In this document: in pieces, positions 1 through 64,000 of the stretch
Layout: each line of letters begins with the position of its first letter
How positions within the stretch are numbered: position 1 is the first letter of the stretch
Assembly: GCF_027359575.1 (NCBI RefSeq)
Contig: NZ_CP114784.1
Location: 372,001-436,000 of the forward strand
Direction: 5' to 3'
Origin: Prochlorococcus marinus str. MIT 0917
GTDB lineage: Bacteria; Cyanobacteriota; Cyanobacteriia; PCC-6307; Cyanobiaceae
DNA: 64,000 bases
The notes under the pieces: model-generated
Databases searched by the model: none
What the model saw: the letters and a program-made list of their open reading frames with translations, nothing else
What the model was told of the DNA's origin: nothing
Position numbers and translations under genes: made by a program

Positions 1-21
1 ATAAAATAGTCGACAAGAATA

Positions 22-3000
22 GTGACTTTAGAGTCTGTTGCAAATTATTTAGAAAATCACCAGTTAACAAATGAGTTAATTGGACGTACAAATAGAGAAG
101 AAAGATTAATATTAACAGGAGCTTCTCGTACAGCTAAAGCACTAATCACAACTTCACTTGCTAAGAAAGAATCCAATATATTATTAGTAATTGTACCCAC
201 ATTAGAAGAAGCGACCAGGTGGTATCCACTGGTAAAAGATTGTGGATGGACCAAGACATGTTTATATCCTACAACTGAAGTCTCTCCATATGACTCAATA
301 CAGATAACCACAGAAATTGTATGGGGTCAGTTACAAGTACTTAGTGATATATTGGAATTAAAAGATGATGAGAATATCGCAATTATTGCAACGGAAAGAG
401 CATTACAACCCCATCTCCCTCCAATTGAATATCTTAAATCAAAATGCATTAAATTAAAGGTTGGTGCTGAAATAAACCTAAGAGATTTATCACTCAAATT
501 GAGTGAAAGTGGATATAAAAAATCTAACAATGTTGATCAAGAAGGTACATGGACGAGACGGGGAGATATAGTTGATATTTATCCTGTTAGTAGTGAACTA
601 CCAATTAGATTAGAGTTGTTTGGTGATATGCTAGATAAGATTAAAGAATTTGATCCAATATCGCAAAGATCGTTAGAAACAATTGATAATGTATGTATTA
701 CTCCAAAAGGTTATGATCCTTTAATTATTAATAAACTTTTATCAATTCAAGACAAGGATATATCGAGTCTGTTATCACAGGATCAGTACTCTGAGTTGAT
801 AAATTCAAATGTATTAGAATCTGCTAAAAAATATTTAGGGGTAGCATTTGATAAGCCTTCATCATTATTAAATTACCTAGATGATAGTACATTTATTGTA
901 GTAGATGAAAGGATGCAAGGTTTATCCCATGGGCATGCTTGGTATAACATTGTTGATGAAAGTTATACTGATCTAATAGGGAGTAAAAGCTGTTCAGTAA
1001 CAGCAAAAAATTTATTTAAACCTAATCTGCATACTAATATTAATGATATTTATGATACAGTTAATACTTATAAAGGGCTAGACATAACAGATTTAGAAGA
1101 TACTACAGACAAGGATAATGTATTTAATATTTCCAGCAAAGTACATAATTGGCTCCCTAATCAATATGGTAAGATTAGTTTATCATTAAAAGATTATATA
1201 AAAGATAAATATTCAATATGGATTATATCAGCACAACCCAGTCGTGCAGTCTCTCTATTAGAAGAACATGAGTGTATCTCCAAGTTTATACCAAATAATA
1301 AAGATTTATATGGCATTAAAAGCATTATAGCTGACAACATACCGGTCGCTATTAAAAATAATAATGAGGGAGAAATTGAAGGGTTTTACCTTCCAGCATG
1401 GAAAATAGCTTTACTAACTGACAAGGAATTTTTTGGACAACATAATATTTCTAGTACTGGTTATGTAAGAAGAAGGAAGCAATCAGAAAGTAAAAAGATA
1501 GATCCCAATAAAATGAAACCTGGTGATTACGTGGTTCACAGAAATCATGGCATAGGCTTATTCCAAAATATTCAAAAATTAAACATTAATGGTGATTCGA
1601 GAGATTATTTAGTAATAAAATATATGGATGGAAAATTAAGTGTTGCGGCTGATCAACTTGGTAGTTTAGGGAGATATAGAAATTCAAATTCAAAGACTCC
1701 CAAAATAAGTAAACTAGGCGGTGCTAATTGGAACAAAATAAAGGAAAAGGCAAAAAAATCAGTTAAAAAGGTTGCTCTTGATTTGATTAAGTTATATGCA
1801 GAAAGAAGTAGAGAAAAAGGGTTCAAGTTTCCAATTGATGGACCATGGCAAAGTGAATTAGAAGACTCATTTCCATACCCATTAACTCCTGATCAGGCAA
1901 AAGCCACTATCCAGGTGAAATCTGATATGGAATGTGAAAAGCCTATGGATAGACTCGTTTGTGGTGATGTTGGATTTGGAAAAACAGAGGTTGCAATAAG
2001 AGCAATATTTAAGGCTATTACTTCAGGGAAACAAATAGCGTTGTTAGCACCAACAACAGTGTTATCTCAACAACACTGGAGAACGATTTCTGATCGATTT
2101 GCACCTTATCCTATTAAAGTATCATTACTAAACAGATTTAAAACCCCTAACGAAAGAAAACAAATATTAAGTGGACTTAAAGATGGACAAATTGATGCTG
2201 TTGTTGGTACACATCAGCTCTTGAATAAACAATTAACTTATAAGGACTTGGGACTACTAGTTATAGATGAAGAACAACGTTTTGGAGTTAATCAAAAGGA
2301 AAAAATAAAAGAGTTAAAAAAAAGTGTAGATGTATTAACTCTCTCTGCAACCCCAATTCCTCGAACACTCTATATGAGTCTTTCTGGTGTTCGTGAAATG
2401 AGTTTAATAACAACACCACCACCATTACGTAGACCAATTAAAACTCATTTATCACCGCTAGATAATGAAATAATAAGAAGCGCAATTTCTCAGGAGATTG
2501 ATAGGGGTGGCCAAATATTTTATATTGTTCCACGAATAAAAGGGATAGAAGAAGTAGCAAATAAATTAAAAATAATGGTTCCAAATGTGAAGTTATTGAT
2601 AGCTCATGGGCAAATGAATGAAGGGGAGTTAGAAAATGCAATGCTTGCATTTAATGCTGGAGAAGCAGATATGTTGCTTTGTACAACTATTGTCGAAAGT
2701 GGATTAGATATTCCTAGAGTAAATACAATTTTAATTGAAGATTCTCACAAGTTTGGATTATCACAGCTTTACCAATTGAGAGGCAGAGTAGGCCGAAGTG
2801 GAGTACAAGCACACGCTTGGTTGTTTTACCCAAGCGAAGAGAAATTAAATGAGATGTCAAGAAAACGGTTAAAAGCCATAAAAGAATTTAGTGATTTGGG
2901 TAGTGGATATCAGTTAGCGATGAGGGATATGGAAATTAGAGGAGTTGGAAATATTTTAGGTATTGAACAAAGCGGACAAATGGAAACAATAGGATTTGAT

Positions 3001-3528
3001 TTGTATATGGAATTATTGCAGGAAACTATCGCTGAAATACAAGGTCAAGATATTCCTTCTGTTGAAGATACACAAATTGATTTACCTGTTACAGCTTTTA
3101 TACCTGGAGATTGGATAACTGATCCAGATGAAAAAATAAATGCTTATAGATTAGCTACACAATGTGAAAACAATGATGCCTTAGTCCAATTCGCTAGCAA
3201 TTTGGTTGATAGATATGGAACATTACCAAAAGCAGTTGAATCATTAATAGAAGTAATGAAATTAAAAATAGTCGCTAAGAAGTGTGGCTTCTCTAGAATT
3301 AAGTTGTCTAAACCAAATATTGAGCTTGAAACAATGATGGATGAGCCAGCCTTTAAGTTACTAAGAAAAGGTTTGGCAACCCATCTTCACGGAAGATTTA
3401 TCTATAAAAAAGGAGATCGTAGCTCGACCGTGACAATTCGTGGTCTTGGTATTTTGGATAGCGATAAATTGCTAGATCAACTCACTGAATGGCTAAAATT
3501 AATGAATTCTCAAATAAATACTCGATAA
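22..3528 (+). CDS. mfd: Transcription-repair coupling factor Mfd
   Basis: DNA translocase that removes RNA polymerase stalled at lesions and recruits UvrA for nucleotide excision repair. The 1168 residues match the family length. In order there is an N-terminal UvrB-like region, the RNA polymerase interaction domain near residue 500 (GDYVVHRNHGIGLF), a Walker A motif GDVGFGKTEVA near 649, the Walker B box IDEEQRFG near 749, helicase motif VI QLRGRVGRS near 918 and the C-terminal TRCF domain. The start is GTG at 22; the window opens just upstream, so an earlier start cannot be fully excluded. A small reading frame overlaps its 3' end. The call is secure. Confidence 0.97.
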   Translation: MTLESVANYLENHQLTNELIGRTNREERLILTGASRTAKALITTSLAKKESNILLVIVPTLEEATRWYPLVKDCGWTKTCLYPTTEVSPYDSIQITTEIVWGQLQVLSDILELKDDENIAIIATERALQPHLPPIEYLKSKCIKLKVGAEINLRDLSLKLSESGYKKSNNVDQEGTWTRRGDIVDIYPVSSELPIRLELFGDMLDKIKEFDPISQRSLETIDNVCITPKGYDPLIINKLLSIQDKDISSLLSQDQYSELINSNVLESAKKYLGVAFDKPSSLLNYLDDSTFIVVDERMQGLSHGHAWYNIVDESYTDLIGSKSCSVTAKNLFKPNLHTNINDIYDTVNTYKGLDITDLEDTTDKDNVFNISSKVHNWLPNQYGKISLSLKDYIKDKYSIWIISAQPSRAVSLLEEHECISKFIPNNKDLYGIKSIIADNIPVAIKNNNEGEIEGFYLPAWKIALLTDKEFFGQHNISSTGYVRRRKQSESKKIDPNKMKPGDYVVHRNHGIGLFQNIQKLNINGDSRDYLVIKYMDGKLSVAADQLGSLGRYRNSNSKTPKISKLGGANWNKIKEKAKKSVKKVALDLIKLYAERSREKGFKFPIDGPWQSELEDSFPYPLTPDQAKATIQVKSDMECEKPMDRLVCGDVGFGKTEVAIRAIFKAITSGKQIALLAPTTVLSQQHWRTISDRFAPYPIKVSLLNRFKTPNERKQILSGLKDGQIDAVVGTHQLLNKQLTYKDLGLLVIDEEQRFGVNQKEKIKELKKSVDVLTLSATPIPRTLYMSLSGVREMSLITTPPPLRRPIKTHLSPLDNEIIRSAISQEIDRGGQIFYIVPRIKGIEEVANKLKIMVPNVKLLIAHGQMNEGELENAMLAFNAGEADMLLCTTIVESGLDIPRVNTILIEDSHKFGLSQLYQLRGRVGRSGVQAHAWLFYPSEEKLNEMSRKRLKAIKEFSDLGSGYQLAMRDMEIRGVGNILGIEQSGQMETIGFDLYMELLQETIAEIQGQDIPSVEDTQIDLPVTAFIPGDWITDPDEKINAYRLATQCENNDALVQFASNLVDRYGTLPKAVESLIEVMKLKIVAKKCGFSRIKLSKPNIELETMMDEPAFKLLRKGLATHLHGRFIYKKGDRSSTVTIRGLGILDSDKLLDQLTEWLKLMNSQINTR

Positions 3529-3629
3529 ATCAATTCAGAACTATATGCAGGTCAATCTTTCAATTGGGTGAACAAAACTCTTTTAAAGTAAAAGATTGCT
3601 ATAGTCTCAAAAATTTGAGTAATTTTACC

Positions 3630-3797
3630 TTGGGTGAAGTAATAGAAATCAGTTCAAACCAATATGGTCTAAGCCTGTTTAGTGGAATGATAAGTCTTTT
3701 GGCTTTAGGGGTTTATACACTTTTGACCGTAGACACAGGCAACGATGACGATGATTCTGATTCTGGAGGTGGTGGCTTAATGCAACCGGTGAATTAA
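3630..3797 (+). CDS. Small membrane protein with acidic-glycine 'DDDD..GGGG.MQP' tail
   Basis: Unrecognised small protein with one hydrophobic segment (SGMISLLALGVYTLL) followed by the tail GNDDDDSDSGGGGLMQPVN. Three other proteins in this window end in the same kind of tail (50468, 53079, 60346), so the tail is a family feature. The frame is open from ATG 3489, overlapping mfd by 40 bp, but the first part is not needed by the family; TTG 3630 or ATG 3687 are better start candidates. A single-pass membrane protein with a charged, flexible tail is inferred; no function can be assigned. Confidence 0.6.
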   Translation: MGEVIEISSNQYGLSLFSGMISLLALGVYTLLTVDTGNDDDDSDSGGGGLMQPVN

Positions 3798-3804
3798 TAA
3801 AAGA

Positions 3805-4113
3805 TCAGCTAGATATTAGATTTGCAAGTCTTTCTCTAAAATCACCCTTTGCAATTCCTCCTTTAAGCTCACCAATAATTTCAAATTCACCCTCTGGCTC
3901 ATTAACTAATAGATAAGTCGGCCAGCCCATACCCTCCTTTGATGGGTACTGTTTTAATAGTATGGGTCTATATTTTCTATACACGACTGTATCTTGAAGT
4001 TTTACGCTAATAAAATCAATGCCTAATTCATTCGCGACTTTAGAGTCAAAAAAGCTCATCCTGTGACAAGTTCCACAATCATCAGAACTAAATTTAATTA
4101 AAGAACAAGACAT
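3805..4113 (-). CDS. Thioredoxin-like protein with CGTC active site
   Basis: 102 residues beginning MSCSLIKFSSDDCGTCHRM. The CxxC pair (CGTC, residues 13-16) sits after a short beta strand as in thioredoxins, and WPTY later in the chain is consistent with the cis-Pro loop of the fold. It probably catalyses thiol-disulfide exchange in the cytoplasm, since there is no signal peptide. It lies downstream of and co-oriented with the methyltransferase at 4166 and converges on the small gene after mfd. The partner is unknown; the fold call is good. Confidence 0.85.
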   Translation of the reverse strand: MSCSLIKFSSDDCGTCHRMSFFDSKVANELGIDFISVKLQDTVVYRKYRPILLKQYPSKEGMGWPTYLLVNEPEGEFEIIGELKGGIAKGDFRERLANLISS

Positions 4114-4165
4114 GTCAAAAATCTATTCAAACTAATACTAAATATAACTATTAATAAAAACCAGT

Positions 4166-4816
4166 TCAGTAATTAGACTTATTGTTTCTTGCAATAACTG
4201 AAAAGAAAGGATCACTCTCTGTGTAATAAATACCAAAAAGCTTTTTATCATGGGTCTTTTCATTTAATATTTTTTCAATCCTCCATCCATTAGAAGTAAG
4301 AACACTTTTTATGTAATCAATTCTTTTTTCCTCTGACGAATATGTCCAGATGTTTGGAGCTTTGGTCCAGAATGCTCGATTAGTGAAAGATATTATCAAT
4401 AATGAATCAGATTTGATAATTCTTGATAATTCTAATGAAACTTTCTCAGGATATTGAAGATATTGCCATCCAGCAACAATTAAGCCAACATCAATGTATG
4501 AATCTTCAATTGGCATATTTTGTGTCTTATTTAGATTCTGAACCCAGTATTTATCTAGTATTTTATTTGAACTTAATTCAGCTTCATTCATTCCATGCCC
4601 AATAACTTTTTTATATTTAATTTTAGATGGCAGATGACTTACCCAACTACTCATTAAATCTAGAATAACGTGATGAGTGAGTAGATACTCTGAATATAAG
4701 TTTGTAAGTCGGTTTCTAAATGAATCGCTCAGATGATGAACATATCTAGGCTGTTGATAAAAAATTTGATCATCAGCGATATCTATCTTTTCTCTATCAG
4801 TAATTGTCAGTTTCAT
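4166..4816 (-). CDS. SAM-dependent methyltransferase-like protein
   Basis: 216 residues with a degenerate class I methyltransferase layout: VILDLMSSWVSHLP as motif I strand, VIGHGMNEAEL as motif II region, then the post-motif segment VGLIVAGWQYLQYPEKV and strand SLLIISFTNRAFW, as in Methyltransf_11 proteins. The glycine-rich loop of motif I is replaced by DLMSSW, which is typical of a cyanobacterial subfamily whose substrate is unknown. It is preceded by about 200 bp of AT-rich intergenic DNA and is probably co-transcribed with the thioredoxin-like gene. Small-molecule methylation is inferred only from the fold. Confidence 0.75.
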   Translation of the reverse strand: MKLTITDREKIDIADDQIFYQQPRYVHHLSDSFRNRLTNLYSEYLLTHHVILDLMSSWVSHLPSKIKYKKVIGHGMNEAELSSNKILDKYWVQNLNKTQNMPIEDSYIDVGLIVAGWQYLQYPEKVSLELSRIIKSDSLLIISFTNRAFWTKAPNIWTYSSEEKRIDYIKSVLTSNGWRIEKILNEKTHDKKLFGIYYTESDPFFSVIARNNKSNY

Positions 4817-5011
4817 TTAAATAAAATTTCTTTATATAATATTAGAACAATCTTTATATATCTGTGAAAAACAAAAAAGAGATGTGGATGATAAGTAAAT
4901 TAAAGGTTATTAACTACATGTTCAGTAATTATTTGTATAAAAACTAATTAAATTTTATTTTATAAAAAATTATAGGATTTGATTAATATATTAAGTTCTA
5001 GCGGGTTTGAT

Positions 5012-5605
5012 TCACAAGGGTCTAGATGTATTGGTTGTTTCTCTTAACTCATAATTATAATTAGTAGGAATAATTATTAATAAAGAACTACTAAATATGA
5101 ATATGGCAATAGAGTAAATGAAGTGTAAATTCTTTTTATATGAGGGTGAATTAGCTAGCATATATTTCTTATTGAAGGGTTTATCTTCATTAATATCCCA
5201 TTTGATATTTAATCTAGGATCAAATCTCAATAAATCTAAGCATCTTGTTAAGTCAGACAATTCAGAATCATCTAAAATAATTTCTAAAGGCTTAACACCT
5301 TTCTTTGTGCTATTGAGTAATAATTTATGACAGTTACCGAAAGGTGATATTGAAACAATTTCTTTCTTAGATATAAATGTTTTACGAATTCCAGAGATAT
5401 ATGATCTTGAATATTGAAGTATTGCTTGCATCAAATTATCTAGATGTTCTTTCTCTCCTTCTAATTGAGTTGAACCAATGATTTTCAGTGTCCATGAAGA
5501 CAAGATACCGATAGTTTCGTCGGCGTCTCCGTTTGAAACATCTGGCATCCCTGCAAGTTCTAGAGAAGAAGAGTCTTGGTCAAATCTATAGGATAAGTTA
5601 ATCAT
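5012..5605 (-). CDS. DUF4335-family cyanobacterial protein
   Basis: 197 residues, starting INLSYRFDQDSSSLELAGM, with a hydrophobic segment near the C-terminus (FIYSIAIFIFSSSLLIIIP) that should anchor it in a membrane. The composition, the LEG/L motif start and the position directly after a DUF3038 gene match the DUF4335 family, which is known only from cyanobacteria and usually pairs with DUF3038. The two genes are 9 bp apart and surely form an operon. Function unknown; the family call comes from recognition and context. Confidence 0.75.
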   Translation of the reverse strand: MINLSYRFDQDSSSLELAGMPDVSNGDADETIGILSSWTLKIIGSTQLEGEKEHLDNLMQAILQYSRSYISGIRKTFISKKEIVSISPFGNCHKLLLNSTKKGVKPLEIILDDSELSDLTRCLDLLRFDPRLNIKWDINEDKPFNKKYMLANSPSYKKNLHFIYSIAIFIFSSSLLIIIPTNYNYELRETTNTSRPL

Positions 5606-5614
5606 TTTTAATCA

Positions 5615-6211
5615 CTATAATTGATGATATAAAGACGCTTTTAATCGATTAGCTCCACCTTCTCCACAGGATAGTGAAAGTATGACTAGTAACTCTCTAA
5701 AAAAATTATTGTTATCATCCCTTAATAAAGAAACTATATAACTACGTTGATTATTCATCCTCTCACTTATAAGTGACTTTAGACGAGTAGTAAATAAAGA
5801 CCATCTTTCTTGATTTAGCGACTTAGATTCTTTTGATGAAAGTAGTTGCCTAATGAGTGGATAGAGATTTTCTGCCATCGCAGAAATAAGGTAAACAAGT
5901 GAATCAATCTGATCTGAAGAAAGAGATGTAAATGTATGAGTATTTCTCAATGGGTTTGAACATCTAATTTTCCAAAATTCAACTCTATTATAGAATTCAG
6001 CTGACAATCCAATATCCTTGGCCTTGAATAATAAGGAATCAGATGCATTAATTTGAAGAGTCTCAATAACTAAAATCAAAAAATCAAGTTTCCTATTGCT
6101 ATCGTTAGCTACTACACAATTTATAAATTTTTTTTCAGAACTAGTTTCTTGATATTTTGAGACATTATTGAGGTATTCATTTTGCTTAGAGATTAAATTG
6201 GATTTATTCAT
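5615..6211 (-). CDS. DUF3038-family cyanobacterial protein
   Basis: 198 residues, soluble and mainly helical by composition. Key segments are ANDSNRKLDFLILVIETL, FYNRVEFWKIRCSNPLR and SCGEGGANRLKASL near the C-terminus, which fit DUF3038. It is the upstream partner of the DUF4335 gene 9 bp further on. It is divergent from apt, with an 80-bp spacer that must hold both promoters. The biochemical role is unknown; the fixed pairing with DUF4335 suggests that the two act together. Confidence 0.75.
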   Translation of the reverse strand: MNKSNLISKQNEYLNNVSKYQETSSEKKFINCVVANDSNRKLDFLILVIETLQINASDSLLFKAKDIGLSAEFYNRVEFWKIRCSNPLRNTHTFTSLSSDQIDSLVYLISAMAENLYPLIRQLLSSKESKSLNQERWSLFTTRLKSLISERMNNQRSYIVSLLRDDNNNFFRELLVILSLSCGEGGANRLKASLYHQL

Positions 6212-6292
6212 ACATTAAATAATGACAGGAGTTGGAAGATTAGCTAGCTTTATTGTTAGTTTTATAAAACCGCACACTAATATTTGTAAAGA

Positions 6293-6811
6293 ATGGAAAA
6301 CTTTAAAAAATATATAAATGAAATAAGTGATTTTCCAAAAGAAGGAATCTCCTTTAAAGACATAAACCCAATATATAAAGAGCCCAAGATATGGAATGAA
6401 TTAATGCTTCCTCTACAAAAGCTTGTATCAACCATAAAACCCGATTATATAGCTGGTATAGAATCTAGAGGATTTATTCCTGCAACAGCCTTAGCTTTTA
6501 AGCTTGAGGTTGGTTTCATTCCTATTAGAAAACCCAATAAATTGCCAGGAAAAGTAATAGGTACAAATTATAAGCTTGAGTATGGTGAAGACAGATTAGA
6601 GATCCAGCAGGATTCAATTGAAAAAGATAGTAAAATTATAGTAATTGATGATTTGCTTGCGACAGGTGGCACTGCATGTGCAGCAGGCAAGTTGATAAGA
6701 GAAGCTGGAGGTAAATTAATTGGATATATATTTCTTGTGGAGCTTACTGAACTTCACGGGAGAATAAAATTAGATTCTGAATTATTAATAGAAAGTCTTA
6801 TAAAGTATTAA
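6293..6811 (+). CDS. apt: Adenine phosphoribosyltransferase
   Basis: Converts adenine plus PRPP to AMP in purine salvage. 172 residues is the normal family length. The opening PKEGISFKDINPIYKEP is the Apt signature, ESRGFIPATALA forms the adenine pocket, and VIDDLLATGGTACAAG is the PRPP-binding loop with its paired acidic residues. It overlaps the 3' end of the opposite-strand DUF2949 gene by 4 bp, so transcription converges there. ATG 6293 gives the canonical N-terminus. Confidence 0.96.
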   Translation: MENFKKYINEISDFPKEGISFKDINPIYKEPKIWNELMLPLQKLVSTIKPDYIAGIESRGFIPATALAFKLEVGFIPIRKPNKLPGKVIGTNYKLEYGEDRLEIQQDSIEKDSKIIVIDDLLATGGTACAAGKLIREAGGKLIGYIFLVELTELHGRIKLDSELLIESLIKY

Positions 6812-7017
6812 TTATCTTTTAACCATAGAATTATTATCTTTAGTTGCGAAAGTGTAATCAGACCATAACTCCACATAACAATTGGTAGAGGTGAATTTTC
6901 CAAAATTGATCTTTTGACTCCTAATTGTACTGCATTCTTACTTATTCCAAGATTTTCAATGATAAAAGTGCAGAGTTCATGTGAAGGTGGATTAATAGCA
7001 TTACTTGTATTTATCAT
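6808..7017 (-). CDS. DUF2949-family protein
   Basis: 69 residues. The C-terminal half PLPIVMWSYGLITLSQLKII closely follows the DUF2949 pattern (LPivLWqYGLItLeQL), a short helical cyanobacterial family of unknown function. It lies 16 bp after the UbiH-like gene and ends the dapB minus-strand run. Confidence 0.8.
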   Translation of the reverse strand: MINTSNAINPPSHELCTFIIENLGISKNAVQLGVKRSILENSPLPIVMWSYGLITLSQLKIIILWLKDN

Positions 7018-7033
7018 TTATAGTTAATAAAAT

Positions 7034-8146
7034 CTATACTCCATTAGTCAAAACGTTTATAATAACTCTTCTGATAACAGATGATTTTTTTAAAATATAG
7101 AATATAAATCTTCTTGGTAACACAAAAACATTAAAATCACTTCTTGAATATCTTACTAAACTATCTGTCAAAACAGAAATTGTTAGAACATCAAAAAATC
7201 TAGAAAATGAATAAAGAAGAGGAATAAAAGTAAAATTATGTTTAAAAAATGGCTTGGATATTATATTTGCCAGGCAATCAACATCTCTCCAGCATAGGTT
7301 GAGCCCTTGCCCTCCTACAGGATGAAATTTATGAGCAGTTTCACCTAAATAAATATATTTACCTGAAAAAAATGAATAGTTAAATACAAACTTTATTGGA
7401 AACGAATTTGGTTCATCTACAATAGTATCTGGCTCAATACCAGATGGAAGTATTGTTGATAAATAATCTAAAAATAATGACTTGGATAAGTTCATATTAT
7501 AAGTACCTTTGATTACAGACTGACTGCATACAATTTGAAACAAATCGCCACCTAGAGGTAAAACAGCAAATGGGCCCTCAGAATTCAATATTTCAAATGC
7601 TTCGTTAGATTTAACTCCTCTTAATAGTACCTTAGCGGTTATACAAATTTGGTCATACTTAAAATTAAATGAAGGTGTTTTAAGCTTCTTTTTTGTGAGT
7701 GAATTTGAACCATCAGCTACAACAATTAGATCATAGTTGTTGGTATTCGGTATAACAGATGTAGGAATTTTATTAATATTATTAATATCAGTTATAAATT
7801 CTAATATTGATAACATTATCTTCCTATGTTCTGCAATCCATCCTATAGCTAGATATTTTTGTTGAGAATTATTTAAATCTTTAACAAGAAACTGAACTGT
7901 TTTATTTAATTCAGAATCTATAACATTTAGATATTGAAATGGGATTAAGTTTGACACTAAATCAGACCATATACCGATATTTTCTAATATCTTTCTTGAT
8001 GAATGAGTTATAGCATATGTTCTATCTCTATTTATAAGTTCTTCGTTAGATAATCTTTCATAAAGATCAACTGTACAGCCAGTCTTTGCTAATGATATTG
8101 CTGCCAATGATCCAGTTAATCCTGAACCAATAATTGCTATATTCAT
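7034..8146 (-). CDS. FAD-dependent monooxygenase, UbiH/VisC family
   Basis: 370 residues. The Rossmann FAD motif IIGSGLTGSLAAISLAKTG is at the N-terminus, followed by an acidic residue that binds the ribose. The second FAD motif reads YLGETAHKFHPVGGQGLN near residue 270 and corresponds to the GD(x)AHxxxPxxGQG block of aromatic hydroxylases. The family hydroxylates quinone-type rings; a role in plastoquinone or a related quinone is possible but not shown. The canonical Asp of GD is Glu here. It lies between a membrane protein gene and DUF2949 in the dapB-led run. Confidence 0.85.
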   Translation of the reverse strand: MNIAIIGSGLTGSLAAISLAKTGCTVDLYERLSNEELINRDRTYAITHSSRKILENIGIWSDLVSNLIPFQYLNVIDSELNKTVQFLVKDLNNSQQKYLAIGWIAEHRKIMLSILEFITDINNINKIPTSVIPNTNNYDLIVVADGSNSLTKKKLKTPSFNFKYDQICITAKVLLRGVKSNEAFEILNSEGPFAVLPLGGDLFQIVCSQSVIKGTYNMNLSKSLFLDYLSTILPSGIEPDTIVDEPNSFPIKFVFNYSFFSGKYIYLGETAHKFHPVGGQGLNLCWRDVDCLANIISKPFFKHNFTFIPLLYSFSRFFDVLTISVLTDSLVRYSRSDFNVFVLPRRFIFYILKKSSVIRRVIINVLTNGV

Positions 8147-8184
8147 ACTAACTATTATATCATTTTATTATAAGATATTTAGCT

Positions 8185-8826
8185 TTAAATTCTCATATTA
8201 ACAAATTCTTCGAAGGCAGGACGAAGAAGCAATGGATAGGAACCTAACCATAAATTTATTTCTGGACACCAGGCATCACTTATCTCCTGAATAGTTTCAA
8301 AATCCCTTCTATTACTAAAAACTACACAGTTAATTCTCATTCCTTTTGTAAGTATCTTGAACTTATTTTGTAGTGGAAAACTTATATTGCCAATAAAGCC
8401 GTCTTCATCTTCTATATCCAAAACTACCCATGTCCTTTTTTTCTCTAATACCTCTAAACGACCATCTTTATTAGCTTGTTCCTGTTGATTTTCTATCCTG
8501 TCTTCTATATAAACATCAGATATACAACCATCAACTAATGCTGAGAAAGTGAATCTTTTAAATTGAGAATTTTTTCTGCTAGCTTCAAGTATTGGTCCCC
8601 ATAAGATATATAAAAGAAATACCACACCTAATACCAACCATAAAGAATAAAACTGACTTGTCACTTGGCTTTGACTAATTAACAACGTAATTACACCCCC
8701 AATGGCTGAGATCATAATCCGTTGAAAAATCTTCTGCGGATTGCCTAACGCAGAATTAAACTGCATACCAGTTGCTACAGAGGGTATTAACCTATTTATC
8801 TCATTTGACTTGATCGGAATTAACAT
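8185..8826 (-). CDS. Conserved cyanobacterial membrane protein
   Basis: 213 residues with two hydrophobic segments (ISAIGGVITLLIS and SLWLVLGVVFLLYILWGPIL) followed by a soluble C-terminal domain containing WVVLDIEDEDGFIGNI and ending EEFVNMRI. It begins 12 bp after dapB and is probably co-transcribed. I recognise the general type, a conserved protein of cyanobacteria with no assigned function, but no named family. Confidence 0.75.
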   Translation of the reverse strand: MLIPIKSNEINRLIPSVATGMQFNSALGNPQKIFQRIMISAIGGVITLLISQSQVTSQFYSLWLVLGVVFLLYILWGPILEASRKNSQFKRFTFSALVDGCISDVYIEDRIENQQEQANKDGRLEVLEKKRTWVVLDIEDEDGFIGNISFPLQNKFKILTKGMRINCVVFSNRRDFETIQEISDAWCPEINLWLGSYPLLLRPAFEEFVNMRI

Positions 8827-8838
8827 TTGTATGAATAA

Positions 8839-9687
8839 CTATAAGATTTCCTCTAATCCATAAACTAATTTATTGAACGATCTGATTCTTTTAACAACTA
8901 ATAGTACACCTGGCATGTAAGCAGAACGGTCAATAGTGTTATGAACTAACTCATAAGTCTCCCCATTGGATCCAAACATGACTTGTTGATGAGCAACCAG
9001 TCCAGGTAATCTTACAGAATGAAGTCTAAGGCCGCTAGGACGAGATCCACCTCGAGAACCCTCTATAGATTCTTCTTCAGTTACTAAAGGCTTATTAAAA
9101 GCTGAGCGTTGCTCCTCTATCAATTCAGCTGTTTTAATACACGTTCCACTTGGTGCATCAGCTTTTTTGTTGTGATGCATTTCTGTCAATTCAGCGAACT
9201 CATAAAAACGAGCCGCTGATGCGGCGGCTTGCTGGAGCAAAACCATACCAACTGAAAAATTTGGAATAATAGCCGAACCAAGAGAAGCTTTTTCTGCAAA
9301 TTTAGAGAGATCTTCTAATTGATCAGTTGTTATTCCAGTAGTGCCAATTACAGGATGAACTCCATAAGCAATAGAAGTACGAGTGTGTTTATAAGCAACC
9401 TTGGGATGAGTGAAATCAACTAGTACAGGTCCATTAGTTGATCCATCCTTAGGAACGTTCTGACTTGCCGCACACAAAGAACCTTCGAAATCACTTGAAA
9501 TAAATACATTAAGAGGTCCTATGCCTATTAATGACCCGATATCTTGACCTTCTTTTTCCTTCTGATTATCAATTGCACCAACAAGTTGATAATCTTTGGA
9601 TGAATTAATTGCTTTAATAACCTCAGATCCCATTCGGCCTAGGGCTCCTGCAACTAAAACTGGTATTGATTGATTGGCAGAACTCAT
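8839..9687 (-). CDS. dapB: 4-hydroxy-tetrahydrodipicolinate reductase DapB
   Basis: Catalyses the NAD(P)H-dependent reduction step of the diaminopimelate and lysine pathway. The dinucleotide-binding loop is VAGALGRMGSEV and the catalytic block is HHNKKADAPSGTC, the DapB signature with the catalytic His pair and Lys. I prefer the internal ATG at 9687 (MSSANQSIPVLVAG), giving 282 residues, because the frame upstream to 9735 adds a basic stretch not typical of the family. It is divergent from chlH and leads a minus-strand run of four genes. Confidence 0.95.
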   Translation of the reverse strand: MSSANQSIPVLVAGALGRMGSEVIKAINSSKDYQLVGAIDNQKEKEGQDIGSLIGIGPLNVFISSDFEGSLCAASQNVPKDGSTNGPVLVDFTHPKVAYKHTRTSIAYGVHPVIGTTGITTDQLEDLSKFAEKASLGSAIIPNFSVGMVLLQQAAASAARFYEFAELTEMHHNKKADAPSGTCIKTAELIEEQRSAFNKPLVTEEESIEGSRGGSRPSGLRLHSVRLPGLVAHQQVMFGSNGETYELVHNTIDRSAYMPGVLLVVKRIRSFNKLVYGLEEIL

Positions 9688-9800
9688 TGAATTTCTTTTT
9701 TTACAATCATATTTGACATCCCTTGTAACACGCATTTACTAAATAACACACTAAAGGGCCACTGAACACTAGGCTTGGTCGAATTCCGATAGAAGAAAAG

Positions 9801-12800
9801 ATGTTTACACAGGTTCGCTCAGCCAATCGCAGAGTTTCACCTGTCGAGAATCACAAGCATAAAGCAGTGATGAAGGCCGTTTATGTGGTTCTTGAGCCTC
9901 AATATCAAAATGCTCTTACACAAGCTGCTAATTCATTAAATTCTCAAAATGGTCCCATTGGAATTGAACTTAATGGATATTTAATTGAAGAACTAAGAGA
10001 CAATGCCAATTATGAAAGCTTTAAAAAAGATATAGAAAAAGCTGATCTATTCGTAGCTTCACTGATTTTTATTGAAGATTTAGCACAAAAAGTTGTTGAA
10101 GCAGTTGAACCTCATAAGGAAAATCTTAAAGCTGCGGTTGTATTTCCATCAATGCCCGAAGTGATGCGATTGAACAAATTGGGTACTTTTTCTATGGCCC
10201 AGTTAGGTCAAAGTAAAAGCATCATTGGTGATTTCATGAAGAAGAGGAAAGAATCAGGTGGTGCTGGCTTTCAAGATTCAATGTTGAAGCTTCTAAATAC
10301 TCTTCCCTCAATTCTTAAGTATCTACCGGTTGACAAGGCTCAAGATGCTCGCAGTTTTATGCTTAGTTTTCAATATTGGTTAGGAGGGACTCCAGATAAT
10401 CTGAAAAATTTCCTACTAATGCTTGGGCGCAAATATGTATTTGCAGAACTAAACATTGAAGAAGAAAAAATAGAAGTTGCAGAGCCTGAAGTATTCCCAG
10501 ATTTAGGAATATGGCATCCTCTAGCACCAAATATGTTTGAGGATAAAAAAGAATATCTAAATTGGACTGCATCTAGAGATGACCTATCAAATAAGACCAA
10601 AGAAGGCCCAGTAATTGGTCTTGTACTTCAAAGAAGTCATATTGTTACTGGAGATGATGCTCACTACGTTGCCGTAATTCAAGAACTTGAATATAGGGGC
10701 GCAACAGTTATACCTATTTTTTGTGGTGGTTTAGATTTTTCTAAGCCAGTCAATGAATTTTATTACGATCCAATCAACCCAGACAAGCCAATTGTAGACG
10801 GAGTTGTATCACTTACTGGTTTTGCACTTGTAGGAGGTCCTGCAAGGCAAGATCACCCAAAAGCAATAGATGCATTAAAAAAACTCAATCGACCTTATAT
10901 GGTTGCTCTTCCACTAGTTTTTCAAACAACACAAGAATGGGAAGGAAGTGATCTAGGTCTTCATCCCGTTCAAGTTGCGCTTCAGATTGCAATTCCTGAA
11001 TTAGATGGAGCTATTGAGCCAATAGTATTATCTGGTCGTGATGATGCCACTGGCAAAGCTCATACACTTCAAGACAGAGTAGACGCAATAGCTGAAAGAG
11101 CTATTAGATGGTCATCACTAAGAATAAAAAAAAGAGACCAGAAGAAATTAGCAATTACCGTCTTTAGTTTTCCACCTGATAAAGGAAATGTTGGAACAGC
11201 TGCATACTTAGATGTGTTTGGCTCAATTTATAGAGTTTTAGAAGAAATGAAGCAGAAAGGTTATGACATAAAAGATATGCCTAGGAATCCAAAAGAATTG
11301 ATGGAGACATTAATAAATGATCCTGAAGCTTTACAAGGTTCTCCTGAACTATCAATAGCTCATCGAATGAGCGTAAAAGAATATGAAAAATTGACTCCTT
11401 ATTCTGAAAGGTTAGAAGAAAACTGGGGAAAGCCACCGGGAAATTTAAATAGTGACGGACAAAATCTTCTTATATATGGGAAAGAATTTGGCAATGTATT
11501 TGTTGGAGTACAACCAACTTTTGGATATGAAGGCGATCCTATGAGATTGCTTTATTCCAGGAGTGCTAGTCCTCATCATGGTTTTGCAGCTTATTACACT
11601 TATTTAGAAAAAGTTTGGAAGGCAGACGCAGTTCTACATTTTGGCACCCACGGATCACTTGAATTCATGCCTGGGAAACAAATGGGTATGAGTGAGACTT
11701 GTTATCCCGATTCATTAATTGGAGGTCTGCCTAATCTTTATTACTACGCAGCAAATAATCCTTCAGAAGCAACTATCGCAAAGAGAAGAGGCTATGCATC
11801 AACAATTAGTTATTTAACCCCCCCTGCTGAAAATGCTGGACTATATAAAGGTCTAAAAGAACTTGGAGAATTAGTTGGTTCCTATCAACAGTTACGAGAA
11901 AGTGGAAGAGGAATTCAAATTGTTAACGCCATAGTTGAAACATCAAAAAAATGTAATCTTGATGAAGATGTAAAACTACCTGAAAAAGATGCCTCCGAAT
12001 TAGACATAGATGCAAGAGATTTGGTAGTAGGAAATGTTTATAAACAATTAATGGAAATAGAAAGTCGATTACTACCTTGCGGCTTGCACACTATTGGAAA
12101 ACCAGCGACTGCTGAAGAAGCTATTGCAACATTAGTAAGTATCGCATCTATAGAAAGAGAAGATGATGGAATTAGATCTTTACCAGGTTTATTAGCTGAA
12201 TCAAAAGGGAAAACAATTGAGGAAGTATATGAAGGCAATAACAAGGGAATATTAGAAGATGTTGAACTTAATAAACTAATTACAGAAACAGCAAGAGATG
12301 CCGTTGGTTCAATGGTTAAGTCTCTTACAGGAAGAGATGGGAGAGTAAATATGAAGAAGAATATTTGGACCCTAATTGTTGAATTCTTAAGAGGAATTGG
12401 TTTCTCAATCCCATCACCATGGCAAGCATCAGCGAAGAAAGCTGGTTTTGAAAATGTAAATGCAAATTCACTTGATAAATTGTTTGACTATTTAAGATTT
12501 TGTTTAGAGCAAATATGTGCAGATAAAGAAATGGAAAGCTTGTTAAAAGCTCTAGATGGTGATTATGTTATTCCTGGCCCAGGTGGAGATCCCATAAGGA
12601 ATCCTGGAGTATTACCAAGTGGTAAAAATATTCATGCCTTAGATCCCCAATCGATACCAACAGTAGCGGCTGTGGCTTCAGCAAAAGGTGTGGTTGACAA
12701 ACTTATTGAAAGACAAAAAGAGGAACAAGGTACATGGCCGGAAACTATTGCTTGCGTACTTTGGGGTACTGACAACATTAAAACCTATGGAGAATCACTT

Positions 12801-13814
12801 GCTCAAATCCTATGGTTCGTAGGTGTAAAACCCAAGCCAGACTCTGTTGGAAGGGTCAATAAATTAGAGCTCCTATCTCTTCAGGAATTAGGAAGACCAA
12901 GAATTGATGTAGTAGTGAACTGTTCTGGTGTATTTAGAGATTTATTTATAAACCAAATGGCATTGATTGATCAAGCAGTAAAAATGGCTGCTGAGGCAGA
13001 TGAGCCAATCGATCAGAATTTCGTAAGAAAACATGCCCTTGAACAGGCAGAAAAGGAAGGGAAAAGCATCAGGGAATCTGCTAGCAGAGTTTTCTCAAAC
13101 GCAAGTGGCAGTTATAGCTCGAATGTCAATTTAGCAGTAGAGAATTCAACATGGGAAGAAGAAAATGAGTTACAAGAAATGTACCTTTCAAGGAAGACAT
13201 ATGCTTTTAACGCTGATAATCCAGGAGAAATGAATCAGAACAGGGATGTATTTGAATCTGTTATGAAAACAGCTGACGTTACCTTCCAAAACCTTGATTC
13301 TTCAGAAATATCACTAACAGATGTAAGTCACTATTTTGATTCAGATCCAACAAATTTAATTAAAAATCTTAGAGATGATGGTAAAGCTCCCAGCAGTTAC
13401 ATAGCAGACACAACTACAGCCAACGCACAGGTCAGATCTTTAAGTGAAACTATTAGATTAGATTCTAGAACAAAATTACTTAATCCAAAATGGTACGAAG
13501 GAATGCTCAAGTCTGGATATGAGGGAGTAAGAGAGGTATCAAATAGACTTAATTACACATTAGGATGGAGTGCAACTAGTGGCCAAGTTGATAATTTCGT
13601 ATATGAAGAGTCAAATGAAACCTTTATAAATGATCCAGAGATGAGGAAGAGATTAATGGAATTGAATCCTCATAGTTTTAGAAGAATAGTCGGTACACTT
13701 TTGGAAGTTAATGGGAGAGGATATTGGGAAACATCTGATGAGAATATTGAACAATTAAAAGAACTTTACCAAGAAGTAGAAGATAGAATTGAAGGAGTTA
13801 ATACAGAAGATTAG
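9801..13814 (+). CDS. chlH: Magnesium chelatase subunit H
   Basis: Large porphyrin-binding subunit of Mg-chelatase, which inserts Mg2+ into protoporphyrin IX at the first committed step of chlorophyll synthesis. 1337 residues is the usual ChlH size. Recognisable blocks include [19 protein letters not shown] in the N-terminal domain, [32 protein letters not shown] (conserved His and Glu residues of the active-site region) and the C-terminal [20 protein letters not shown]. It is a single gene with its own promoter region shared with dapB. ChlD and ChlI are not in the window. Confidence 0.98.
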
Positions 13815-13821
13815 TTATATA

Positions 13822-14673
13822 TTAAATAATAGACTTTGTCATTCTTATAACCTGAGAAATTTGTTTAATATCATGAACTCTTAAAATATCAACTCCAGCA
13901 ATAACGCAACGTGAAGCCACTGCAGAGGTACCAAATATTCTTTTATTAGGGTCCGGTTCATTAAGAACTGACCCGATAAATCTTTTTCTAGAAGCGCCTA
14001 TTAATACTGGATAATTCATAGAAACAAATTCATCTATTTTTTTAAGCAAGGTTAAGTTTTGATTAACATTCTTTCCAAATCCCAATCCAGGATCAATAAT
14101 TATTTGTTCATTATTTATACCTTTCAATATTGCTAAATCGATTTGATTTAATAATTCATCTTTCACATTATTAACAACGTTTGAATATGTAGCCAAAGAA
14201 TCCATTGTCTTACTATTTCCACGACTATGAGTCAAAATATAAGGACAATCTTTATCTGCAATAACACTAAAGATCTCGGGATCATGACGACCACCACTAA
14301 CATCGTTAATCCAATCGGCACCAGTATTTATTACTTTTTCTGCGACAGAATGATGATAAGTGTCTACAGAAATTGGTATCTCGGGATGTAATAATTTTAA
14401 TTCTTTTATTAAAGGAAGCAATCTTTTAATCTCAATTTCGGCTCCAACCTCAGATGCACCTGGTCGTGTGCTCTGTGCCCCAATATCTAGAATGTGTGCT
14501 CCTTGTTTAATACATAATGATGCATGTTTAATTGCAGACGGTAAGTCAATATAAAGTCCACCATCACTAAATGAATCTTTAGTGATATTTACTATTGCCA
14601 TTAAATGGGTTTCTCTTTCCCAATGTTCTGGTAGATATTTATTATATTGTTTCGTAATTTGCAATTCTCGCAA
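13822..14673 (-). CDS. folP: Dihydropteroate synthase
   Basis: Joins 4-aminobenzoate to the dihydropterin pyrophosphate in folate synthesis. 283 residues; motifs in order are [14 protein letters not shown] (pterin-binding start), [35 protein letters not shown] and GASRKRFIG (phosphate-binding Lys and Arg). Its start lies 32 bp inside tpiA on the same strand, so the two are translationally linked. It ends 8 bp from the end of chlH in convergent orientation. Confidence 0.96.
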
Positions 14674-15382
14674 AATTTGTAGGATCTAAAGAGGCTCCAC
14701 CGACTAATACACCATCAATATCTGACATAGACATGATTTCATCAATATTATTTGATTTAACTGATCCACCATATTGAATAATTACATCTTCGTAACCAGT
14801 CCATTTACGAATCAATCCGCAAATCCTATTCGCCTCATTTGCTTCACATGTTTTGCCAGTTCCTATTGCCCAAATTGGTTCATAAGCGACTATGAGCCTT
14901 TTAACATCAATGCCTTCAAGACCCTGATCAACTTGTCTTCTGATAACCCTTTCTGCTTCACCCAGCTCTCTTTGTTCAATAGTTTCTCCAACACAAACAA
15001 TTGGAATTAATTGATGATCTTGGGCCGATTGGGCTCTCTTATTTATTTGTTCATCACTTTCACTGAAATACTTTCGTGGCTCACTATGTCCAACAATTGC
15101 ACATTTAACAGAGAGCTCGTTAAGCATGAGAGGAGAAACCTCGGCTGTATAGGCTCCACTATCCTCCCAATGAACATTTTGGCTAGATAAAGAAAGATAT
15201 TCGCTTTTATCCTTAATGAACTCAGAGAGAGGGTACAGGGCTGTAAATGGGGGTGCAATAACAATCTCCCTATCTTTTTTTGGTATATCTTTCAATAATG
15301 GGATTAATACACGCATGTACTCAATCGCCTCAGTACAAGTCATGTTCATTTTCCAATTCCCTGCAATGACGGGTTTACGCAC
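14642..15382 (-). CDS. tpiA: Triose-phosphate isomerase
   Basis: Interconverts dihydroxyacetone phosphate and glyceraldehyde 3-phosphate in glycolysis and the Calvin cycle. 246 residues; GNWKMN carries the catalytic Lys, IVGHSEPR the catalytic His, [12 protein letters not shown] the catalytic Glu and flexible loop 6, and GGSVKSNN the phosphate loop. It overlaps the downstream folP by 32 bp and follows the S4 gene by 9 bp, so S4-tpiA-folP form one unit. Confidence 0.97.
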
Positions 15383-15391
15383 GCTGGCTCC

Positions 15392-15610
15392 TCATTTTTC
15401 GCTTCTTGCCAACTTACGGCCTAGAGGATCAGAATTTGGAACAATGTATGTTTCATTTGCAAAAATAATTTGATCACCATCAATTAATTTTCTTCCTCTT
15501 CTGTTTTCAACTATGCCATTAACTGATATTTTTCCTGATTTAATAATCATTTTAGCTTCTCCTCCAGTCTGAACGATCCCAATAAATTTCAGAAATTGAT
15601 CTAATTTCAT
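15392..15610 (-). CDS. S4-domain RNA-binding protein
   Basis: 72 residues made almost entirely of an S4 fold: LDQFLKFIGIVQTGGEAKMI then GKISVNGIVENRRGRKL. This is the short YbcJ/YaaA-like type that binds structured RNA. It is the first gene of the S4-tpiA-folP run and is divergent from the ABC exporter, with 37 bp between starts. Confidence 0.88.
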   Translation of the reverse strand: MKLDQFLKFIGIVQTGGEAKMIIKSGKISVNGIVENRRGRKLIDGDQIIFANETYIVPNSDPLGRKLARSEK

Positions 15611-15647
15611 TTAATTGCCTTAAATTAAACATTGATAGTTTGATGGA

Positions 15648-17384
15648 ATGAAACAAAAAAACAAAATAAATTTCATTTACCTGATAGAGAGACTCAAGGG
15701 ACATTTGCCAATTTTGCTGCTGGGTGGAATAAGCATGTTTGTATATGTAATTTGCTGGCCAATACTCGCATGGCTATCAGGAAAGTTAATACCTGGTATT
15801 GGTCAAGGAAATACAAAACTAGTTTTAACTGTAATTTTACAAGCACTAATTATTTTTATAATTCAAAAAACGGCACAATATCTACAAGATAGTCTCCTAG
15901 CAAAGCCCGCACTATCAATAAGCCAAGATCTTCGGACAACACTATTTAGAAAACTTCAAAAAAGTAATATACTATTCATAGAAAAACTTTCATCTGGAGA
16001 TATTGCATACAGACTAACAGAGGATGTTGATCGAGTTGGAGAAGTTATTTATAAATCTATTCAAGATACGACACCATCCATATTTCAATTATTAGCCGTA
16101 TTTGGTTACATGATATTTATTGACTGGAATTTATCACTTGCAACAATCATATTAGCTCCGTTAATTGCATTATTAGTTAGTAATTTTGGAGGAAGAGTAT
16201 TAAAAGCATCCGAAAAAAGTCAAAATAAAATTAGCTCTTTAGCAGGTTTGCTTTCAGAGGCAATTCAAGGACTACCAATGGTTAAAGCATTTGCAGTAGA
16301 AGAGTGGTTGCAAAATGATTTTGATAAACAAGTTGAATTACATAAAGAAGCCAAATTTAATATGCTTAAGCTTGTAGCCCTTCAACATCCAATAGTTGGC
16401 TTAATAGAAGTAATAGGCATTTTGAGTATCCTCTCGATTGGAACATTTAGAATACAAACTGGGGGTATGTCTACCGAAGAATTTGGAAGTTATTTTACGG
16501 CACTAATAATGTTAATAGATCCAATAAGCCATATAACTACAAACTACAACGAATTAAAGCAGGGACAAGCATCACTTAGAAGATTAAATGAAATAACAGT
16601 CAATCCACATGAAATATCGACATCTAATAGAGGTTTGATACCCAATAAACTAGATGGGAAGATTACATTTAAGAATGTATTTTTTTCGTATAGCCAGGAT
16701 AATGAAGTAATAGAGGATATAAGTTTAGAGATAGATAGTGGTAAAATCACTGCCCTAGTAGGTCCGTCGGGTGCAGGTAAAAGTACGATCTTTTCATTAA
16801 TATTAAAATTCATAGAACCTAATAAAGGATCAATATTTATTGATGAGTACAATTTAAACAAAGTAAATACCAACTATTTACGAAGATTAATAGGCATAGT
16901 TCCCCAAAAAACATTTATATTTTCAGGGACCATTGCTGAAGCGATAAGATTTGGAAGGTCCACGACCAGACAAAACATTGTAAATGCTGCAAAAATTGCA
17001 AATGCTCACGATTTTATTGAACAATTCCCCGATGGCTACGAAACTTTTATAGAAGAAAGAGGTACCAATCTTTCAGGAGGTCAACTGCAAAGAATATCAA
17101 TAGCAAGAGCTCTAGTAGGAGATCCAACAATTTTATTACTAGATGAAGCTACTAGCGCTTTGGATGCGGAAGCTGAAGAATCCGTTCAAAAAGGTCTTAA
17201 ACAAGCTATGCATAGTAGAACAGTCTTAGTAATCGCTCATAGATTATCAACAATACAAAAGGCAGATAAAATAGCAGTTATTGAGAAAGGAAGAATATGC
17301 GAAGTAGGTAATCATAAAGAATTAATTAATAGGCAGGGAAGATATAAAGAGTTTTGCGATAAACAATTTATTAAAAGCTTTTAA
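15648..17384 (+). CDS. ABC exporter, fused membrane and ATPase domains
   Basis: 578 residues of the MsbA-like half-transporter type. Residues 1-310 form the six-helix membrane domain with the coupling segment GDIAYRLTEDVDRVGE. The nucleotide-binding domain follows, with Walker A GPSGAGKST near 372, signature LSGGQLQRISIARAL near 474, Walker B ILLLDEATSALD near 495 and switch His in VIAHRLST near 530. It probably acts as a homodimer exporting a lipid or hydrophobic compound; the substrate is unknown. ATG 15648 gives a normal length. Confidence 0.93.
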   Translation: MKQKNKINFIYLIERLKGHLPILLLGGISMFVYVICWPILAWLSGKLIPGIGQGNTKLVLTVILQALIIFIIQKTAQYLQDSLLAKPALSISQDLRTTLFRKLQKSNILFIEKLSSGDIAYRLTEDVDRVGEVIYKSIQDTTPSIFQLLAVFGYMIFIDWNLSLATIILAPLIALLVSNFGGRVLKASEKSQNKISSLAGLLSEAIQGLPMVKAFAVEEWLQNDFDKQVELHKEAKFNMLKLVALQHPIVGLIEVIGILSILSIGTFRIQTGGMSTEEFGSYFTALIMLIDPISHITTNYNELKQGQASLRRLNEITVNPHEISTSNRGLIPNKLDGKITFKNVFFSYSQDNEVIEDISLEIDSGKITALVGPSGAGKSTIFSLILKFIEPNKGSIFIDEYNLNKVNTNYLRRLIGIVPQKTFIFSGTIAEAIRFGRSTTRQNIVNAAKIANAHDFIEQFPDGYETFIEERGTNLSGGQLQRISIARALVGDPTILLLDEATSALDAEAEESVQKGLKQAMHSRTVLVIAHRLSTIQKADKIAVIEKGRICEVGNHKELINRQGRYKEFCDKQFIKSF

Positions 17385-17428
17385 GAATGTAATTAATGCT
17401 ATATTATATAGAAATTAATATTAATTGA

Positions 17429-17665
17429 ATGTCAAATAGCAAATCAAATGAAATGGAAGCTATTCTAACATTTGAAGATAAAAAATATGATCTTAAAAAC
17501 TGTCCAAAAGAAGTACAGGAACTCGTGAAAGGTATGCAAGTTGCAGATGCACAATTAAGGATGCATGAAGACACCCTGAAAGTACTAGCAGTCGGTCGTC
17601 AACATCTTGCTTCGCAGTTAAAGGCAAAACTTGAAACAATAAATCCTATAAATAATAAGCAATAG
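17429..17665 (+). CDS. Small conserved protein, DUF6447-like
   Basis: 78 residues: a short strand EAILTFEDKKYDLKNCP followed by helix VQELVKGMQVADAQLRMHED and a C-terminal helix ending QLKAKLETIN. It resembles a small picocyanobacterial family that I know as DUF6447. Soluble, with no catalytic motif. It follows the ABC exporter by 44 bp. Function unknown. Confidence 0.7.
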   Translation: MSNSKSNEMEAILTFEDKKYDLKNCPKEVQELVKGMQVADAQLRMHEDTLKVLAVGRQHLASQLKAKLETINPINNKQ

Positions 17666-17840
17666 TTAAATTTAATATAAAAATATATTTAAGTTGATGA
17701 ATAATTAAAATTAAAAAAATCTTACAACATAAGTTATATAGGATAGTACAAATACTTATTAAATTATAAACATTAATTATTTCCCATTATCTGTCATTTG
17801 TCGACCACGGCATGAGAGAATCTAAAGAAAATATAAAGAG

Positions 17841-18131
17841 ATGGGAACAAAAGGGTATTGGCTCAAACAGGCCAAAATTGAAAGCACAGCTCAATTTATT
17901 GAATACGTTAAAACCGTGGTTCCATGGCTTAGATCAGTAGGTGGAACAATTATTGCTAAAGATGTGAATCAAAATTCAGATTTAAACGAATGGGATGGTG
18001 GTCAATTAGGGGTAATAGTTGAATTTGAATCTAAAGCTGCTGCTCAAAAGGCATTTAATTCATCAGAATTTCAAGAATATATAAAATATAGCGGAATTGA
18101 GAATCAATTATCCCTATCAATAATTGGATAA
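17841..18131 (+). CDS. DUF1330-like protein
   Basis: 96 residues: KGYWLKQAKIESTAQFIEYV then VGGTIIAKD, LGVIVEFESKAAAQKAFNSS and EYIKYSG, the dimeric alpha/beta ferredoxin-like layout of DUF1330. A longer paralogue sits at 61423, with the same GYW...AKV, GG...FAKD, FPS...A.EAY.S.EYQ pattern. Substrate unknown; the fold call is good. Confidence 0.8.
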   Translation: MGTKGYWLKQAKIESTAQFIEYVKTVVPWLRSVGGTIIAKDVNQNSDLNEWDGGQLGVIVEFESKAAAQKAFNSSEFQEYIKYSGIENQLSLSIIG

Positions 18132-18171
18132 CTGAATTATGATTATGGAATTATAAATAGGTAAATTAAAA

Positions 18172-18399
18172 ATGATAAGAGACTCCTCAACTCTTCAAAA
18201 GGGACAAAGTTTAAGAGTTGAAATTAATGAAGTAAAAGATCGACTACCACAAAATATTCTTGAGAAAATAAGAAAGGATCCTGTTGTCGAATTAGTTGGT
18301 TATAAAATGGTAGATGGAAATCAATTTGGACTAGTAGTGAAACTTACTAATGGAGAAATAAATTGGTTTTTCGAAAAGGAATTATCAGAAATAATGTAA
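18172..18399 (+). CDS. DUF2862-like protein
   Basis: 75 residues with GQSLRVEINEVKDRLPQNIL, GYKMVDGNQFGLVVKL and a closing NWFFEKEL. The pattern matches DUF2862, a small SH3-like cyanobacterial family. It follows the DUF1330-like gene by 40 bp. Function unknown. Confidence 0.75.
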   Translation: MIRDSSTLQKGQSLRVEINEVKDRLPQNILEKIRKDPVVELVGYKMVDGNQFGLVVKLTNGEINWFFEKELSEIM

Positions 18400-18498
18400 T
18401 TATACCTATAATTGAATATTACTTATATGACTAAAAGATACATATTAAGAAAACAAATGATTAATAACCTATATTGAAACAAACCAAATGAAAAGATT

Positions 18499-18639
18499 AT
18501 GCCTTACAACCAAATCACCGTTGTACTTGGTGGACTTATGCATATTCCTGCAATAATACTAGTTCTACGATTTATTGAAAACAGATTTAATAATAGAAAC
18601 TGGACTACTGAAGAGCTTAATTACAATAAAATAACCTAA
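18499..18639 (+). CDS. Small membrane peptide (46 aa)
   Basis: ATG at 18499 opens MPYNQITVVLGGLMHIPAII and continues with LVLRFIENRFNNRNWTTEEL before TAA. One hydrophobic helix is followed by a polar, basic tail. I do not recognise it; hydrophobicity and a clean start and stop support coding. Confidence 0.5.
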   Translation: MPYNQITVVLGGLMHIPAIILVLRFIENRFNNRNWTTEELNYNKIT

Positions 18640-18699
18640 TACTTCTTATTAAGAATAATTTAGAATTTTATTATATTTATACAAGTAATAAAGTAAATA

Positions 18700-19311
18700 A
18701 TGAAAACTATAATAATTACAGGCCCATCTGGCTCCGGAAAGTCATATTTAAGTAATAAGCTATCTAAAATATTTTATAATTCAATAGTAATAAAAACTGA
18801 TTCATATTATAGAGATAATATATTAATCCAAATATTATCAAACTTTATATATGATATTTATGATAGGCCATTTAGTATAAAGAAAGACGAATTAAATAAA
18901 ACACTTAGATCAATACAAAATGAAGATAGATTTATAACATTTTACAATTATAATTTTATATTGAAAAAATCAACAAAATCAATAAAATCAATCAACTATA
19001 ATAATGACAATCAATTCTTAATAATAGAAGGAATATTTGCACATAGGTTAGATTTAAACTATCAAGATACTATAAATATTTTATGTGACGGGAGAAAAGA
19101 CATCTGTTTTCAAAGAAGACTTAAAAGAGATAAGAGAGAAAGAGGAAGAAACAATATAGAAGTTAAAAACAAATTTAAACAGTCATGGAATTTATTCTAT
19201 AAAAATATTAAATACTATGTTAACAATTATAATGTAATGGAAGTAAATCTATTGAAAAAAGATTCATACAATAGATTAATTATTAATTTAAAAAATATAA
19301 AAAATAACTAA
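18700..19311 (+). CDS. P-loop kinase, uridine kinase-like
   Basis: 203 residues beginning MKTIIITGPSGSGKSYLSNK, a perfect Walker A in the position used by uridine kinase and phosphoribulokinase relatives. A Lid-like basic block RRLKRDKRERGRNNIEVK follows LCDGRKDICF. FLIIEGIFAHR corresponds to the 'EGilal' strand of uridine kinases. The phosphate acceptor is unknown. The gene is even richer in A and T than its neighbours (long Ile, Asn, Lys and Tyr runs), consistent with accessory DNA. It ends at a hairpin terminator. Confidence 0.85.
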   Translation: MKTIIITGPSGSGKSYLSNKLSKIFYNSIVIKTDSYYRDNILIQILSNFIYDIYDRPFSIKKDELNKTLRSIQNEDRFITFYNYNFILKKSTKSIKSINYNNDNQFLIIEGIFAHRLDLNYQDTINILCDGRKDICFQRRLKRDKRERGRNNIEVKNKFKQSWNLFYKNIKYYVNNYNVMEVNLLKKDSYNRLIINLKNIKNN

Positions 19312-19343
19312 GACAAATTAAAAATTTAATTCTCTTAGTTATT
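19303..19343. terminator. Bidirectional hairpin terminator
   Basis: A 10-bp perfect inverted repeat, AATAACTAAG / CTTAGTTATT, with a second AATTAAA/TTTAATT stem inside. It overlaps the stop codon of the kinase-like gene and faces the end of the minus-strand 49-residue gene across a run of 19 A. Confidence 0.7.
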
Positions 19344-19348
19344 CTATG

Positions 19349-19367
19349 AAAAAAAAAAAAAAAAAAA
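19349..19367. repeat. A19 homopolymer tract
   Basis: Nineteen consecutive A. Read on the minus strand it is a T19 run about ten bases after the stop of the 49-residue membrane peptide gene. A second tract of 18 A lies 380 bp away beside its paralogue. Confidence 0.9.
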
Positions 19368-19377
19368 TTAGTACTCT

Positions 19378-19527
19378 CTACTTTTTCACCTCTGGAGCGT
19401 TCATACCATCGTAGTCAGGACCAACCATTAATCCAACAATTGCAAATAATGCAATTGATGCAACTCCAACCAAAACTGCTGTTGGCGCTGGAGTACTAGT
19501 TAGGCCAGCAAATAACAAATTGCCCAT
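19378..19527 (-). CDS. 49-residue membrane peptide, copy A
   Basis: Begins MGNLLFAGLTSTPAPTAVLV, followed by a hydrophobic helix ending FAIVGLMVGPDYDG, then MNAPEVKK. It aligns end to end, without gaps, with copy B at 19819: both have FAGL.STPAPTA, a membrane helix and VGP[DN]YDG. Length is identical at 49. The layout, with a short lumenal or cytosolic N-part, one helix and a short tail, recalls small photosystem subunits, but I cannot match it to one. It was found by reading the minus strand directly. Confidence 0.75.
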   Translation of the reverse strand: MGNLLFAGLTSTPAPTAVLVGVASIALFAIVGLMVGPDYDGMNAPEVKK

Positions 19528-19747
19528 AAAAGTTAAATAAAGCTAGTTATAAATAGCAGAAAAAGGAATAAATTAATTAATTAGTAACTTGTTTTAAATC
19601 AAAAACTGTCAAATAGAAAATTTGATACACAGATAAGAAGCTATTGTTTAAATGCTATAAAATATTAATTACATTGTTATTTAGTAATCGTACACATAAG
19701 ATTTAAAATTTATCTAGATAGAATCAATTCGTTTGCATTTGATTATT

Positions 19748-19797
19748 AAAAAAAAAAAAAAAAAAGTGGGTAAACATGAAAAAACATGTCAACCCAC
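19748..19797 (-). terminator. Hairpin plus T18 terminator for 49-residue peptide B
   Basis: On the minus strand GTGGGTTGACATG pairs with CATGTTTACCCAC (one mismatch and one wobble) and is followed directly by 18 T. It lies just downstream of the stop of copy B at 19819. Confidence 0.8.
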
Positions 19798-19818
19798 CTG
19801 ATTGATTAGATAAACTAA

Positions 19819-19968
19819 TTATTTAGATGTATTTGGGTCATTAAAACCATCGTAATTAGGGCCAACTACGACAGCCATAATTCCGAATAGGGCCATAAAC
19901 GCGATACCTATGATTGGTGCAGTAGGAGCTGGTGTACTTAGTAGTCCAGCGAAGGTTAAAGGAAGCAT
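19819..19968 (-). CDS. 49-residue membrane peptide, copy B
   Basis: Begins MLPLTFAGLLSTPAPTAPII, with a central hydrophobic helix and tail VGPNYDGFNDPNTSK. The frame is open upstream to 20040, but the internal ATG at 19968 gives exactly the 49 residues of copy A, so I choose that start. It is a tandem duplicate with the same orientation and its own terminator. Single-pass membrane location is inferred. Confidence 0.78.
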   Translation of the reverse strand: MLPLTFAGLLSTPAPTAPIIGIAFMALFGIMAVVVGPNYDGFNDPNTSK

Positions 19969-20283
19969 GTTCTTTAGTAAGACCCAATATAAATACCAGT
20001 CATCAGGGAATATGACCATTGATATTTTAATTTGTAACATTTAGGTATAGCTTAAGTAAGCTATGACTGGGTTTAGAAAGAGAATCATGAAGATATCTCG
20101 GTGAATCTCAAATTCATGAAAGTTGAGCAATCTGCTGTTTGTCGAACAGATTGGTTGGTTCAAAAAATATGGGTTAAAAGTGAATAAATATATTTTTATG
20201 GTTTAATACCTTCAAGAATATTATAAAAAAAGAAGAAAAATTTGTTAATATAATATATTAAAAGATAAATTTAAAGTATCGAA

Positions 20284-20685
20284 GTGATTTCTAACTTACG
20301 TCCAATTACACCCGTCAAAGAATTTGAAGAAGCATGTATAAAAGCCAGTTTAAATAACAAAGAACAGAAGATTATTGATCACATTAGATATGTTGGCGTA
20401 TTTACACAGCCGTCACTTACAAAAGAACTGCAATTAGAATCGAAGCCACCAATATTATCTGTGCTATGCGAAATTTGCAGAAAGATAGGTAAACATATGC
20501 CCAATCACTTTAATAAAGTCAGAAAATGGTCCAAGGAAATAAATGAGCATAAAGTCAAATGGGATGGTGATTTAGTCTGTTCGTTGGCTTGGGATAAAGA
20601 CGGAGAACGATTATCTCCAGAGAATGGGACATGTTTATACCATACATTTGCAGTACACAAAGAATTATTCCAAGGACTAGATTAA
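20284..20685 (+). CDS. Conserved hypothetical protein (133 aa)
   Basis: GTG start at 20284. Soluble, helical N-part (EEACIKASLNNKEQKIIDHI), then CEICRKIGKHMPNHF with a CxxC pair, and a C-terminal segment with WDGDLVCSLAWDKDGERLSP. The CxxC might bind a metal, but no second pair is present. I do not recognise the family. The 240 bp upstream hold a CAATCTG/CAGATTG inverted repeat and no gene. Confidence 0.6.
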   Translation: MISNLRPITPVKEFEEACIKASLNNKEQKIIDHIRYVGVFTQPSLTKELQLESKPPILSVLCEICRKIGKHMPNHFNKVRKWSKEINEHKVKWDGDLVCSLAWDKDGERLSPENGTCLYHTFAVHKELFQGLD

Positions 20686-20705
20686 ATAACCAATTTAGAA
20701 GAATG

Positions 20706-20906
20706 TTATCCCTGACTAAGGTACTCAAACAACACATTATTAAAACCTAACTCTTCGGCTGAATATTCAAGCATCAAATTGTCAGACTCTATCTGGGAGC
20801 GGAAGGATCTAATTTCATCGGATTCATCTTCTGATGGAGGAATTCCGTCGACAACATCAAAGATAATGTTTTGTCGAACAATTTCTGCAAGAACTTCATT
20901 TGCCAT
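20706..20906 (-). CDS. Small acidic hypothetical protein (66 aa)
   Basis: Starts MANEVLAEIVRQNIIFDVVD and contains PPSEDESDEIRSFRSQIESD. Acidic and helical, with no membrane segment. It converges on the gene at 20284. Function unknown; coding is supported by composition and by the lack of a rival frame. Confidence 0.6.
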   Translation of the reverse strand: MANEVLAEIVRQNIIFDVVDGIPPSEDESDEIRSFRSQIESDNLMLEYSAEELGFNNVLFEYLSQG

Positions 20907-21130
20907 AATGACGAAACTTAGTACTTATAAATACATAGCCAATATTTGTAATCTATAAAAGCAAATAAAACATTCCTTTACGAAAGCTCAACTAGAGGGC
21001 ATGACATCTTCGTGATTAGCAAAAACCTATTTTCTCATTAAATCACCTATTACTTTCGCCCCGCAATGCATAATAACTTTACAAAAATTCACTTATGCTT
21101 TAAATTCCTTTACAAATAAGTTTTTGAATT

Positions 21131-22171
21131 GTGCTTCTACAAGGAGAAGATGTCGAGTCAACTGTAAGCAAGAAGACTGTCATAGCAGTCACAATGGCTA
21201 CAAGCAGACAAGGTATAGGAGTAGTTAAAGAACTAAGCAAAACAAATAAATATCAAATACGTGCAATCACAAGAAATTTAAACAGCTCAAAAGCTTTTGG
21301 GCTTGAAAAACTAAAGAATGTTGAACTAGTTAAAGGAGATTTAATGGATCCTGAAAGCCTCAAAAGAGCTTTTGATGGTGTAGAAGTGATTTTTGGTAAT
21401 ACAACTCCTACAAAAGGTTGGAAATTATTTAGAGGAAGTATTGTTAGGTCGTATGAATTGGAACAAGGTTTTAACCTGATAAATCAAGTTAAAATTGCAT
21501 ACGAAAAAGGGAAGTTAAATCATTTTATATTTAGCTCAATAAGCAAAGGAAAAGATCCACTAAAAAATGACCTGGCTCCAGGACATTTTACGAGTAAATG
21601 GGATATAGAGGAATATATCGAAAGATTAGAACTTAAAAGAATTACTACAATATTAAGGCCAGTGAGTTACTTTGAAAACTTCGAAAATAAATTACCCGGC
21701 TACAGTATTTCGAAGAATATATTCCCTGGAATAGTTGGGAAAAATTTTAAGTGGCAAACCATAGCGGTAGAGGATATAGGTAAATGGGTAAGGGGCGTTT
21801 TATCAAAACCAGAGAAATATAAGAATCAATCTATAAATATTGCCGGTGAAGAGCTGACAGGGTTAGAAATGGCGATGACTCTCCAAAGAATAGTTTCTTC
21901 AGAAGGGATTCAAACCAATTATTTAATGATACCGAGAGCAGCAATTAAGCTCTTGGAATACGACATAGGAGTAATGGCAGATTGGATTGAAAGATCAGGA
22001 TATGGTGCCGATATGGTTAAACTGAAAATGATTCAGAAAGAATTAGATATTGTTCCTACATCTCTTAGAGACTGGTTAAAAGCGAAACTTGAAAATGAGA
22101 ATAAGACTCGAAATTCATCGGCAAGGCAATGGAAAGGTTCACAATGGAAACTGCAATGGGATAAGCAATAG
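21131..22171 (+). CDS. NmrA-like NAD(P)-binding protein
   Basis: 346 residues of the atypical SDR type: MATSRQGIGVVKELSKTN is the nucleotide loop, IRAITRN the second strand, GDLMDPESLKRAFDGVEVIF the following block, then FIFSSISKG and ILRPVSYFENF. NmrA-like proteins sense redox state or reduce small substrates; which applies here is unknown. The GTG start at 21131 has no clear ribosome-binding site. An AAGGAG at 21141 sits before an out-of-frame ATG at 21150, so the true start may be further inside. The extended basic C-terminus (SSARQWKGSQWKLQW) is unusual. Confidence 0.85.
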   Translation: MLLQGEDVESTVSKKTVIAVTMATSRQGIGVVKELSKTNKYQIRAITRNLNSSKAFGLEKLKNVELVKGDLMDPESLKRAFDGVEVIFGNTTPTKGWKLFRGSIVRSYELEQGFNLINQVKIAYEKGKLNHFIFSSISKGKDPLKNDLAPGHFTSKWDIEEYIERLELKRITTILRPVSYFENFENKLPGYSISKNIFPGIVGKNFKWQTIAVEDIGKWVRGVLSKPEKYKNQSINIAGEELTGLEMAMTLQRIVSSEGIQTNYLMIPRAAIKLLEYDIGVMADWIERSGYGADMVKLKMIQKELDIVPTSLRDWLKAKLENENKTRNSSARQWKGSQWKLQWDKQ

Positions 22172-22197
22172 AGTTTATAAATTCTGTATCTATAAAC

Positions 22198-22368
22198 TTA
22201 TAAACCATTAACATCAATTGATTTTGCTATAGATCTGAGGAGTTCAACTATTTCACTGTCATCGCAGCAGGTATCTTCCTTAAGCTCTATACATAGATCT
22301 CTAATAGAAACATTAGTAGACCACCAAATTCCTGAGGTTTCCGTATCATCAAAACTAAACTTAGACAT
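22198..22368 (-). CDS. 56-residue protein of a Cys-containing family, member A
   Basis: Begins MSKFSFDDTETSGIWWSTNV and contains LCIELKEDTCCDDSEIVELL. It shares the core LK-x-x-T-x-C-x-[ND/D]-x-x-[IV]...L with proteins at 28338, 39481 and 47197, all on the minus strand and 56-57 residues long. Soluble and helical; function unknown. Confidence 0.6.
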   Translation of the reverse strand: MSKFSFDDTETSGIWWSTNVSIRDLCIELKEDTCCDDSEIVELLRSIAKSIDVNGL

Positions 22369-22389
22369 TAGATCAAATCTAATTAAAGA

Positions 22390-22626
22390 CTATGAAAATT
22401 TTTGAGGATCAGTAGATGAACTATCTAAAGCTTTCAATTCATCAGGCAAATCTATATCTAAACTTTCTAATAAGTTCTTTAAAACGATTTTATTATTTAT
22501 TTTATTTTTGCCAGATCTAAAATTGAAATAAATGTAAATCAGAGAAAAAATGCCAAAAAATATAAAAAAGGAATATAAATAAGTACTGTTGCTCATTAAA
22601 AAATTTAATACCTTTTTTATATTCAT
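22390..22626 (-). CDS. Small single-pass membrane protein
   Basis: 78 residues from ATG 22626: hydrophobic helix YLYSFFIFFGIFSLIYIYF, then a basic stretch and an acidic tail LLESLDIDLPDELKALDSSS. The frame extends to 22647. The layout, a TM helix with a cytosolic acidic tail, recalls the membrane proteins at 28572 and 51161, but I cannot align them convincingly. Confidence 0.5.
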   Translation of the reverse strand: MNIKKVLNFLMSNSTYLYSFFIFFGIFSLIYIYFNFRSGKNKINNKIVLKNLLESLDIDLPDELKALDSSSTDPQKFS

Positions 22627-22910
22627 ACCAAATCGGATAAAAATCAATAAAAGTTAAAAAAATAATAAGAAAATGGTAGAATAAACACAATCAGAGAAAA
22701 AAAAAAGAATATGATAAGTATTTATGACTAGACCAATAGGCATCGATATGCTGCATGCTAACTGAGAGAACCTATAGAATTAGACAAACACGCAAAAAAA
22801 ATAAAAGATAGTAGAATTTATTAAAATTTAAGAAAATAATTCACTATTTGTATATATAGAAAAAACCATCAAATAACATAATAATATATTTTATAATTAT
22901 TATAAGATTT

Positions 22911-23081
22911 ATGATTACAAACATAAGTTATATATTTTTAATCTCAGTACTATTAATTTTTGGTGGCTGGGCGTTTAAAGCTTTGATCTCAGTAGCTCAA
23001 GGAAAACCTGTAGAAATAAATTTCAAAAACCCTCTTAATTTAAAGGCAAGATGGCCGAAAGAAACTAAAGAGAAAAAATAA
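22911..23081 (+). CDS. Small membrane protein (56 aa)
   Basis: ATG 22911: MITNISYIFLISVLLIFGGW forms one helix, followed by FKALISVAQGKPVEI and a basic tail ending KETKEKK. The 263 bp before it hold no convincing gene. Function unknown. Confidence 0.55.
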   Translation: MITNISYIFLISVLLIFGGWAFKALISVAQGKPVEINFKNPLNLKARWPKETKEKK

Positions 23082-23179
23082 TTATCTAAGAACTAAAACA
23101 TATAGTTTCCATAGCGTTATAAAGCCTTTTGTTCAATTATTATAAATAGACTATTTAATTTAGTTGAATCCAAATTTAA

Positions 23180-23338
23180 ATGCTTGAATCCTTAGATCCA
23201 TTCCAGCAACTATTATTAGGTGTAACTAGTATAGGGTTACTAATGATAGTTTTAGTAATTTTCCTTACTGCAAGTCCTAACTTTGAAAATACAGATAGAT
23301 TAAAAAAGATCCTTGACTTGTTTGAAAAAAAGAAATAA
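23180..23338 (+). CDS. Small membrane protein (52 aa)
   Basis: ATG 23180: MLESLDPFQQLLLGVTSIGL leads into a hydrophobic helix LLMIVLVIFLTASPNFE and a basic helix DRLKKILDLFEKKK. Clean start, stop and topology; same strand as the preceding 56-residue gene. Function unknown. Confidence 0.55.
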   Translation: MLESLDPFQQLLLGVTSIGLLMIVLVIFLTASPNFENTDRLKKILDLFEKKK

Positions 23339-23485
23339 ATCCCTAATTAAAGGAGAAAGGATACAATACAAATTAAGTTATTGAAGATTAAACTTGATTA
23401 ATTTGCTAATATTTTCAAAGGATAACTTAGTCAGATCAATCTCTAAATCATAAGTAATGTTGAAAATAAACAAACATTTCTAGAG

Positions 23486-23737
23486 ATGCTAAAGGAATTA
23501 TTCGACAATAACAAATACCTCATTTGTGCAGGCTTGAGTACTTTATCTCTCGTATTCACTTCATTCTCAATTATTTCCGTATCGAAATCCGTTAAGGAGA
23601 TATCAACAGAGTTAGAACCGATTTCAGCATGGGCTGACTCGCAAAATGAATGCATCACGAAAACATTTCGCATCGACGGCAAGAATACACAGGGAATGCC
23701 CTCTAAGGTTTGGAGCTGTAATGGAGGAGGACAGTAA
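23486..23737 (+). CDS. Membrane-anchored or exported small protein
   Basis: 83 residues: hydrophobic segment YLICAGLSTLSLVFTSFSII, then SVKEISTELEPISAWADSQ and a C-terminal part with two Cys (ECITKTFRIDG and KVWSCNGGGQ). The layout suggests an uncleaved or cleaved signal with a small extracytoplasmic domain closed by a disulfide. No family recognised. Confidence 0.6.
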   Translation: MLKELFDNNKYLICAGLSTLSLVFTSFSIISVSKSVKEISTELEPISAWADSQNECITKTFRIDGKNTQGMPSKVWSCNGGGQ

Positions 23738-23759
23738 CTTTTACTTTATTTAGTATGTA

Positions 23760-23942
23760 CTAGGACTCCCCCCACCTCTTTCCAATTTCATATCCCCATT
23801 GCTTTGCAAGTTGGACTACATCTTCATGTGATTTACAATTAATAAATAATTTATACTTTTCAGGCGAATTATTAATTAATTCAACCAATTGATTTAATTG
23901 ATCAATTTTAAATAGGAACTTTTCAAAATCTTGTTTAGACAT
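23760..23942 (-). CDS. Nif11-like leader-type peptide, no core
   Basis: 60 residues beginning MSKQDFEKFLFKIDQLNQLV; the later SHEDVVQLAKQWGYEIGK matches the Nif11 pattern (a.d.eev..lA...Gy). Nif11 domains serve as leaders of lanthipeptide (prochlorosin) precursors in this group. Here the chain stops soon after the leader and there is no Gly-Gly or Cys/Ser/Thr-rich core, so it is probably a stand-alone Nif11 protein. A relative lies at 29232. Confidence 0.7.
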   Translation of the reverse strand: MSKQDFEKFLFKIDQLNQLVELINNSPEKYKLFINCKSHEDVVQLAKQWGYEIGKRWGES

Positions 23943-24048
23943 TTTAAATTAAAATATTAAAATATAGAATCGATTTATATTAGAAATTTAAATTAGTGAA
24001 GAACCAGATAAAGATCATTTAATAGTTATTTAGAAATGATTATATTTA

Positions 24049-25263
24049 TTATTGTGAGTGGTTGGGTTGTTTCCAAACATATCTATCAATCGCATAATCT
24101 TTCTTTACTGCAACACAATTTGTAGCTATGTGCCATAGAGACTTGTGGATTGGAGTGGGATTGTATAGATATACTTTAGGGAATTTATTTTTTAATATTC
24201 TCGTAGCAAGTCTTGCATGATAGTGAGGTACTGTCGGTTCTATATGATGAATAGCGTGAGTAGAACCAATTGAGTGATGAAGAAAATCTAATATTTTTCC
24301 ATAAGGTCTATCGATAGATAAGAATGCCCCTCTCATATAGGAAAATTGGGTAGCACCAAGATGAGGGACATCAGTATCTGTATGATGAAGCCATGTATAT
24401 ATAACTAGCCAAATGTTAACAACAATTAGAGGACCTAAATAGAGACTAATCATAGAATTTACCCCAAAGAGAAAAGACCAAAAGGTTAATAAAAACAACA
24501 TAAAAGCAATTCCCCAGTCTGATATCCATACCTTTTTTGCCCATACGGATGGCCATAGTTTTTTCGAGAAGGGGGCTGCAGGCCAGAAATGATTACTGGT
24601 CCCATAACGAGGTCCACCTGTTTTACCAAGAAGTAAATAAGCAGGCCATCCAACAATCAAGTGAAGGAATAGTTGATTAAAGCCATACAAAATCTTCCCA
24701 AAGAATATAGAAGACTCCATTTCCTTTTCACCGCCTTTTTTTTCAGAATGACCATCACCAGAGATCACAACTGGAACATGGGTTTCTCCATCCGTAATGT
24801 GATTGGTAAAAGCATGATGTACAGCATGCGACCTTTGCCAAGAAAAGTATGGAACAAGTAAAAAAGAATGAAGACAATACCCGACAAGGGTTTCTAATTT
24901 ACGATTATCTGAAAATGCTCCATGTCCACATTCATGAGCTAAAACCCAAAGTCCCATAGAAGTTGTACCAGAGAGTAATGCATATAAAATCCAAATTGGA
25001 ATCATGCCTTTGGTAAGAGGAATAGAGAGACCTAGCAAAACAACAAAAATCTGAATTATTACTGTCCTGGAGAGATAAAAAAGGGATCTTTTCGTTTGGC
25101 GAGTAAAACAGTGCTTAGGGATCGCTTCTCTAACTTCTTTTCTAGAGGGGATATCATCCATTGAAATGTTTAAAGCTTTCCCATTTAAACCTGAAGGAAG
25201 AAAAGTCCTATTGTTATTTACGTTATTGACTCTATCGAAATTAGTAAGCAGACTTTTTTCCAA
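24049..25263 (-). CDS. Membrane fatty-acid desaturase (DesA-like)
   Basis: 404 residues with the three iron-binding His boxes: HECGH at 110-114, HAVHH at 146-150 and HAIHH at 336-340, plus hydrophobic segments around 66-105 and 255-290. The box spacing and HHIEPTVPHYHA fit a delta-12 (omega-6) acyl-lipid desaturase that adds a double bond to membrane lipids; exact regiospecificity is inferred. The gene is alone on this strand, with a 190-bp upstream region that must hold the promoter. Confidence 0.9.
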   Translation of the reverse strand: MEKSLLTNFDRVNNVNNNRTFLPSGLNGKALNISMDDIPSRKEVREAIPKHCFTRQTKRSLFYLSRTVIIQIFVVLLGLSIPLTKGMIPIWILYALLSGTTSMGLWVLAHECGHGAFSDNRKLETLVGYCLHSFLLVPYFSWQRSHAVHHAFTNHITDGETHVPVVISGDGHSEKKGGEKEMESSIFFGKILYGFNQLFLHLIVGWPAYLLLGKTGGPRYGTSNHFWPAAPFSKKLWPSVWAKKVWISDWGIAFMLFLLTFWSFLFGVNSMISLYLGPLIVVNIWLVIYTWLHHTDTDVPHLGATQFSYMRGAFLSIDRPYGKILDFLHHSIGSTHAIHHIEPTVPHYHARLATRILKNKFPKVYLYNPTPIHKSLWHIATNCVAVKKDYAIDRYVWKQPNHSQ

Positions 25264-25454
25264 TTTTCATAACACGATTAAGGTTCACATACGACGTTAC
25301 TATTCAAGAGTGCTATGAGGCTATAGGAATTTCTAACTTTCACAAAAATAGCTCCTGAATTAACTATAAAATCTAATTAAAGTCAAAATATTAAATAAAG
25401 TTTTTAATGGAAATTCGCTTTAAAAGTGATAAAGTATACTTATATGTTTACAAT

Positions 25455-25631
25455 TTATTTATTCCTGCTTTCTGGATATTCAACCGATCCGTCAGCCTTC
25501 CTAACGGGTTTAGAATATAAAACTCTTAATAAACCTTTTGTATCCATGTTTGGACTTGTTATTAAAAAGCTAATAAGAAAGAAACCACCAAATATAAGTA
25601 ATATAAGTACAAGTGGCAAACTTAGTCCCAT
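25455..25631 (-). CDS. Small membrane protein (58 aa)
   Basis: From ATG 25631: MGLSLPLVLILLIFGGFFLI forms the helix, followed by a tail DTKGLLRVLYSKPVRKADGS. The frame is open to 25661. A plus-strand frame covers the same bases but reads as low-complexity Lys/Ser/Asn, so I prefer the minus strand. Function unknown. Confidence 0.6.
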   Translation of the reverse strand: MGLSLPLVLILLIFGGFFLISFLITSPNMDTKGLLRVLYSKPVRKADGSVEYPESRNK

Positions 25632-25747
25632 CTCTGAATATGATAATAAGAATAAATACATTCCTAGTACTATAAAATAAATATAAACTTTTTAATTTTA
25701 ATAGCTTTCATAAAGATAGAAGCAAATGTAAATGATTACAAAATAAT

Positions 25748-26440
25748 CTATAATTGAATTTTCTCAAAAGGTTTCTCAACAATACCATTATTATCCAGAA
25801 ATACATTATAAGTGTTTTTATTGTTTTTGAAACTTACATTTTTAAATGGTTTACCGTCAATAAAGTGAATGGCAGAACCGCCTTCAATAGAAATGCAATT
25901 AGTTACTTTTTTTTCAAGTAGTATTTTTTTTACGTAAGGAATACGTGAAGGTTCCTCATCATAATGAGGACAACAAGTCCCACTAATAAAATTTAAACAA
26001 GGTAATATCCTTAATTCGTTATCCCATGAGTCAGTAATACCACTTGTAAACCAACAAATTGCACCTGCACTAACACCGCTCATGATTACACCTTTATTGT
26101 AAGCATTTTTAAGTAATTGACTCATCCCCCAATCATTCCAAATCGAAAGCATGCTCTTTGTATTTCCACCACCAACAAATACAATATCTTGTTCCATAAT
26201 ATGATTCTCTAAATCGATAGTTCTTTTAAAAAATTCAATATGACTAGGAATGCACTTCAGGCGAGTAAAAATAGAATAAAAACGTACTATATAGCTATCA
26301 TTATCGCCAGTTGCTGTTGGTAAGAAGCAAATTTTTGGGTTAGTCTTACCTGAAATATTAAGCAAATATTCTTCTATTAACTGAGATGAATTCTTTCTAC
26401 CAAAGCCACCACCGCCTATTGCGATAATATGTTTTTTCAA
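25748..26440 (-). CDS. Peptidase E-like (family S51) protein
   Basis: 230 residues of the class I amidotransferase-like fold used by peptidase E and cyanophycinase. The nucleophile elbow is SGVSAGAICW with Ser124; GGGNTKSML at 90-98 is the second conserved block, and IIAIGGGGFG starts the chain. It probably cleaves N-terminal Asp- or related dipeptides in the cytoplasm. The chain is short enough to be peptidase E rather than cyanophycinase. It is separated by about 100 bp from the SDR gene on the same strand. Confidence 0.85.
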   Translation of the reverse strand: MKKHIIAIGGGGFGRKNSSQLIEEYLLNISGKTNPKICFLPTATGDNDSYIVRFYSIFTRLKCIPSHIEFFKRTIDLENHIMEQDIVFVGGGNTKSMLSIWNDWGMSQLLKNAYNKGVIMSGVSAGAICWFTSGITDSWDNELRILPCLNFISGTCCPHYDEEPSRIPYVKKILLEKKVTNCISIEGGSAIHFIDGKPFKNVSFKNNKNTYNVFLDNNGIVEKPFEKIQL

Positions 26441-26544
26441 GGGTTAAATATATTCTTTTCATATAGTACAACGAATAAATACATAAAAGAAAAAATCTAT
26501 CTAAATTCTTGAAGAGATAGATTTTAGTTAATTAAAATAAAAAC

Positions 26545-27264
26545 TTACCATGGAATAACTGTGCGATCCCATGCTAAAAAATTACCGGAATCAGATGTTT
26601 TTTGTGAAGAGATAATATTAATTAAGTATTCTGTTGATTCAGCGGGAGTAAAGAGTTTATTTTTAGGAACACTAGATTGAAAAGGTTTTGATAATTTCGT
26701 GTCACAAGTCCCTGGATGCAAGATAGATACAATTGATAAAGGGAATTTTCGACGCCATTCAATACTGAGAGTTTTTAAAAATTGGTTCTGAGCAGCTTTA
26801 GAAGCCCTATATGAATACCAACCACCAAGCCTATTATCACCAATACTACCTACCCTGGCACTTAAACTTGCATAGGAGAATGGAACTTCTGGTCTGATAA
26901 ATTTTTCTATACTTTTAGCTATCAAAATGGGGGCAAAAGCATTAATAGAAAAATTCTTGATAATATTAGACCGATTTATATGTGAAAGTCTCTTTTCAGG
27001 TTTTAAATGACTTGAGTGAAGAAAACCACTTGTATTTATGACTAGACGAAGTGGCTTCTTAAATAGTGAAATTTGGTTTTCAAAAGAAATAAATGAATGA
27101 TCATTCTCTAAGTCTAAATATATCGCATTTTGACTTTTTAGATTTCTCCCACAGACAAAAACATCCAACTTTGGTGATACAGTTGTCAAATAATCTGACA
27201 TACATTTACCAATATCACCAGCACCAATAATTAGAGCTATTCCATCCCAATCTCGAATTGTCAT
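26545..27264 (-). CDS. Short-chain dehydrogenase/reductase
   Basis: 239 residues: LIIGAGDIGKCMSDYL is the NAD(P)-binding loop, LVINTSGFLH the strand-4 block, YASLSARVGSIGDNRLGGW carries the catalytic Ser region, and YSYRASKAAQNQFLKTLS gives the YxxxK pair. This is the C-factor-like SDR subgroup. Substrate unknown. It is probably an operon partner of the peptidase E-like gene. Confidence 0.87.
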   Translation of the reverse strand: MTIRDWDGIALIIGAGDIGKCMSDYLTTVSPKLDVFVCGRNLKSQNAIYLDLENDHSFISFENQISLFKKPLRLVINTSGFLHSSHLKPEKRLSHINRSNIIKNFSINAFAPILIAKSIEKFIRPEVPFSYASLSARVGSIGDNRLGGWYSYRASKAAQNQFLKTLSIEWRRKFPLSIVSILHPGTCDTKLSKPFQSSVPKNKLFTPAESTEYLINIISSQKTSDSGNFLAWDRTVIPW

Positions 27265-27394
27265 GATATTAAGAGACTAAACTCAATACTAGAGAAATCA
27301 TTTCATAAGCGAGAGGTCCAATCACTACATTTATCTAAACTAATTATCTAATATAATAATTGAAAGTATATAATAAAAAAAATATACTTATATC

Positions 27395-27499
27395 ATGGAA
27401 AATGACTGGTTGTATGAATTTCAAACATATATTAAGAGATTTGCACTTCTAATAATTCTGATTTTGATTATATTATTAATAATATTAGTCATATTTTGA
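27395..27499 (+). CDS. 34-residue hydrophobic peptide
   Basis: ATG 27395: MENDWLYEFQTYIKRFALLI then 14 further residues that are nearly all Ile and Leu. One membrane helix with a charged cytosolic head. Similar in type to the 34-residue peptides at 37121 and 52025. Coding is likely but not certain. Confidence 0.4.
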   Translation: MENDWLYEFQTYIKRFALLIILILIILLIILVIF

Positions 27500-27572
27500 T
27501 ATCGTAAAAAAAGCAAATCATTAGAGTAATCCACCATATAAAAAATCGACAGTTATATTGGAAGAAAAAAGC

Positions 27573-28313
27573 ATGACTATAAAAGCAACTTACTACGGAG
27601 CAAATGGTTGGCTTATTGAATTGGATAAAACAAGAATTTTGATTGACCCTTGGTTAAATGGCGATTTGACTTTCCCTCCTGGAGATTGGCTAATAAAGGG
27701 GGAGTTAGGTAAAGAAATTGAGATCCCCAGAGGGATTAATTTTTTATTACTAACTCAAGGCCAACCTGATCATGCCCATCCTCCAACACTAGAGAAAATA
27801 AATAAAAGTATTCCAGTAATAGCTTCACAAGCAGCTAGCAATGTTGTTGGTAAACTTGGTTTTACCAAAATAAACATACTGAAACCTGGTGAAACCTATA
27901 AAAAGAACAATATAAATATTCAAGCTTCATCAGGTGCGTCAGTACCAAATGTTGAAAATGGATACATTATTGAATCAGATATAGATTCAATTTATATCGA
28001 GCCACATGGTTTTCTTGATAAGACAATTAAACATAGAAATATAGATTTAGTAATAACCCCAGTAATAGATTTTTCATTACCACTCGCAGGAAAATTTATT
28101 AAAGGAAAAACTGTACTACCTCAATTAATAAAGCTATTTAATCCAACAACAATTTTAGCAAGTACAACAGGGGGAGATATTACTTTTACAGGATTAATAA
28201 ATAATTTAATCAAAGTTGATGGTTCAGTTGAAGATATGAGCTTATTGAAAGATAGTAGTACTAATTTTATTAATCCTGAACCATTAAAAGAATATAAATT
28301 CGAAAAAATCTAA
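27573..28313 (+). CDS. Metallo-beta-lactamase-fold protein, substituted metal motif
   Basis: 246 residues from ATG 27573 (the frame opens at a TTG at 27558). TYYGANGWLIELDKTRILID and a following DPW block are typical of the UlaG/L-type MBL fold. The usual THxHxDH is TQGQPDHAHPP, so two of the His are Gln while Asp-His remain. A second half-site is HRNIDLVITP. Related cyanobacterial proteins carry similar substitutions, so it may be a conserved non-canonical subfamily. Hydrolase activity is therefore uncertain. Confidence 0.85.
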   Translation: MTIKATYYGANGWLIELDKTRILIDPWLNGDLTFPPGDWLIKGELGKEIEIPRGINFLLLTQGQPDHAHPPTLEKINKSIPVIASQAASNVVGKLGFTKINILKPGETYKKNNINIQASSGASVPNVENGYIIESDIDSIYIEPHGFLDKTIKHRNIDLVITPVIDFSLPLAGKFIKGKTVLPQLIKLFNPTTILASTTGGDITFTGLINNLIKVDGSVEDMSLLKDSSTNFINPEPLKEYKFEKI

Positions 28314-28337
28314 ATAATGATAAGTCGTCTATATATA

Positions 28338-28511
28338 TTATTTCTTTTCTTGATTAATATAAAAGTGAGATACTTCGTTTAGCATTTTAATGACGACTTC
28401 GTTACCACACTTAGTTCTTTCTTGAAGTCTCATACATGCTTCTTTGATATTAACAAAAGCATCTTCCCTCATCTCAGATAGTTGTTCTTCTGAATATTCT
28501 GCTTTACCCAT
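28338..28511 (-). CDS. 57-residue protein of the Cys-containing family, member B
   Basis: MGKAEYSEEQLSEMREDAFV followed by KEACMRLQERTKCGNEVVIK and a C-terminal helix ending FYINQEKK. It aligns with members at 22198, 39481 and 47197 on L[KQ]-x-x-T-x-C-x-N-x-x-[IV]. Soluble; function unknown. Confidence 0.62.
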   Translation of the reverse strand: MGKAEYSEEQLSEMREDAFVNIKEACMRLQERTKCGNEVVIKMLNEVSHFYINQEKK

Positions 28512-28571
28512 TTTACTTAAACAATTTCATTTAATATTAGTATACCAATACGTTAAAAGACCAAAATCAAA

Positions 28572-28904
28572 CTAAGTATTAATTAAATCTGATAATGACT
28601 TGAATTGCTTACGATATTTTACAAGTGTTTTTAAATCTGGAAAACCTCCTGATGATAGTTTATTTAAGAATGATTTCTCAAATCCTAGTATTGACTGAGA
28701 AGATCCTTTCTCATCATCACTGCTAAATAATGGTTTTGTCTTCTCATATAGCTTCTGATAAACATCTAAATCAGATTCGTTATCAAAAACAGACCCGTCT
28801 TCTGCTGTAAAAGATTTTTTATTAATACTTTTAAACAAATATAATCCAAGAAATACTATTGCAACCAAGATAAAAATAGCTATAGCTATTAATGTAATAT
28901 CCAT
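28572..28904 (-). CDS. Single-pass membrane protein (110 aa)
   Basis: N-terminal helix MDITLIAIAIFILVAIVFLG, then a soluble acidic domain with SFTAEDGSVFDNESDLDVYQ and a C-terminal helical part FPDLKTLVKYRKQFKSLSDL. It should be anchored with the domain in the cytoplasm. No family recognised. Confidence 0.65.
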   Translation of the reverse strand: MDITLIAIAIFILVAIVFLGLYLFKSINKKSFTAEDGSVFDNESDLDVYQKLYEKTKPLFSSDDEKGSSQSILGFEKSFLNKLSSGGFPDLKTLVKYRKQFKSLSDLINT

Positions 28905-29058
28905 AAATTTTTTTAAGAGTTACAATCTATCTTAGTTGAAAAGGAAAGAAAATGGGAAAATATCATTATTAAATTGAGCAGGATCACATAGAGTCTACTC
29001 TTAGTTATGTGTGATCAATTTATAACTGACACATTATATAGATATCTATATAATAATA

Positions 29059-29226
29059 TTGAACGAATATTTAACTAAAGTGAATTTTAATTCTATAATT
29101 TTTATTATATTTATATTAACTATGTCAATATTTATTTATTTAATCAACAGGCGAAAGAGAAACTACTATCTTAATGCCGGTAAAAAGTGGGATAGAATAG
29201 TTAATGAGCTAAGAAGAAGAAAATAG
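29059..29226 (+). CDS. Small membrane protein (55 aa)
   Basis: TTG 29059 (or GTG 29080): hydrophobic helix NSIIFIIFILTMSIFIYLI followed by a strongly basic tail INRRKRNYYLNAGKKWDRIV. The positive-inside rule places the tail in the cytoplasm. Ends 5 bp from the end of the convergent Nif11-like gene. Confidence 0.5.
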   Translation: MNEYLTKVNFNSIIFIIFILTMSIFIYLINRRKRNYYLNAGKKWDRIVNELRRRK

Positions 29227-29231
29227 ACTTT

Positions 29232-29447
29232 TTAATTATATTCTCCTGGTACATCATTCTTTTGTACAGTAACTCTTCCAACTTTTTTACCTGAAAATCG
29301 AAGCAATTCATCGCCTGAGAATTCAAACCCCAACCGTAAGGCAATCAAGGCAACGTCATCTGCCGTTGAGGAAGAAAGAACTTCATCTTTTAAAGTGTCA
29401 TCTTTCTGCATTTCATTTAAAAATCTTCTTAAGTGATCTAGTGACAT
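29232..29447 (-). CDS. Nif11-like peptide (71 aa)
   Basis: MSLDHLRRFLNEMQKDDTLK then STADDVALIALRLGFEFSGD, a close fit to the Nif11 domain, including the conserved acidic-VA-x-LG-F-F-x-x-x-E/D-L ending. The tail after the leader is RFSGKKVGRVTVQKNDVPGE, with no Cys and no double-glycine site, so it does not look like a lanthipeptide core. Confidence 0.8.
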   Translation of the reverse strand: MSLDHLRRFLNEMQKDDTLKDEVLSSSTADDVALIALRLGFEFSGDELLRFSGKKVGRVTVQKNDVPGEYN

Positions 29448-29607
29448 TTAAGAAAAGCAAATACATTAATTTGAAAAATTACTTTAGATTATGAAAGACC
29501 TATTTAATTAAATATTAATGAAATAACAACAAAATATAAATATTTAACTCGGTAATTAATCAATAAATGAAAATAAAATGTATAGTTAATAAGTTCCTGT
29601 ACCTACA

Positions 29608-29844
29608 ATGAAGGCAATCTTAATTATATCTATTATAATTCTTAGTTACTCAGGAATAGCTTATTCATACCCTGAAAGCCAAATGAATGACTGCGTTTCA
29701 AGTGCTTTAAGCAATCCTGCAACTAAGTCTATATCGAAAATCTCAATAACAAACTATTGCGATTGTGCTCTCAAAGCAATTATTGATGAAAATAAAGATA
29801 TTAGAGAATCAGGTTACGAGTGCGCTCAAAAAAACTTTAATTAA
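29608..29844 (+). CDS. Exported small Cys protein
   Basis: 78 residues. Signal peptide MKAILIISIIILSYSGIAYS with a likely cut before YPES, then a 58-residue mature part containing four Cys (DCVSSAL, YCDCALKA, ECAQKN). Probably periplasmic with two disulfides. It resembles short periplasmic proteins with a CxC pair; no named family. Confidence 0.7.
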   Translation: MKAILIISIIILSYSGIAYSYPESQMNDCVSSALSNPATKSISKISITNYCDCALKAIIDENKDIRESGYECAQKNFN

Positions 29845-29894
29845 TCCTTTTAAATTTAAACAATTCTAGTTACAAACTTAAAGATAAAAAAAAT

Positions 29895-30092
29895 CTAATA
29901 AAGATTAAAATCAGACTTACCAGATTCGTTCGGCAATGCCATAACCCAATCATCAATAGAAGTTCCTAACCATTCCTTATATTCTTGAAATATACATCTT
30001 CTTATATTGGCATCTGATGCAGATTCCATTCGAAGCACTGCATAAGAGACAACTTTGTGAAGGGTCAACTTCAAATCACTATCATCACTCAT
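29895..30092 (-). CDS. Small hypothetical protein (65 aa)
   Basis: MSDDSDLKLTLHKVVSYAVL then RMESASDANIRRCIFQEYKEWL. Soluble and helical, with a conserved-looking Trp-rich centre. It converges on the exported Cys protein at 29608. Function unknown. Confidence 0.6.
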   Translation of the reverse strand: MSDDSDLKLTLHKVVSYAVLRMESASDANIRRCIFQEYKEWLGTSIDDWVMALPNESGKSDFNLY

Positions 30093-30177
30093 TTTTCGAT
30101 TTCGATACTAGTACCTGTACACATAGCAATAAAATAAAAAAATATACACATAGATCTTTATAAGATCATTAATTACA

Positions 30178-30378
30178 ATGACTTTTAATGTGGCTAAATT
30201 GAGAGTAAAGGAACTTGCTGAAGCCCTAAGCGTTGATTCTCCTGAAATAATTGCAACATGCACGCTCTTAAAAATACCAGCTTCATCTCCTCTATCATCA
30301 TTAACAATAGATCAGAGCAAAGAAATAATTGACTATATTCAAAAGACAATTCCTAAGCAAAATATTAATGAGAAATAA
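30178..30378 (+). CDS. Stand-alone IF-2 N-terminal-like domain
   Basis: 66 residues: LRVKELAEALSVDSPEIIAT and CTLLKIPASSPLSSLTIDQS match the IF2_N domain (rVkELAkeLgv...vi..l..lGi...s..ssl). In full IF-2 this helical domain lies ahead of the G domain; here there is nothing else. It could bind the ribosome or nucleic acid, but that is inference. No partner is obvious in the neighbourhood. Confidence 0.78.
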   Translation: MTFNVAKLRVKELAEALSVDSPEIIATCTLLKIPASSPLSSLTIDQSKEIIDYIQKTIPKQNINEK

Positions 30379-30500
30379 TTATGACAACTAAAATGAATTA
30401 TAATAAAATTATATAATTAAATTTTCATGAATAACAAAACAAAAATATGATCACGCGAAGTATGAAAAAATACTAAAAGGAAAGAAAACTAAAAATAAAT

Positions 30501-30722
30501 CTAAAGATCATTAGCTTCTCTGAACAAAGCATCTTGATAATCTGATTCTTTCTTTAAATTTTCCATTTTAATTGGGTCAAAATGATCTATGAGTGACTTA
30601 CCAAACTCAAAAATTTCTAAATCAGATAAACCCTGATCGCGTAAACCTGCAAGAATTGAAGATATGTCTTGGAACGCATCCTTACATAATTCTCTTTTAT
30701 CTTCAGCTGTAAGAGATTGCAT
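30501..30722 (-). CDS. Small hypothetical protein (73 aa)
   Basis: MQSLTAEDKRELCKDAFQDI, then LAGLRDQGLSDLEIFEFGKS and IDHFDPIKMENLKKESDYQD. Soluble, helical and charged, without a known motif. It lies on the minus strand between the IF2_N-like gene and the potassium channel. Confidence 0.6.
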   Translation of the reverse strand: MQSLTAEDKRELCKDAFQDISSILAGLRDQGLSDLEIFEFGKSLIDHFDPIKMENLKKESDYQDALFREANDL

Positions 30723-30881
30723 ATCAGATAATTACTAGCACGTTTAATTCAATCATACTATAAGTAATGATTGATAATTGATGATTATAAAATAGCCTAG
30801 ATTTATACCTATAGAAATAAAAATGAAAAAATATTTAATTAATTTTCAGTATACTATAAAAATAAAGACTAAAGAATTAAA

Positions 30882-31922
30882 TTGAATCTGATAAAAACAA
30901 ATAAATTTAGAGGTTATTTAAAAGTTTGGGCAGCGCCAATATCATTACTCATATTCTTATTTTTATTCGGTGCTTTAGGCTATCGACTTACAGAAGGATG
31001 GGATTGGGGAGATTGTTTATGGATGGTACTGATAACAATTACAACAATAGGTTTTGGTGAAGTTGAAGTTTTGACTTCAGCAGGGCGGATCATAACTTTT
31101 TTAATCATCGGAGGTGGATTATTTGTAGTTCAATTAACTCTTCAAAGATTTATACAATTGTCTGAACTAGGATATTTCATAAAATTAGAGGAACTCCGAT
31201 TAAGGAGACTAATTAGAAGAATGAAAAATCATGTTATTATATGTGGGTATGGGCGCACAGGTAAAGAAATTGCTGACCAATTAAAGTCTGAAAAAATATC
31301 TACTTTAATAATAGAAAACGACTCTACAAGAAAAACAGAAGCTGAGGAAAAAGGATTCAACGTCCTATTAGCAGATGCAACTATGGACGATACATTATTA
31401 CTAGCAGGAGTAAAAACATGTCGGAGCTTAGTGGTTACCCTTCCAAATGATGCAGCAAATTTATATGTTGTTCTAAGTGCAAAAGCACTAAATGATACTT
31501 GCAGATTGATCGCTAGGGCCGCGAACGAGGAAGCTGCTAGTAAATTAAAACTAGCAGGAGCTGATGCAGTAGTTAGTCCATATGTTGCCGCAGGGAGAAC
31601 CATGGCTGCCTCTGCCTTAAGACCTATAGCTGTAGACTTTATTGATTTACTTGCAGGTTCAGATTGCGAAATAGAAGAATTCAAGTTAACCGATAATATT
31701 GATAAAATTGAGATCTTCAGAAGTCAACATGAAACTTTTTTTGACTTTTCAAAACGAGGTGAAGCATTACTTTTAGCCACTAAAGTCTCAGGTCAATTAA
31801 TGGGTAATCCTAAAAATAAGGTATCAATCTCTCCAGGTATGATTTTGATATTCCTTGGAAGTCAAGAGCAATTAAACAGGATTAGAGTTCGTCTTATGGA
31901 AGTTTTAGTAAAAACAACATAA
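30882..31922 (+). CDS. Potassium channel with RCK/TrkA regulatory domain
   Basis: 346 residues from TTG 30882. N-terminal two-helix pore: first helix APISLLIFLFLFGALGY, pore loop with selectivity filter TTIGFGE (the canonical form is TVGYGD), second helix IITFLIIGGGLFVVQLTL. A TrkA_N domain follows from HVIICGYGRTGKEIADQL with its Rossmann nucleotide loop, then a TrkA_C-like region. Family members conduct K+ across the inner membrane under nucleotide control. The Phe and Glu in the filter are unusual but seen in relatives. Confidence 0.9.
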   Translation: MNLIKTNKFRGYLKVWAAPISLLIFLFLFGALGYRLTEGWDWGDCLWMVLITITTIGFGEVEVLTSAGRIITFLIIGGGLFVVQLTLQRFIQLSELGYFIKLEELRLRRLIRRMKNHVIICGYGRTGKEIADQLKSEKISTLIIENDSTRKTEAEEKGFNVLLADATMDDTLLLAGVKTCRSLVVTLPNDAANLYVVLSAKALNDTCRLIARAANEEAASKLKLAGADAVVSPYVAAGRTMAASALRPIAVDFIDLLAGSDCEIEEFKLTDNIDKIEIFRSQHETFFDFSKRGEALLLATKVSGQLMGNPKNKVSISPGMILIFLGSQEQLNRIRVRLMEVLVKTT

Positions 31923-32021
31923 GTTAACCTTTGAAATCAGTCTTGCTAGGGTTAACACTACAAAAAAAACGTAACACCTAAATAAAAAAAAGATTAGAAC
32001 AAAATGAATTGATTTACGTTG

Positions 32022-32273
32022 ATGCCATTACAAACAAAAAATGAATTAGATGCAGAAACAGGAACAAACATTGAGCCATCGAAAATCAATGGGAAAATAT
32101 TTTCTAAAGACTACGTAGATTTCTTGAGCGAAGCTGGCTGGAGATTAGAAAAAAAACTTCCATCAAATAGCTATAAATATTCGGACTTGCTAGAAGATAC
32201 CGATTGGAAATCAAATGATATATATTGTAGATCCTCGAAACATTACAGAAGAGATCTTGATGCATTGAGTTGA
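32022..32273 (+). CDS. Small hypothetical protein (83 aa)
   Basis: A TTG at 32019 directly precedes ATG 32022. The chain reads MPLQTKNELDAETGTNIEPS, then DYVDFLSEAGWRLEKKLPSN and YSDLLEDTDWKSNDIYCRSS. The segment LLEDTDW recurs at the C-terminus of the 36-residue protein at 42206. Soluble; function unknown. Confidence 0.6.
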   Translation: MPLQTKNELDAETGTNIEPSKINGKIFSKDYVDFLSEAGWRLEKKLPSNSYKYSDLLEDTDWKSNDIYCRSSKHYRRDLDALS

Positions 32274-32351
32274 TACTTTTCCTAGCAGTTAAAGCTAAAA
32301 TTTATTTATACATCTAATTATGTGATGTATAAATAAATTTCATGAAAAGCG

Positions 32352-32480
32352 ATGGATTCTGAAAATCAATCATGGAAAGCCTGGTTTTTTGTTTTTTGCC
32401 TCAACGTAGTTGCTATTGGAGGAGCTTTCTACCTTAAATCAATTGGAATAGACCTTTATGCCTTCAGGGGTACTTCCTGA
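32352..32480 (+). CDS. Small membrane peptide (42 aa)
   Basis: ATG 32352: MDSENQSWKAWFFVFCLNVV, helix continuing AIGGAFYLKSIGIDLYAF. One membrane helix with an acidic head. The topology and clean stop support coding. Function unknown. Confidence 0.5.
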   Translation: MDSENQSWKAWFFVFCLNVVAIGGAFYLKSIGIDLYAFRGTS

Positions 32481-32543
32481 TTTTTAGCAAAGTTGCTCAT
32501 AGCAAAAAAATTTAAATTTAAATTTAATAGGAATTGAAATAAA

Positions 32544-32795
32544 ATGGAAAAAAAGAACGAAACCAATTGGAAAAAAACCATAGATAATATATTAATTTAT
32601 AATCTTTATATTTTAATAATAGGTTCCTTATATCTAGCTTTTAGTTTTGTATTAAGTATTAATGGCAACTCTTATTTTTATAATTTATTTCAAAAGCTCT
32701 GGTATCCAGTATTTATTCCATCTTTAAGTTTATTCTTTACAGCAATATTGATTGAAGCTGTAATAAATTCTCTATATGATCGTGAGAAAAAATAA
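32544..32795 (+). CDS. Two-helix membrane protein (83 aa)
   Basis: Two hydrophobic segments, YNLYILIIGSLYLAFSFVL and YPVFIPSLSLFFTAILIEAV, joined by a short polar loop SINGNSYFYN. Lys- and Asn-rich head and tail. No family recognised. Confidence 0.6.
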   Translation: MEKKNETNWKKTIDNILIYNLYILIIGSLYLAFSFVLSINGNSYFYNLFQKLWYPVFIPSLSLFFTAILIEAVINSLYDREKK

Positions 32796-32884
32796 ACTCA
32801 TGTAAGGTTATGCTTTCAACATTTATGAGCAATCAATTGTTTAAAAAAATAATTGCCATAAAATGAATAAGATTTACTCTCAAA

Positions 32885-33025
32885 ATGAGATTTAAAGTTT
32901 CTATGATTAACGATCAAGCTAATCGCCATGAAGAGACTGTTATTGCCAATAATGAAGAGGAAGCAAAAAGGAATATGCTGGATTTTTACCCATTCAACTG
33001 TATTAGAAGCTATATGTGTCTATAA
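32885..33025 (+). CDS. Small protein with 'ETVIANNEEEAKRNMLDFYP' core
   Basis: 46 residues from ATG 32885. The opening MRFKVSMINDQANRHEETVI and the following ANNEEEAKRN helix read as one strand-helix unit, a pattern I associate with short picocyanobacterial proteins whose residues line up with the edge of a larger alpha/beta fold. It ends 10 bp before the 122-residue gene on the same strand. Function unknown. Confidence 0.55.
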   Translation: MRFKVSMINDQANRHEETVIANNEEEAKRNMLDFYPFNCIRSYMCL

Positions 33026-33035
33026 ATAATTACTA

Positions 33036-33404
33036 ATGCAAAAAAACGAAATGAAAGAACTTACCTATAAGGATCTGAGCAACAACGAATTAGACACCCT
33101 TAAAGATATGTATATATCAAGTCGAGTTAATTCTATGAGCGAAAGTGATCTAAGGAAATTTGTTAAGGAAATAATTATCGATCAAATCAAAGGAACAGTA
33201 GGTAATGCTGAAGAGAAGGAAGCATGGGAAGAAATAAAAGATCATTTCTCAGAAGACTTAAGTAAAAAGATTCTTGAAGTGAAAGAAAAATGCAATAAAA
33301 ACCCTAAAGCAGAACAAAAAAGTCAAGAAGAAATTGAATTTGATAGAAGACTTGGTCTTCTAAAGCAACAACAAGAAGAGGAGTCAAGCAAAGACATGTG
33401 GTAA
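33036..33404 (+). CDS. Acidic helical hypothetical protein (122 aa)
   Basis: Two helical halves: LTYKDLSNNELDTLKDMYIS and SESDLRKFVKEIIIDQIKGT, then a charged C-terminus DRRLGLLKQQQEEESSKDMW with coiled-coil character. Soluble. It follows the 46-residue gene by 10 bp and ends at a hairpin. No family recognised. Confidence 0.68.
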   Translation: MQKNEMKELTYKDLSNNELDTLKDMYISSRVNSMSESDLRKFVKEIIIDQIKGTVGNAEEKEAWEEIKDHFSEDLSKKILEVKEKCNKNPKAEQKSQEEIEFDRRLGLLKQQQEEESSKDMW

Positions 33405-33408
33405 ATAT

Positions 33409-33429
33409 AAACATCATATAATGATGTTT
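33409..33429. terminator. Hairpin between convergent genes
   Basis: AAACATCAT and ATGATGTTT, nine pairs with a three-base loop, a few bases after the stop at 33404 and ahead of the end of the minus-strand GIY-YIG gene. Confidence 0.6.
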
Positions 33430-33463
33430 AAGCTTGATATATATAACTGATATTGAATATCTA

Positions 33464-34006
33464 TCAATAGAAAAAGAAAGCAGCTAGACGAAATAAGAAA
33501 GAAAACAAAATAAAGATAATTAATCTTGTGGATCTATATTTTAATTCATTGCAAAAACTTAAATATTTACCTGAATAAACGAATAAAGAAATAAAGGCGA
33601 GTCCAAATGAAATTCTCTCAATAAAGAAAAGTGACTTAGATATAGCCATATTGAAGTCATTAATATATAAAGATATAACTACTAATGTAAGAAAAAATAA
33701 AAATAATAATAATAATATTGATTTTATACATATACCAAAAGTTAAACTTAAAGGATAATTAAGTATGAAAATTCTTTGTTTTATTTCTTTAATATGAGAT
33801 TTTTCTAATCTAAAATACTCCGTTTGAGGAATTCTGAACTTTTTGTAGCGATTATGTAACTCTCTTTCTAATAAAACATAATCAGCAGTATAAAATTTAG
33901 CCACAACTGAATGTGGCTTCAGTTGTCTCATCCTATTCTTAAAGTTTTTTGTTATGCCAATCTTATATAAATCTCTATTCCTTATTAAGTAAAGCCAACC
34001 GCTCAT
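33464..34006 (-). CDS. GIY-YIG/T5orf172-like nuclease domain fused to membrane helices
   Basis: 180 residues. Residues 1-85 match the T5orf172/MUG113 branch of GIY-YIG nucleases: GWLYLIRNRDLYKIGITKNF, then RMRQLKPHSVVAKF, LLERELHNRYKKFRIPQTEY and FRLEKSHIKEIKQR. Key family residues visible are the first Tyr, the KIG, the Arg after FKN and the Glu of LERELH. Residues 85-180 hold two or three hydrophobic segments (ICIKSILLLLFLFFLTLVVI, FGLAFISLFVYSG, LIIFILFSFLFRLAAFF). A membrane-tethered nuclease-fold domain is inferred. It follows the DUF2130 gene by 40 bp on the same strand. Confidence 0.8.
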   Translation of the reverse strand: MSGWLYLIRNRDLYKIGITKNFKNRMRQLKPHSVVAKFYTADYVLLERELHNRYKKFRIPQTEYFRLEKSHIKEIKQRIFILNYPLSLTFGICIKSILLLLFLFFLTLVVISLYINDFNMAISKSLFFIERISFGLAFISLFVYSGKYLSFCNELKYRSTRLIIFILFSFLFRLAAFFFY

Positions 34007-34046
34007 ATAAATTTAACCTATTACTTAGTCAATATTAATAAGGGAA

Positions 34047-35339
34047 TTATGCCGCATCATTTTTTCTCATTGAGTTAAATTTTTCTCTCATCGTAGGATT
34101 ATTTCTGGTCAATCTTTTAACCGAAACCTCTTGAGCTTTATCATTGGCTAATCTAAGGTTTCTATCAGCACCAAGTAATGCATCTTTGGTCTTTTGCAAG
34201 TGATTAATAGATTTGTCAATCTCCATAATTGCTGTTTCAAAACGTTTTGAAGCTAGAGCATAATTTTTACCAAAAGAATCCTTAAATAGTTCAAGACTAT
34301 TTTCAAAATTTGTGATATCAATATTCTGCTCTTTAATAGCTGCAAGTTCGGATTTATACTCAAGCGCCTTAAGTGAAGCATTTCTCAATAAAGTAATTAT
34401 TGGTAAAAAGCATTGCGGACGAACAACATACATTTTTGGATACCGATATGAAAAGTCAACAATGCCAGCATTAAATAAGTCATTTTCAGATTCTAATAAA
34501 GAAACTAATACAGCATATTCGCAATTCTTTTCTATACGATCTTTGTTTAACTCTTTAAGAAAATCCTCATTCTTCTTCTTGCTGGAAGTGCTATCACATT
34601 CATTTTTCATCTCAAACATAATAGATACTATTTCGTTCCCATCACTGTCACAGTCACGGAAAATATAATCACCTTTACTACCAAAACTAGCATCATTATC
34701 TTTTTCAAAATAGGCATTAGGAAAGCCGGTAGCCCTTAGTCGATTAAATTCATTTTCGCAATGTTGCTCAAGTGACTCGCCAACCATTTTGGTGGACAAT
34801 TTTATTTTCATATCACGAAGTCTCTCAATTAAATCATCTCGATCTTTTAACTGAATCTCATATCTCATTTTTATAGATTTTTCTGATAATTCCTTTTGTA
34901 GCAGAACTTTATCTAAGTTATTTTTGAGTTTTTCATAGCCTTCTTTTAATTCAGTAATTGCGTCAGATACTGCAAGTTTTTTATCAAATTCACTCTTTTC
35001 TCTTGTTTTCTCCAATAAATACTCAAGTGAGTCTCTCTCTTTTTCGAAGGTATGCTTAATCTTGTTAATAGTCATAGTTTTTTCAGCCTGGGTAGAAATC
35101 AATTGAGACTGAAGGCCTTGCATTTTTTTTTCATTTACAAATGCTGCCTCTTGCATTTGTAATCGCAGATTTTGAATAGCAAGATCAACGGATTTCTGTT
35201 TATCCCTTTCAAGAATTTCAAGTCTTTTCTTCATTTCATCTTCAAACTCCTGATCTCTTACCTGCTTAACAATATTTGAGTAACTATCTTCATCAACGCT
35301 GATCTTACTACCACATTCAGGACATTTGATTTCATTCAT
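34047..35339 (-). CDS. DUF2130 coiled-coil protein with PD-(D/E)XK-like core
   Basis: 430 residues. A CPECGSKI zinc-binding half-site at residues 5-12 opens the chain. Residues 30-190 are a long charged coiled coil. The C-terminal domain contains [11 protein letters not shown] followed by [11 protein letters not shown], giving the D...ExK pattern of PD-(D/E)XK nucleases, and later [16 protein letters not shown] and [14 protein letters not shown]. This is the layout of DUF2130, a family related to RmuC-like proteins and of unknown role. It is upstream of and co-oriented with the GIY-YIG membrane protein. Confidence 0.85.
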
Positions 35340-35485
35340 ATCTGAGCAAAAGTGACATACAAACTATTTTCTATTTTTATCTTGTTTCGCTTCGACAAGC
35401 AAGAATTATGTTAAACCCAAAAACCAGTTATCAAAAAGGATGATGTTAAGCCTGGATAGAAAGAGAAAGAAGAAATCGTATTAGA

Positions 35486-35743
35486 TTATTCTTTTGAACT
35501 TGGGTAGATTCCAGATAGATCTCCTTTATTTGCCTTAATAGCCGATGATTTCCATTCGTACCATTTTTTATTCCTTGAATAATCTTCCTCCTCCCAAATC
35601 TGATTTTGAAATATCAAGATTCCACAAAGTATAAAAAAAATAAGCGCACCCAAGAAGATATGCCAATCAAACATTATTGATGCAGTTGAATAACGAACAT
35701 AGGCAACGATTTTCAACATAATGTCCCTTATGAACGAATCCAT
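35486..35743 (-). CDS. Small membrane protein
   Basis: From ATG 35743: MDSFIRDIMLKIVAYVRYST, then helix DWHIFLGALIFFILCGILIF and an acidic and aromatic tail EEEDYSRNKKWYEWKSSAIK. The frame is open to 35785. One membrane helix; function unknown. Confidence 0.55.
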   Translation of the reverse strand: MDSFIRDIMLKIVAYVRYSTASIMFDWHIFLGALIFFILCGILIFQNQIWEEEDYSRNKKWYEWKSSAIKANKGDLSGIYPSSKE

Positions 35744-35952
35744 CTCAATATTTACTTGATAAATACTAAAGTACTTTGAGCACAAATGAGGCTTTTTACC
35801 AACACTTCATTAAAAGGTTAAAGGTGAATGAGTATTTATATAGTTATCAACTATTAGCAAAATCTTATTGTATTCGAGCAATAATTTTTACTACACAATA
35901 TATATTTTTATTTAAAAAGAAAATATGATTGAGGTGTATTGAATACAACAAA

Positions 35953-36120
35953 ATGTCATTACTGAACTTTGCACTTGCTCATTCAGAGCTAGGCATAAGC
36001 CATTTTACAACAGATTTAATTCTTGTTCTTTCATTCGCAATAGTAACAGCACTTCCTATGTCTTTATTACGACCTCAGATACAAGAAGATAATGTAAAGA
36101 GCAACGTTTTCAAAAGCTGA
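35953..36120 (+). CDS. Small membrane protein (55 aa)
   Basis: From ATG 35953: MSLLNFALAHSELGISHFTT, then helix LILVLSFAIVTALPMSLLRP and a polar tail. The frame starts at a TTG at 35929, but the internal ATG gives the natural N-terminus. Function unknown. Confidence 0.55.
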   Translation: MSLLNFALAHSELGISHFTTDLILVLSFAIVTALPMSLLRPQIQEDNVKSNVFKS

Positions 36121-36406
36121 AGCTAAGTATCATACGGTTAATAAATATGAATAAGTTATCAACTAAAAGCATAATTTAAAATAAATCAATATATTAATTA
36201 AATATTAATATACACATTTAATGTATTTTTATATTTGCCTCTAATAGCATCAAAATCAGTAGCACATTAAATTTGAGACAAACTCCAAAATATCATATTT
36301 AAAAATATACTTACTGCTTATTTTGTTGGGGTTCATTTAAAGATTTTCATTTTTTTACACGTTTTCAGACAAAGTGTATGTAAAATACTTAAACCATCAA
36401 GTAAAC

Positions 36407-36808
36407 ATGTCAGATAAAAGTTTATTCATATACGATGGTGAATGCCCATTTTGCAATCACTTTGCACAATTAATTGAATTAAAAAGCAGTCTACCTCAAT
36501 TCGAAATATTAGATGGAAGAAAAAATCTAGCCCTATTAACTAAACTCTATAACCAAGGTTATGATTTGAATAAAGGTGCAATTCTGATCACTGATGAAAA
36601 AATCATGCATGGGGCGGATGCAATTAATTGGATTTGCTCTGAGATAAAGGAGCCAAGCGACTCACTTTTAGAATTACTCAGGATTATCTTCACCTCTAAC
36701 AAGATGACTAATTTTTTATTTCCATTCCTTTTATGGGGAAGAAGATTATCACTGACATTAAAAGGAAAGGTATGGCATCCAGTTAGCGAAAATAGTCAAT
36801 TTTTCTGA
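36407..36808 (+). CDS. DCC (DUF393) thiol-disulfide oxidoreductase
   Basis: 133 residues from ATG 36407: SLFIYDGECPFCNHFAQLIE carries the DGxCxxC motif of the DCC family, followed by FEILDGRK, LNKGAILITDEKIMHGADAI and a hydrophobic C-terminal segment. The family catalyses thiol-disulfide exchange; its partner here is unknown. A GTG at 36374 is an alternative start with no support. The 286 bp upstream hold no gene that I can see. Confidence 0.88.
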   Translation: MSDKSLFIYDGECPFCNHFAQLIELKSSLPQFEILDGRKNLALLTKLYNQGYDLNKGAILITDEKIMHGADAINWICSEIKEPSDSLLELLRIIFTSNKMTNFLFPFLLWGRRLSLTLKGKVWHPVSENSQFF

Positions 36809-36963
36809 ATGTGTCATACAAACTGAATTCATAATTCTAAGTTGAATAAATATTTAAATTTTTAATAGTTTGAGATTAATAACCAATAGGACAAATTAGA
36901 CGTAGAATTTTAGTTATTAAATTAAAGCTATCAGAAGATTGTTCAAGAAGTAGAAATTAATTA

Positions 36964-37092
36964 ATGCTATACCCAAGACTTCTCTCAAAACTTTGGTTGA
37001 ATTTTGTCAAACAATGTCCATTTTATATTCTATTTGTAACATCAGTTGATGAGAGGGTAGATCCAATACATAGGACGAGAGTAGATATGTAA
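36964..37092 (+). CDS. Possible short protein (42 aa)
   Basis: ATG 36964: MLYPRLLSKLWLNFVKQCPF, then YILFVTSVDERVDPIHRTRV. It ends inside the left arm of the 37078 inverted repeat, so its stop may coincide with termination. Weakly supported; it may be non-coding. Confidence 0.3.
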   Translation: MLYPRLLSKLWLNFVKQCPFYILFVTSVDERVDPIHRTRVDM

Positions 37093-37116
37093 AATAAGAT
37101 TTTACATATCTACTCT
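37078..37116. terminator. Perfect 17-bp inverted repeat with 5-nt loop
   Basis: AGAGTAGATATGTAAAA at 37078-37094 and its exact complement at 37100-37116, loop TAAGA. It is the longest perfect hairpin that I saw in the window. It lies between two short reading frames, so it could end transcription in either direction; there is no long T run after it. Confidence 0.6.
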
Positions 37117-37120
37117 AAAT

Positions 37121-37225
37121 ATGCTTATAGAAATCATTGGTAATAGCACTTCATTACTAGTAATTCTTTTGATTGCTTTATCAATATATTTCGGGATCCA
37201 AGCTAAAACAAAAAATCTAAGATGA
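37121..37225 (+). CDS. 34-residue membrane peptide
   Basis: ATG 37121: MLIEIIGNSTSLLVILLIAL then SIYFGIQAKTKNLR. One helix with a short basic tail, like small photosystem or cytochrome b6f subunits, but with no match that I can name. It begins 4 bp after the inverted repeat. Confidence 0.45.
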   Translation: MLIEIIGNSTSLLVILLIALSIYFGIQAKTKNLR

Positions 37226-37300
37226 TAATTATTTTTTGAATAATTACGAAGGAAGCTAATCAACAAGTAAGCTTACCCTAAAGAAATAATTAAATACAAC

Positions 37301-37516
37301 TTATTCAATTATATGCTTTTTAACTTGCTCGAGACTAGGAACCCTCTCATGCTCAATAAATGTGATAGGTATCCAACTCCAATCAACAAGCAGAGTAAGC
37401 ATTACAGAGACAAAAATAAACAATGGATAAACTAGCTCAATAAAAAAATGCCGAACCATATAAACCATTAAATCGGATGTAGTAGTAACAATCTCTTCAT
37501 AAAGCGGATCAAACAA
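37301..37516 (-). CDS. Small membrane protein (71 aa)
   Basis: Hydrophobic centre ELVYPLFIFVSVMLTLLVDW between MFDPLYEEIVTTTSDLMVYM and a polar tail PITFIEHERVPSLEQVKKHI. One membrane helix. Function unknown. Confidence 0.52.
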   Translation of the reverse strand: MFDPLYEEIVTTTSDLMVYMVRHFFIELVYPLFIFVSVMLTLLVDWSWIPITFIEHERVPSLEQVKKHIIE

Positions 37517-37998
37517 GAATCTAAGATACGTACAAGGTCATAAGCATAACGAAATTAGATATCAAAATGTGAATATAAATAATTAAAGAGAAGATAAAAA
37601 AGAGTGTATACCAGAAAAAACAAAAGGTGTATAAGCCTTAAAAACGAATACTGGACGGAGGGCTACTCTAAAGTCTAACCGATCGTAAAAATTAAAGACT
37701 CAAGATTTTATCCGGTCAACAATCTACAACGACAAAAATGGAACATGCTTAAAGTAAACATGATAAAGAATCATTAAAATAGAATAAAACGATAATTGAA
37801 AAGGGTATATGTAATTGGTATTAGAGGGAAAAACACAAAATTTGAGAAAAATCCAAAACCACATAGATATAAAAAGGAAGAATCCTTTAAATAAATAACT
37901 GAAAACGCTGTGAAAAAGAAAAGTAAGATCTCTCTCAGTAAATAAAATATAGATGAAGAATCAGATAAATTTAACTAGGAAAATATAGCCAATAAAAA
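37517..37998. other. Intergenic region, no gene seen
   Basis: About 480 bp, very AT-rich, with no frame of convincing composition and no tRNA-like fold that I could see. It ends at the terminator of the cyAbrB gene. Confidence 0.6.
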
Positions 37999-38026
37999 AG
38001 CCGAGAGGCACATATGCTTCTCGGCT
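37999..38026 (-). terminator. Terminator of the cyAbrB gene
   Basis: AGCCGAGA / TCTCGGCT stem of eight pairs; on the minus strand it is followed by six T. A second stem, CTGAATTT/AAATTCAG at 38031-38048, lies between it and the stop codon, with T5 after it on the plus strand. Confidence 0.85.
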
Positions 38027-38059
38027 AAATCTGAATTTATAAATTCAGTTTTTCTGGGA

Positions 38060-38416
38060 TTAACCTTCTCCTTCTGGAACCAAACGGAATCCTTTACGTC
38101 CCATCTTAATCTCAAAATTATCACCAGGCTTGAGATCTAAAAGAGCTGTATAGGCCTTTCCTATCAATAGGTTTCCATTTCCTTGAACGGTAGCCACATA
38201 ACTAAGCTTTCTTCCACCTTTACCAATTCCACCAGCACTTTCAGCTGCTAGGTTTACACCTTTAGCCTCTAGAAGTGCCTCGTAAAAAGCAGTGTAGTTA
38301 AGACGCTCTCCGCCTCCTTTCTTTGTGGAAACATATCCACAAGCTTTAACAAGATCAGATTTTGAGACATCTCCCAAGTCTTTGACCTTGGCTAATAAAT
38401 CCTTACCAGTGAGCAT
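38060..38416 (-). CDS. cyAbrB-type transcriptional regulator
   Basis: 118 residues: MLTGKDLLAKVKDLGDVSKS at the start, GYVSTKKGGGERLNYTAFYE in the middle and the AbrB-like swapped-hairpin region LLIGKAYTALLDLKPGDNFE followed by IKMGRKGFRLVP. This is the cyanobacterial cyAbrB family, which binds DNA broadly and adjusts nitrogen and carbon metabolism genes. Alone on its strand with a double hairpin at its end. Confidence 0.93.
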   Translation of the reverse strand: MLTGKDLLAKVKDLGDVSKSDLVKACGYVSTKKGGGERLNYTAFYEALLEAKGVNLAAESAGGIGKGGRKLSYVATVQGNGNLLIGKAYTALLDLKPGDNFEIKMGRKGFRLVPEGEG

Positions 38417-38505
38417 GATAAATAAATGGTTGTACTTATAATACTAACTTATAATTAACAAACTTACAATATTTACATTAGTCCGAGACATTAAGGCTAA
38501 AAGTT

Positions 38506-38619
38506 ATGGGAACAAAAGCCTCTAGATTAAACTCAGGAATCCAAGGTTATATGGAAAATTATTCAAGGTTGAAGGCATTGATTTATAGGAAAAATCCTTT
38601 TTGGCATGTTAAAAAATAA
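38506..38619 (+). CDS. Possible short basic protein (37 aa)
   Basis: ATG 38506: MGTKASRLNSGIQGYMENYS, then RLKALIYRKNPFWHVKK. Basic and aromatic. It lies in the 640-bp gap after cyAbrB; weak support. Confidence 0.32.
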   Translation: MGTKASRLNSGIQGYMENYSRLKALIYRKNPFWHVKK

Positions 38620-38800
38620 ATGATTCGGATGATCATTTATCTATTAGAAAACCCTCAATCGCCAGCAATAGCAAGATAATTTTATAAAATAAGGAAAAAT
38701 TTATTCGTGCTTGTAGACAGCTATGAGCAAATTGGTAGCTTCATTCAAACAAATCGGTCAGACTATAAAGCTTTACTTTTGAATATTTGTTAACGCATGA

Positions 38801-38923
38801 ATGAGAACAAAATTACTTATTACAACAAAAAATGAATCTCTCCTAAAATCCTCTGATTTATATTGTATCTATATTCATCCTTTAGCATTAGCTGGATTAT
38901 TTGGAACTCAAATAAATCTTTAG
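38801..38923 (+). CDS. Possible short protein (40 aa)
   Basis: ATG 38801: MRTKLLITTKNESLLKSSDL, then YCIYIHPLALAGLFGTQINL. No homology recognised. It may be chance in an AT-rich spacer. Confidence 0.28.
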   Translation: MRTKLLITTKNESLLKSSDLYCIYIHPLALAGLFGTQINL

Positions 38924-39055
38924 TATAAACAACAAATAATTAATTTAACCTTTCCTTGAGACTTATTCTTCTTCTTAAATCAGACTAAGTACTACAGAAC
39001 ATAATTTCTTAGAAATGGCGGTATATCAAATCTTCTAGAAATAAATGCCGATAAT

Positions 39056-39301
39056 TTATTGGATATTCGCCTTAAATTTGGGTTCAAATACAGCACCATT
39101 GCATATCATCACAGATAAAACTTCTTTACTCTCATCATTCATTTTCTTGACAGCCTTAACTTTACTCAATGTATCAGATGTTTTTCTTAAGCATCGATTC
39201 CAGACTGAGGCTTGCTTGGAGATAGGGAATAATTGAATATTTAATGCAGTAAAACCTACAGCAATAAGTCCCAAATAAGTTTTTGAGTAGAAATCATTCA
39301 T
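39056..39301 (-). CDS. Exported small protein (81 aa)
   Basis: N-terminal hydrophobic stretch TYLGLIAVGFTALNIQLFP suggests a signal or anchor, followed by ASVWNRCLRKTSDTLSKVKA and VLSVMICNGAVFEPKFKANI with two Cys (WNRC and MIC). The pattern of Trp-Asn-x-Cys and xxICNG recurs in small exported picocyanobacterial proteins as I know them. A plus-strand frame over the same bases is less convincing. Confidence 0.65.
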   Translation of the reverse strand: MNDFYSKTYLGLIAVGFTALNIQLFPISKQASVWNRCLRKTSDTLSKVKAVKKMNDESKEVLSVMICNGAVFEPKFKANIQ

Positions 39302-39480
39302 TTCTGAACTAAAATAAACATATCAACAAGAGTTGTTCAAAAAGATGAGGAGATGGCTCTACTAACCATTTACTAATAAAAAATATTATGTCAGGTTAAG
39401 GGATAAAAATTAAGATGTAAGCTTAAGCCTATTGAGAATTGCAGATTTTGCTGAAAACATATAATTAAGAGACTTCAAAA

Positions 39481-39651
39481 TCAATCAGACCACTTTCCAA
39501 TTGCAAATTCAAGAAAACGATCAACATCATCATTAGGACAGCCTGTCTTGCTTTTTAATTCCTTGCATGCATCAGTAATTTTTTTATAGCAATCGTTAAC
39601 ATCGACATTCGACTCTATTGCTCGAAAAAGTTGTTTATCTGTAAATGTCAT
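39481..39651 (-). CDS. 56-residue protein of the Cys-containing family, member C
   Basis: MTFTDKQLFRAIESNVDVND, then CYKKITDACKELKSKTGCPN and a C-terminal helix DVDRFLEFAIGKWSD. It matches members at 22198, 28338 and 47197 in KxLK-x-x-T-x-CPN and the final Trp. Soluble; unknown role. Confidence 0.68.
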   Translation of the reverse strand: MTFTDKQLFRAIESNVDVNDCYKKITDACKELKSKTGCPNDDVDRFLEFAIGKWSD

Positions 39652-39788
39652 ATTAAGAAGATGAGCAATTCAATAAAGGATATTTTCATTGAGTTTTTTT
39701 TGCAATCTTACATAAGGATAACTCAATCGAAACTTGTGAAAAAAAAATCACATACTCGAATCGATGATCAGAATAGTTAATCAAACAA

Positions 39789-40391
39789 TTACCTAGTTAA
39801 AGCCAAAGCCCAATTAGGAAAGGAAGGGCTCACACCTAAAATATTCTTGGTCAAAGAGGAATTGCACTTAGCGACGATTCCATTGGTAGGAAGATTTGAA
39901 AACAATTCATTCTTGATCCATTGAGAATGCCATCTTTTAACCTGATTAGGATCATCAGTTCTCAGAGTTATAGGAACCTCGAATCCCCAGTTTTGAAGTT
40001 GGGTTAAATCTGACAACTCATCACTGTTTGAGCAAAAAATTTGGAATGCTTTAAATAAAAGAGAAGTATTATTATCAATATTCGAGAATGAGTTCGATAG
40101 CAATTGCTCTATCAAAATATTTGAACTAGAAGAAGGTGAATATAAAATGCCCTCCAACTCAACTTCAACTTTCAAGGAGTCATCAATACTCAAAGGAATA
40201 GAATTTATATTCCTTATATTTTCAACAATCTCACAAGCTTCACGAGAATAAGCATCTACTAATTGGCCATATTTATATCTAAGTCCAATTGCGAAACCAT
40301 CGATTTTGGGCTGTACAACAATGGTTGATCCCTCTGGTAACTTTGCACACCAGCTTGAAAAACAATCTTTATCAAGTCCAAGTAATCTCAT
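39789..40391 (-). CDS. Stand-alone NAD+-DNA-ligase adenylation-domain-like protein, copy 1
   Basis: 200 residues from ATG 40391 (frame open to 40421). It aligns with the nucleotidyltransferase core of LigA: LLGLDKDCFSSW for the PMLSLDNAF block, VVQPKIDGFAIGLRYKYGQL with motif I KxDG and its adenylatable Lys, EIVENIRNINSIPL for the GEDVTANVRTI block, VELEGILYSP, and LPTNGIVAKCNS plus FPNWALALTR for motifs IV-V. Missing are the N-terminal Ia domain, OB fold, zinc finger, HhH and BRCT domains, so it cannot be a complete ligase. Motif IV Asp is Asn. A divergent paralogue is at 44605. Confidence 0.85.
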   Translation of the reverse strand: MRLLGLDKDCFSSWCAKLPEGSTIVVQPKIDGFAIGLRYKYGQLVDAYSREACEIVENIRNINSIPLSIDDSLKVEVELEGILYSPSSSSNILIEQLLSNSFSNIDNNTSLLFKAFQIFCSNSDELSDLTQLQNWGFEVPITLRTDDPNQVKRWHSQWIKNELFSNLPTNGIVAKCNSSLTKNILGVSPSFPNWALALTR

Positions 40392-40421
40392 ATATATATA
40401 AATAGGAAAATATCGAGCCAA

Positions 40422-40782
40422 GTCGCTTCAATAACTTCTTTTCTTAATAAATCGGGAAATATAAAGCTGGTGAAGGTATATCAACATAAAAATAAAAAAA
40501 GGAAAAAGTAATAAGTATAAATTAACAATGTTCTGGATATGTTACTGAGAGGAGATAAACGTAAGTTACCAAAAATTAAATAACCGCTTGAAAATGAACA
40601 TATCTGGCTAGGAAGGGAAAAGTTATGTATAGCTAGATATTTTTCAAATCCTGAAGCTCATACAATGTTTTATAGAAATTGAATAAATAATCAACAAAAA
40701 CATTTTAATTAAACAAAAACAGTATTTATTCTCATGTCTACAAGATATTTATACCATAGTTTTAAAAAATACATCCTTTCTA
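40422..40782. other. Intergenic region with one hairpin
   Basis: No gene seen. ATATCTGGCTA at 40600-40610 pairs with TAGCTAGATAT at 40630-40640 (one mismatch) and is followed by TTTT, which looks like a plus-strand terminator with no coding gene upstream. A short untranslated RNA could end here. Confidence 0.45.
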
Positions 40783-41037
40783 ATGACCATACCAGAGAAA
40801 TATCCGGAGAATGTTCCATGGGATTTAAGAACTGTCGATCAAAGTAAATACAAATCAATTCAATGGATGCTTTCCAAGGCAGACATTGTTTATACATTCT
40901 CAAGGAGTCGTTTAGACGATAATTATGTATACATACAAAGGAACGATGGCAAAAGAAAGGCATATAAAGAATACGAGGCAAGATTTACTTACCAAAGATT
41001 ATTTGACGAGGGATATTCATTGGCTGCCTTTTCCTGA
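40783..41037 (+). CDS. 84-residue 'PWDLR' protein, tandem copy 1
   Basis: MTIPEKYPENVPWDLRTVDQ, then DIVYTFSRSRLDDNYVYIQR and YEARFTYQRLFDEGYSLAAF. It aligns along its whole length with the next gene: KYPE.[VA]PWDL, then [AS][DE]IV.[TF], then ARxTYQ[RQ]L.D[EK]G[YF]. Soluble alpha/beta protein; function unknown. Confidence 0.68.
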   Translation: MTIPEKYPENVPWDLRTVDQSKYKSIQWMLSKADIVYTFSRSRLDDNYVYIQRNDGKRKAYKEYEARFTYQRLFDEGYSLAAFS

Positions 41038-41104
41038 TTGAATAACTAATTATTGACGTTGAAGATCATAAGTGTAGTCTAAAAGATATACTCATTTTTA
41101 ATAC

Positions 41105-41359
41105 ATGCCACGGGTAAAAAGAGAGAAGTATCCAGAAAAGGCTCCATGGGATTTAGGACCATTATCTGAGCATAAATCTCTAGAGAATTGGAGGCTAGTA
41201 AGAGGATCTGAAATTGTCATCTTTGCTAGGAAAGGTGAAGACAACCACTATTTCATCATGCAAAGAGATGATAAAGAGCCTATTGAAATCCTCGCATTTC
41301 AAGCAAGACTCACATATCAACAACTTTTAGATAAAGGCTTCAAACTAGAAGTCTCATAA
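41105..41359 (+). CDS. 84-residue 'PWDLG' protein, tandem copy 2
   Basis: MPRVKREKYPEKAPWDLGPL, then GSEIVIFARKGEDNHYFIMQ and FQARLTYQQLLDKGFKLEVS. Same length and layout as the neighbour 67 bp upstream, from which it is clearly duplicated, but with much sequence divergence. Function unknown. Confidence 0.68.
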   Translation: MPRVKREKYPEKAPWDLGPLSEHKSLENWRLVRGSEIVIFARKGEDNHYFIMQRDDKEPIEILAFQARLTYQQLLDKGFKLEVS

Positions 41360-41397
41360 AAATATCCTCAAAAAATATAAACTATTCTTGTAAAATC

Positions 41398-41598
41398 ATG
41401 ACAGAATTAGAAGAGCTAGAAGACATAGTTGGATGTCTTGAAAGCATAGAGCCATTTGGAATAGAACCAGACTTCAGTTCATTAGGTCTAGAGCCAGCAG
41501 AAGTATTAGGTTTTCAAACTGAAGAAGAATTGGAAAATGCTATAAAACTTCTAACAATGGACGTCAAGCAAAGTAGCCGTGTCCTGATTAATATTTAA
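41398..41598 (+). CDS. Small acidic protein (66 aa)
   Basis: MTELEELEDIVGCLESIEPF, then PDFSSLGLEPAEVLGFQTEE and a C-terminal helix. Strongly acidic and soluble. It follows the tandem pair by 38 bp on the same strand. Function unknown. Confidence 0.6.
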   Translation: MTELEELEDIVGCLESIEPFGIEPDFSSLGLEPAEVLGFQTEEELENAIKLLTMDVKQSSRVLINI

Positions 41599-41661
41599 TA
41601 TATTTATAAAATTCAAAATCAATCAGGTTAACATAGTTAGATAGTTAAGTTGACAAATAAT

Positions 41662-41805
41662 TTAGTGATGTATTTCTTCAATAAGCTCGTTCTCAGATTC
41701 AAATACAGGTCCAGTCCAAATAGTCCAACAGAATATAATCGTGACAGGGCAAAGTAAAATAACAATAAAAGGGGAAAGATATTTTAAGAAATTTATATTA
41801 TGCAT
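41662..41805 (-). CDS. Small membrane protein (47 aa)
   Basis: MHNINFLKYLSPFIVILLCP then VTIIFCWTIWTGPVFESENE and an acidic tail. One membrane helix with Trp at its exit. Coding supported by topology; function unknown. Confidence 0.5.
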   Translation of the reverse strand: MHNINFLKYLSPFIVILLCPVTIIFCWTIWTGPVFESENELIEEIHH

Positions 41806-42064
41806 CTCATTTATAAGTTACTAACATGATAACGTTTGGAAAATCTAATGTCATAAATCTAACAGTTTAATATTGTCAAAAATTTGCAAAAACTTTTATA
41901 AGGTTTGTAAATTAGAAGGAAGTTCCTTAAGAGGTAAATACTGTTATGAATTCTTAAGTGAAGTAAAAAACAAAAGATGCTTACTTAAAAAATTAAAGTA
42001 ATATATTAGCTATACAAAAGCAAGTTGGAATTCACTGAATTGTTAAAGCTAAGAGTAGAAAGTT

Positions 42065-42187
42065 TTATGACTCTTTTTCCTCGAGTTTCTCAAAACATTG
42101 CTTGCACATAATCAACCCTTTCCTCCTCCAGAAAGTTTCAGCTGAATTTTTTTTGCATAATTGACAATGAAATAATTGTTTCTCCAT
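42065..42187 (-). CDS. 40-residue zinc-ribbon-like protein
   Basis: MEKQLFHCQLCKKNSAETFW then RRKGLIMCKQCFEKLEEKES. Two CxxC pairs (CQLC and CKQC) 18 residues apart form a minimal four-Cys zinc site. Soluble. The 470 bp between 41598 and here otherwise hold only the gene at 41662. Nucleic-acid or protein binding is possible, not shown. Confidence 0.6.
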   Translation of the reverse strand: MEKQLFHCQLCKKNSAETFWRRKGLIMCKQCFEKLEEKES

Positions 42188-42205
42188 TGCAAATCTTATC
42201 AATGA

Positions 42206-42316
42206 TTATGCCCAGTCAGTATCTTCTAAAAGAGATGAATATTCTGAACTATCAAAGAAAGTATCCTCGTTAAGAAGATCGTCGACTTCAGCACGAAGCC
42301 AGTAACTTAAAGCCAT
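42206..42316 (-). CDS. 36-residue acidic protein downstream of the hli operon
   Basis: MALSYWLRAEVDDLLNEDTF then FDSSEYSSLLEDTDWA. It lies 19 bp after the last hli gene and shares LLEDTDW with the protein at 32022. It may belong to the hli transcript. Function unknown. Confidence 0.45.
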   Translation of the reverse strand: MALSYWLRAEVDDLLNEDTFFDSSEYSSLLEDTDWA

Positions 42317-42335
42317 TGTAATAAAAAAAGTTAGG

Positions 42336-42461
42336 TCAAACGAAACCTGGAATAATCCAGCCGGTAAATCCATAATTGACTACAGCCGCAAGAAGGCCCA
42401 TCATCGCTAGACGGCCATTCATTATTTCAGCTGTTTTCCAGTAGTTAGTTTCCTTGTTCAT
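42336..42461 (-). CDS. hli: High-light-inducible protein (Hli), 41 aa
   Basis: MNKETNYWKTAEIMNGRLAM then MGLLAAVVNYGFTGWIIPGF. The chlorophyll-binding motif ExxNGRxAM is intact and the chain ends WIIPG in the family style. Hli proteins bind chlorophyll and carotenoid near photosystem II and dissipate excess energy. Its ATG shares the A of the upstream gene's TGA (TGATG), so translation is coupled. The upstream frame to 42521 is not used. Confidence 0.88.
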   Translation of the reverse strand: MNKETNYWKTAEIMNGRLAMMGLLAAVVNYGFTGWIIPGFV

Positions 42462-42610
42462 CACACAAAACCTGGAATGATTTGACCTGTTGTTGCATAA
42501 GCACCAACCAGAGCGATGCATCCAAACAATGCTGCATAACCGTTAAGTCTTTCTGCAGTTACCTTTTCAGGATCAATGTTTCTGTTGTTGTTATTGATTT
42601 TAGTAGTCAT
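42461..42610 (-). CDS. hli: High-light-inducible protein (Hli), 49 aa
   Basis: MTTKINNNNRNIDPEKVTAE, then RLNGYAALFGCIALVGAYAT and TGQIIPGFV. The motif reads AERLNGYAALFG, with Tyr-Ala where most Hli proteins have Arg-x-Ala-Met. Start overlaps the stop of the upstream gene as TAATG. Second last of a five-gene unit. Confidence 0.88.
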   Translation of the reverse strand: MTTKINNNNRNIDPEKVTAERLNGYAALFGCIALVGAYATTGQIIPGFV

Positions 42611-42756
42611 TAAACAACACCCGGAATGATTTGACCGGTTGTTAGATATGCACCTATTAGTGCCCAGCATCCAACAAATGCTGCGTAGCCATTTAGTCTT
42701 TCAGCAATAACTTTGCCTTCTTCAACTCTTGGAGTTTCAGTGATTTGGTTTTTCAT
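42610..42756 (-). CDS. hli: High-light-inducible protein (Hli), 48 aa
   Basis: MKNQITETPRVEEGKVIAER, then LNGYAAFVGCWALIGAYLTT and GQIIPGVV. Close to the downstream neighbour, with the same NGYAA variant. TAATG overlaps at both ends tie it into the operon. Confidence 0.88.
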   Translation of the reverse strand: MKNQITETPRVEEGKVIAERLNGYAAFVGCWALIGAYLTTGQIIPGVV

Positions 42757-42875
42757 TAAACAACACCTGGGATAAGTTGACCAGTTGTCAGGTAGATACC
42801 TGTTAGTAGAACGAATGCCATCATGGCTGGTCTGCCGATGCTTCTTTCTAGGATTGTTTTGTTAGATGGTTGCAT
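42756..42875 (-). CDS. hli: High-light-inducible protein (Hli), 39 aa
   Basis: MQPSNKTILERSIGRPAMMA then FVLLTGIYLTTGQLIPGVV. The motif is ERSIGRPAM, a conservative variant of ExxNGRxAM with Ile for Asn. Its stop overlaps the next start as TAATG. The start at 42875 is chosen because the upstream frame has no Hli features. Confidence 0.85.
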   Translation of the reverse strand: MQPSNKTILERSIGRPAMMAFVLLTGIYLTTGQLIPGVV

Positions 42876-42895
42876 TGTTGTGAGTAGTAATTGGT

Positions 42896-43003
42896 TTAGA
42901 AAATTCCAGGAATGATTTGACCTGTTGTTGCGTATGCACCGAAGGCTGCAACGAAACCAAGCATTGCTGCCCAACCGTTAAATTTTTCTGCTTCTGGAGT
43001 CAT
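42896..43003 (-). CDS. hli: High-light-inducible protein (Hli), 35 aa, operon head
   Basis: MTPEAEKFNGWAAMLGFVAA then FGAYATTGQIIPGIF. It is almost the same as the 35-residue Hli at 52627, which suggests recent duplication or exchange; very similar Hli genes also travel on cyanophages. First gene of the five-gene operon; the 250 bp upstream should carry a light-stress promoter. Confidence 0.9.
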   Translation of the reverse strand: MTPEAEKFNGWAAMLGFVAAFGAYATTGQIIPGIF

Positions 43004-43256
43004 GATGAATTCCGAGATGTGTATGTGAATAAATGTAAACCAATTATTAAACTACGTAAAGCCCTAAAAGTACGGCTTGCCTCATGAATATCAAATTCAG
43101 ACGCAACGGATACAAAAAACATCGTTGATGCAGTCAATCTGACTACACAAATGAGAAATCAAGCCATTAAAAAAAAACCTTCCAGATGAATTAACTAATA
43201 AAAAAAGTGTGACACTAGTGTATATCAGCAGCAGATTTATTTTGTTATCTCAGATT

Positions 43257-43529
43257 TCAGCTATAAAAAAAGTCAATTTCTTTAGCTTGTAATCCATCCC
43301 AACCAGCATTGATTAATCGTGTATTCAAAGTGTCTTGGTCAAAATGTTTAGATCCCGTTTTAACAATACGGTTTCGCATTGATTTCTTAACTCCACTTCT
43401 TTTACGCGCATTTTCTTTATCCATGACATCCCTGTAGAGGGTTAGCATTTCAGATGGTATAGGACTTCCATCTAGATCTAATCCAGCTTGGATAGCGTTA
43501 TCAATTGCATCTGGGCCAGAAAACTCCAC
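43257..43529 (-). CDS. Conserved hypothetical protein (90 aa)
   Basis: MEFSGPDAIDNAIQAGLDLD, then EMLTLYRDVMDKENARKRSG and VKKSMRNRIVKTGSKHFDQD, ending LINAGWDGLQAKEIDFFYS. The basic centre could contact nucleic acid. Soluble; no family recognised. Confidence 0.65.
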   Translation of the reverse strand: MEFSGPDAIDNAIQAGLDLDGSPIPSEMLTLYRDVMDKENARKRSGVKKSMRNRIVKTGSKHFDQDTLNTRLINAGWDGLQAKEIDFFYS

Positions 43530-43617
43530 AATAAAAAAGCGTAGTAGACTTATTCTCCTATCTCATCTACCAAATTTCTGGAATTCTTAGTAGAACGAAG
43601 AAAGGTTATGTGAAATT

Positions 43618-44250
43618 TTACTTTAAGCGATAAATGACTGAAAGATTATTGGCTGGCATATCAATTACGTTATCAAGTTTAAATCCATTTTCAAATGCAA
43701 TATCGTTAACATTTTCTAAGTCACGAAGCCCCCAGAGCGGGTTTTGTATTTTTAAGGATTGATCAAAATTCAAATTACTTTCTGAAGTTTGTTTCTCTTT
43801 TCTTAAGAAAGGTCCATAGAGCATCAAAAAATTACTTTGATCTAAAAAATTCTTTGATTGTTCAAACAAAGATCTTGTACAACTCCATGGTGCGATATGA
43901 ATCATATTTATGCAAACAATTCCTTTAATTAAATCCCCAAGTCGATTAGTAATTGGCCAAGGACGCATTTCTACATCAAGATCAAGAGGTTCCGGCATTT
44001 TTGAATAAAGCCCCTCATGCAAAATCCATGAAGTAATACTTTTTCTATGTAAAAATTCGGGATCACTAGTTTGCCAAGTAATTGATGGGAATTTTTTTTG
44101 AAAGAAAACTCCATGTTCTCCACTACCACTGGCTATTTCTAAAAGCAAGCTATTAGGAGAAATAAAATTGCTTAAAACTGAAGCGATGAAATCACGGTTC
44201 CTTGTCGTGGCAGGAAAATTTAGGCGATAGTCGGGATTTATATTGTCCAT
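43618..44250 (-). CDS. DUF938-family methyltransferase
   Basis: 210 residues: NRDFIASVLSNFI, then LLLEIASGSGEHGVFFQKKF, a clear SAM-binding motif I, WQTSDPEF, INMIHIAPW and LMLYGPFLR. This is the DUF938 (METTL26-like) family, class I SAM-dependent methyltransferases of unknown substrate. Its start overlaps the 3' end of the zinc-ribbon membrane gene by 13 bp, so the two form an operon. Confidence 0.9.
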   Translation of the reverse strand: MDNINPDYRLNFPATTRNRDFIASVLSNFISPNSLLLEIASGSGEHGVFFQKKFPSITWQTSDPEFLHRKSITSWILHEGLYSKMPEPLDLDVEMRPWPITNRLGDLIKGIVCINMIHIAPWSCTRSLFEQSKNFLDQSNFLMLYGPFLRKEKQTSESNLNFDQSLKIQNPLWGLRDLENVNDIAFENGFKLDNVIDMPANNLSVIYRLK

Positions 44251-44513
44251 GAATTATCAATAGTTAACAAGGCTAATGAATTGGAATTGTTTGGATGTTT
44301 TTCCTTAGAAAAATCTTTAATAACAAAAATAATCATTATTAGTAAAGGAGCTATAAATGCGGATGAGGCAACTGCTCCAATAATTCGTCTTGAATTTAAT
44401 AAGGGCTTTTTAACTAATGGATCACCGCAGAGGCCACAAAACAAAACACCATCACTACTGATTTTATGAAATTGATAACGAGAAGAGCAGAAAGGGCAAT
44501 GATATCGGTTCAT
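44238..44513 (-). CDS. Zinc-ribbon membrane protein
   Basis: From ATG 44513: MNRYHCPFCSSRYQFHKISS then GVLFCGLCGDPLV gives two CxxC pairs (CPFC and CGLC), followed by a hydrophobic segment AVASSAFIAPLLIMIIFVIK. A cytosolic zinc ribbon on a membrane anchor. The frame is open to 44534. Function unknown; probably co-translated with the methyltransferase. Confidence 0.72.
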   Translation of the reverse strand: MNRYHCPFCSSRYQFHKISSDGVLFCGLCGDPLVKKPLLNSRRIIGAVASSAFIAPLLIMIIFVIKDFSKEKHPNNSNSLALLTIDNSWTI

Positions 44514-44604
44514 TTCAGATCTTACAAAAAACAAAATTTATCTATATTAAATACGCCTACCATTGTATAAAGCAAACTAATTTGATTAAATGTAGGACTG
44601 AAAA

Positions 44605-45291
44605 ATGAGAGAAGAAAATGAGGTATCAAATCACCTTATAAGGAATCTTGAAAGAATATCTCCAGAAAATTCTATCTGTAATTACAAATATGGAAGAAAA
44701 GCCTTCTTATCATTAGGACAAGGAAATATCCGTGAATGGTTGGAGACATTTCTTCCGAATACAAGAATAATTTTAGAACCAAAAATTATTGGATCAATCA
44801 TTGGCATTCAATATATCAATGGAGAATTAGAAAAGGTGATAAATAAAAATAGTATGGACATTACAGAAAGTGTCAAGTCTTTGAAAATTATTCCTGATAG
44901 CCTACCGATTAAAAACACAATAGAAATACAAGGAGTTCTTTACGACGATCTAAATTTCTCAACTAGAAAAAATGAAACTGAATTTATAGAAATTCATAAT
45001 TTCATATCGCAGTCTAAAAGACTAAAATTTTGCGCTTTTCAAATATGTCATTGCAATATAAATCATTTTCAATCACTTAAAGAGTTAAAACATCTAAAAT
45101 TTGAAATTCCTCAAACTCAATTTACAAACTTCATTTCAGATATCGAAATCTATCTTCAATGCTGGAGAGAGGGTAAGTTATTTAAAAGCTATCCAACAAA
45201 TGGACTAGTATTGAAAATCAATTCAAGAAAATTGCAAAAGTATCTTGGAGAAAATAACCTATCAATACCCTGGGCATACGCCATAAATTAA
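44605..45291 (+). CDS. Stand-alone NAD+-DNA-ligase adenylation-domain-like protein, copy 2 (motif I changed)
   Basis: 228 residues. The same layout as copy 1 at 39789: FLSLGQGNIREWLETFLP, IILEPKIIGSIIGIQYINGE, DITESVKSLKIIPDSLPI, IEIQGVLYDDLN, then YPTNGLVLKINSRKLQ and IPWAYAIN. The KxDG of motif I is KIIG, so the Lys remains but the Asp is gone, and the motif IV Asp is Asn. It probably cannot adenylate as a ligase does. Its stop overlaps the start of the next gene (TAATG), a 48-residue membrane peptide. Divergent from the zinc-ribbon gene. Confidence 0.78.
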   Translation: MREENEVSNHLIRNLERISPENSICNYKYGRKAFLSLGQGNIREWLETFLPNTRIILEPKIIGSIIGIQYINGELEKVINKNSMDITESVKSLKIIPDSLPIKNTIEIQGVLYDDLNFSTRKNETEFIEIHNFISQSKRLKFCAFQICHCNINHFQSLKELKHLKFEIPQTQFTNFISDIEIYLQCWREGKLFKSYPTNGLVLKINSRKLQKYLGENNLSIPWAYAIN

Positions 45292-45437
45292 TGATTATTG
45301 CTACAGCGCAAAAAGCCTCACAAGTAATGGGAGGAGTAGAGATCCTTTCCCCGATGGGATTAACCATCTTAACCATAGGAATACTATTTACAGTAGGCGT
45401 ACCACTAACAATGATTTTAAGAGGAAAGAAAGATTAA
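45291..45437 (+). CDS. 48-residue membrane peptide coupled to ligase-like gene
   Basis: MIIATAQKASQVMGGVEILS then PMGLTILTIGILFTVGVPLT and a basic end RGKKD. One membrane helix. Its ATG shares an A with the TAA of the ligase-like gene, so translation is coupled. Function unknown. Confidence 0.6.
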   Translation: MIIATAQKASQVMGGVEILSPMGLTILTIGILFTVGVPLTMILRGKKD

Positions 45438-45552
45438 GTTATTTTCACTGACGATTTTAACGATAAAGAAAGTTGTGAGTAACTAAACAAACAACTACAA
45501 AATAGGGATTTAGATTAAACTCGTTAAAAGCAAGATTTAATGCAAGAAAGAT

Positions 45553-45990
45553 ATGAATAAAGATATTAAAATTCTAATTCCTTATATCAACACCTTATTT
45601 AAGTATATTCATGGTAAGAAATTTCATTTCAATTTGGTATTGCTATCAGGATTACTCTTGGTACCATTGCAACAAACTAGATCGGAAGAACTTTTTCTAA
45701 AATGTGTTGGTAAATATGAAATAAATAGAGGTCCTCTAATAAAACCAGATTGGGAAACGAGCTACCTAACAATTAATCTAGATGGATTAATATCTACTAT
45801 TTATGATAAAGGAATAAAAAAAGAAGGAAGGACTATGATTAGACGTAATTCATACACAATTACGCACAGAGATAATAGAAACAGCGTCAAGAATATCTAC
45901 AAAATAAATGGAAATCATGGAACATACTCAGTTGAATCCCCTCAAAGGAATAGAACATTAATAGGCACTTGTCAAAAAGGAAGAGGATAA
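45553..45990 (+). CDS. Exported protein (145 aa)
   Basis: A long basic N-region, then hydrophobic FNLVLLSGLLLVPLQ and a possible cleavage after QQTRS, leaving a mature part with ELFLKCVGKYEINRGP, SYLTINLDGLIS and LIGTCQKGRG. Two Cys could form a disulfide that closes the domain. Probably periplasmic. No family recognised. Confidence 0.65.
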   Translation: MNKDIKILIPYINTLFKYIHGKKFHFNLVLLSGLLLVPLQQTRSEELFLKCVGKYEINRGPLIKPDWETSYLTINLDGLISTIYDKGIKKEGRTMIRRNSYTITHRDNRNSVKNIYKINGNHGTYSVESPQRNRTLIGTCQKGRG

Positions 45991-46024
45991 GAAGATAGAT
46001 TTAAAACTATAAAATACTAATCAA

Positions 46025-46180
46025 CTATGTCCGAAATGGACTATTTTTACTTCTTTTACTTTGATCAAGGCCTTGGGCTCTGCGGTTTTTGGCAACACCT
46101 CCAATCCCAATCACTAAAAAAATCATGTATAAAAGTATAGTAGAAATAATCGTAATGATTGCAATCGTGGCAAAATTCAT
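46025..46180 (-). CDS. Small membrane protein (51 aa)
   Basis: MNFATIAIITIISTILLYMI, helix continuing FLVIGIGGVAKNRRAQGLDQ, then a basic tail. One helix with the tail probably in the cytoplasm. Function unknown. Confidence 0.55.
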   Translation of the reverse strand: MNFATIAIITIISTILLYMIFLVIGIGGVAKNRRAQGLDQSKRSKNSPFRT

Positions 46181-46239
46181 TAAAAAAATATTTATTTAAT
46201 TTGTTCTCTTAATCTAACAGGAAGTATAAATACAACCAC

Positions 46240-46326
46240 TTAAGTAAAGACAACAGTAACGCCGCTAATAAGAATGGCAAAGGTAATAATGAAAAAAGGC
46301 AGAACCTGAATTTTATTGTTATTCAT
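46240..46326 (-). CDS. 28-residue membrane peptide
   Basis: MNNNKIQVLPFFIITFAILI then SGVTVVFT. One helix with almost no flanks, in the size range of PetN, PsbM and PsbT-type subunits, but with no match that I can name. Tentative. Confidence 0.35.
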   Translation of the reverse strand: MNNNKIQVLPFFIITFAILISGVTVVFT

Positions 46327-46508
46327 AGATCTCAAATATTTTTTATACCGTAATAAAAATCACAAAGAGGACGAGATCAATAACTACGCAAAAACATTAG
46401 TAATAACCGGCCTAGAATAATTATTTTGTATAAAGCATTTATTTAACAAGACTTTAAGTAGAAAAATTACTAGCTAGAATTTAAAAATGCTGTCAATCTT
46501 AAGTTGAT

Positions 46509-46802
46509 ATGTGGGTAAGCATAGATCTTTGCTTAGTACCAATAGGGGTAGGTGTCTCATTATCTCCATACATAAAGACGTGCTTATCAATTATTGAGGA
46601 ACATAAGCTTGAGTATGAACTGGGTCCAAATGGAACTGCAATTGAAGGGGAGTGGGATCAAGTTTTTGAATGCGTAAAGAAATGCCATGAGGCAGTTCAT
46701 ATCAAAGGTGTTCCACGTGTCTATACAACATTAAAAGTAAATACACGTACAGATAAGAAGCAATTATTTAAAGAAAAAGTGGAAAGTGTAAGAGGCTCAT
46801 AG
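46509..46802 (+). CDS. MTH1187-family thiamine-binding protein
   Basis: 97 residues: MWVSIDLCLVPIGVGVSLSP, then IIEEHKLEYELGPNGTAIEG, EWDQVFECVKKCHEAVHIKG and a closing RVYTTLKVNTRTDK. This is the UPF0045/MTH1187 ferredoxin-like fold, known as a tetramer that binds thiamine or a related molecule. No thi genes lie nearby. Confidence 0.88.
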   Translation: MWVSIDLCLVPIGVGVSLSPYIKTCLSIIEEHKLEYELGPNGTAIEGEWDQVFECVKKCHEAVHIKGVPRVYTTLKVNTRTDKKQLFKEKVESVRGS

Positions 46803-46923
46803 CGAAAGAATTTAATAGCATTAAGAAAAGGTTTAAAACCCTAAGACAAAAGAAAGATCCCAACAATTACCCATGCATATCTAGCTCACTACTGATATAA
46901 AAGAGATACCAGAATGGTAATTA

Positions 46924-47025
46924 ATGACTATCTTTGCTCGTCTAAGCAGATCAGAAGTTATTCACGGAAGAGTAGCTATGTTTATCGTTGCTATCTGGTT
47001 ATTCACAAACTGTCTGATTCGTTAA
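46924..47025 (+). CDS. 33-residue Hli-like protein
   Basis: MTIFARLSRSEVIHGRVAMF then IVAIWLFTNCLIR. SEVIHGRVAM fits ExxNGRxAM with His for Asn, in one membrane helix. It has no TTGQIIPG ending, so it is a divergent or minimal Hli. It lies 3 bp before the next small gene on the same strand. Confidence 0.6.
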   Translation: MTIFARLSRSEVIHGRVAMFIVAIWLFTNCLIR

Positions 47026-47027
47026 GA

Positions 47028-47159
47028 ATGGCTAACCCTATTAAAACTTGGTTTTTTGAATTAATCGAAGATGCGATAGGCAGTAAAGCCATGGAGCAAT
47101 TTAAGAAAGAAGAAGACATAAAGAATTCAGAATCAAATGACGAGTCCAAACAAAATTAG
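47028..47159 (+). CDS. 43-residue acidic protein
   Basis: MANPIKTWFFELIEDAIGSK then AMEQFKKEEDIKNSESNDES. Amphipathic and acidic. The frame runs back to 46914 across the Hli-like gene, but the ATG at 47028 follows its stop directly, so the two are probably one transcript. Confidence 0.5.
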   Translation: MANPIKTWFFELIEDAIGSKAMEQFKKEEDIKNSESNDESKQN

Positions 47160-47196
47160 ATGTTAATGACTCCTAATTAATTAGATAACCACAGAA

Positions 47197-47367
47197 TCAA
47201 TCCCATTCAGCCGCAACGGCTCTTAAACCACTAGCAATGATCTCGTTGGGGCAATTAGTGTCTTCCTTTAAGGCCTTAGCTGCAAGGTGAACGTTCTCCC
47301 AAAATACTGACACTGCTCCTGTTTTTTGATCATCAGAGAATTTAAACTCCTCAAAAGCTTTTGGCAT
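47197..47367 (-). CDS. 56-residue protein of the Cys-containing family, member D
   Basis: MPKAFEEFKFSDDQKTGAVS, then ENVHLAAKALKEDTNCPNEI and a final helix IASGLRAVAAEWD. It aligns best with member C at 39481: ACK[EA]LK..T.CPN[DE] and a final W-x(0-1)-D. Soluble; function unknown. Confidence 0.68.
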   Translation of the reverse strand: MPKAFEEFKFSDDQKTGAVSVFWENVHLAAKALKEDTNCPNEIIASGLRAVAAEWD

Positions 47368-47398
47368 TTTCCTATTTTTTTAAGTTCTAGCAAAAAAT

Positions 47399-47551
47399 TC
47401 ATTCGTCAACTTCAATTTTCACAACTTCAATGTAATTATCTTTTTTATTGTCTAAAAATAGTTTCCTTGTGATTAAAACTGCCATGGTCGTTAAAAATAT
47501 AAAGCCAACACTTTGAACAAAATCTATATAGGTTGCCAAAAAATGATTCAT
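47399..47551 (-). CDS. Small membrane protein (50 aa)
   Basis: MNHFLATYIDFVQSVGFIFL, then TTMAVLITRKLFLDNKKDNY and an acidic tail IEVVKIEVDE. One membrane helix with a charged cytosolic tail. Function unknown. Confidence 0.5.
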   Translation of the reverse strand: MNHFLATYIDFVQSVGFIFLTTMAVLITRKLFLDNKKDNYIEVVKIEVDE

Positions 47552-47632
47552 TAGGAACTTGATTTTTTCAAATGTAGAGGAAAAAAATCAAATGACAAAT
47601 TCAGCAAGTCAAAAGCAATAAACAGTAACGTA

Positions 47633-47770
47633 CTAATCTGTTGAAGCGAAATAACTATCCTTCAATAAAGTACCAGTACCTAGATCAAAAACATTTTCCA
47701 AATTAGATAACAACTCTTTTAATTCTTCTCCACTGATTCTTTTAATTTCTTGGTAAGTTTCTTTAGACAT
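47633..47770 (-). CDS. 45-residue hypothetical protein
   Basis: MSKETYQEIKRISGEELKEL then LSNLENVFDLGTGTLLKDSY. Soluble, charged helix. Coding is likely by composition; function unknown. It is the last small gene before the long direct repeat. Confidence 0.48.
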   Translation of the reverse strand: MSKETYQEIKRISGEELKELLSNLENVFDLGTGTLLKDSYFASTD

Positions 47771-48231
47771 GGAAAATTAAAATCAGATGCAAATTTAACC
47801 ACTACCAATCAGTCTCAGTGACCGTAAAGACCCATAGGGGTAATTGCCTTTCGGTATACTTCAATAAAAAAATAATGATAATAATAGGTTTGCCTATATT
47901 AAAATTTCTAATCAATACCTCAAAGAAAATAACTATAACTATGAGTAATAGATGTTAAGTAATTATTCCTACACGGCTAATAGAGGTTTGTTCTTATATT
48001 TTTTGAACTTCTCAGGACAACCTTCTTTTTATACTGAGCTTTAGAAGGTTGTTTCTTTGAATAAAAAACGTCAGTGCTCCCCCCCAGAAGCCAATCAATT
48101 GATGACCAATGCAATTGATTGCCTGACGTACATTTATCTTAAAATCTCCTTTTCTTCAATGGTTCTGTAGGACCGTACGTATTTGGCAGGGAAACCGTAG
48201 AAATTACAAACCTAATTAAATTAGACATTTA

Positions 48232-48255
48232 AAAAGGGCCCTAGGGGGCCCTTTT
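48232..48255. terminator. GC-rich bidirectional terminator in the left repeat
   Basis: AAAAGGGCCC, loop TAGG, GGGCCCTTTT: a perfect ten-pair stem with four T on either side when read from each strand. It is one of the few GC-rich hairpins in the window and would end an RNA made from the structured first half of the repeat. Confidence 0.85.
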
Positions 48256-48384
48256 CCTTTACCGATTCTTTAGAAGCTTCTGGATATTGGTGGCCTGGGG
48301 CCAAGTGTCTAGTAGAAAGGCTTTTGTACTCCGTTAGGGCACCTAAACGATGCAGAGGAGTTTCGACTGAATTGACGCACCTAA

Positions 48385-48564
48385 ATCATTGATCCTTGTC
48401 GCATCAGACGAATAGCCTACTTATTCATTGAGAATGTTGGAGCAGGAACCAGAATTCAGTTCGCTTCTCTTAAATACTCAGGTGGAGTGTCGACCATCAA
48501 TGGTGCCTCTGAGCTCAACAAACGTATCTTTGCTCTATTTGCACCTCAACGCAATCAGCCTTAA
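48385..48564 (+). pseudogene. 59-codon open frame without start, left repeat
   Basis: Reads IENVGAGTRIQFASLKYSGG, then VSTINGASELNKRIFALFAP and ends QRNQP. It begins after a TAA and has no ATG, GTG or TTG until an internal GTG. It looks like the C-terminal end of a protein whose first part is gone. I cannot name the parent. The same frame exists in the right repeat. Confidence 0.45.
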
Positions 48565-48706
48565 TGCCCATTGCATTTCCACTTAACCTGATCAAAAATA
48601 GTAAGCTTGAGGTATAAGACTTAATCTCAAATCAAACCATCAATATGTTGAGAGAACAAACAAGTAAACAAGATCAAATAACCATTTTCGGAGAAATAGC
48701 TAAAGG

Positions 48707-49018
48707 ATGAGAACTGATCATCAAAAAATAGAATTTTTTGATTCATCTAAGGAAGCATTTTTTACTGATTCAAATGAATCAACAAGCTCGGTTAATAAAA
48801 ATATCCCTAAATACTTAGACGACGGGTCTTACGTATATGCAAATACGAAAAAACTTAGTGAAACGTAGCTTGAAGAGTTAAAAAGTCAGAACTGGAGGGA
48901 ATACCCAGAAAACTTTAAGATATTTTTATTCGATTTTTGTATCTTAAATTGTGATGCATATTCCAAACACTTCCCAATTCAAAGTAGTTTTAGCAATTTA
49001 CTAATACGATCCGCTTAG
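48707..49018 (+). pseudogene. Gene interrupted by an in-frame TAG
   Basis: ATG 48707 opens MRTDHQKIEFFDSSKEAFFT, then KYLDDGSYVYANTKKLSET, a TAG at 48866-48868, and the same frame continues LEELKSQNWREYPENFKIFL to a TAG at 49016-49018. Coding character is similar on both sides, which argues for one former 103-residue gene with a point mutation, rather than two genes. Parent family not recognised. Confidence 0.6.
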
Positions 49019-49186
49019 TAAAGGAACACGATAGTTTGCTGGCGTGGCATAGGGAGAATTCATCTATCACAGAATATTTAAAGATATCCGATAATATATT
49101 TATTGATTTTGGGCCACCAATATGATGCGTTATTGAAGGCAAGGTAGAAGATTTTAAATTGAAGAAATAACTTTATTTCTCACCTA

Positions 49187-49453
49187 ATGCTTGAAACAAC
49201 TGTATGTACAATTGATGTGAATGTACCTTACGATGAATGGATGAGAAGGTTTGACAACGAAGAGGCTCCAGCGAGATCAGCCAAAGGAATAAAGGTGATT
49301 TTCAGAGGTGTCAGCAAAAACAATCCTGAAAAAGGGATCGTTGTAGTTCAAGCTTTAGAGGGTGTCTTTGGGAAACATATACAAGAGAACATTGAAATAT
49401 TTGAAAGAAAATATGCAGTCATGAGTACGGCAGAACCTAGTGTATGGTCTTGA
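49187..49453 (+). CDS. DUF3764-like protein
   Basis: 88 residues: MLETTVCTIDVNVPYDEWMR, then FDNEEAPARSAKGIKVIFRG, VSKNNPEKGIVVVQALEGVF. The ferredoxin-like strand order and the 'yRGv...P.kaivv.qa.eg' block match DUF3764, a small picocyanobacterial family. Function unknown. It is intact, unlike the gene just upstream. Confidence 0.78.
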   Translation: MLETTVCTIDVNVPYDEWMRRFDNEEAPARSAKGIKVIFRGVSKNNPEKGIVVVQALEGVFGKHIQENIEIFERKYAVMSTAEPSVWS

Positions 49454-49520
49454 GGATCCACATTGCTTAGTTATAAATAAAGAATCAAGTCAAAAGATTA
49501 GTCTCAATTAAACCTCAACA

Positions 49521-49790
49521 ATGATTAGAAATCTGTTTTTCTTAATTCTCGGAGCATTTAGCGGTCTTTGGTTTATATGGCCTCAAATTATTACGACCAA
49601 AGGTTGGGAATGCACAAAAGATGTTATTGCATCTTCTAATGAAGACTTAACAGATATTGAATCATTAGTTGAATCATTGCCAAACAGAATCAAAGTAGGC
49701 TTAGCTGTTTCCCCTAAAACATTGCTAAAGAGAGAGAACCTTACTCGTATTGAGAAGCTCAGAATTGTTGGAGATGCTTGCTTTAGATAA
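49521..49790 (+). CDS. Exported or anchored small protein (89 aa)
   Basis: N-terminal segment MIRNLFFLILGAFSGLWFIW is a signal anchor, followed by GWECTKDVIASSNEDLTDIE and KRENLTRIEKLRIVGDACFR, with Cys near both ends of the domain. The frame on the other strand is a shadow. Function unknown. Confidence 0.65.
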   Translation: MIRNLFFLILGAFSGLWFIWPQIITTKGWECTKDVIASSNEDLTDIESLVESLPNRIKVGLAVSPKTLLKRENLTRIEKLRIVGDACFR

Positions 49791-49845
49791 TTTAAAAACC
49801 TCAAGGAATAATTATCATTATTAATACCAACAATAAGTTGACGTC

Positions 49846-50349
49846 TCAACTTATTAAAGCAATTGCTTCTTTTAATTCGTTCGCATGATTGACCTCATCC
49901 TGAGCAATTTCACGTATCCTCTGATCGTTTGGATTAACGGTTAGATAATTTGCATAAGTTTCATACGCATGCTCTTCAATTTTTATATTGATATCGTATG
50001 CATTTGACGGTGATAGTAAGTAATAAGAAACCATTACCCAGTAATAGAAGAGCACTAAATGCCTGGCAAGAAATCGATCAACCCAATATGTATTGCCGCC
50101 TCGTGACTCCATCTCCTCTAAATGCTCCGTCTCATTGATTGCTTGGTAAAAATGAGCCTTCATAAGCTTGTTACTTAAAGGAGTCTTTAGACCAAGCGAC
50201 TCTTGTAAATGCAAAACAGATAAGAATGCAAAATAAGGGGCTCTAGCAATTACCTCAAGAACCCAAAAACGTTGGATAGGTCTACCTTTGTAGATTCGAT
50301 CAAGTACACATACACTAAAATCTAAAACAAATGAATTAAATTTTTCCAT
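49846..50349 (-). CDS. Plastoquinol terminal oxidase (PTOX), alternative-oxidase family
   Basis: 167 residues. The four iron-binding blocks of alternative oxidases are present: LEVIARAPYFAF with Glu32, INETEHLEEM with Glu73 and His76, EEHAYETYANYL with Glu126, and DEVNHANEL with Glu152 and His155. It oxidises plastoquinol with oxygen at the thylakoid, a safety valve when photosystem I or carbon fixation limits. The protein is short but keeps all ligands. Together with the hli genes nearby it points to light and redox stress. No obvious operon partner. Confidence 0.93.
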   Translation of the reverse strand: MEKFNSFVLDFSVCVLDRIYKGRPIQRFWVLEVIARAPYFAFLSVLHLQESLGLKTPLSNKLMKAHFYQAINETEHLEEMESRGGNTYWVDRFLARHLVLFYYWVMVSYYLLSPSNAYDINIKIEEHAYETYANYLTVNPNDQRIREIAQDEVNHANELKEAIALIS

Positions 50350-50467
50350 AATCCCTTAGATCACAATTTAAGTATAAATACTTAACAAAAGAATATTAGC
50401 CATAACATATTTATTTAACTATCGATAACGACTGGAGCTGAATAGGTGAGCAGACTAATAATTAAAT

Positions 50468-50644
50468 CTATCTTGCTCGAACAGGTTGGTAAGCAGGAAT
50501 CATCTTTCCTCCACCGAAATCGTCATCATCGTCTGGAAGAGCTCTTGAAATGAGTTCTACGAGAACTAGAGCAGCCATAGGATAGAAACACCATAAAACA
50601 GCTTTCCAGATGGGAAATGAGTCAACTAGCTGAAGCTCAGACAT
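50468..50644 (-). CDS. Small membrane protein with 'DDDDD.GGG.MIP' tail
   Basis: 58 residues: MSELQLVDSFPIWKAVLWCF, helix YPMAALVLVELIS, then ALPDDDDDFGGGKMIPAYQP. The helix followed by Asp run, Gly run and Met-x-Pro is shared with proteins at 3630, 53079 and 60346. Single-pass; function unknown. Confidence 0.65.
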   Translation of the reverse strand: MSELQLVDSFPIWKAVLWCFYPMAALVLVELISRALPDDDDDFGGGKMIPAYQPVRAR

Positions 50645-51160
50645 GTATCAGAAAATTGTTTGCATAAACCTAACTGATCTACAAATATTTAGTGTTACGG
50701 TTAGCACGAAGTGAATGTTTATCTAATCGAAACTTGTGTAAATAAATTACTTCAAGCTGTCATAGTTTTCCACAGCTTCAGAGTCACTAAATAACTCCCA
50801 GTTCTAAATAAAAAGCAATTCCAATAAAAAAGACCCTAGGTATGGTGTCCTACAGGCCTGGGTGATGGGGATCTTATTTTTAACTGTTTTTCAACCAAAT
50901 TGCAACCCCTACCATATCTGGTGTTAAAAAGATTAAAAAAACAGAAAACATGACCCATATCTGGAATGATTAGCTTGCGTAATATGTACACAGCGAGTAG
51001 TATTTTCGAATTACTGGGTGATGGGGATCTCTCAGTATCTTCTCCCTCAAATTTGAGGGTTTTTTTATGCCATGAATTTCTCCACGTAATTTCAAAGATG
51101 GATTAAGGCAAAATTAGTGAAAAACTATTCTGATCCTTATTTTTTTTCAAAATCGAAAAG
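50645..51160. other. Non-coding region with two 17-bp repeats and a terminator
   Basis: No gene seen in about 515 bp. CTGGGTGATGGGGATCT occurs at 50858-50874, just after a hairpin ACCC(T)AGG/CCTGGGT, and again at 51014-51030, just before a classical terminator. The arrangement suggests one or two short untranslated RNAs. The bases outside these elements show no feature. Confidence 0.5.
51044..51066 (+). terminator. Rho-independent terminator
   Basis: CCCTCAA, AT, TTGAGGG followed by seven T. It has no coding gene upstream for 400 bp on the plus strand, so it may end a small RNA that starts near 50980. Confidence 0.85.
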
Positions 51161-51373
51161 ATGGAACAAGTAACTGATGCAATTGGTAATCCCACAGCAC
51201 TCTTAGTAGAAAGAATTTTTTGGTTGGGGTTAGGTGCATTTTTAGGACTGGCAATAATTACTTCTTTACTAAGAGGATTAAAAGAAGAAAAAAACAAAAC
51301 GACACCAGTTTCACCTGATCAATTAGAGAATCTTGCAAAAAAAGCGATCCAACAAAACAGTGATAGCAATTGA
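51161..51373 (+). CDS. Single-pass membrane protein (70 aa)
   Basis: MEQVTDAIGNPTALLVERIF, then helix WLGLGAFLGLAIITSLLRGL and a polar tail QLENLAKKAIQQNSDSN. N-out, tail-in topology is likely. Function unknown. Confidence 0.62.
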   Translation: MEQVTDAIGNPTALLVERIFWLGLGAFLGLAIITSLLRGLKEEKNKTTPVSPDQLENLAKKAIQQNSDSN

Positions 51374-51499
51374 TATTAGTTATCAGATATTTTTATAGCC
51401 ACAAACAAATTTAATTATAGTAATGGGGCGAGAACCGTACAATCAGCTACCACTGATTAGATGATAAGCATATATGCTTAATACATATTCACAAAAACA

Positions 51500-51580
51500 A
51501 TGAAATTAGTTCCTTACATATTCATGGCTGTTGCAATCTTCTCAGAAGTTTCAACAATTGCTACAACTCCTGTTATCTAA
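51500..51580 (+). CDS. 26-residue hydrophobic peptide
   Basis: ATG 51500: MKLVPYIFMAVAIFSEVSTI then ATTPVI. One short helix. Downstream at 51610-51639 is a hairpin built on CTAACG/CGTTAG with an inner GTTC/GAAC. Low support. Confidence 0.32.
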   Translation: MKLVPYIFMAVAIFSEVSTIATTPVI

Positions 51581-51662
51581 CTGAATCTCATTAATTGAGT
51601 ATTCAGACCTAACGCGTTCGGGTGAACACCGACGTTAGATTGTTTATAACTGATTTATATCC

Positions 51663-51923
51663 ATGCTCAAAAAAATATTTAGGGCTGCTAGCTTTTTAGC
51701 TTTGTCTGTTTTTTTAAGTTCGACAACTATTTTTTCAGGAATCAACCATGTAGTGGCGGCGCAAATGGATTCTGATATGAATGAAGACAACTCTATGGGT
51801 ATTGTGATCGAAGAGTCGAGTGATGCCTTGGATGATTCGAAAACTAGTGCTGCCCCAGACCTTGGAGATGATCAAGCATTTCCTTTTATTCCAGGTTTTG
51901 GTAAAAATTCCGGTAAAGACTGA
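51663..51923 (+). CDS. Exported acidic protein with 'FPFxPGxG' tail, copy 1
   Basis: 86 residues. Signal peptide with hydrophobic core FLALSVFLSSTTIFSG and likely cut after VVAA, then a 50-residue acidic mature part with many Asp and Ser, ending GDDQAFPFIPGFGKN. A relative at 60609 has the same plan and ends GDEQVFPFPPGLGN. The mature part looks disordered except for the tail. Function unknown. Confidence 0.7.
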   Translation: MLKKIFRAASFLALSVFLSSTTIFSGINHVVAAQMDSDMNEDNSMGIVIEESSDALDDSKTSAAPDLGDDQAFPFIPGFGKNSGKD

Positions 51924-52024
51924 TTATCTTTTTATTGAAAGTATTGATTGACAATAAATTACTAATTTTTTCGAAAGCTATAAAAAATCAACAGATATAA
52001 GTGGTAATTAGCTAAACCATTTTC

Positions 52025-52129
52025 ATGGAAAAATGGGAATCAAAAATAATCATTTTTGTTATGTTTGCAGTGCTTGCAATAGGGTCAATTGCGCCATTGA
52101 TAAGGATGATCAGTGATCGTATTTCCTAA
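52025..52129 (+). CDS. 34-residue membrane peptide
   Basis: MEKWESKIIIFVMFAVLAIG then SIAPLIRMISDRIS. One helix with basic end. Similar in size to peptides at 27395 and 37121. Coding probable. Confidence 0.42.
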   Translation: MEKWESKIIIFVMFAVLAIGSIAPLIRMISDRIS

Positions 52130-52137
52130 GAATTAAT

Positions 52138-52275
52138 TTGCTTGGACAAGGTGAGATTATTGGAGGAACTATTCCTAACATGATTGCTTTTGGCATTTTT
52201 TTCTTATTTAAATTTTTATTTTGCAAAAACTGGAAAAAATGGATTAAATGCTCGAATGGAACAAAAAAAATCTAG
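52138..52275 (+). CDS. Possible short membrane protein (45 aa)
   Basis: TTG 52138 (or ATG 52180): MIAFGIFFLFKFLFCKNWKK and a short basic end. It runs into the hli terminator at 52268, which argues against a strong independent gene. Tentative. Confidence 0.28.
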   Translation: MLGQGEIIGGTIPNMIAFGIFFLFKFLFCKNWKKWIKCSNGTKKI

Positions 52276-52293
52276 AGAAAAATCTCTAGATTT
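52268..52293 (-). terminator. Terminator of the second hli operon
   Basis: AAATCTAGAGA / TCTCTAGATTT, eleven pairs with a loop of four A; on the minus strand it runs directly into eight T. It lies 29 bp after the stop of the 98-residue Hli gene. Confidence 0.88.
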
Positions 52294-52321
52294 ATATGAA
52301 GATTGATCTGTCTAAAGCTAT

Positions 52322-52618
52322 TTAGAATATACCAGGAATAATTTGACCAGTAGTGATATAAGCGCCAAGTAAAGCAATCATTCCAATCATTGCCCAACGG
52401 CCATTGGTCTTTTCTGCTTCCTCAGGGTAGTTGGAATAGTTTTCAACTAATTGAGTTTGTACTTGGGTAGCAAACATGTTTTGCTTGCCATATTCAGTAA
52501 TGATCTGGTTAGAAGCAGAACTGTAAGCAGGGATTCCTGTTGGATCAACAGATTGTCCTTCTGATTGATTATCAGTTGGATCTATTGATTGATCAGAAAC
52601 TGGGTTACTAGAAATCAT
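52322..52618 (-). CDS. hli: High-light-inducible protein with long N-terminal extension (98 aa)
   Basis: The C-terminal third is a standard Hli: EEAEKTNGRWAMIGMIALLG then AYITTGQIIPGIF. The first 65 residues are Ser-, Asp- and Gln-rich with a repeated 'SVDPT' or 'SIDPT' phrase (QSIDPTDNQSEGQSVDPTGI), unlike the short Hlis. The start at ATG 52618 is chosen because the upstream frame to 52705 overlaps the previous hli gene. Second gene of the pair, terminator just after. Confidence 0.88.
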   Translation of the reverse strand: MISSNPVSDQSIDPTDNQSEGQSVDPTGIPAYSSASNQIITEYGKQNMFATQVQTQLVENYSNYPEEAEKTNGRWAMIGMIALLGAYITTGQIIPGIF

Positions 52619-52626
52619 ATAAGAAC

Positions 52627-52734
52627 CTAAAAAATACCTGGAATGATTTGACCTGTTGTTGCGTAAGCACCGAAAGCAGCAATAAAGCCGATCATTGCCA
52701 TCCAACCATTAAACTTTTCTGCTTCTGGAGTCAC
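52627..52734 (-). CDS. hli: High-light-inducible protein (Hli), 35 aa, GTG start
   Basis: From GTG 52734: VTPEAEKFNGWMAMIGFIAA then FGAYATTGQIIPGIF. Except for a few substitutions it equals the Hli at 42896. It precedes the 98-residue Hli by 8 bp. The longer upstream frame is not Hli-like. Confidence 0.88.
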   Translation of the reverse strand: MTPEAEKFNGWMAMIGFIAAFGAYATTGQIIPGIF

Positions 52735-52899
52735 GAGATTAAACTCAAATAATGGCCATGAATGTAAAGGAAAAGTAAAGGAATGTAAAGGGGGCACCCG
52801 TACACAGCAAAAGTTATCAGGGGTATTAGCTGAAGCAATATTTTTTATCCACGGTCTAAATAACAATTCCACTAACTTTGTTGAACTTAATTCAACTAG

Positions 52900-53076
52900 A
52901 TGGATTTAATACCAGGTGTAGTTCTTTTCTTTGGAGCCATTGGAACTGTGGCTTTACTTGGTTGGGATACTTTCCAAAATCGTAAGCCAATTACTAAAGC
53001 TGAAATGCAGCAGTCTCGTGGAACTAGAGCAGCTAAGCCACAACCAAAGAGAAGAGGGTTGTTTAACAGAGGATAA
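52900..53076 (+). CDS. Small membrane protein (58 aa)
   Basis: MDLIPGVVLFFGAIGTVALL then GWDTFQNRKPITKAEMQQSR and a basic tail TRAAKPQPKRRGLFNRG. One helix near the N-terminus and a strongly basic cytosolic tail. It runs 3 bp into the next gene's ATG region (spacing two bases), so they form one operon. Confidence 0.62.
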   Translation: MDLIPGVVLFFGAIGTVALLGWDTFQNRKPITKAEMQQSRGTRAAKPQPKRRGLFNRG

Positions 53077-53078
53077 TT

Positions 53079-53255
53079 ATGGGTGAAATTCAAACATACG
53101 CTTCAAACTCAGGAGATTTTAATTTCCTTTTCGTTCTAGTCATTGTTGGGACTTATCTTCTTTATGAGGTTGGAAAGGCAATAATGGACAACAACGATGA
53201 TGATGACATGGATGGAGGAATGACGATGCGTGTAGCAGATGGAGCACAGGCCTGA
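53079..53255 (+). CDS. Small membrane protein with 'DDDD.DGG' tail
   Basis: 58 residues: MGEIQTYASNSGDFNFLFVL, helix VIVGTYLLYEVGKAIM, then DNNDDDDMDGGMTMRVADGA. Same plan as the proteins at 3630, 50468 and 60346, here with Met between the Asp and Gly runs. Two bases after the preceding small membrane gene. Function unknown. Confidence 0.68.
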   Translation: MGEIQTYASNSGDFNFLFVLVIVGTYLLYEVGKAIMDNNDDDDMDGGMTMRVADGAQA

Positions 53256-53362
53256 ATTGACTACCAAAATAATATGTACTAATTGACAACAAAAATTTGT
53301 CGTCTTTTAACAGGTTTAGGGTGAATTGAATCTATAATTAGTCATCTATTTAATTAAAAATT

Positions 53363-53500
53363 TTGAGCGAAGAAAATATCAAAAGAAAAATAGATGCTTT
53401 ATTAAAAGAACTTCAGGAGAAAACTGGTGTTTCGGATGAAGAGATGGACGAATTTAAACAAATAATGGAACTAGCAGATTTTTCACAAGACCAAGGATAA
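53363..53500 (+). CDS. 45-residue acidic helical protein
   Basis: TTG 53363: SEENIKRKIDALLKELQEKT then GVSDEEMDEFKQIMELADFS. Amphipathic, soluble, coiled-coil-like. Start codon TTG is inferred from the first in-frame option. Function unknown. Confidence 0.48.
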   Translation: MSEENIKRKIDALLKELQEKTGVSDEEMDEFKQIMELADFSQDQG

Positions 53501-53529
53501 TTTATGTATGAGTCGGGATGAATGAAGGT

Positions 53530-53682
53530 TTAGCGAGATGCGAGTTTTGACCAAATAAGCAGTACCAACACGTTAAACAATGCATATCCAATAGCAATCT
53601 GAAGTTGGTAAAAATAACCAACAATCGAAGAGGATCCCACAATGATCAAACTAGTAATAAAAATATCTCTTGAAAAATTCAC
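53530..53682 (-). CDS. Two-helix membrane protein (50 aa)
   Basis: From GTG 53682: NFSRDIFITSLIIVGSSSIV then GYFYQLQIAIGYALFNVLVL and LIWSKLASR. Two hydrophobic stretches with a short turn. No family recognised. Confidence 0.48.
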   Translation of the reverse strand: MNFSRDIFITSLIIVGSSSIVGYFYQLQIAIGYALFNVLVLLIWSKLASR

Positions 53683-53725
53683 CTAAAAAAATCAAGCACT
53701 AAACATATTCAGATTGAAAATAAAA

Positions 53726-53884
53726 TCAAGAAAGTCTTATTTGATTTTCAATCGAATAAGCATTGCTTGTGCAGGCCTCATTGCCTGTAACTTGAGAAAC
53801 AGCAATAACGAGAAGACTTAGAGAACCAACCGCTAGAGAAATTGTTCTAATAGCACTGGCTTTCTTAGAGATTTTCTTGCTCAT
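53726..53884 (-). CDS. Small membrane protein (52 aa)
   Basis: From ATG 53884: MSKKISKKASAIRTISLAVG, helix SLSLLVIAVSQVTGN, then a short extracytoplasmic part EACTSNAYSIENQI. Looks like a signal anchor. The frame is open to 53944. Confidence 0.5.
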   Translation of the reverse strand: MSKKISKKASAIRTISLAVGSLSLLVIAVSQVTGNEACTSNAYSIENQIRLS

Positions 53885-54034
53885 ATCAAAAAATCTTGAT
53901 GTAATAAGAATATGATAACTATCCAAGCATAAAAGAGTATCCATTGATACCTAGTAGAAATAATTACCTAAAAATTATTAGAACAATTCTGAATAGAGGT
54001 AAATCAATTGATAGCTAGATTAAAATTGATTGCT

Positions 54035-54367
54035 TTAATTACAAGCTTGAGATGGTTGTTGCGAGCTTTCTTTTAACAGTTCAATCCAATCTTGCAAAGA
54101 ATTTAATGAGTCAATATTCAATTGGTAATAAACCCATCTACCAGTCTGCCTATCGGTAATCAAACCTGCGTCTTTTAAAACTTTTAAATGAAAAGATATT
54201 TTCGATTGAGCCAATCCAATTTCATTGATCAAATCGCAAACACATCGTTCTCCTCCTGAAAGAGACTCAATGATTTGCAATCGCAATGGATCAGATAAAG
54301 CTTTTAGCAATTTCCTAGCCATTGCATTTTCAAGAACTACTTCGCTCTTTGTCGCTGTGGCCATCAC
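54035..54367 (-). CDS. arsR: ArsR-family arsenite-responsive repressor
   Basis: 110 residues with a winged helix: LLKALSDPLRLQIIESLSGG, then ERCVCDLINEIGLAQSKISF carrying the CVC metal-binding box at the start of the recognition region, HLKVLKDAGLITDRQTGRWV and YYQLN. A further Cys lies at the C-terminus (QACN). It releases DNA on binding trivalent arsenic. Divergent from the GAPDH-arsJ genes, with an ATCAA-N6-TTGAT site in between, so it should repress them and itself. ATG 54367 or the next codon 54364 may be the start. Confidence 0.92.
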   Translation of the reverse strand: MMATATKSEVVLENAMARKLLKALSDPLRLQIIESLSGGERCVCDLINEIGLAQSKISFHLKVLKDAGLITDRQTGRWVYYQLNIDSLNSLQDWIELLKESSQQPSQACN

Positions 54368-54435
54368 AGAAGGAAAAATATAATCACATGATAAAACAAA
54401 CCGCAGAAAAGGCTTGCATCGACAAACCTCTATAC

Positions 54436-54451
54436 ATCAATATAAATTGAT
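54436..54451. promoter_or_regulatory. ArsR operator, ATCAA-N6-TTGAT
   Basis: ATCAATATAAATTGAT is a perfect 5-6-5 palindrome half way between arsR and the GAPDH gene. It is exactly the ArsR site described for the Synechocystis arsenic operon (ATCAA, six bases, TTGAT). One site could control both directions. Confidence 0.85.
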
Positions 54452-54502
54452 ATGAGGAATATAATCCTTTATTGATTCACTCAATCAACTCAATTACACG
54501 TT

Positions 54503-55528
54503 ATGCGAATCGGTATTAATGGTTTCGGTCGAATAGGACGACTTGTTCTAAGAGCGCTCTGGGGTAGAGAAAATATCGAGATTACACATATCAACGATCC
54601 ATTGGGTGATGCAAAGGGAGCTGCGCATTTACTTGAATTTGATTCAGTACATGGTCGTTGGAACAAAGCAATAAGCAACGACCAAAACAACCTGAGTATT
54701 GAAAGTCAACCAATATCTTTTTCTCAAGAAAGTGATTTCACAAAAGTGCCATGGAAGGAAAAAGGAATAGAACTAATTCTCGAATGTTCAGGAAAATTCA
54801 AAACCCCTCAAACATTAAATCCATATTTCGATACTCTTGGAATGAAAAGAGTTGTCGTTGCATGTCCTGTTAAAGGTGAAATACAGGGAGAGGATGCTCT
54901 AAATATCGTCTACGGTATTAATCATGATTTATATGAGCCCAATAAACATCGCTTAGTAACAGCAGCATCCTGCACAACTAATTGCTTAGCTCCTGTCGTG
55001 AAGGTCGTTAATCAAACCTTTGGTATTAAGCATGGAAGCATCACTACACTCCATGACCTAACAAATACTCAGGTAATCGTTGATTCATTTAAGCCAGATT
55101 TAAGAAGAGCCAGAAGCGGATCACAAAGCTTAATTCCAACAACGACAGGATCAGCAAAAGCGATAGGGATGATATTCCCTGAATTACAAGGAAAATTAAA
55201 TGGTCATGCAGTTCGAGTTCCTCTCCTCAATGGATCTTTAACTGATGCTGTATTTGAATTAGAAAAAGAGGTCATGCAAGAAGAAGTCAATCATGTGTTC
55301 AAAAAAGCTTCCGAACAAGAACTAAAAGGAATACTTGGTTACGAAGAAAAGCCACTTGTATCAATCGATTATGTCAATGACTCGAGAAGCTCAATCATTG
55401 ATGCTCTTTCAACCATGGTGGTCAATAAAACTCAACTGAAAGTCTATATTTGGTATGACAATGAATGGGGTTATAGCTGTCGAATGGCAGATCTCGTTTG
55501 CCATGTCATAAATCTCGAAAAAGGCTAA
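54503..55528 (+). CDS. Glyceraldehyde-3-phosphate dehydrogenase of the arsenate unit
   Basis: 341 residues: [20 protein letters not shown] binds [18 protein letters not shown] carries the catalytic Cys, and [16 protein letters not shown] closes the chain as in GAPDH. Beside arsR and arsJ, this type of GAPDH makes 1-arseno-3-phosphoglycerate from arsenate, which ArsJ then exports. It is the first gene of a two-gene unit with arsJ 10 bp on. A second, glycolytic GAPDH is expected elsewhere in the genome (inference). Confidence 0.94.
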
Positions 55529-55538
55529 AAATAAAAAC

Positions 55539-56801
55539 ATGCGATTAACTGCATTGCAACAATATGGAATAGTAACGACCAACTATTGGGCATTCACACT
55601 GACAGATGGTGCTCTAAGAATGCTAGTGATTTTTCACTTTCATAGCCTTGGATATACAACATTAGAAATTGCATTCTTATTCCTTTTCTATGAGTTCTTT
55701 GGCGTCATCACTAATCTCTATGGAGGTTGGATAGGAGCAAGATATGGATTACGTCTAACACTTTGGGGAGGAACTCTTTTACAAATCGGCGCCTTATTGA
55801 TGTTGATACCCGTTTCAAGTGGTTGGTCGAAACTTTTGAGTGTCATTTATGTCATGGTTGCTCAAGCGATTAGTGGCATAGCAAAAGATCTCAATAAGAT
55901 GAGTGCTAAAAGTGCCATCAAAACTGTCGTTCCAGACTCCTCAGAAGAAGATGGTGGAAATAATCAATTATTTAAATGGGTAGCTATCTTAACTGGTTCA
56001 AAAAATGCTCTCAAAGGAGTTGGATTCTTTCTTGGTGGACTTTTGCTTACAAGTTTTGGATTTAATAAAGCAGTTGAATTAATGGCTATCGGTTTAGGTC
56101 TGTCATTTCTAATGACATTAATTTTGCCTGGAGATATTGGAAAGATGAAAAACAAACCAATCTTTAAAGACTTATTTTCTAAATCTCAAGGGATCAATGT
56201 CCTCTCTTTTGCACGCTTTTTTCTCTTTGGGGCAAGAGACGTATGGTTCGTCGTTGCACTACCTGTTTTTCTTGAAACGTATCTAAATTGGAATTTTTCT
56301 GAGATTGGAGCTTTTCTAGGATTGTGGGTTATTGGTTATGGTTTTATTCAAGCGTTTGCGCCCTCTTTAAGAAATTTATGGGGAAATAAAACAAGCCCAG
56401 GAGTTTCTTCTGTTCAATTCTGGAGCGCTGCCTTAACTGCAATACCAGCGCTAATAGCAATAGCACTATGGCGACAAAGCAATCCAGAAATAGCAATTAC
56501 AGCTGGATTGATATTATTTGGGTTCATATTTGCAATGAACTCATCAATACATTCATATATGGTTCTTGCTTATACGGACAAGGAAAACGTGAGTCTAAAC
56601 GTAGGCTTCTATTACATGGCAAATGCGGCAGGGAGACTGATTGGTACTCTCCTATCAGGAGTTTTATTCATGCTTGGAGCTAATGCCTCTATAGGAATGC
56701 AACTATGTTTATGGTGTTCAAGCCTATTTGTATTTATCTCATTGTTGACTAGTTTACGACTACCTCCAGTATCAAATACAAAAGCTATAAAAAATTCCTA
56801 A
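55539..56801 (+). CDS. arsJ: ArsJ organoarsenical efflux MFS transporter
   Basis: 420 residues with 11-12 hydrophobic segments. TALQQYGIVTTNYWAFTLTD and GALRMLVIFHFHSLGYTTLE open the chain; ANAAGRLIGTLLSGVLFMLG lies near the end. The MFS fold, the gene order arsR-GAPDH-transporter and the 10-bp spacing fit ArsJ, which expels 1-arseno-3-phosphoglycerate; the product then falls apart to arsenate outside the cell. The pair thus removes arsenate that enters by phosphate uptake. Confidence 0.9.
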   Translation: MRLTALQQYGIVTTNYWAFTLTDGALRMLVIFHFHSLGYTTLEIAFLFLFYEFFGVITNLYGGWIGARYGLRLTLWGGTLLQIGALLMLIPVSSGWSKLLSVIYVMVAQAISGIAKDLNKMSAKSAIKTVVPDSSEEDGGNNQLFKWVAILTGSKNALKGVGFFLGGLLLTSFGFNKAVELMAIGLGLSFLMTLILPGDIGKMKNKPIFKDLFSKSQGINVLSFARFFLFGARDVWFVVALPVFLETYLNWNFSEIGAFLGLWVIGYGFIQAFAPSLRNLWGNKTSPGVSSVQFWSAALTAIPALIAIALWRQSNPEIAITAGLILFGFIFAMNSSIHSYMVLAYTDKENVSLNVGFYYMANAAGRLIGTLLSGVLFMLGANASIGMQLCLWCSSLFVFISLLTSLRLPPVSNTKAIKNS

Positions 56802-56842
56802 GACCTTCAATTAAAAAAATTAAATATCAAGGGAAAGAAGGA

Positions 56843-57040
56843 CTACTGAACCTCTGATTCTCTGTCATATTCAAGTCCAACTTCATTCATCCAAGCTGAT
56901 TTCGTTTTACAGTTTTTACCATGCTCGGCAAGATGTAATCCCTCAATCGAAATAAATAGAACTAGTAGTGAAACTGGAATCCACCAGATGGGTGATCCAA
57001 CTATTTCCTTCCAATTATTCATTGATTCTTTTTTTTTCAT
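56843..57040 (-). CDS. Small membrane protein (65 aa)
   Basis: KEIVGSPIWWIPVSLLVLFI is the helix, then SIEGLHLAEHGKNCKTKSAW and an acidic end. Start at 57040 or at the second Met 57022. It lies between arsJ and pstS. Function unknown. Confidence 0.6.
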   Translation of the reverse strand: MKKKESMNNWKEIVGSPIWWIPVSLLVLFISIEGLHLAEHGKNCKTKSAWMNEVGLEYDRESEVQ

Positions 57041-57103
57041 ATTAAAGAGCTTTTTTTAAGCTTAAGTTAAGAAGTTACTAGCAAGCAAAAACAGACAATA
57101 AAA

Positions 57104-57125
57104 AAAGGAGGCTAATGCCTCCTTT
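57104..57125 (-). terminator. Terminator of pstS
   Basis: AAAGGAGGC, loop TAAT, GCCTCCTTT; on the minus strand it is followed by a run of T. It lies 20 bp after the pstS stop. Confidence 0.9.
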
Positions 57126-57145
57126 ATAAGAGCATGAGGTTTAAT

Positions 57146-58117
57146 TTATTTACCAATACGCTTAACCGCAGCACGAGACTTGGCAAGAATATCACCTTTA
57201 AGAGGTACAAATCCAAGAGGGGGAGCCTTAGCCTGGGCTTTATCACTTAGCAGGTAGTTAAGTGATTCTTGGACGGCTTTAGTATTTCTACCATTACCAG
57301 TCTCGTAAGCAAGAATCCATGTAAGCGTAGCGATTGGATATGCACCCTTAGCTTTTGGGTTAGGATTTTTACCAGCTAAATTTTTATCTAGTTTTATACC
57401 ATTAAGAGCTTTTGCTCCTGCTTCTGTTGTTGGCTTTAAAAACTCACCAGATAAATTTTGAAGAGCGGCAGGTTTAATTACACCTCTAATATATGACTGG
57501 TTTACATAACCAATTGCACCAGGAGTATTACGAATTACGCCTGCAACACCTGCGTTACCTTTTCCACCAACACCAGCAGGCCAAGCAATAGATTTACCTG
57601 TTCCTAAATTCCATGTCTTAGAGAAAGCTTGCATAGAGTTTGAAAAAGCCTTGGTTGTACCGGAGCCATCAGAGCGATGTGCCCATGTCATTTTTCCTGC
57701 AGGACAACCAACTTCTTTCCAATTTGAGATTTTACCCATAGCAACGCGAACAGCTTGCTCTTGAGTAAGTTTAAGATCGCATTCATAGTTGTATCCAAAG
57801 GCGATTGTTCCACCAACCATTGGGATTTGGACTAATCCACGAGTAACTTTTGCAATATCTGTTGCTTTCATTGGATCATCAGAAGCACCGAAGTTAACGG
57901 TTTCATCAATGAAAGCTTTACGGCCAGAACCTGAACCAACAGCTTGATAGTTGACTCGAGGTCCACCTTCTTTAGCTAAATCAGAAAACCAACGAGTGTA
58001 GATTTTAGCGGGAAAGGATGCACCTGCTCCACTAAGACGACTAGCCGCATTTGCGGACATGCCTGCGCCCACTGCAAGCAAAGAAGTAAAGGTGAGGGCC
58101 TTCTTAGCGAAGGTCAT
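57146..58117 (-). CDS. pstS: Phosphate-binding protein PstS
   Basis: 323 residues. Signal peptide MTFAKKALTFTSLLAVGAGM with cut near SANA, then LSGAGASFPAKIYTRWFSDL, the PstS signature, NYQAVGSGSGRKAFI, VNFGASDDPM, WAHRSDGSGTTKAFS (phosphate ligands) and AIGYVNQSY. It captures phosphate in the periplasm for the PstCAB transporter, which is not in this window. Own terminator. No clear Pho box was found by eye in the 312 bp to the porin remnant, and the PhoB gene next door is broken. Confidence 0.96.
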   Translation of the reverse strand: MTFAKKALTFTSLLAVGAGMSANAASRLSGAGASFPAKIYTRWFSDLAKEGGPRVNYQAVGSGSGRKAFIDETVNFGASDDPMKATDIAKVTRGLVQIPMVGGTIAFGYNYECDLKLTQEQAVRVAMGKISNWKEVGCPAGKMTWAHRSDGSGTTKAFSNSMQAFSKTWNLGTGKSIAWPAGVGGKGNAGVAGVIRNTPGAIGYVNQSYIRGVIKPAALQNLSGEFLKPTTEAGAKALNGIKLDKNLAGKNPNPKAKGAYPIATLTWILAYETGNGRNTKAVQESLNYLLSDKAQAKAPPLGFVPLKGDILAKSRAAVKRIGK

Positions 58118-58429
58118 GAGGCCTAATAAAAAAACTTGCTCTTATTTCATAGCATCTAATTGATCAAAATATTTGTCATTGGAAATCAAATTAGCAATTC
58201 ATCAATTTTTCTTGATCTATTCATAACCTTTCGATTAACCAAGATTAATTTACTTTTTAAAAAAGAATGAACTTAAAATAACGCGAATTTTCAAGGAAAT
58301 AATTTAAATAAAACTTGGCCAAAATTTAATCATTTGTTTACGTATCTTTAGTCAGGTCTAAATGTACATCCTATAAATTTCATTTTGGATCTCATATCCA
58401 ATTTTACTTTTATCCTGTGTGAGGACACG

Positions 58430-58660
58430 ATGAAATTATTTAAGAGCTTATTAATAGCTCCAGCAGCATTCGGCCTTATGGCGCCGATAGCAGTAAATGC
58501 TGATACAGCATTTAGTCCTACTTCAAAATTAGGAAGCAGCGTTAATTTCACTATTGGTTCTAATACAGACTCAGCAGATGGAGACGAGCTTCACGGAGTG
58601 TTTCACGAATGCTTTTATCGTCTTCAACAATTAAAATTCTTGACTTGGATGGATTCTTAG
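58430..58660 (+). pseudogene. Porin remnant (signal peptide plus barrel start, then foreign sequence)
   Basis: ATG 58430: MKLFKSLLIAPAAFGLMAPI is the standard picocyanobacterial porin signal peptide, then NADTAFSPTSKLGSSVNFTI and GSNTDSADG read like the first barrel strand after the usual SLH part, which is missing. From about 58590 the frame runs through antisense phoB sequence and stops at 58660. A full porin is 400 or more residues. It is a deletion remnant with a good ribosome-binding site (GAGGA) left in place. Confidence 0.75.
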
Positions 58661-58664
58661 ACAA
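58560..58664 (-). pseudogene. PhoB N-terminal remnant, antisense to the porin remnant
   Basis: Reading from TTG 58664: SKNPSKSRILIVEDDKSIRE then TLREARLHLLSLY and stop. ILIVEDDKSIRETL is the receiver-domain start of PhoB-type regulators with its acidic pair; after about 25 residues homology ends in the porin remnant. The rest of the receiver and the whole DNA-binding domain are gone. This is one end of a deletion that joined phoB and porin genes tail to tail. Confidence 0.7.
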
Positions 58665-58751
58665 GTGATCAACCACAAGGATGAACAAGCTTTGTATTAC
58701 ATATCAATTATACTTGATATGTCCTAATATGCCTTGATCGCCATATCCAGT

Positions 58752-58895
58752 ATGCAAATTAATTTTCGTAAGAAATTAATTAGAACAGTGGTTATTACTT
58801 GCTCAATTATTTTTTGCATGGGTTATTATTTCGATCAATATCCAAACCATGAAATCCGGAAACAGATATCTACAGATGGATTATTAATAGATTAA
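58752..58895 (+). CDS. Small membrane protein (47 aa)
   Basis: MQINFRKKLIRTVVITCSII then FCMGYYFDQYPNHEIRKQIS. Basic head, one helix and an extracytoplasmic tail. Function unknown. Confidence 0.5.
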   Translation: MQINFRKKLIRTVVITCSIIFCMGYYFDQYPNHEIRKQISTDGLLID

Positions 58896-58991
58896 ATATA
58901 GGTATGGAGAAATAAAACGACTTAAAGATATTAGAGAAAGTATCAACTAAAATTATGAAAGTGCTAATTAATACCTCTACAAAGAAAGAAG

Positions 58992-59222
58992 ATGAGATGG
59001 CCACCGAATGCAGCTTGGACCTCAGCCGTAAAAAGAGAAGGTTATCGACATTTTGAAGTTAAAAGCTATGGAGGCAAAAAAGATGAACGGTGGGTAGAAC
59101 TATTTCCAGTTAACAACAACGAAATTCTTATAAAAGTTCCATGGTCGGAATTAAAAACATACTCAAAGTGGACGAGTGGATGGCTTCAGTTGCCAAAAGA
59201 TGAAGACTGCGATGGCAACTAA
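58992..59222 (+). CDS. Trp-rich TIGR02450-family protein
   Basis: 76 residues: MRWPPNAAWTSAVKREGYRH, then FEVKSYGGKKDERWVELFPV and WTSGWLQLPKDEDCDGN. The pattern (WPPxAAWTSA..., GGKK.eRWVEL, WTSGWLqLP) is the small Trp-rich TIGR02450 family, function unknown. It lies just left of the right-hand repeat. Confidence 0.88.
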   Translation: MRWPPNAAWTSAVKREGYRHFEVKSYGGKKDERWVELFPVNNNEILIKVPWSELKTYSKWTSGWLQLPKDEDCDGN

Positions 59223-59527
59223 TCTTTAAAGAAAATAAAAACCAGGATTTTTGAGTAATTATTCCTACACGGCTAATAGAGGTTTGTTCTTATATTTTTT
59301 GAACTTCTCAGGACAACCTTCTTTTTATACTGAGCTTTAGAAGGTTGTTTCTTTGAATAAAAAACGTCAGTGCTCCCCCCCAGAAGCCAATCAATTGATG
59401 ACCAATGCAATTGATTGCCTGACGTACATTTATCTTAAAATCTCCTTTTCTTCAATGGTTCTGTAGGACCGTACGTATTTGGCAGGGAAACCGTAGAAAT
59501 TACAAACCTAATTAAATTAGACATTTA

Positions 59528-59551
59528 AAAAGGGCCCTAGGGGGCCCTTTT
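59528..59551. terminator. GC-rich bidirectional terminator in the right repeat
   Basis: Same AAAAGGGCCC-TAGG-GGGCCCTTTT stem as in the left repeat. Confidence 0.85.
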
Positions 59552-59680
59552 CCTTTACCGATTCTTTAGAAGCTTCTGGATATTGGTGGCCTGGGGCCAA
59601 GTGTCTAGTAGAAAGGCTTTTGTACTCCGTTAGGGCACCTAAACGATGCAGAGGAGTTTCGACTGAATTGACGCACCTAA

Positions 59681-59860
59681 ATCATTGATCCTTGTCGCAT
59701 CAGACGAATAGCCTACTTATTCATTGAGAATGTTGGAGCAGGAACCAGAATTCAGTTCGCTTCTCTTAAATACTCAGGTGGAGTGTCGACCATCAATGGT
59801 GCCTCTGAGCTCAACAAACGTATCTTTGCTCTATTTGCACCTCAACGCAATCAGCCTTAA
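59681..59860 (+). pseudogene. 59-codon open frame without start, right repeat
   Basis: Identical to 48385-48564: starts after a TAA, ends in QRNQP and has no regular start codon until an internal GTG. Both copies are kept without a mutation, which either reflects recent duplication or means that it is still used in some way. Confidence 0.45.
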
Positions 59861-59940
59861 TGCCCATTGCATTTCCACTTAACCTGATCAAAAATAGTAA
59901 GTTTGGGGTCTATCTAAGATCTAATCAATAAATCAAAAAC

Positions 59941-60135
59941 ATGAATCAGACTCCAGAGAAAGAGAAGGGAATGAGCTTCATTAAAAAAGCTGGTAAATGG
60001 GCTCCATTAGTTGGAGGAGCATGGATTGTTCTAAATATTGTTGTTCCATTAGCTCTACTTCGTATTCCTGCAGTCCAAAAATACTTAGTAGTACTAGAGG
60101 ACAAACTCCCTTTTGACATTCCAGGTATTGGTTAG
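59941..60135 (+). CDS. Single-pass membrane protein (64 aa)
   Basis: MNQTPEKEKGMSFIKKAGKW, then helix VGGAWIVLNIVVPLALLRI and a tail KYLVVLEDKLPFDIPGIG. Clear topology, good start. Function unknown. Confidence 0.65.
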   Translation: MNQTPEKEKGMSFIKKAGKWAPLVGGAWIVLNIVVPLALLRIPAVQKYLVVLEDKLPFDIPGIG

Positions 60136-60312
60136 ATGCCAACAGAGATTATTTGTTTTTTCTTGCTTGGTATTGCAGCACTGCTTCTAAATGCTGGACT
60201 CGACGCTCAAGTTCTTCCACTCTTTTGGCTAATTCTTCCATTAGTAATCAAATTAAGTTTCGACAATATAACCAGAAAGAAAGCACTCCTCATCAACAAA
60301 AAAACGAAATAA
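60136..60312 (+). CDS. Possible 58-residue membrane protein, opposed by an antisense frame
   Basis: Its ATG directly follows the stop of the preceding gene: MPTEIICFFLLGIAALLLNA then GLDAQVLPLFWLILPLVIKL. Two hydrophobic stretches and a basic tail. The minus-strand frame at 60149-60241 reads as an ideal coiled coil over the same bases; only one of the two is likely to be the real gene. Confidence 0.4.
   Translation: MPTEIICFFLLGIAALLLNAGLDAQVLPLFWLILPLVIKLSFDNITRKKALLINKKTK
60149..60241 (-). CDS. Possible 30-residue coiled-coil protein, antisense
   Basis: MEELAKRVEELERRVQHLEA then VLQYQARKNK. Perfect heptads with Leu and Val at core positions, of the kind seen in SlyX-like and other tiny coiled-coil proteins in this group. 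The heptad pattern is hard to get by chance, so I rate it slightly above the plus-strand frame. Confidence 0.45.
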   Translation of the reverse strand: MEELAKRVEELERRVQHLEAVLQYQARKNK

Positions 60313-60345
60313 AGGCTAAGGTCGTGAAAAATTAGCCGAAAAGCT

Positions 60346-60480
60346 TTGAACGAGTTACAAGCATTGACGCTATCAGGGGCATTAGCTGTATTTGCTATCA
60401 CCTGGCTATTTTTTGGTTTTGGGGATGATGATGATGATGGAGGTGGGATGATGAGACCTGTCAGACAAAATGCAGATTAA
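60346..60480 (+). CDS. Small membrane protein with 'DDDDDGGGMMRP' tail
   Basis: From TTG 60346 (an ATT upstream is also possible): NELQALTLSGALAVFAITWL, then FFGFGDDDDDGGGMMRPVRQ. Same plan as 3630, 50468 and 53079, closest to 3630 in LSG.L.VFA and the GGG-M-x-P end. 44 residues. Function unknown. Confidence 0.65.
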   Translation: MNELQALTLSGALAVFAITWLFFGFGDDDDDGGGMMRPVRQNAD

Positions 60481-60608
60481 AATCAGTTACCAATAAGAAA
60501 GAAAAAATCCTCAATCTAAAGAAGACAATCGTAAAGGTATTTTTACAAGTCCTAAAGCTAATCAACCTTCTGATCAAGCATTAGCCTAAGTAATGAGAGC
60601 ATGGGTAT

Positions 60609-60854
60609 ATGAAAAATTTTCTAATCAAATTAGTTTTATTCGTATTCATTCTTTTCTCTGGATTGAATAGTGCTGAGGCTGTAATACAAGGCTGGGTTCC
60701 ACCAGAGGATTATGGAGAAGGTGACTCATATGAAATGGGAATGGAGCCTGAGGATGACGCTGAGGGGATGGAGTCTCAAAGTGAAGAGTTGAGTATGGAG
60801 GATATTTTTGGGGATGAACAAGTTTTTCCTTTTCCACCTGGTCTAGGCAATTAA
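60609..60854 (+). CDS. Exported acidic protein with 'FPFxPGxG' tail, copy 2
   Basis: 81 residues. Signal peptide MKNFLIKLVLFVFILFSGLN with cut near AEA, then an acidic Met- and Glu-rich mature part (EGDSYEMGMEPEDDAEGMES) ending GDEQVFPFPPGLGN. Shares the plan and tail with the protein at 51663. Function unknown. Confidence 0.72.
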   Translation: MKNFLIKLVLFVFILFSGLNSAEAVIQGWVPPEDYGEGDSYEMGMEPEDDAEGMESQSEELSMEDIFGDEQVFPFPPGLGN

Positions 60855-60924
60855 TCAAAAGGCAAACATTTGCTTTAGTAAGGTAGATACAGATAACTAT
60901 CTAACTTTTAAGTTTGTTGAACTA

Positions 60925-61335
60925 ATGGCAACAATAAAAAAAGACTCAGAGCCTCTAGACAACTTATCCAGTCAAGAGATAGAGGATATTGTTAGATCAA
61001 ACGAAATTTTGGATCAAGAAAATGAAAGACTAATCAAAGAAGAAGAAATAGAGGCACAAAGATTTTCAAAGACAAAATCTACAAAAAGATTGCTTAGACG
61101 ATTAAGAAGATCTCCACTTGAAGTGATAAATCGATCACTATTTTTTGTATTCATTGGTAGTTTTATCTTCTCCTTTGTCTCTGTTTACTCAATCAATAAA
61201 TTGTGGTTTATCTTTTATGTCATCAGTGCCTTCTCATGTGTGTTATACACTCCAAATAGACAAGCCCTCAAGGAACTAATTGCAGCATGGCCTAATATCG
61301 AAGATCTTTTAAAAAAAAGAAGTCTATGGAAATAA
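60925..61335 (+). CDS. Two-helix membrane protein (136 aa)
   Basis: Charged helical N-part (SSQEIEDIVRSNEILDQENE), a very basic stretch STKRLLRRLRRSPLEVINRS, then two helices LFFVFIGSFIFSFVSVYSI and WFIFYVISAFSCVLYT and a tail LKELIAAWPNIEDLLKKRS. Positive-inside rule gives both ends in the cytoplasm. No family recognised. Confidence 0.7.
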   Translation: MATIKKDSEPLDNLSSQEIEDIVRSNEILDQENERLIKEEEIEAQRFSKTKSTKRLLRRLRRSPLEVINRSLFFVFIGSFIFSFVSVYSINKLWFIFYVISAFSCVLYTPNRQALKELIAAWPNIEDLLKKRSLWK

Positions 61336-61422
61336 ATTATTGAGACTTATAGGCCATTGATTTTAAAATTATTTTTTGAGCTAAGTCTGATCTATCCTAA
61401 ATTCATAATTGATTAAAAGTTA

Positions 61423-61764
61423 ATGGATAAGAAAGGAGCTAAAGGGTACTGGATCTCAACTGCAAAGGTTATTAATCAAGAATTATTTAATGAATATGTC
61501 GAAAAAGTTGGGCCATGGCTTAAAGAAAATGGTGGGGAGGTATTCGCGAAAGATACAGACCCAGTAGGAAAAGAAAAAACTGAAGATTCAAACCTAGCCG
61601 TCATTTGTGAATTCCCATCAATGCGAATAGCAGTAGAAGCTTATGAATCCAGTGAATATCAAGAGCTATCAAAGCTACGTACAGCCGCGACAGTTAATTC
61701 TACTTTCACCATCATGGAGGGAATGGACGAGGCTACAAAACTAAGAAGAGCAATGGGAATGTAG
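61423..61764 (+). CDS. DUF1330-like protein
   Basis: 113 residues: KGAKGYWISTAKVINQELFN, then VGPWLKENGGEVFAKDTDPV, AVICEFPSMRIAVEAYESSE and TIMEGMDEATKLRRAMGM. Paralogue of the 96-residue protein at 17841, with a C-terminal extension. Dimeric alpha/beta fold expected; ligand unknown. Confidence 0.83.
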   Translation: MDKKGAKGYWISTAKVINQELFNEYVEKVGPWLKENGGEVFAKDTDPVGKEKTEDSNLAVICEFPSMRIAVEAYESSEYQELSKLRTAATVNSTFTIMEGMDEATKLRRAMGM

Positions 61765-61841
61765 ATAATGGCATCAGCCACTTCACCATTCATTTCACAT
61801 GGATGGATGAATTGAACTAATTCCTTACCGCATTAAAACTC

Positions 61842-61848
61842 AAGGAGG
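61842..61848 (+). promoter_or_regulatory. Strong ribosome-binding site deciding a TTG start
   Basis: AAGGAGG with six bases to TTG 61855. It is the best Shine-Dalgarno match that I noticed, and it fixes the start of the LOG-family gene at TTG and not at a later ATG. Confidence 0.8.
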
Positions 61849-61854
61849 CATATT

Positions 61855-62706
61855 TTGATAAGCACTCATAATAGAAGTGACGATCCAGAACTAGTCAGGA
61901 AAAACCTTGAATTAATTATTAGTTCGAACAATTACCAATTAGCCCATGAAGATAGAGAGTTACTCAATAGTGATGAAATGAGAGGAGTGCGAATGCTTCT
62001 AGAAATTAATAAACCAGAAAAAATCCTAGAAGAACAAAATATTTTATCAACAATCATCGTCTTTGGAGGAGCGAGCCTTACCGATAAAAGCTCTGTAGAG
62101 AACAGACTTGAACTAGCGAAGAACTCTCTCACCAAAGATCCGAGCTCATCTGATTTACAGAGAGAACTAACACGTCTAAAGAATTTACAATCGATATCTC
62201 ATTACTACGATTCGGCCAGAGAATTCGCAAAGATTGTCTCCAGACAAAACCAAAAAGAACACTGCAATTCACATGTAATTGTCACTGGTGGCGGCCCAGG
62301 GATTATGGAGGCTGCTAACAGAGGCGCTTTTGATGCCGACTGTAAATCCATAGGTTTAAATATAAGTCTCCCAAACGAACAACATCCCAATGCTTATATC
62401 ACTCCTGGGCTTTGCTTCAAATTTAATTATTTCGCCTTACGTAAATTTCATTTTGTGATGCGATCAGTTGCAGCTGTCTTTTTCCCTGGGGGATTTGGAA
62501 CATTTGATGAACTCTTCGAATTACTAACTCTTCGTCAAACAGGAATGAAAACACAAATTCCAATTATTCTATTTGGTCGAGATTATTGGTCGAAAGTGAT
62601 CAACTTTCAATTCCTTTCAGACCACGGACTTATCTCAGATGAGCACATGAATCTCTTTCAATACGCCGATAGTGCTTCAGAAGCATGGGACATTATCAAA
62701 CAATAA
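61855..62706 (+). CDS. LOG-family protein (cytokinin-activating phosphoribohydrolase-like)
   Basis: 283 residues from TTG 61855. Rossmann-like core: IIVFGGASLTD, VIVTGGGPGIMEAANRGAFD and PGGFGTFDELFELLTLRQTG with the PGGxGTxxE motif of the LOG/YgdH family. Members remove ribose phosphate from cytokinin nucleotides or other nucleotide monophosphates. An N-terminal helical extension of about 60 residues is typical of the longer cyanobacterial type. Often labelled lysine decarboxylase in older annotation; that is not supported by the motif. Confidence 0.9.
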   Translation: MISTHNRSDDPELVRKNLELIISSNNYQLAHEDRELLNSDEMRGVRMLLEINKPEKILEEQNILSTIIVFGGASLTDKSSVENRLELAKNSLTKDPSSSDLQRELTRLKNLQSISHYYDSAREFAKIVSRQNQKEHCNSHVIVTGGGPGIMEAANRGAFDADCKSIGLNISLPNEQHPNAYITPGLCFKFNYFALRKFHFVMRSVAAVFFPGGFGTFDELFELLTLRQTGMKTQIPIILFGRDYWSKVINFQFLSDHGLISDEHMNLFQYADSASEAWDIIKQ

Positions 62707-62721
62707 ACGTATCATCTGATA

Positions 62722-63003
62722 ATGGATTGGAAAACATCACTAGATTGGTATTGTTCAGGCAACATTCTCGAGAAAGAGGATCTTGAGCTTTTAGAAAAAC
62801 ATTATCAACAGGTAATCAAAGAAATCGATACGAATCTCTCCCTTGAACTAGCTCCAAAACATATTTGTAATCAAACCAATATTCCAGAGGGAAGTTCTTG
62901 GTTTACAGCAGTAGCAGTTGTACTTGATCGATTAAATCCTGTTAAGACTGGCAAGCCAAGAAGTTTAATCGTTGATCAATTAAGCAGAAATCAAAGCAGT
63001 TAA
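62722..63003 (+). CDS. Hypothetical protein (93 aa)
   Basis: MDWKTSLDWYCSGNILEKED, then LELLEKHYQQVIKEIDTNLS and IPEGSSWFTAVAVVLDRLNP. Soluble and helical. It follows the LOG gene by 15 bp and its end overlaps the MAPEG gene tail by 24 bp. Function unknown. Confidence 0.68.
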   Translation: MDWKTSLDWYCSGNILEKEDLELLEKHYQQVIKEIDTNLSLELAPKHICNQTNIPEGSSWFTAVAVVLDRLNPVKTGKPRSLIVDQLSRNQSS

Positions 63004-63390
63004 GCCCTCTTTATACAAAAGAGTTGAACATAAAAGACCCGATGCCCAACAAAGTCCTCTAGCAGGAGGAATATCGCCAACATAAGCACCGATATAGATA
63101 AACCTCACAATTGGGTGAACCCACGCAGCTATTACGGCCACAGGAGAGACAACACCAGCAATAAGACATAGCAGACATGCAGGAGCGTGAAGAGTTATGC
63201 TCTCCCAGCAATTTTGATGACACCAAACAGCTCTTTTACCAAAATCGGGGAGCTCGTCAAACAAAGCCCTTGGAGCACTCATATTCTCAGCAGAATATCC
63301 AGCTTTGACTCGGCCATAAGTTAGTGGCCCAATTGAAAGCAAAACAACAACGACAGACAGGCAAAGGCTCCAAGCAAAAGCTGTTTCCAT
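62980..63390 (-). CDS. MAPEG-family membrane protein
   Basis: 136 residues with four hydrophobic segments: WSLCLSVVVVLLSIGPLTYG, then KRAVWCHQNCWESITLHAPA, PVAVIAAWVHPIVRFIYIGA, and PPARGLCWASGLLCSTLLYK. NxxE (QNCWESI) plus R-x-x-Y (VRFIYIGAY) are the MAPEG signature, the family of membrane glutathione transferase and relatives. The substrate is unknown here. Confidence 0.87.
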   Translation of the reverse strand: METAFAWSLCLSVVVVLLSIGPLTYGRVKAGYSAENMSAPRALFDELPDFGKRAVWCHQNCWESITLHAPACLLCLIAGVVSPVAVIAAWVHPIVRFIYIGAYVGDIPPARGLCWASGLLCSTLLYKEGLTALISA

Positions 63391-63600
63391 GGAATAAAAA
63401 ATGATATCTCGACCCTAAGCGAGGCAGAGTCAAAGTGAGGATCAAAGGTTGGGTTTCAACTGATAAGCCTAAAAGTTCATTCAAATAAAATTTTCAAAAA
63501 GAAGATAAAAACACAATAATTAGTTAATAAGCTTGTTATTCTCTAGGAGTCATAAAGAGTTCTGCTCGACTAAATCATCCATTATCAAAGTAATCCAACC

Positions 63601-63765
63601 ATGGACTGGGATTCTGCAAAACAACATTGCAATGAGCGAAACTGGCAATGGTCATTGGAATTAATCAATCAGGCACAAAAGGAGATGGAAGAATTAGAGA
63701 CGAAACTAAAAAAATGTGAGGATCAGCAGAAAGCTAATCGTTTATATAACGCCTGTAATTACTAA
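63601..63765 (+). CDS. 54-residue coiled-coil protein
   Basis: MDWDSAKQHCNERNWQWSLE, then LINQAQKEMEELETKLKKCE and DQQKANRLYNACNY. The start shares the MDW...W style with the protein at 62722. Its TAA overlaps the next ATG (TAATG). Function unknown. Confidence 0.58.
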   Translation: MDWDSAKQHCNERNWQWSLELINQAQKEMEELETKLKKCEDQQKANRLYNACNY

Positions 63766-63971
63766 TGGAAGAAATGAGCGCAACAATAGTTCCATTGGGT
63801 TCACTTGCACTTTTATTTGCTGTGATATCAATCCTTGTGTTCCTTAGGAAGGCAAGTATCGCAAGACAAGCTGATGAGTCAATAAAAAATAGAATGGAGG
63901 CAAAAAGAAATGAAAAGACCGAATCTCTTGAAGAACAAAAAAAACGTTTAGAACTTTTGCTTAGAAAATAA
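63765..63971 (+). CDS. Single-pass membrane protein with coiled-coil tail (68 aa)
   Basis: MEEMSATIVPLGSLALLFAV, helix continuing ISILVFLRKASIARQADESI, then EAKRNEKTESLEEQKKRLEL. Coupled to the upstream gene by TAATG. Cytosolic coiled-coil tail. Function unknown. Confidence 0.65.
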   Translation: MEEMSATIVPLGSLALLFAVISILVFLRKASIARQADESIKNRMEAKRNEKTESLEEQKKRLELLLRK

Positions 63972-64000
63972 AGAGATACTTACTTACAAATTATCATCGC

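Follow-up and report, generated by a model that had tools for sequence, protein, structure and literature searches.

Two stand-alone LigA-type proteins of Prochlorococcus are probably non-catalytic and separately recruited from a compact mobile enzyme

Prochlorococcus marinus str. MIT 0917 carries two genes for small proteins that resemble the adenylation domain of NAD+-dependent DNA ligase, both located in the window analysed here, which is a 64,000-nt stretch of DNA (GCF_027359575.1, NZ_CP114784.1 372,001-436,000). Our reading is that these proteins, referred to as copies 1 and 2, are probably non-catalytic LigA-fold proteins that were recruited separately from a compact mobile enzyme and may have taken on a binding or regulatory role. 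As we picture it, a compact LigA-like enzyme without an OB fold travels on phages and on integrase-coupled elements, and each copy would have been recruited on its own from that source, after which the catalytic residues would have been lost convergently in both. The old active-site cleft may then bind, without turnover, an adenylate, a nucleic-acid end that is adenylated or carries a 5'-phosphate, or a partner protein, and the dead copies may serve as regulators or scaffolds.

The resemblance to LigA, which had been noticed from the sequence alone, was borne out by profile search and by structure prediction. Both copies matched the Pfam family PF01653 (DNA_ligase_aden) above its curated cut-off, copy 1 with E = 6.7e-17 and copy 2 with E = 6.3e-11. 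The NCBIfam LigA equivalog cut-offs of 444 and 369 bits, which the complete LigA of the same genome passes, were not reached by either protein (best scores of 57.8 for copy 1 and 44.5 for copy 2). The AlphaFold2 models of copy 1 (pLDDT 89.4) and copy 2 (pLDDT 81.5) had NAD+-dependent ligases as their top PDB matches in Foldseek (E = 5.7e-15 and 2.0e-13, respectively), and with VIA-align the copy 2 model matched an NAD+-dependent ligase with a Z of 21.3. A nucleotidyltransferase fold is therefore present in both predicted structures, and the Pfam matches together with the structural matches indicate that the likeness to LigA is not due to chance. Since the input alignments for both models include relatives (21 of the 22 non-redundant ones, L127 being omitted), the fold evidence is not independent of the sequence evidence.

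Table 1. Features of the window that bear on the two LigA-type proteins
Feature	Position	Strand	Support
Copy 1, 200-aa stand-alone LigA-type nucleotidyltransferase-fold protein, presumed inactive	39789..40391	-	Pfam, model, orthologs
Copy 1 motif IV codon, Asn for Asp (N170)	39882..39884	-	Asn in 20/20 orthologs
Copy 1 motif I Lys codon (K29 of KIDG)	40305..40307	-	Lys in 20/20 orthologs
Copy 2, 228-aa stand-alone LigA-type nucleotidyltransferase-fold protein, presumed inactive	44605..45291	+	Pfam, model
Copy 2 motif I, KII (then G), Ile for Asp	44782..44790	+	Lys in 20/21, Ile in 21/21 orthologs
Copy 2 motif IV codon, Asn for Asp (N199)	45199..45201	+	Asn 15, Ser 5, Asp 1 of 21 orthologs
48-aa single-span membrane peptide, start overlapping the copy 2 stop (TAATG)	45291..45437	+	21/21 orthologs

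Like the LigA adenylation domain, the two copies have the fold, the motif order, the motif I Lys, the adenine-contacting Lys and the aromatic residue; unlike LigA, they lack the domain Ia residues, the motif III Glu, the motif IV Asp and the final Lys. The OB fold, zinc finger, HhH and BRCT domains were found to be missing from both copies in Pfam searches, as had been proposed. Domain Ia, which in LigA binds the NMN half of NAD+ and was also thought to be missing, is absent from copy 1, whereas copy 2 retains a remnant N-terminal helix that has mostly lost the conserved residues and corresponds in the alignment to the latter half of this domain. Alignment and the protein ends showed that each copy consists of a single domain that ends directly after the last motif, as do the compact relatives described below. 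The split phage ligases (subunit A of T5 type, phrog_3359; the heterodimeric ligase of PR1, PDB 9hu3 and 9i5i) are, in the records available, phage-borne and combine domain Ia with a nucleotidyltransferase domain. According to a profile made from three T5-type A subunits (320-333 aa) and LigA, these subunits extend past the last motif into the OB part, unlike the compact relatives, which stop there; a literature search found no paper on the PR1 ligase. Another likeness is the sensor from a bacterial DNA ligase in PDB 8jyd, the entry for which indicates that a LigA adenylation domain is used as a sensor. Since copies 1 and 2 have lost all or most of the domain Ia residues, it is unlikely that they bind NAD+, one of the roles first suggested for them. 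The 8jyd sensor, which we take to be engineered and catalytically dead, presumably senses NAD+ and keeps domain Ia.

The active-site residues of 20 copy-1 and 21 copy-2 orthologs were compared with those of 32 viral, 80 HL and 10 LigA sequences, using as a guide the essential residues of E. coli LigA given in Table 1 of PMC5052709. The changed motif I of copy 2 (KIIG) was confirmed, with Ile at the Asp position throughout the orthologs. The KIDG attributed to copy 1 is indeed present in the window sequence, but its Asp occurs in only 12 of the 20 copy-1 orthologs, and the reported replacement of the motif IV Asp by Asn is found in all of the copy-1 orthologs but in only 15 of the 21 copy-2 orthologs. 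Loss of residues went further than the original prediction had stated, since both also lack the Glu of motif III and the final Lys of motif V. None of the 20 copy-1 orthologs has the motif III Glu, the motif IV Asp or the last Lys, and among the 21 copy-2 orthologs these are lost in 21, 20 and 19, respectively, which pooled gives losses of 41/41, 40/41 and 39/41. K115, D117, E173, D285 and K314 are all kept in 32/32 viral and 80/80 HL sequences, a full set that copies 1 and 2 do not have; motif IV has Asp in every one of these viral and HL relatives. D285 and K314 are counted here among the residues that serve catalysis in LigA. Since the motif III Glu, the motif IV Asp and the final Lys are gone, both copies look inactive, and the proposal that copy 1 but not copy 2 is charged on Lys is not supported, as copy 1 lacks the same further catalytic residues as copy 2.

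Both copies retain the motif I Lys, the Lys contacting adenine N1 and the aromatic residue that stacks on adenine; judged from the alignment, the retained residues include binding residues, and those that were lost serve chemistry and NAD+ recognition. It might be argued that conservation of the motif I Lys, in 20/20 copy-1 and 20/21 copy-2 orthologs, reflects some nucleotidyl-transfer activity retained on a different substrate, although we consider this quite improbable given the near-complete loss of the other three residues in both copies and the loss of the motif I Lys itself in four of nine distant copy-2 relatives. Because of these four relatives, the conserved role may also be something other than binding in the cleft. 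The conserved positions include many residues outside the pocket, and this conservation would fit a protein-protein role equally well.

The start of copy 1 is most likely the ATG at 40391, giving 200 aa, and not the TTG at 40421, because three orthologs (G181, G177 and G162) have an in-frame stop upstream of the Met and the coordinates published for NATL2A start at the same ATG (PMC6102989 Table 2). Each copy was found in 27 of the 41 genomes of the genus, of which the drafts may miss genes, so the two are not relics of one strain. Among the 17 good genomes, 15 have both copies and the other two have neither, and the copies are therefore dispensable. None of the 27 copy-2 orthologs has an internal stop, and, counted from the ATG, 26 of the 27 copy-1 orthologs are complete, the one in G172 being partial. 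Measured against the window copy by a simple counting method, dN/dS was 0.12 for copy 1 (bootstrap 0.09-0.17), for which dS is high, and 0.33 for copy 2 (bootstrap 0.24-0.44), with values for copy 2 of about 0.33-0.40. Three of 210 copy-2 pairs had a dN/dS above 1, and constraint on copy 2 is therefore weak in places. In a neutral simulation, which used a star tree and substitutions only, 0/5000 simulated copies stayed open for copy 1 and 5/5000 for copy 2. These comparisons of coding sequences show both copies to be under purifying selection. That they might be decaying relics of element-borne genes is suggested by their mobile origin, by the partial copy 1 in G172 and by decayed relatives in other genomes (several stops in G184, five stops in G135, pieces in G052 and G116); with reading frames that are open almost throughout, dN/dS well below 1 and the outcome of the simulation, this reading is very improbable and already contradicted for the genus. 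Selection thus still keeps copies that lack the needed residues, which suggests binding or regulating and not DNA joining.

The two proteins had been described as a pair, implying duplication. In a LigA-rooted tree of 66 selected rows (7 of 20 copy-1, 7 of 21 copy-2 and 18 of 33 viral sequences), both lie among the compact proteins, a group with support of 88/94. Copy 1 clusters with intact integrase-linked copies (98/97) and copy 2 belongs to a separate branch with intact copies (99/98). A single clade for copies 1 and 2 was rejected (p-AU 3.3e-6), in an AU test that presumes a group named beforehand and with long branches among the distant copy-2 rows. The tree thereby shows that copies 1 and 2 descend separately from the compact phage and element clade and not from the host LigA.

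Besides the complete LigA, the same genome has a third stand-alone copy outside the window, which is intact and lies beside tRNA-Pro and an integrase remnant, and dead and intact copies were found together in the same genomes. The compact OB-less protein occurs in 33 viral contigs, and in 31 of these it adjoins a gpZ-like tail gene, as detected with a profile made from 12 genes, 11 of which come from loci among the 33 and the twelfth of which (L095) is on the same contig as L096. The viral set comprised 43 loci, with six weaker matches (L131, L132, L134-L137) left out. The compact protein is also found on integrase-coupled elements, and in two of them its gene overlaps the integrase gene by four bases. 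Of 14 loci with intact or P0003-like copies, 7 gave an integrase match, several of the rest being short contigs, and the four loci searched that have copy-2-like or HL copies gave none. Only two loci have tRNA-Pro immediately next to the gene, and in L083 the distance is about 5 kb. No close relatives were found in isolated phages and plasmids, where all matches were below 60% identity. A structural match was obtained to a 193-aa protein of Synechococcus phage S-CAM8, the available record of which gave no sequence match. Literature searches found no study on a compact LigA-like enzyme without an OB fold, and nothing on ligases under the term "tycheposon".

A separate OB-fold partner was sought with PF03120 in seven genomes, of which two have the domain, in each case only inside the complete LigA; the sole PF03120 OB domain of the MIT 0917 genome sits in its complete LigA. 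No OB or C-terminal ligase part was detected near the compact gene within the flanks of the 33 viral loci, using our own profiles, which recovered 14/14 (OB) and 11/14 (C-terminal) of the sequences from which they were built. Separately, five HL genomes were observed to have no LigA, with an ATP-dependent ligase occupying the LigA site. Because these five genomes lack the LigA OB domain, the compact HL copy was first considered as the only ligase of the cell, and this was rejected, as the ATP-dependent ligase is exactly at the LigA site in 5/5 with no masked bases.

Since the source gene lies beside the gpZ-like gene in nearly all viral loci and overlaps an integrase gene in two elements, the dead copies might instead be domesticated interference factors that block incoming elements by competing for the DNA end or the partner of the enzyme, for example the gpZ-like protein or the integrase. 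That recruitment from mobile sources and inactivation occurred repeatedly and independently, and that dead and intact copies share genomes, would agree with this, yet we regard it as unlikely. Most defence genes do not evolve slowly, in contrast to copy 1, and PADLOC gave no match for ten proteins, namely the three stand-alone proteins and seven neighbours of the window copies. Copy 1, copy 2 and a second HL copy all have Asn in place of the motif IV Asp, which makes at least three lineages with this change. A broader conjecture, which we hold to be rather doubtful, is that picocyanobacteria repeatedly captured the compact enzyme, which would act on DNA ends with a gpZ-like protein or integrase, inactivated it through changes at shared active-site positions, and retain the inactive versions as interference proteins against such elements. 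A non-catalytic binding or regulatory role remains the reading that we prefer.

Copy 2 had also been reported to be translationally coupled to a 48-residue membrane peptide. The coupling is real and genus-wide, with a stop/start overlap in 21/21 copy-2 orthologs of the genus (20 with TAATG and one with a four-base overlap), and it is the sole case of a coupled short hydrophobic ORF among the 30 ORFs of at least 150 aa in the window; the peptide, however, does not appear to be a dedicated partner. Such an overlap with the peptide is missing beside all nine more distant copy-2 relatives examined. The idea of a dedicated partner is weakened because 15 genomes of other genera also have relatives of the peptide, and at the two such loci that were read (L274 and L275) no ligase-like gene was present in the 3.1 kb covered. 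The gene overlap may only reflect shared expression.

Both loci were named "DNA ligase" in 2018 in an LLI clade-specific segment of NATL2A (PMC6102989 Table 2), the coordinates given there being those of copies 1 and 2 in that genome (G110). That table gives the name alone and describes neither domains nor inactivation nor a mobile origin. Prochlorococcus is a photosynthetic organism of very high abundance, and genes that had been listed in it as DNA ligase would be reclassified as probable non-enzymes. The compact LigA-like enzyme without an OB fold, which is closely associated with a phage tail gene and with the integrases of islands, would have an activity that is directly testable. That one enzyme has apparently been inactivated in parallel in several lineages may provide a clean setting for learning the purpose of a dead nucleotidyltransferase.

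Besides one complete LigA of 690 aa, the 1.92 Mb genome of MIT 0917 (G000) encodes three stand-alone proteins matching the LigA adenylation domain. Copies 1 and 2, from the window, passed the Pfam cut-off for this domain and scored far below the NCBIfam LigA cut-offs. Their predicted structures, built on 23-row alignments, had mean pLDDT values of 89.4 and 81.5, respectively, and the top solved-structure matches of both models were NAD+-dependent ligases; the resemblance claimed in the original prediction thus holds in both Pfam match and predicted fold. The start of copy 1 was placed at the ATG at 40391, since three orthologs have a stop upstream and the published NATL2A coordinates of this gene begin at the same codon.

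Coordinates of the stand-alone copies, their neighbours and related loci
Feature	Position	Remarks
Copy 1	window 39789-40391 (-)	200 aa
Copy 2	window 44605-45291 (+)	228 aa
Membrane peptide	window 45291-45437 (+)	48 aa
DUF938 gene (PF06080)	window 43618-44250	adjoins copy 2
Run of small overlapping ORFs	window 42206-42974	resemble high-light-inducible proteins
Third stand-alone copy	C1:554854-555636 (locus L085 = G000:C1:554461-555746)	261 aa; intact; adjoins tRNA-Pro; integrase remnant alongside
Integrase/compact gene overlap	L081:14749-16727 and L281	four bases; two genomes
Ligase site, HL genomes	L306-L310 (G095, G117, G017, G067, G136)	between 139-aa gene and VTT-domain + valS genes

In this domain of E. 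coli LigA, K115, D117, G118, E173, K290, Y225 and E113 are required, as listed in Table 1 of PMC5052709. When residues were mapped onto E. coli numbering via the LigA of G000 itself, copy 1 was found to keep K115, G118, G286 and K290 in all 20 orthologs and an aromatic residue at 225 in 19, and to have lost E173, D285 and K314 (the last always Thr) in all 20; position 117 is Asp in 12, Glu in five, Val in two and Ala in one. Among 21 copy 2 orthologs, G118, the aromatic residue, G286 and K290 are kept in 21 and K115 in 20, while E173 is lost in 21, D285 in 20 and K314 in 19. We take D285 and K314 to be likewise required positions of E. coli LigA. As predicted, the motif I Asp is gone from copy 2, D117 being Ile in 21/21 orthologs; Asn in place of the motif IV Asp, expected in both copies, is universal in copy 1 (20/20) and occurs in 15/21 orthologs of copy 2, five others having Ser. 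Nine more distant relatives of copy 2 keep K290 in 9/9 and K115 in only 5/9. Domain Ia residues are missing from copy 1 and mostly altered in copy 2. The compact form, an OB-less LigA-like protein of phages and integrase-coupled elements, keeps K115, D117, E173, D285 and K314 in 32/32 viral proteins and 80/80 from the HL clade, and K290 in 29/32 and 80/80. Judged by these residues, copies 1 and 2 would very probably be unable to form the Lys-AMP intermediate, and those that they retain appear to include residues of the adenine pocket.

Orthologs of copy 1 (>=75% identity) were found in 27 of 41 genus genomes, that of G172 being partial, with a decayed copy in a further genome, G184; orthologs of copy 2 (>=50% identity) were also found in 27/41. 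Of 17 good genomes (completeness >=90%, contamination <=5%), 15 hold both copies and two (G158, G176) neither. In six genomes compared in detail the copies lie ~4-5 kb apart in conserved order. Median dN/dS by a counting method was 0.115 for copy 1 (190 pairs, 20 orthologs) and 0.395 for copy 2 (210 pairs, 21 orthologs; above 1 in three pairs); against the window copy the values were 0.12 (bootstrap 0.09-0.17) and 0.33 (0.24-0.44), compared with 0.20 for LigA in ten genus genomes. In a neutral simulation on a star tree with substitutions only, the ORF stayed open in none of the simulated copies for copy 1 and in 0.1% for copy 2. Both copies are therefore under selection and are not relics; that they might be decaying fragments of one strain is contradicted by the low dN/dS and by their number of hosts. 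In 2018 an LLI clade-specific segment of NATL2A was described as containing two 'DNA ligase' genes (PMC6102989), whose coordinates are those of copies 1 and 2 in genome G110. The existence and clade specificity of both copies were therefore already published, and no analysis of the two genes was found in the passages of PMC6102989 consulted.

The membrane peptide overlaps the stop of copy 2 in 21/21 genus orthologs, 20 of them as TAATG, so the predicted coupling is real within the genus. It does not tie the peptide to a ligase-like protein elsewhere: the peptide was absent beside the 9 distant copy 2 relatives examined, and relatives of it turned up in 15 genomes from other genera, with no ligase-like gene nearby in the two loci read. 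In two other genera, too, a relative of the DUF938 gene is found close to a ligase-like copy (L071, L088). The run of small ORFs in the window has counterparts in all five other genus genomes compared; a Pfam match (Chloroa_b-bind) was obtained for 42336-42521 only, the rest being judged by eye.

The descent of the two copies was followed in a tree of 66 selected rows, in which copy 1 clusters with intact copies linked to integrases (support 98/97); other intact copies share the branch that holds copy 2 (99/98). A single clade for copies 1 and 2, distant copy 2 rows included, was rejected (p-AU 3.3e-6), as was one to which the second HL copy was added (p-AU 3.1e-10). This second HL copy, with the motif IV Asn, is present in 3/5 HL genomes. 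Since the branches are separate, the Asn has at least three origins, one each in the lineages of copy 1, copy 2 and the second HL copy; the inner order among distant copy 2 relatives is unsure because of long branches.

The intact compact form is carried by integrating elements in cyanobacterial genomes. One such element, in G130, has a 405-aa integrase gene (PF00589, E = 5.9e-6, narrowly missing the model cut-off; phrog_1, 2e-15) that overlaps the start of the compact gene by four bases, and further holds AAA-ATPase, HTH and Mrr/ParA-like genes; the integrase/compact gene pair recurs in G175 with an identical overlap. An integrase end adjoins the intact gene in G161, G151 and G000, tRNA-Pro directly adjoins it in G000 and G158, and an integrase match was obtained in 7/14 such loci searched. 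A search of genome contigs gave 411 relatives, of which 80 were kept, all labelled Prochlorococcus or Synechococcaceae; at 74/80 of these HL loci (L139-L218) a conserved 37-aa peptide follows the intact copy, its start overlapping the stop of that copy.

An IMG/VR search, for which nine intact compact proteins were aligned as the query, yielded 43 loci. Leaving out six weaker ones, 37 ORFs were examined, comprising the compact form in 33 loci, one LigA of 680 aa and three T5-type A subunits. All but one of the 33 compact ORFs, which is cut by the contig end, are complete (239-289 aa) and end directly after the last motif, and a search of the flanking sequence covered at these loci for OB or C-terminal ligase parts found none. 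In 31 of the 33 viral loci (L096-L127, L129) a gpZ-like minor tail gene, detected with a profile built from 12 such genes (phrog_1924 in 5/5 scanned), is encoded on the same strand no more than 0.6 kb from the compact gene; the remaining two contigs break off inside the compact gene or 0.6 kb after it. L103 and L121, the two viral loci with a long upstream ORF scanned, encode a helicase or primase there. The compact and gpZ-like genes make up a two-gene module, which may act on DNA ends. A structural match to copy 2 was also seen in BFVD entry G8EY44, a 193-aa uncharacterised protein of Synechococcus phage S-CAM8 (TM 0.67, normalised to its own length); sequence searching did not detect this protein in the S-CAM8 record examined.

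LigA was not found in any of five HL genomes (G017, G067, G095, G117, G136). Its OB domain was detected in 132/151 family genomes and 89/95 good ones, the six good genomes without it being these five and G087, a fragmented assembly. At the exact LigA site, which has no masked bases, all five carry a ligase of the ATP-dependent type, 442 aa long in each of the three read, that of G095 matching the solved Pmar-Lig (PDB 6rau) over residues 2-442 (E = 2.6e-290). At least in these five HL genomes the ATP-dependent ligase stands in LigA's place, having replaced the presumed replicative ligase at its own locus. The same five carry an HL compact copy with intact residues, which therefore cannot be a LigA helper there.

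The results above establish the fold of copies 1 and 2, their descent, their loss of catalytic residues and the selection on them. That they act as interference proteins appears to us unlikely. We consider it reasonably probable that they represent a recruited fold, in which, as we infer for both activity and binding, catalysis would be lost, the old active-site cleft would bind without turnover, and the proteins would serve the cell as a regulator or scaffold.
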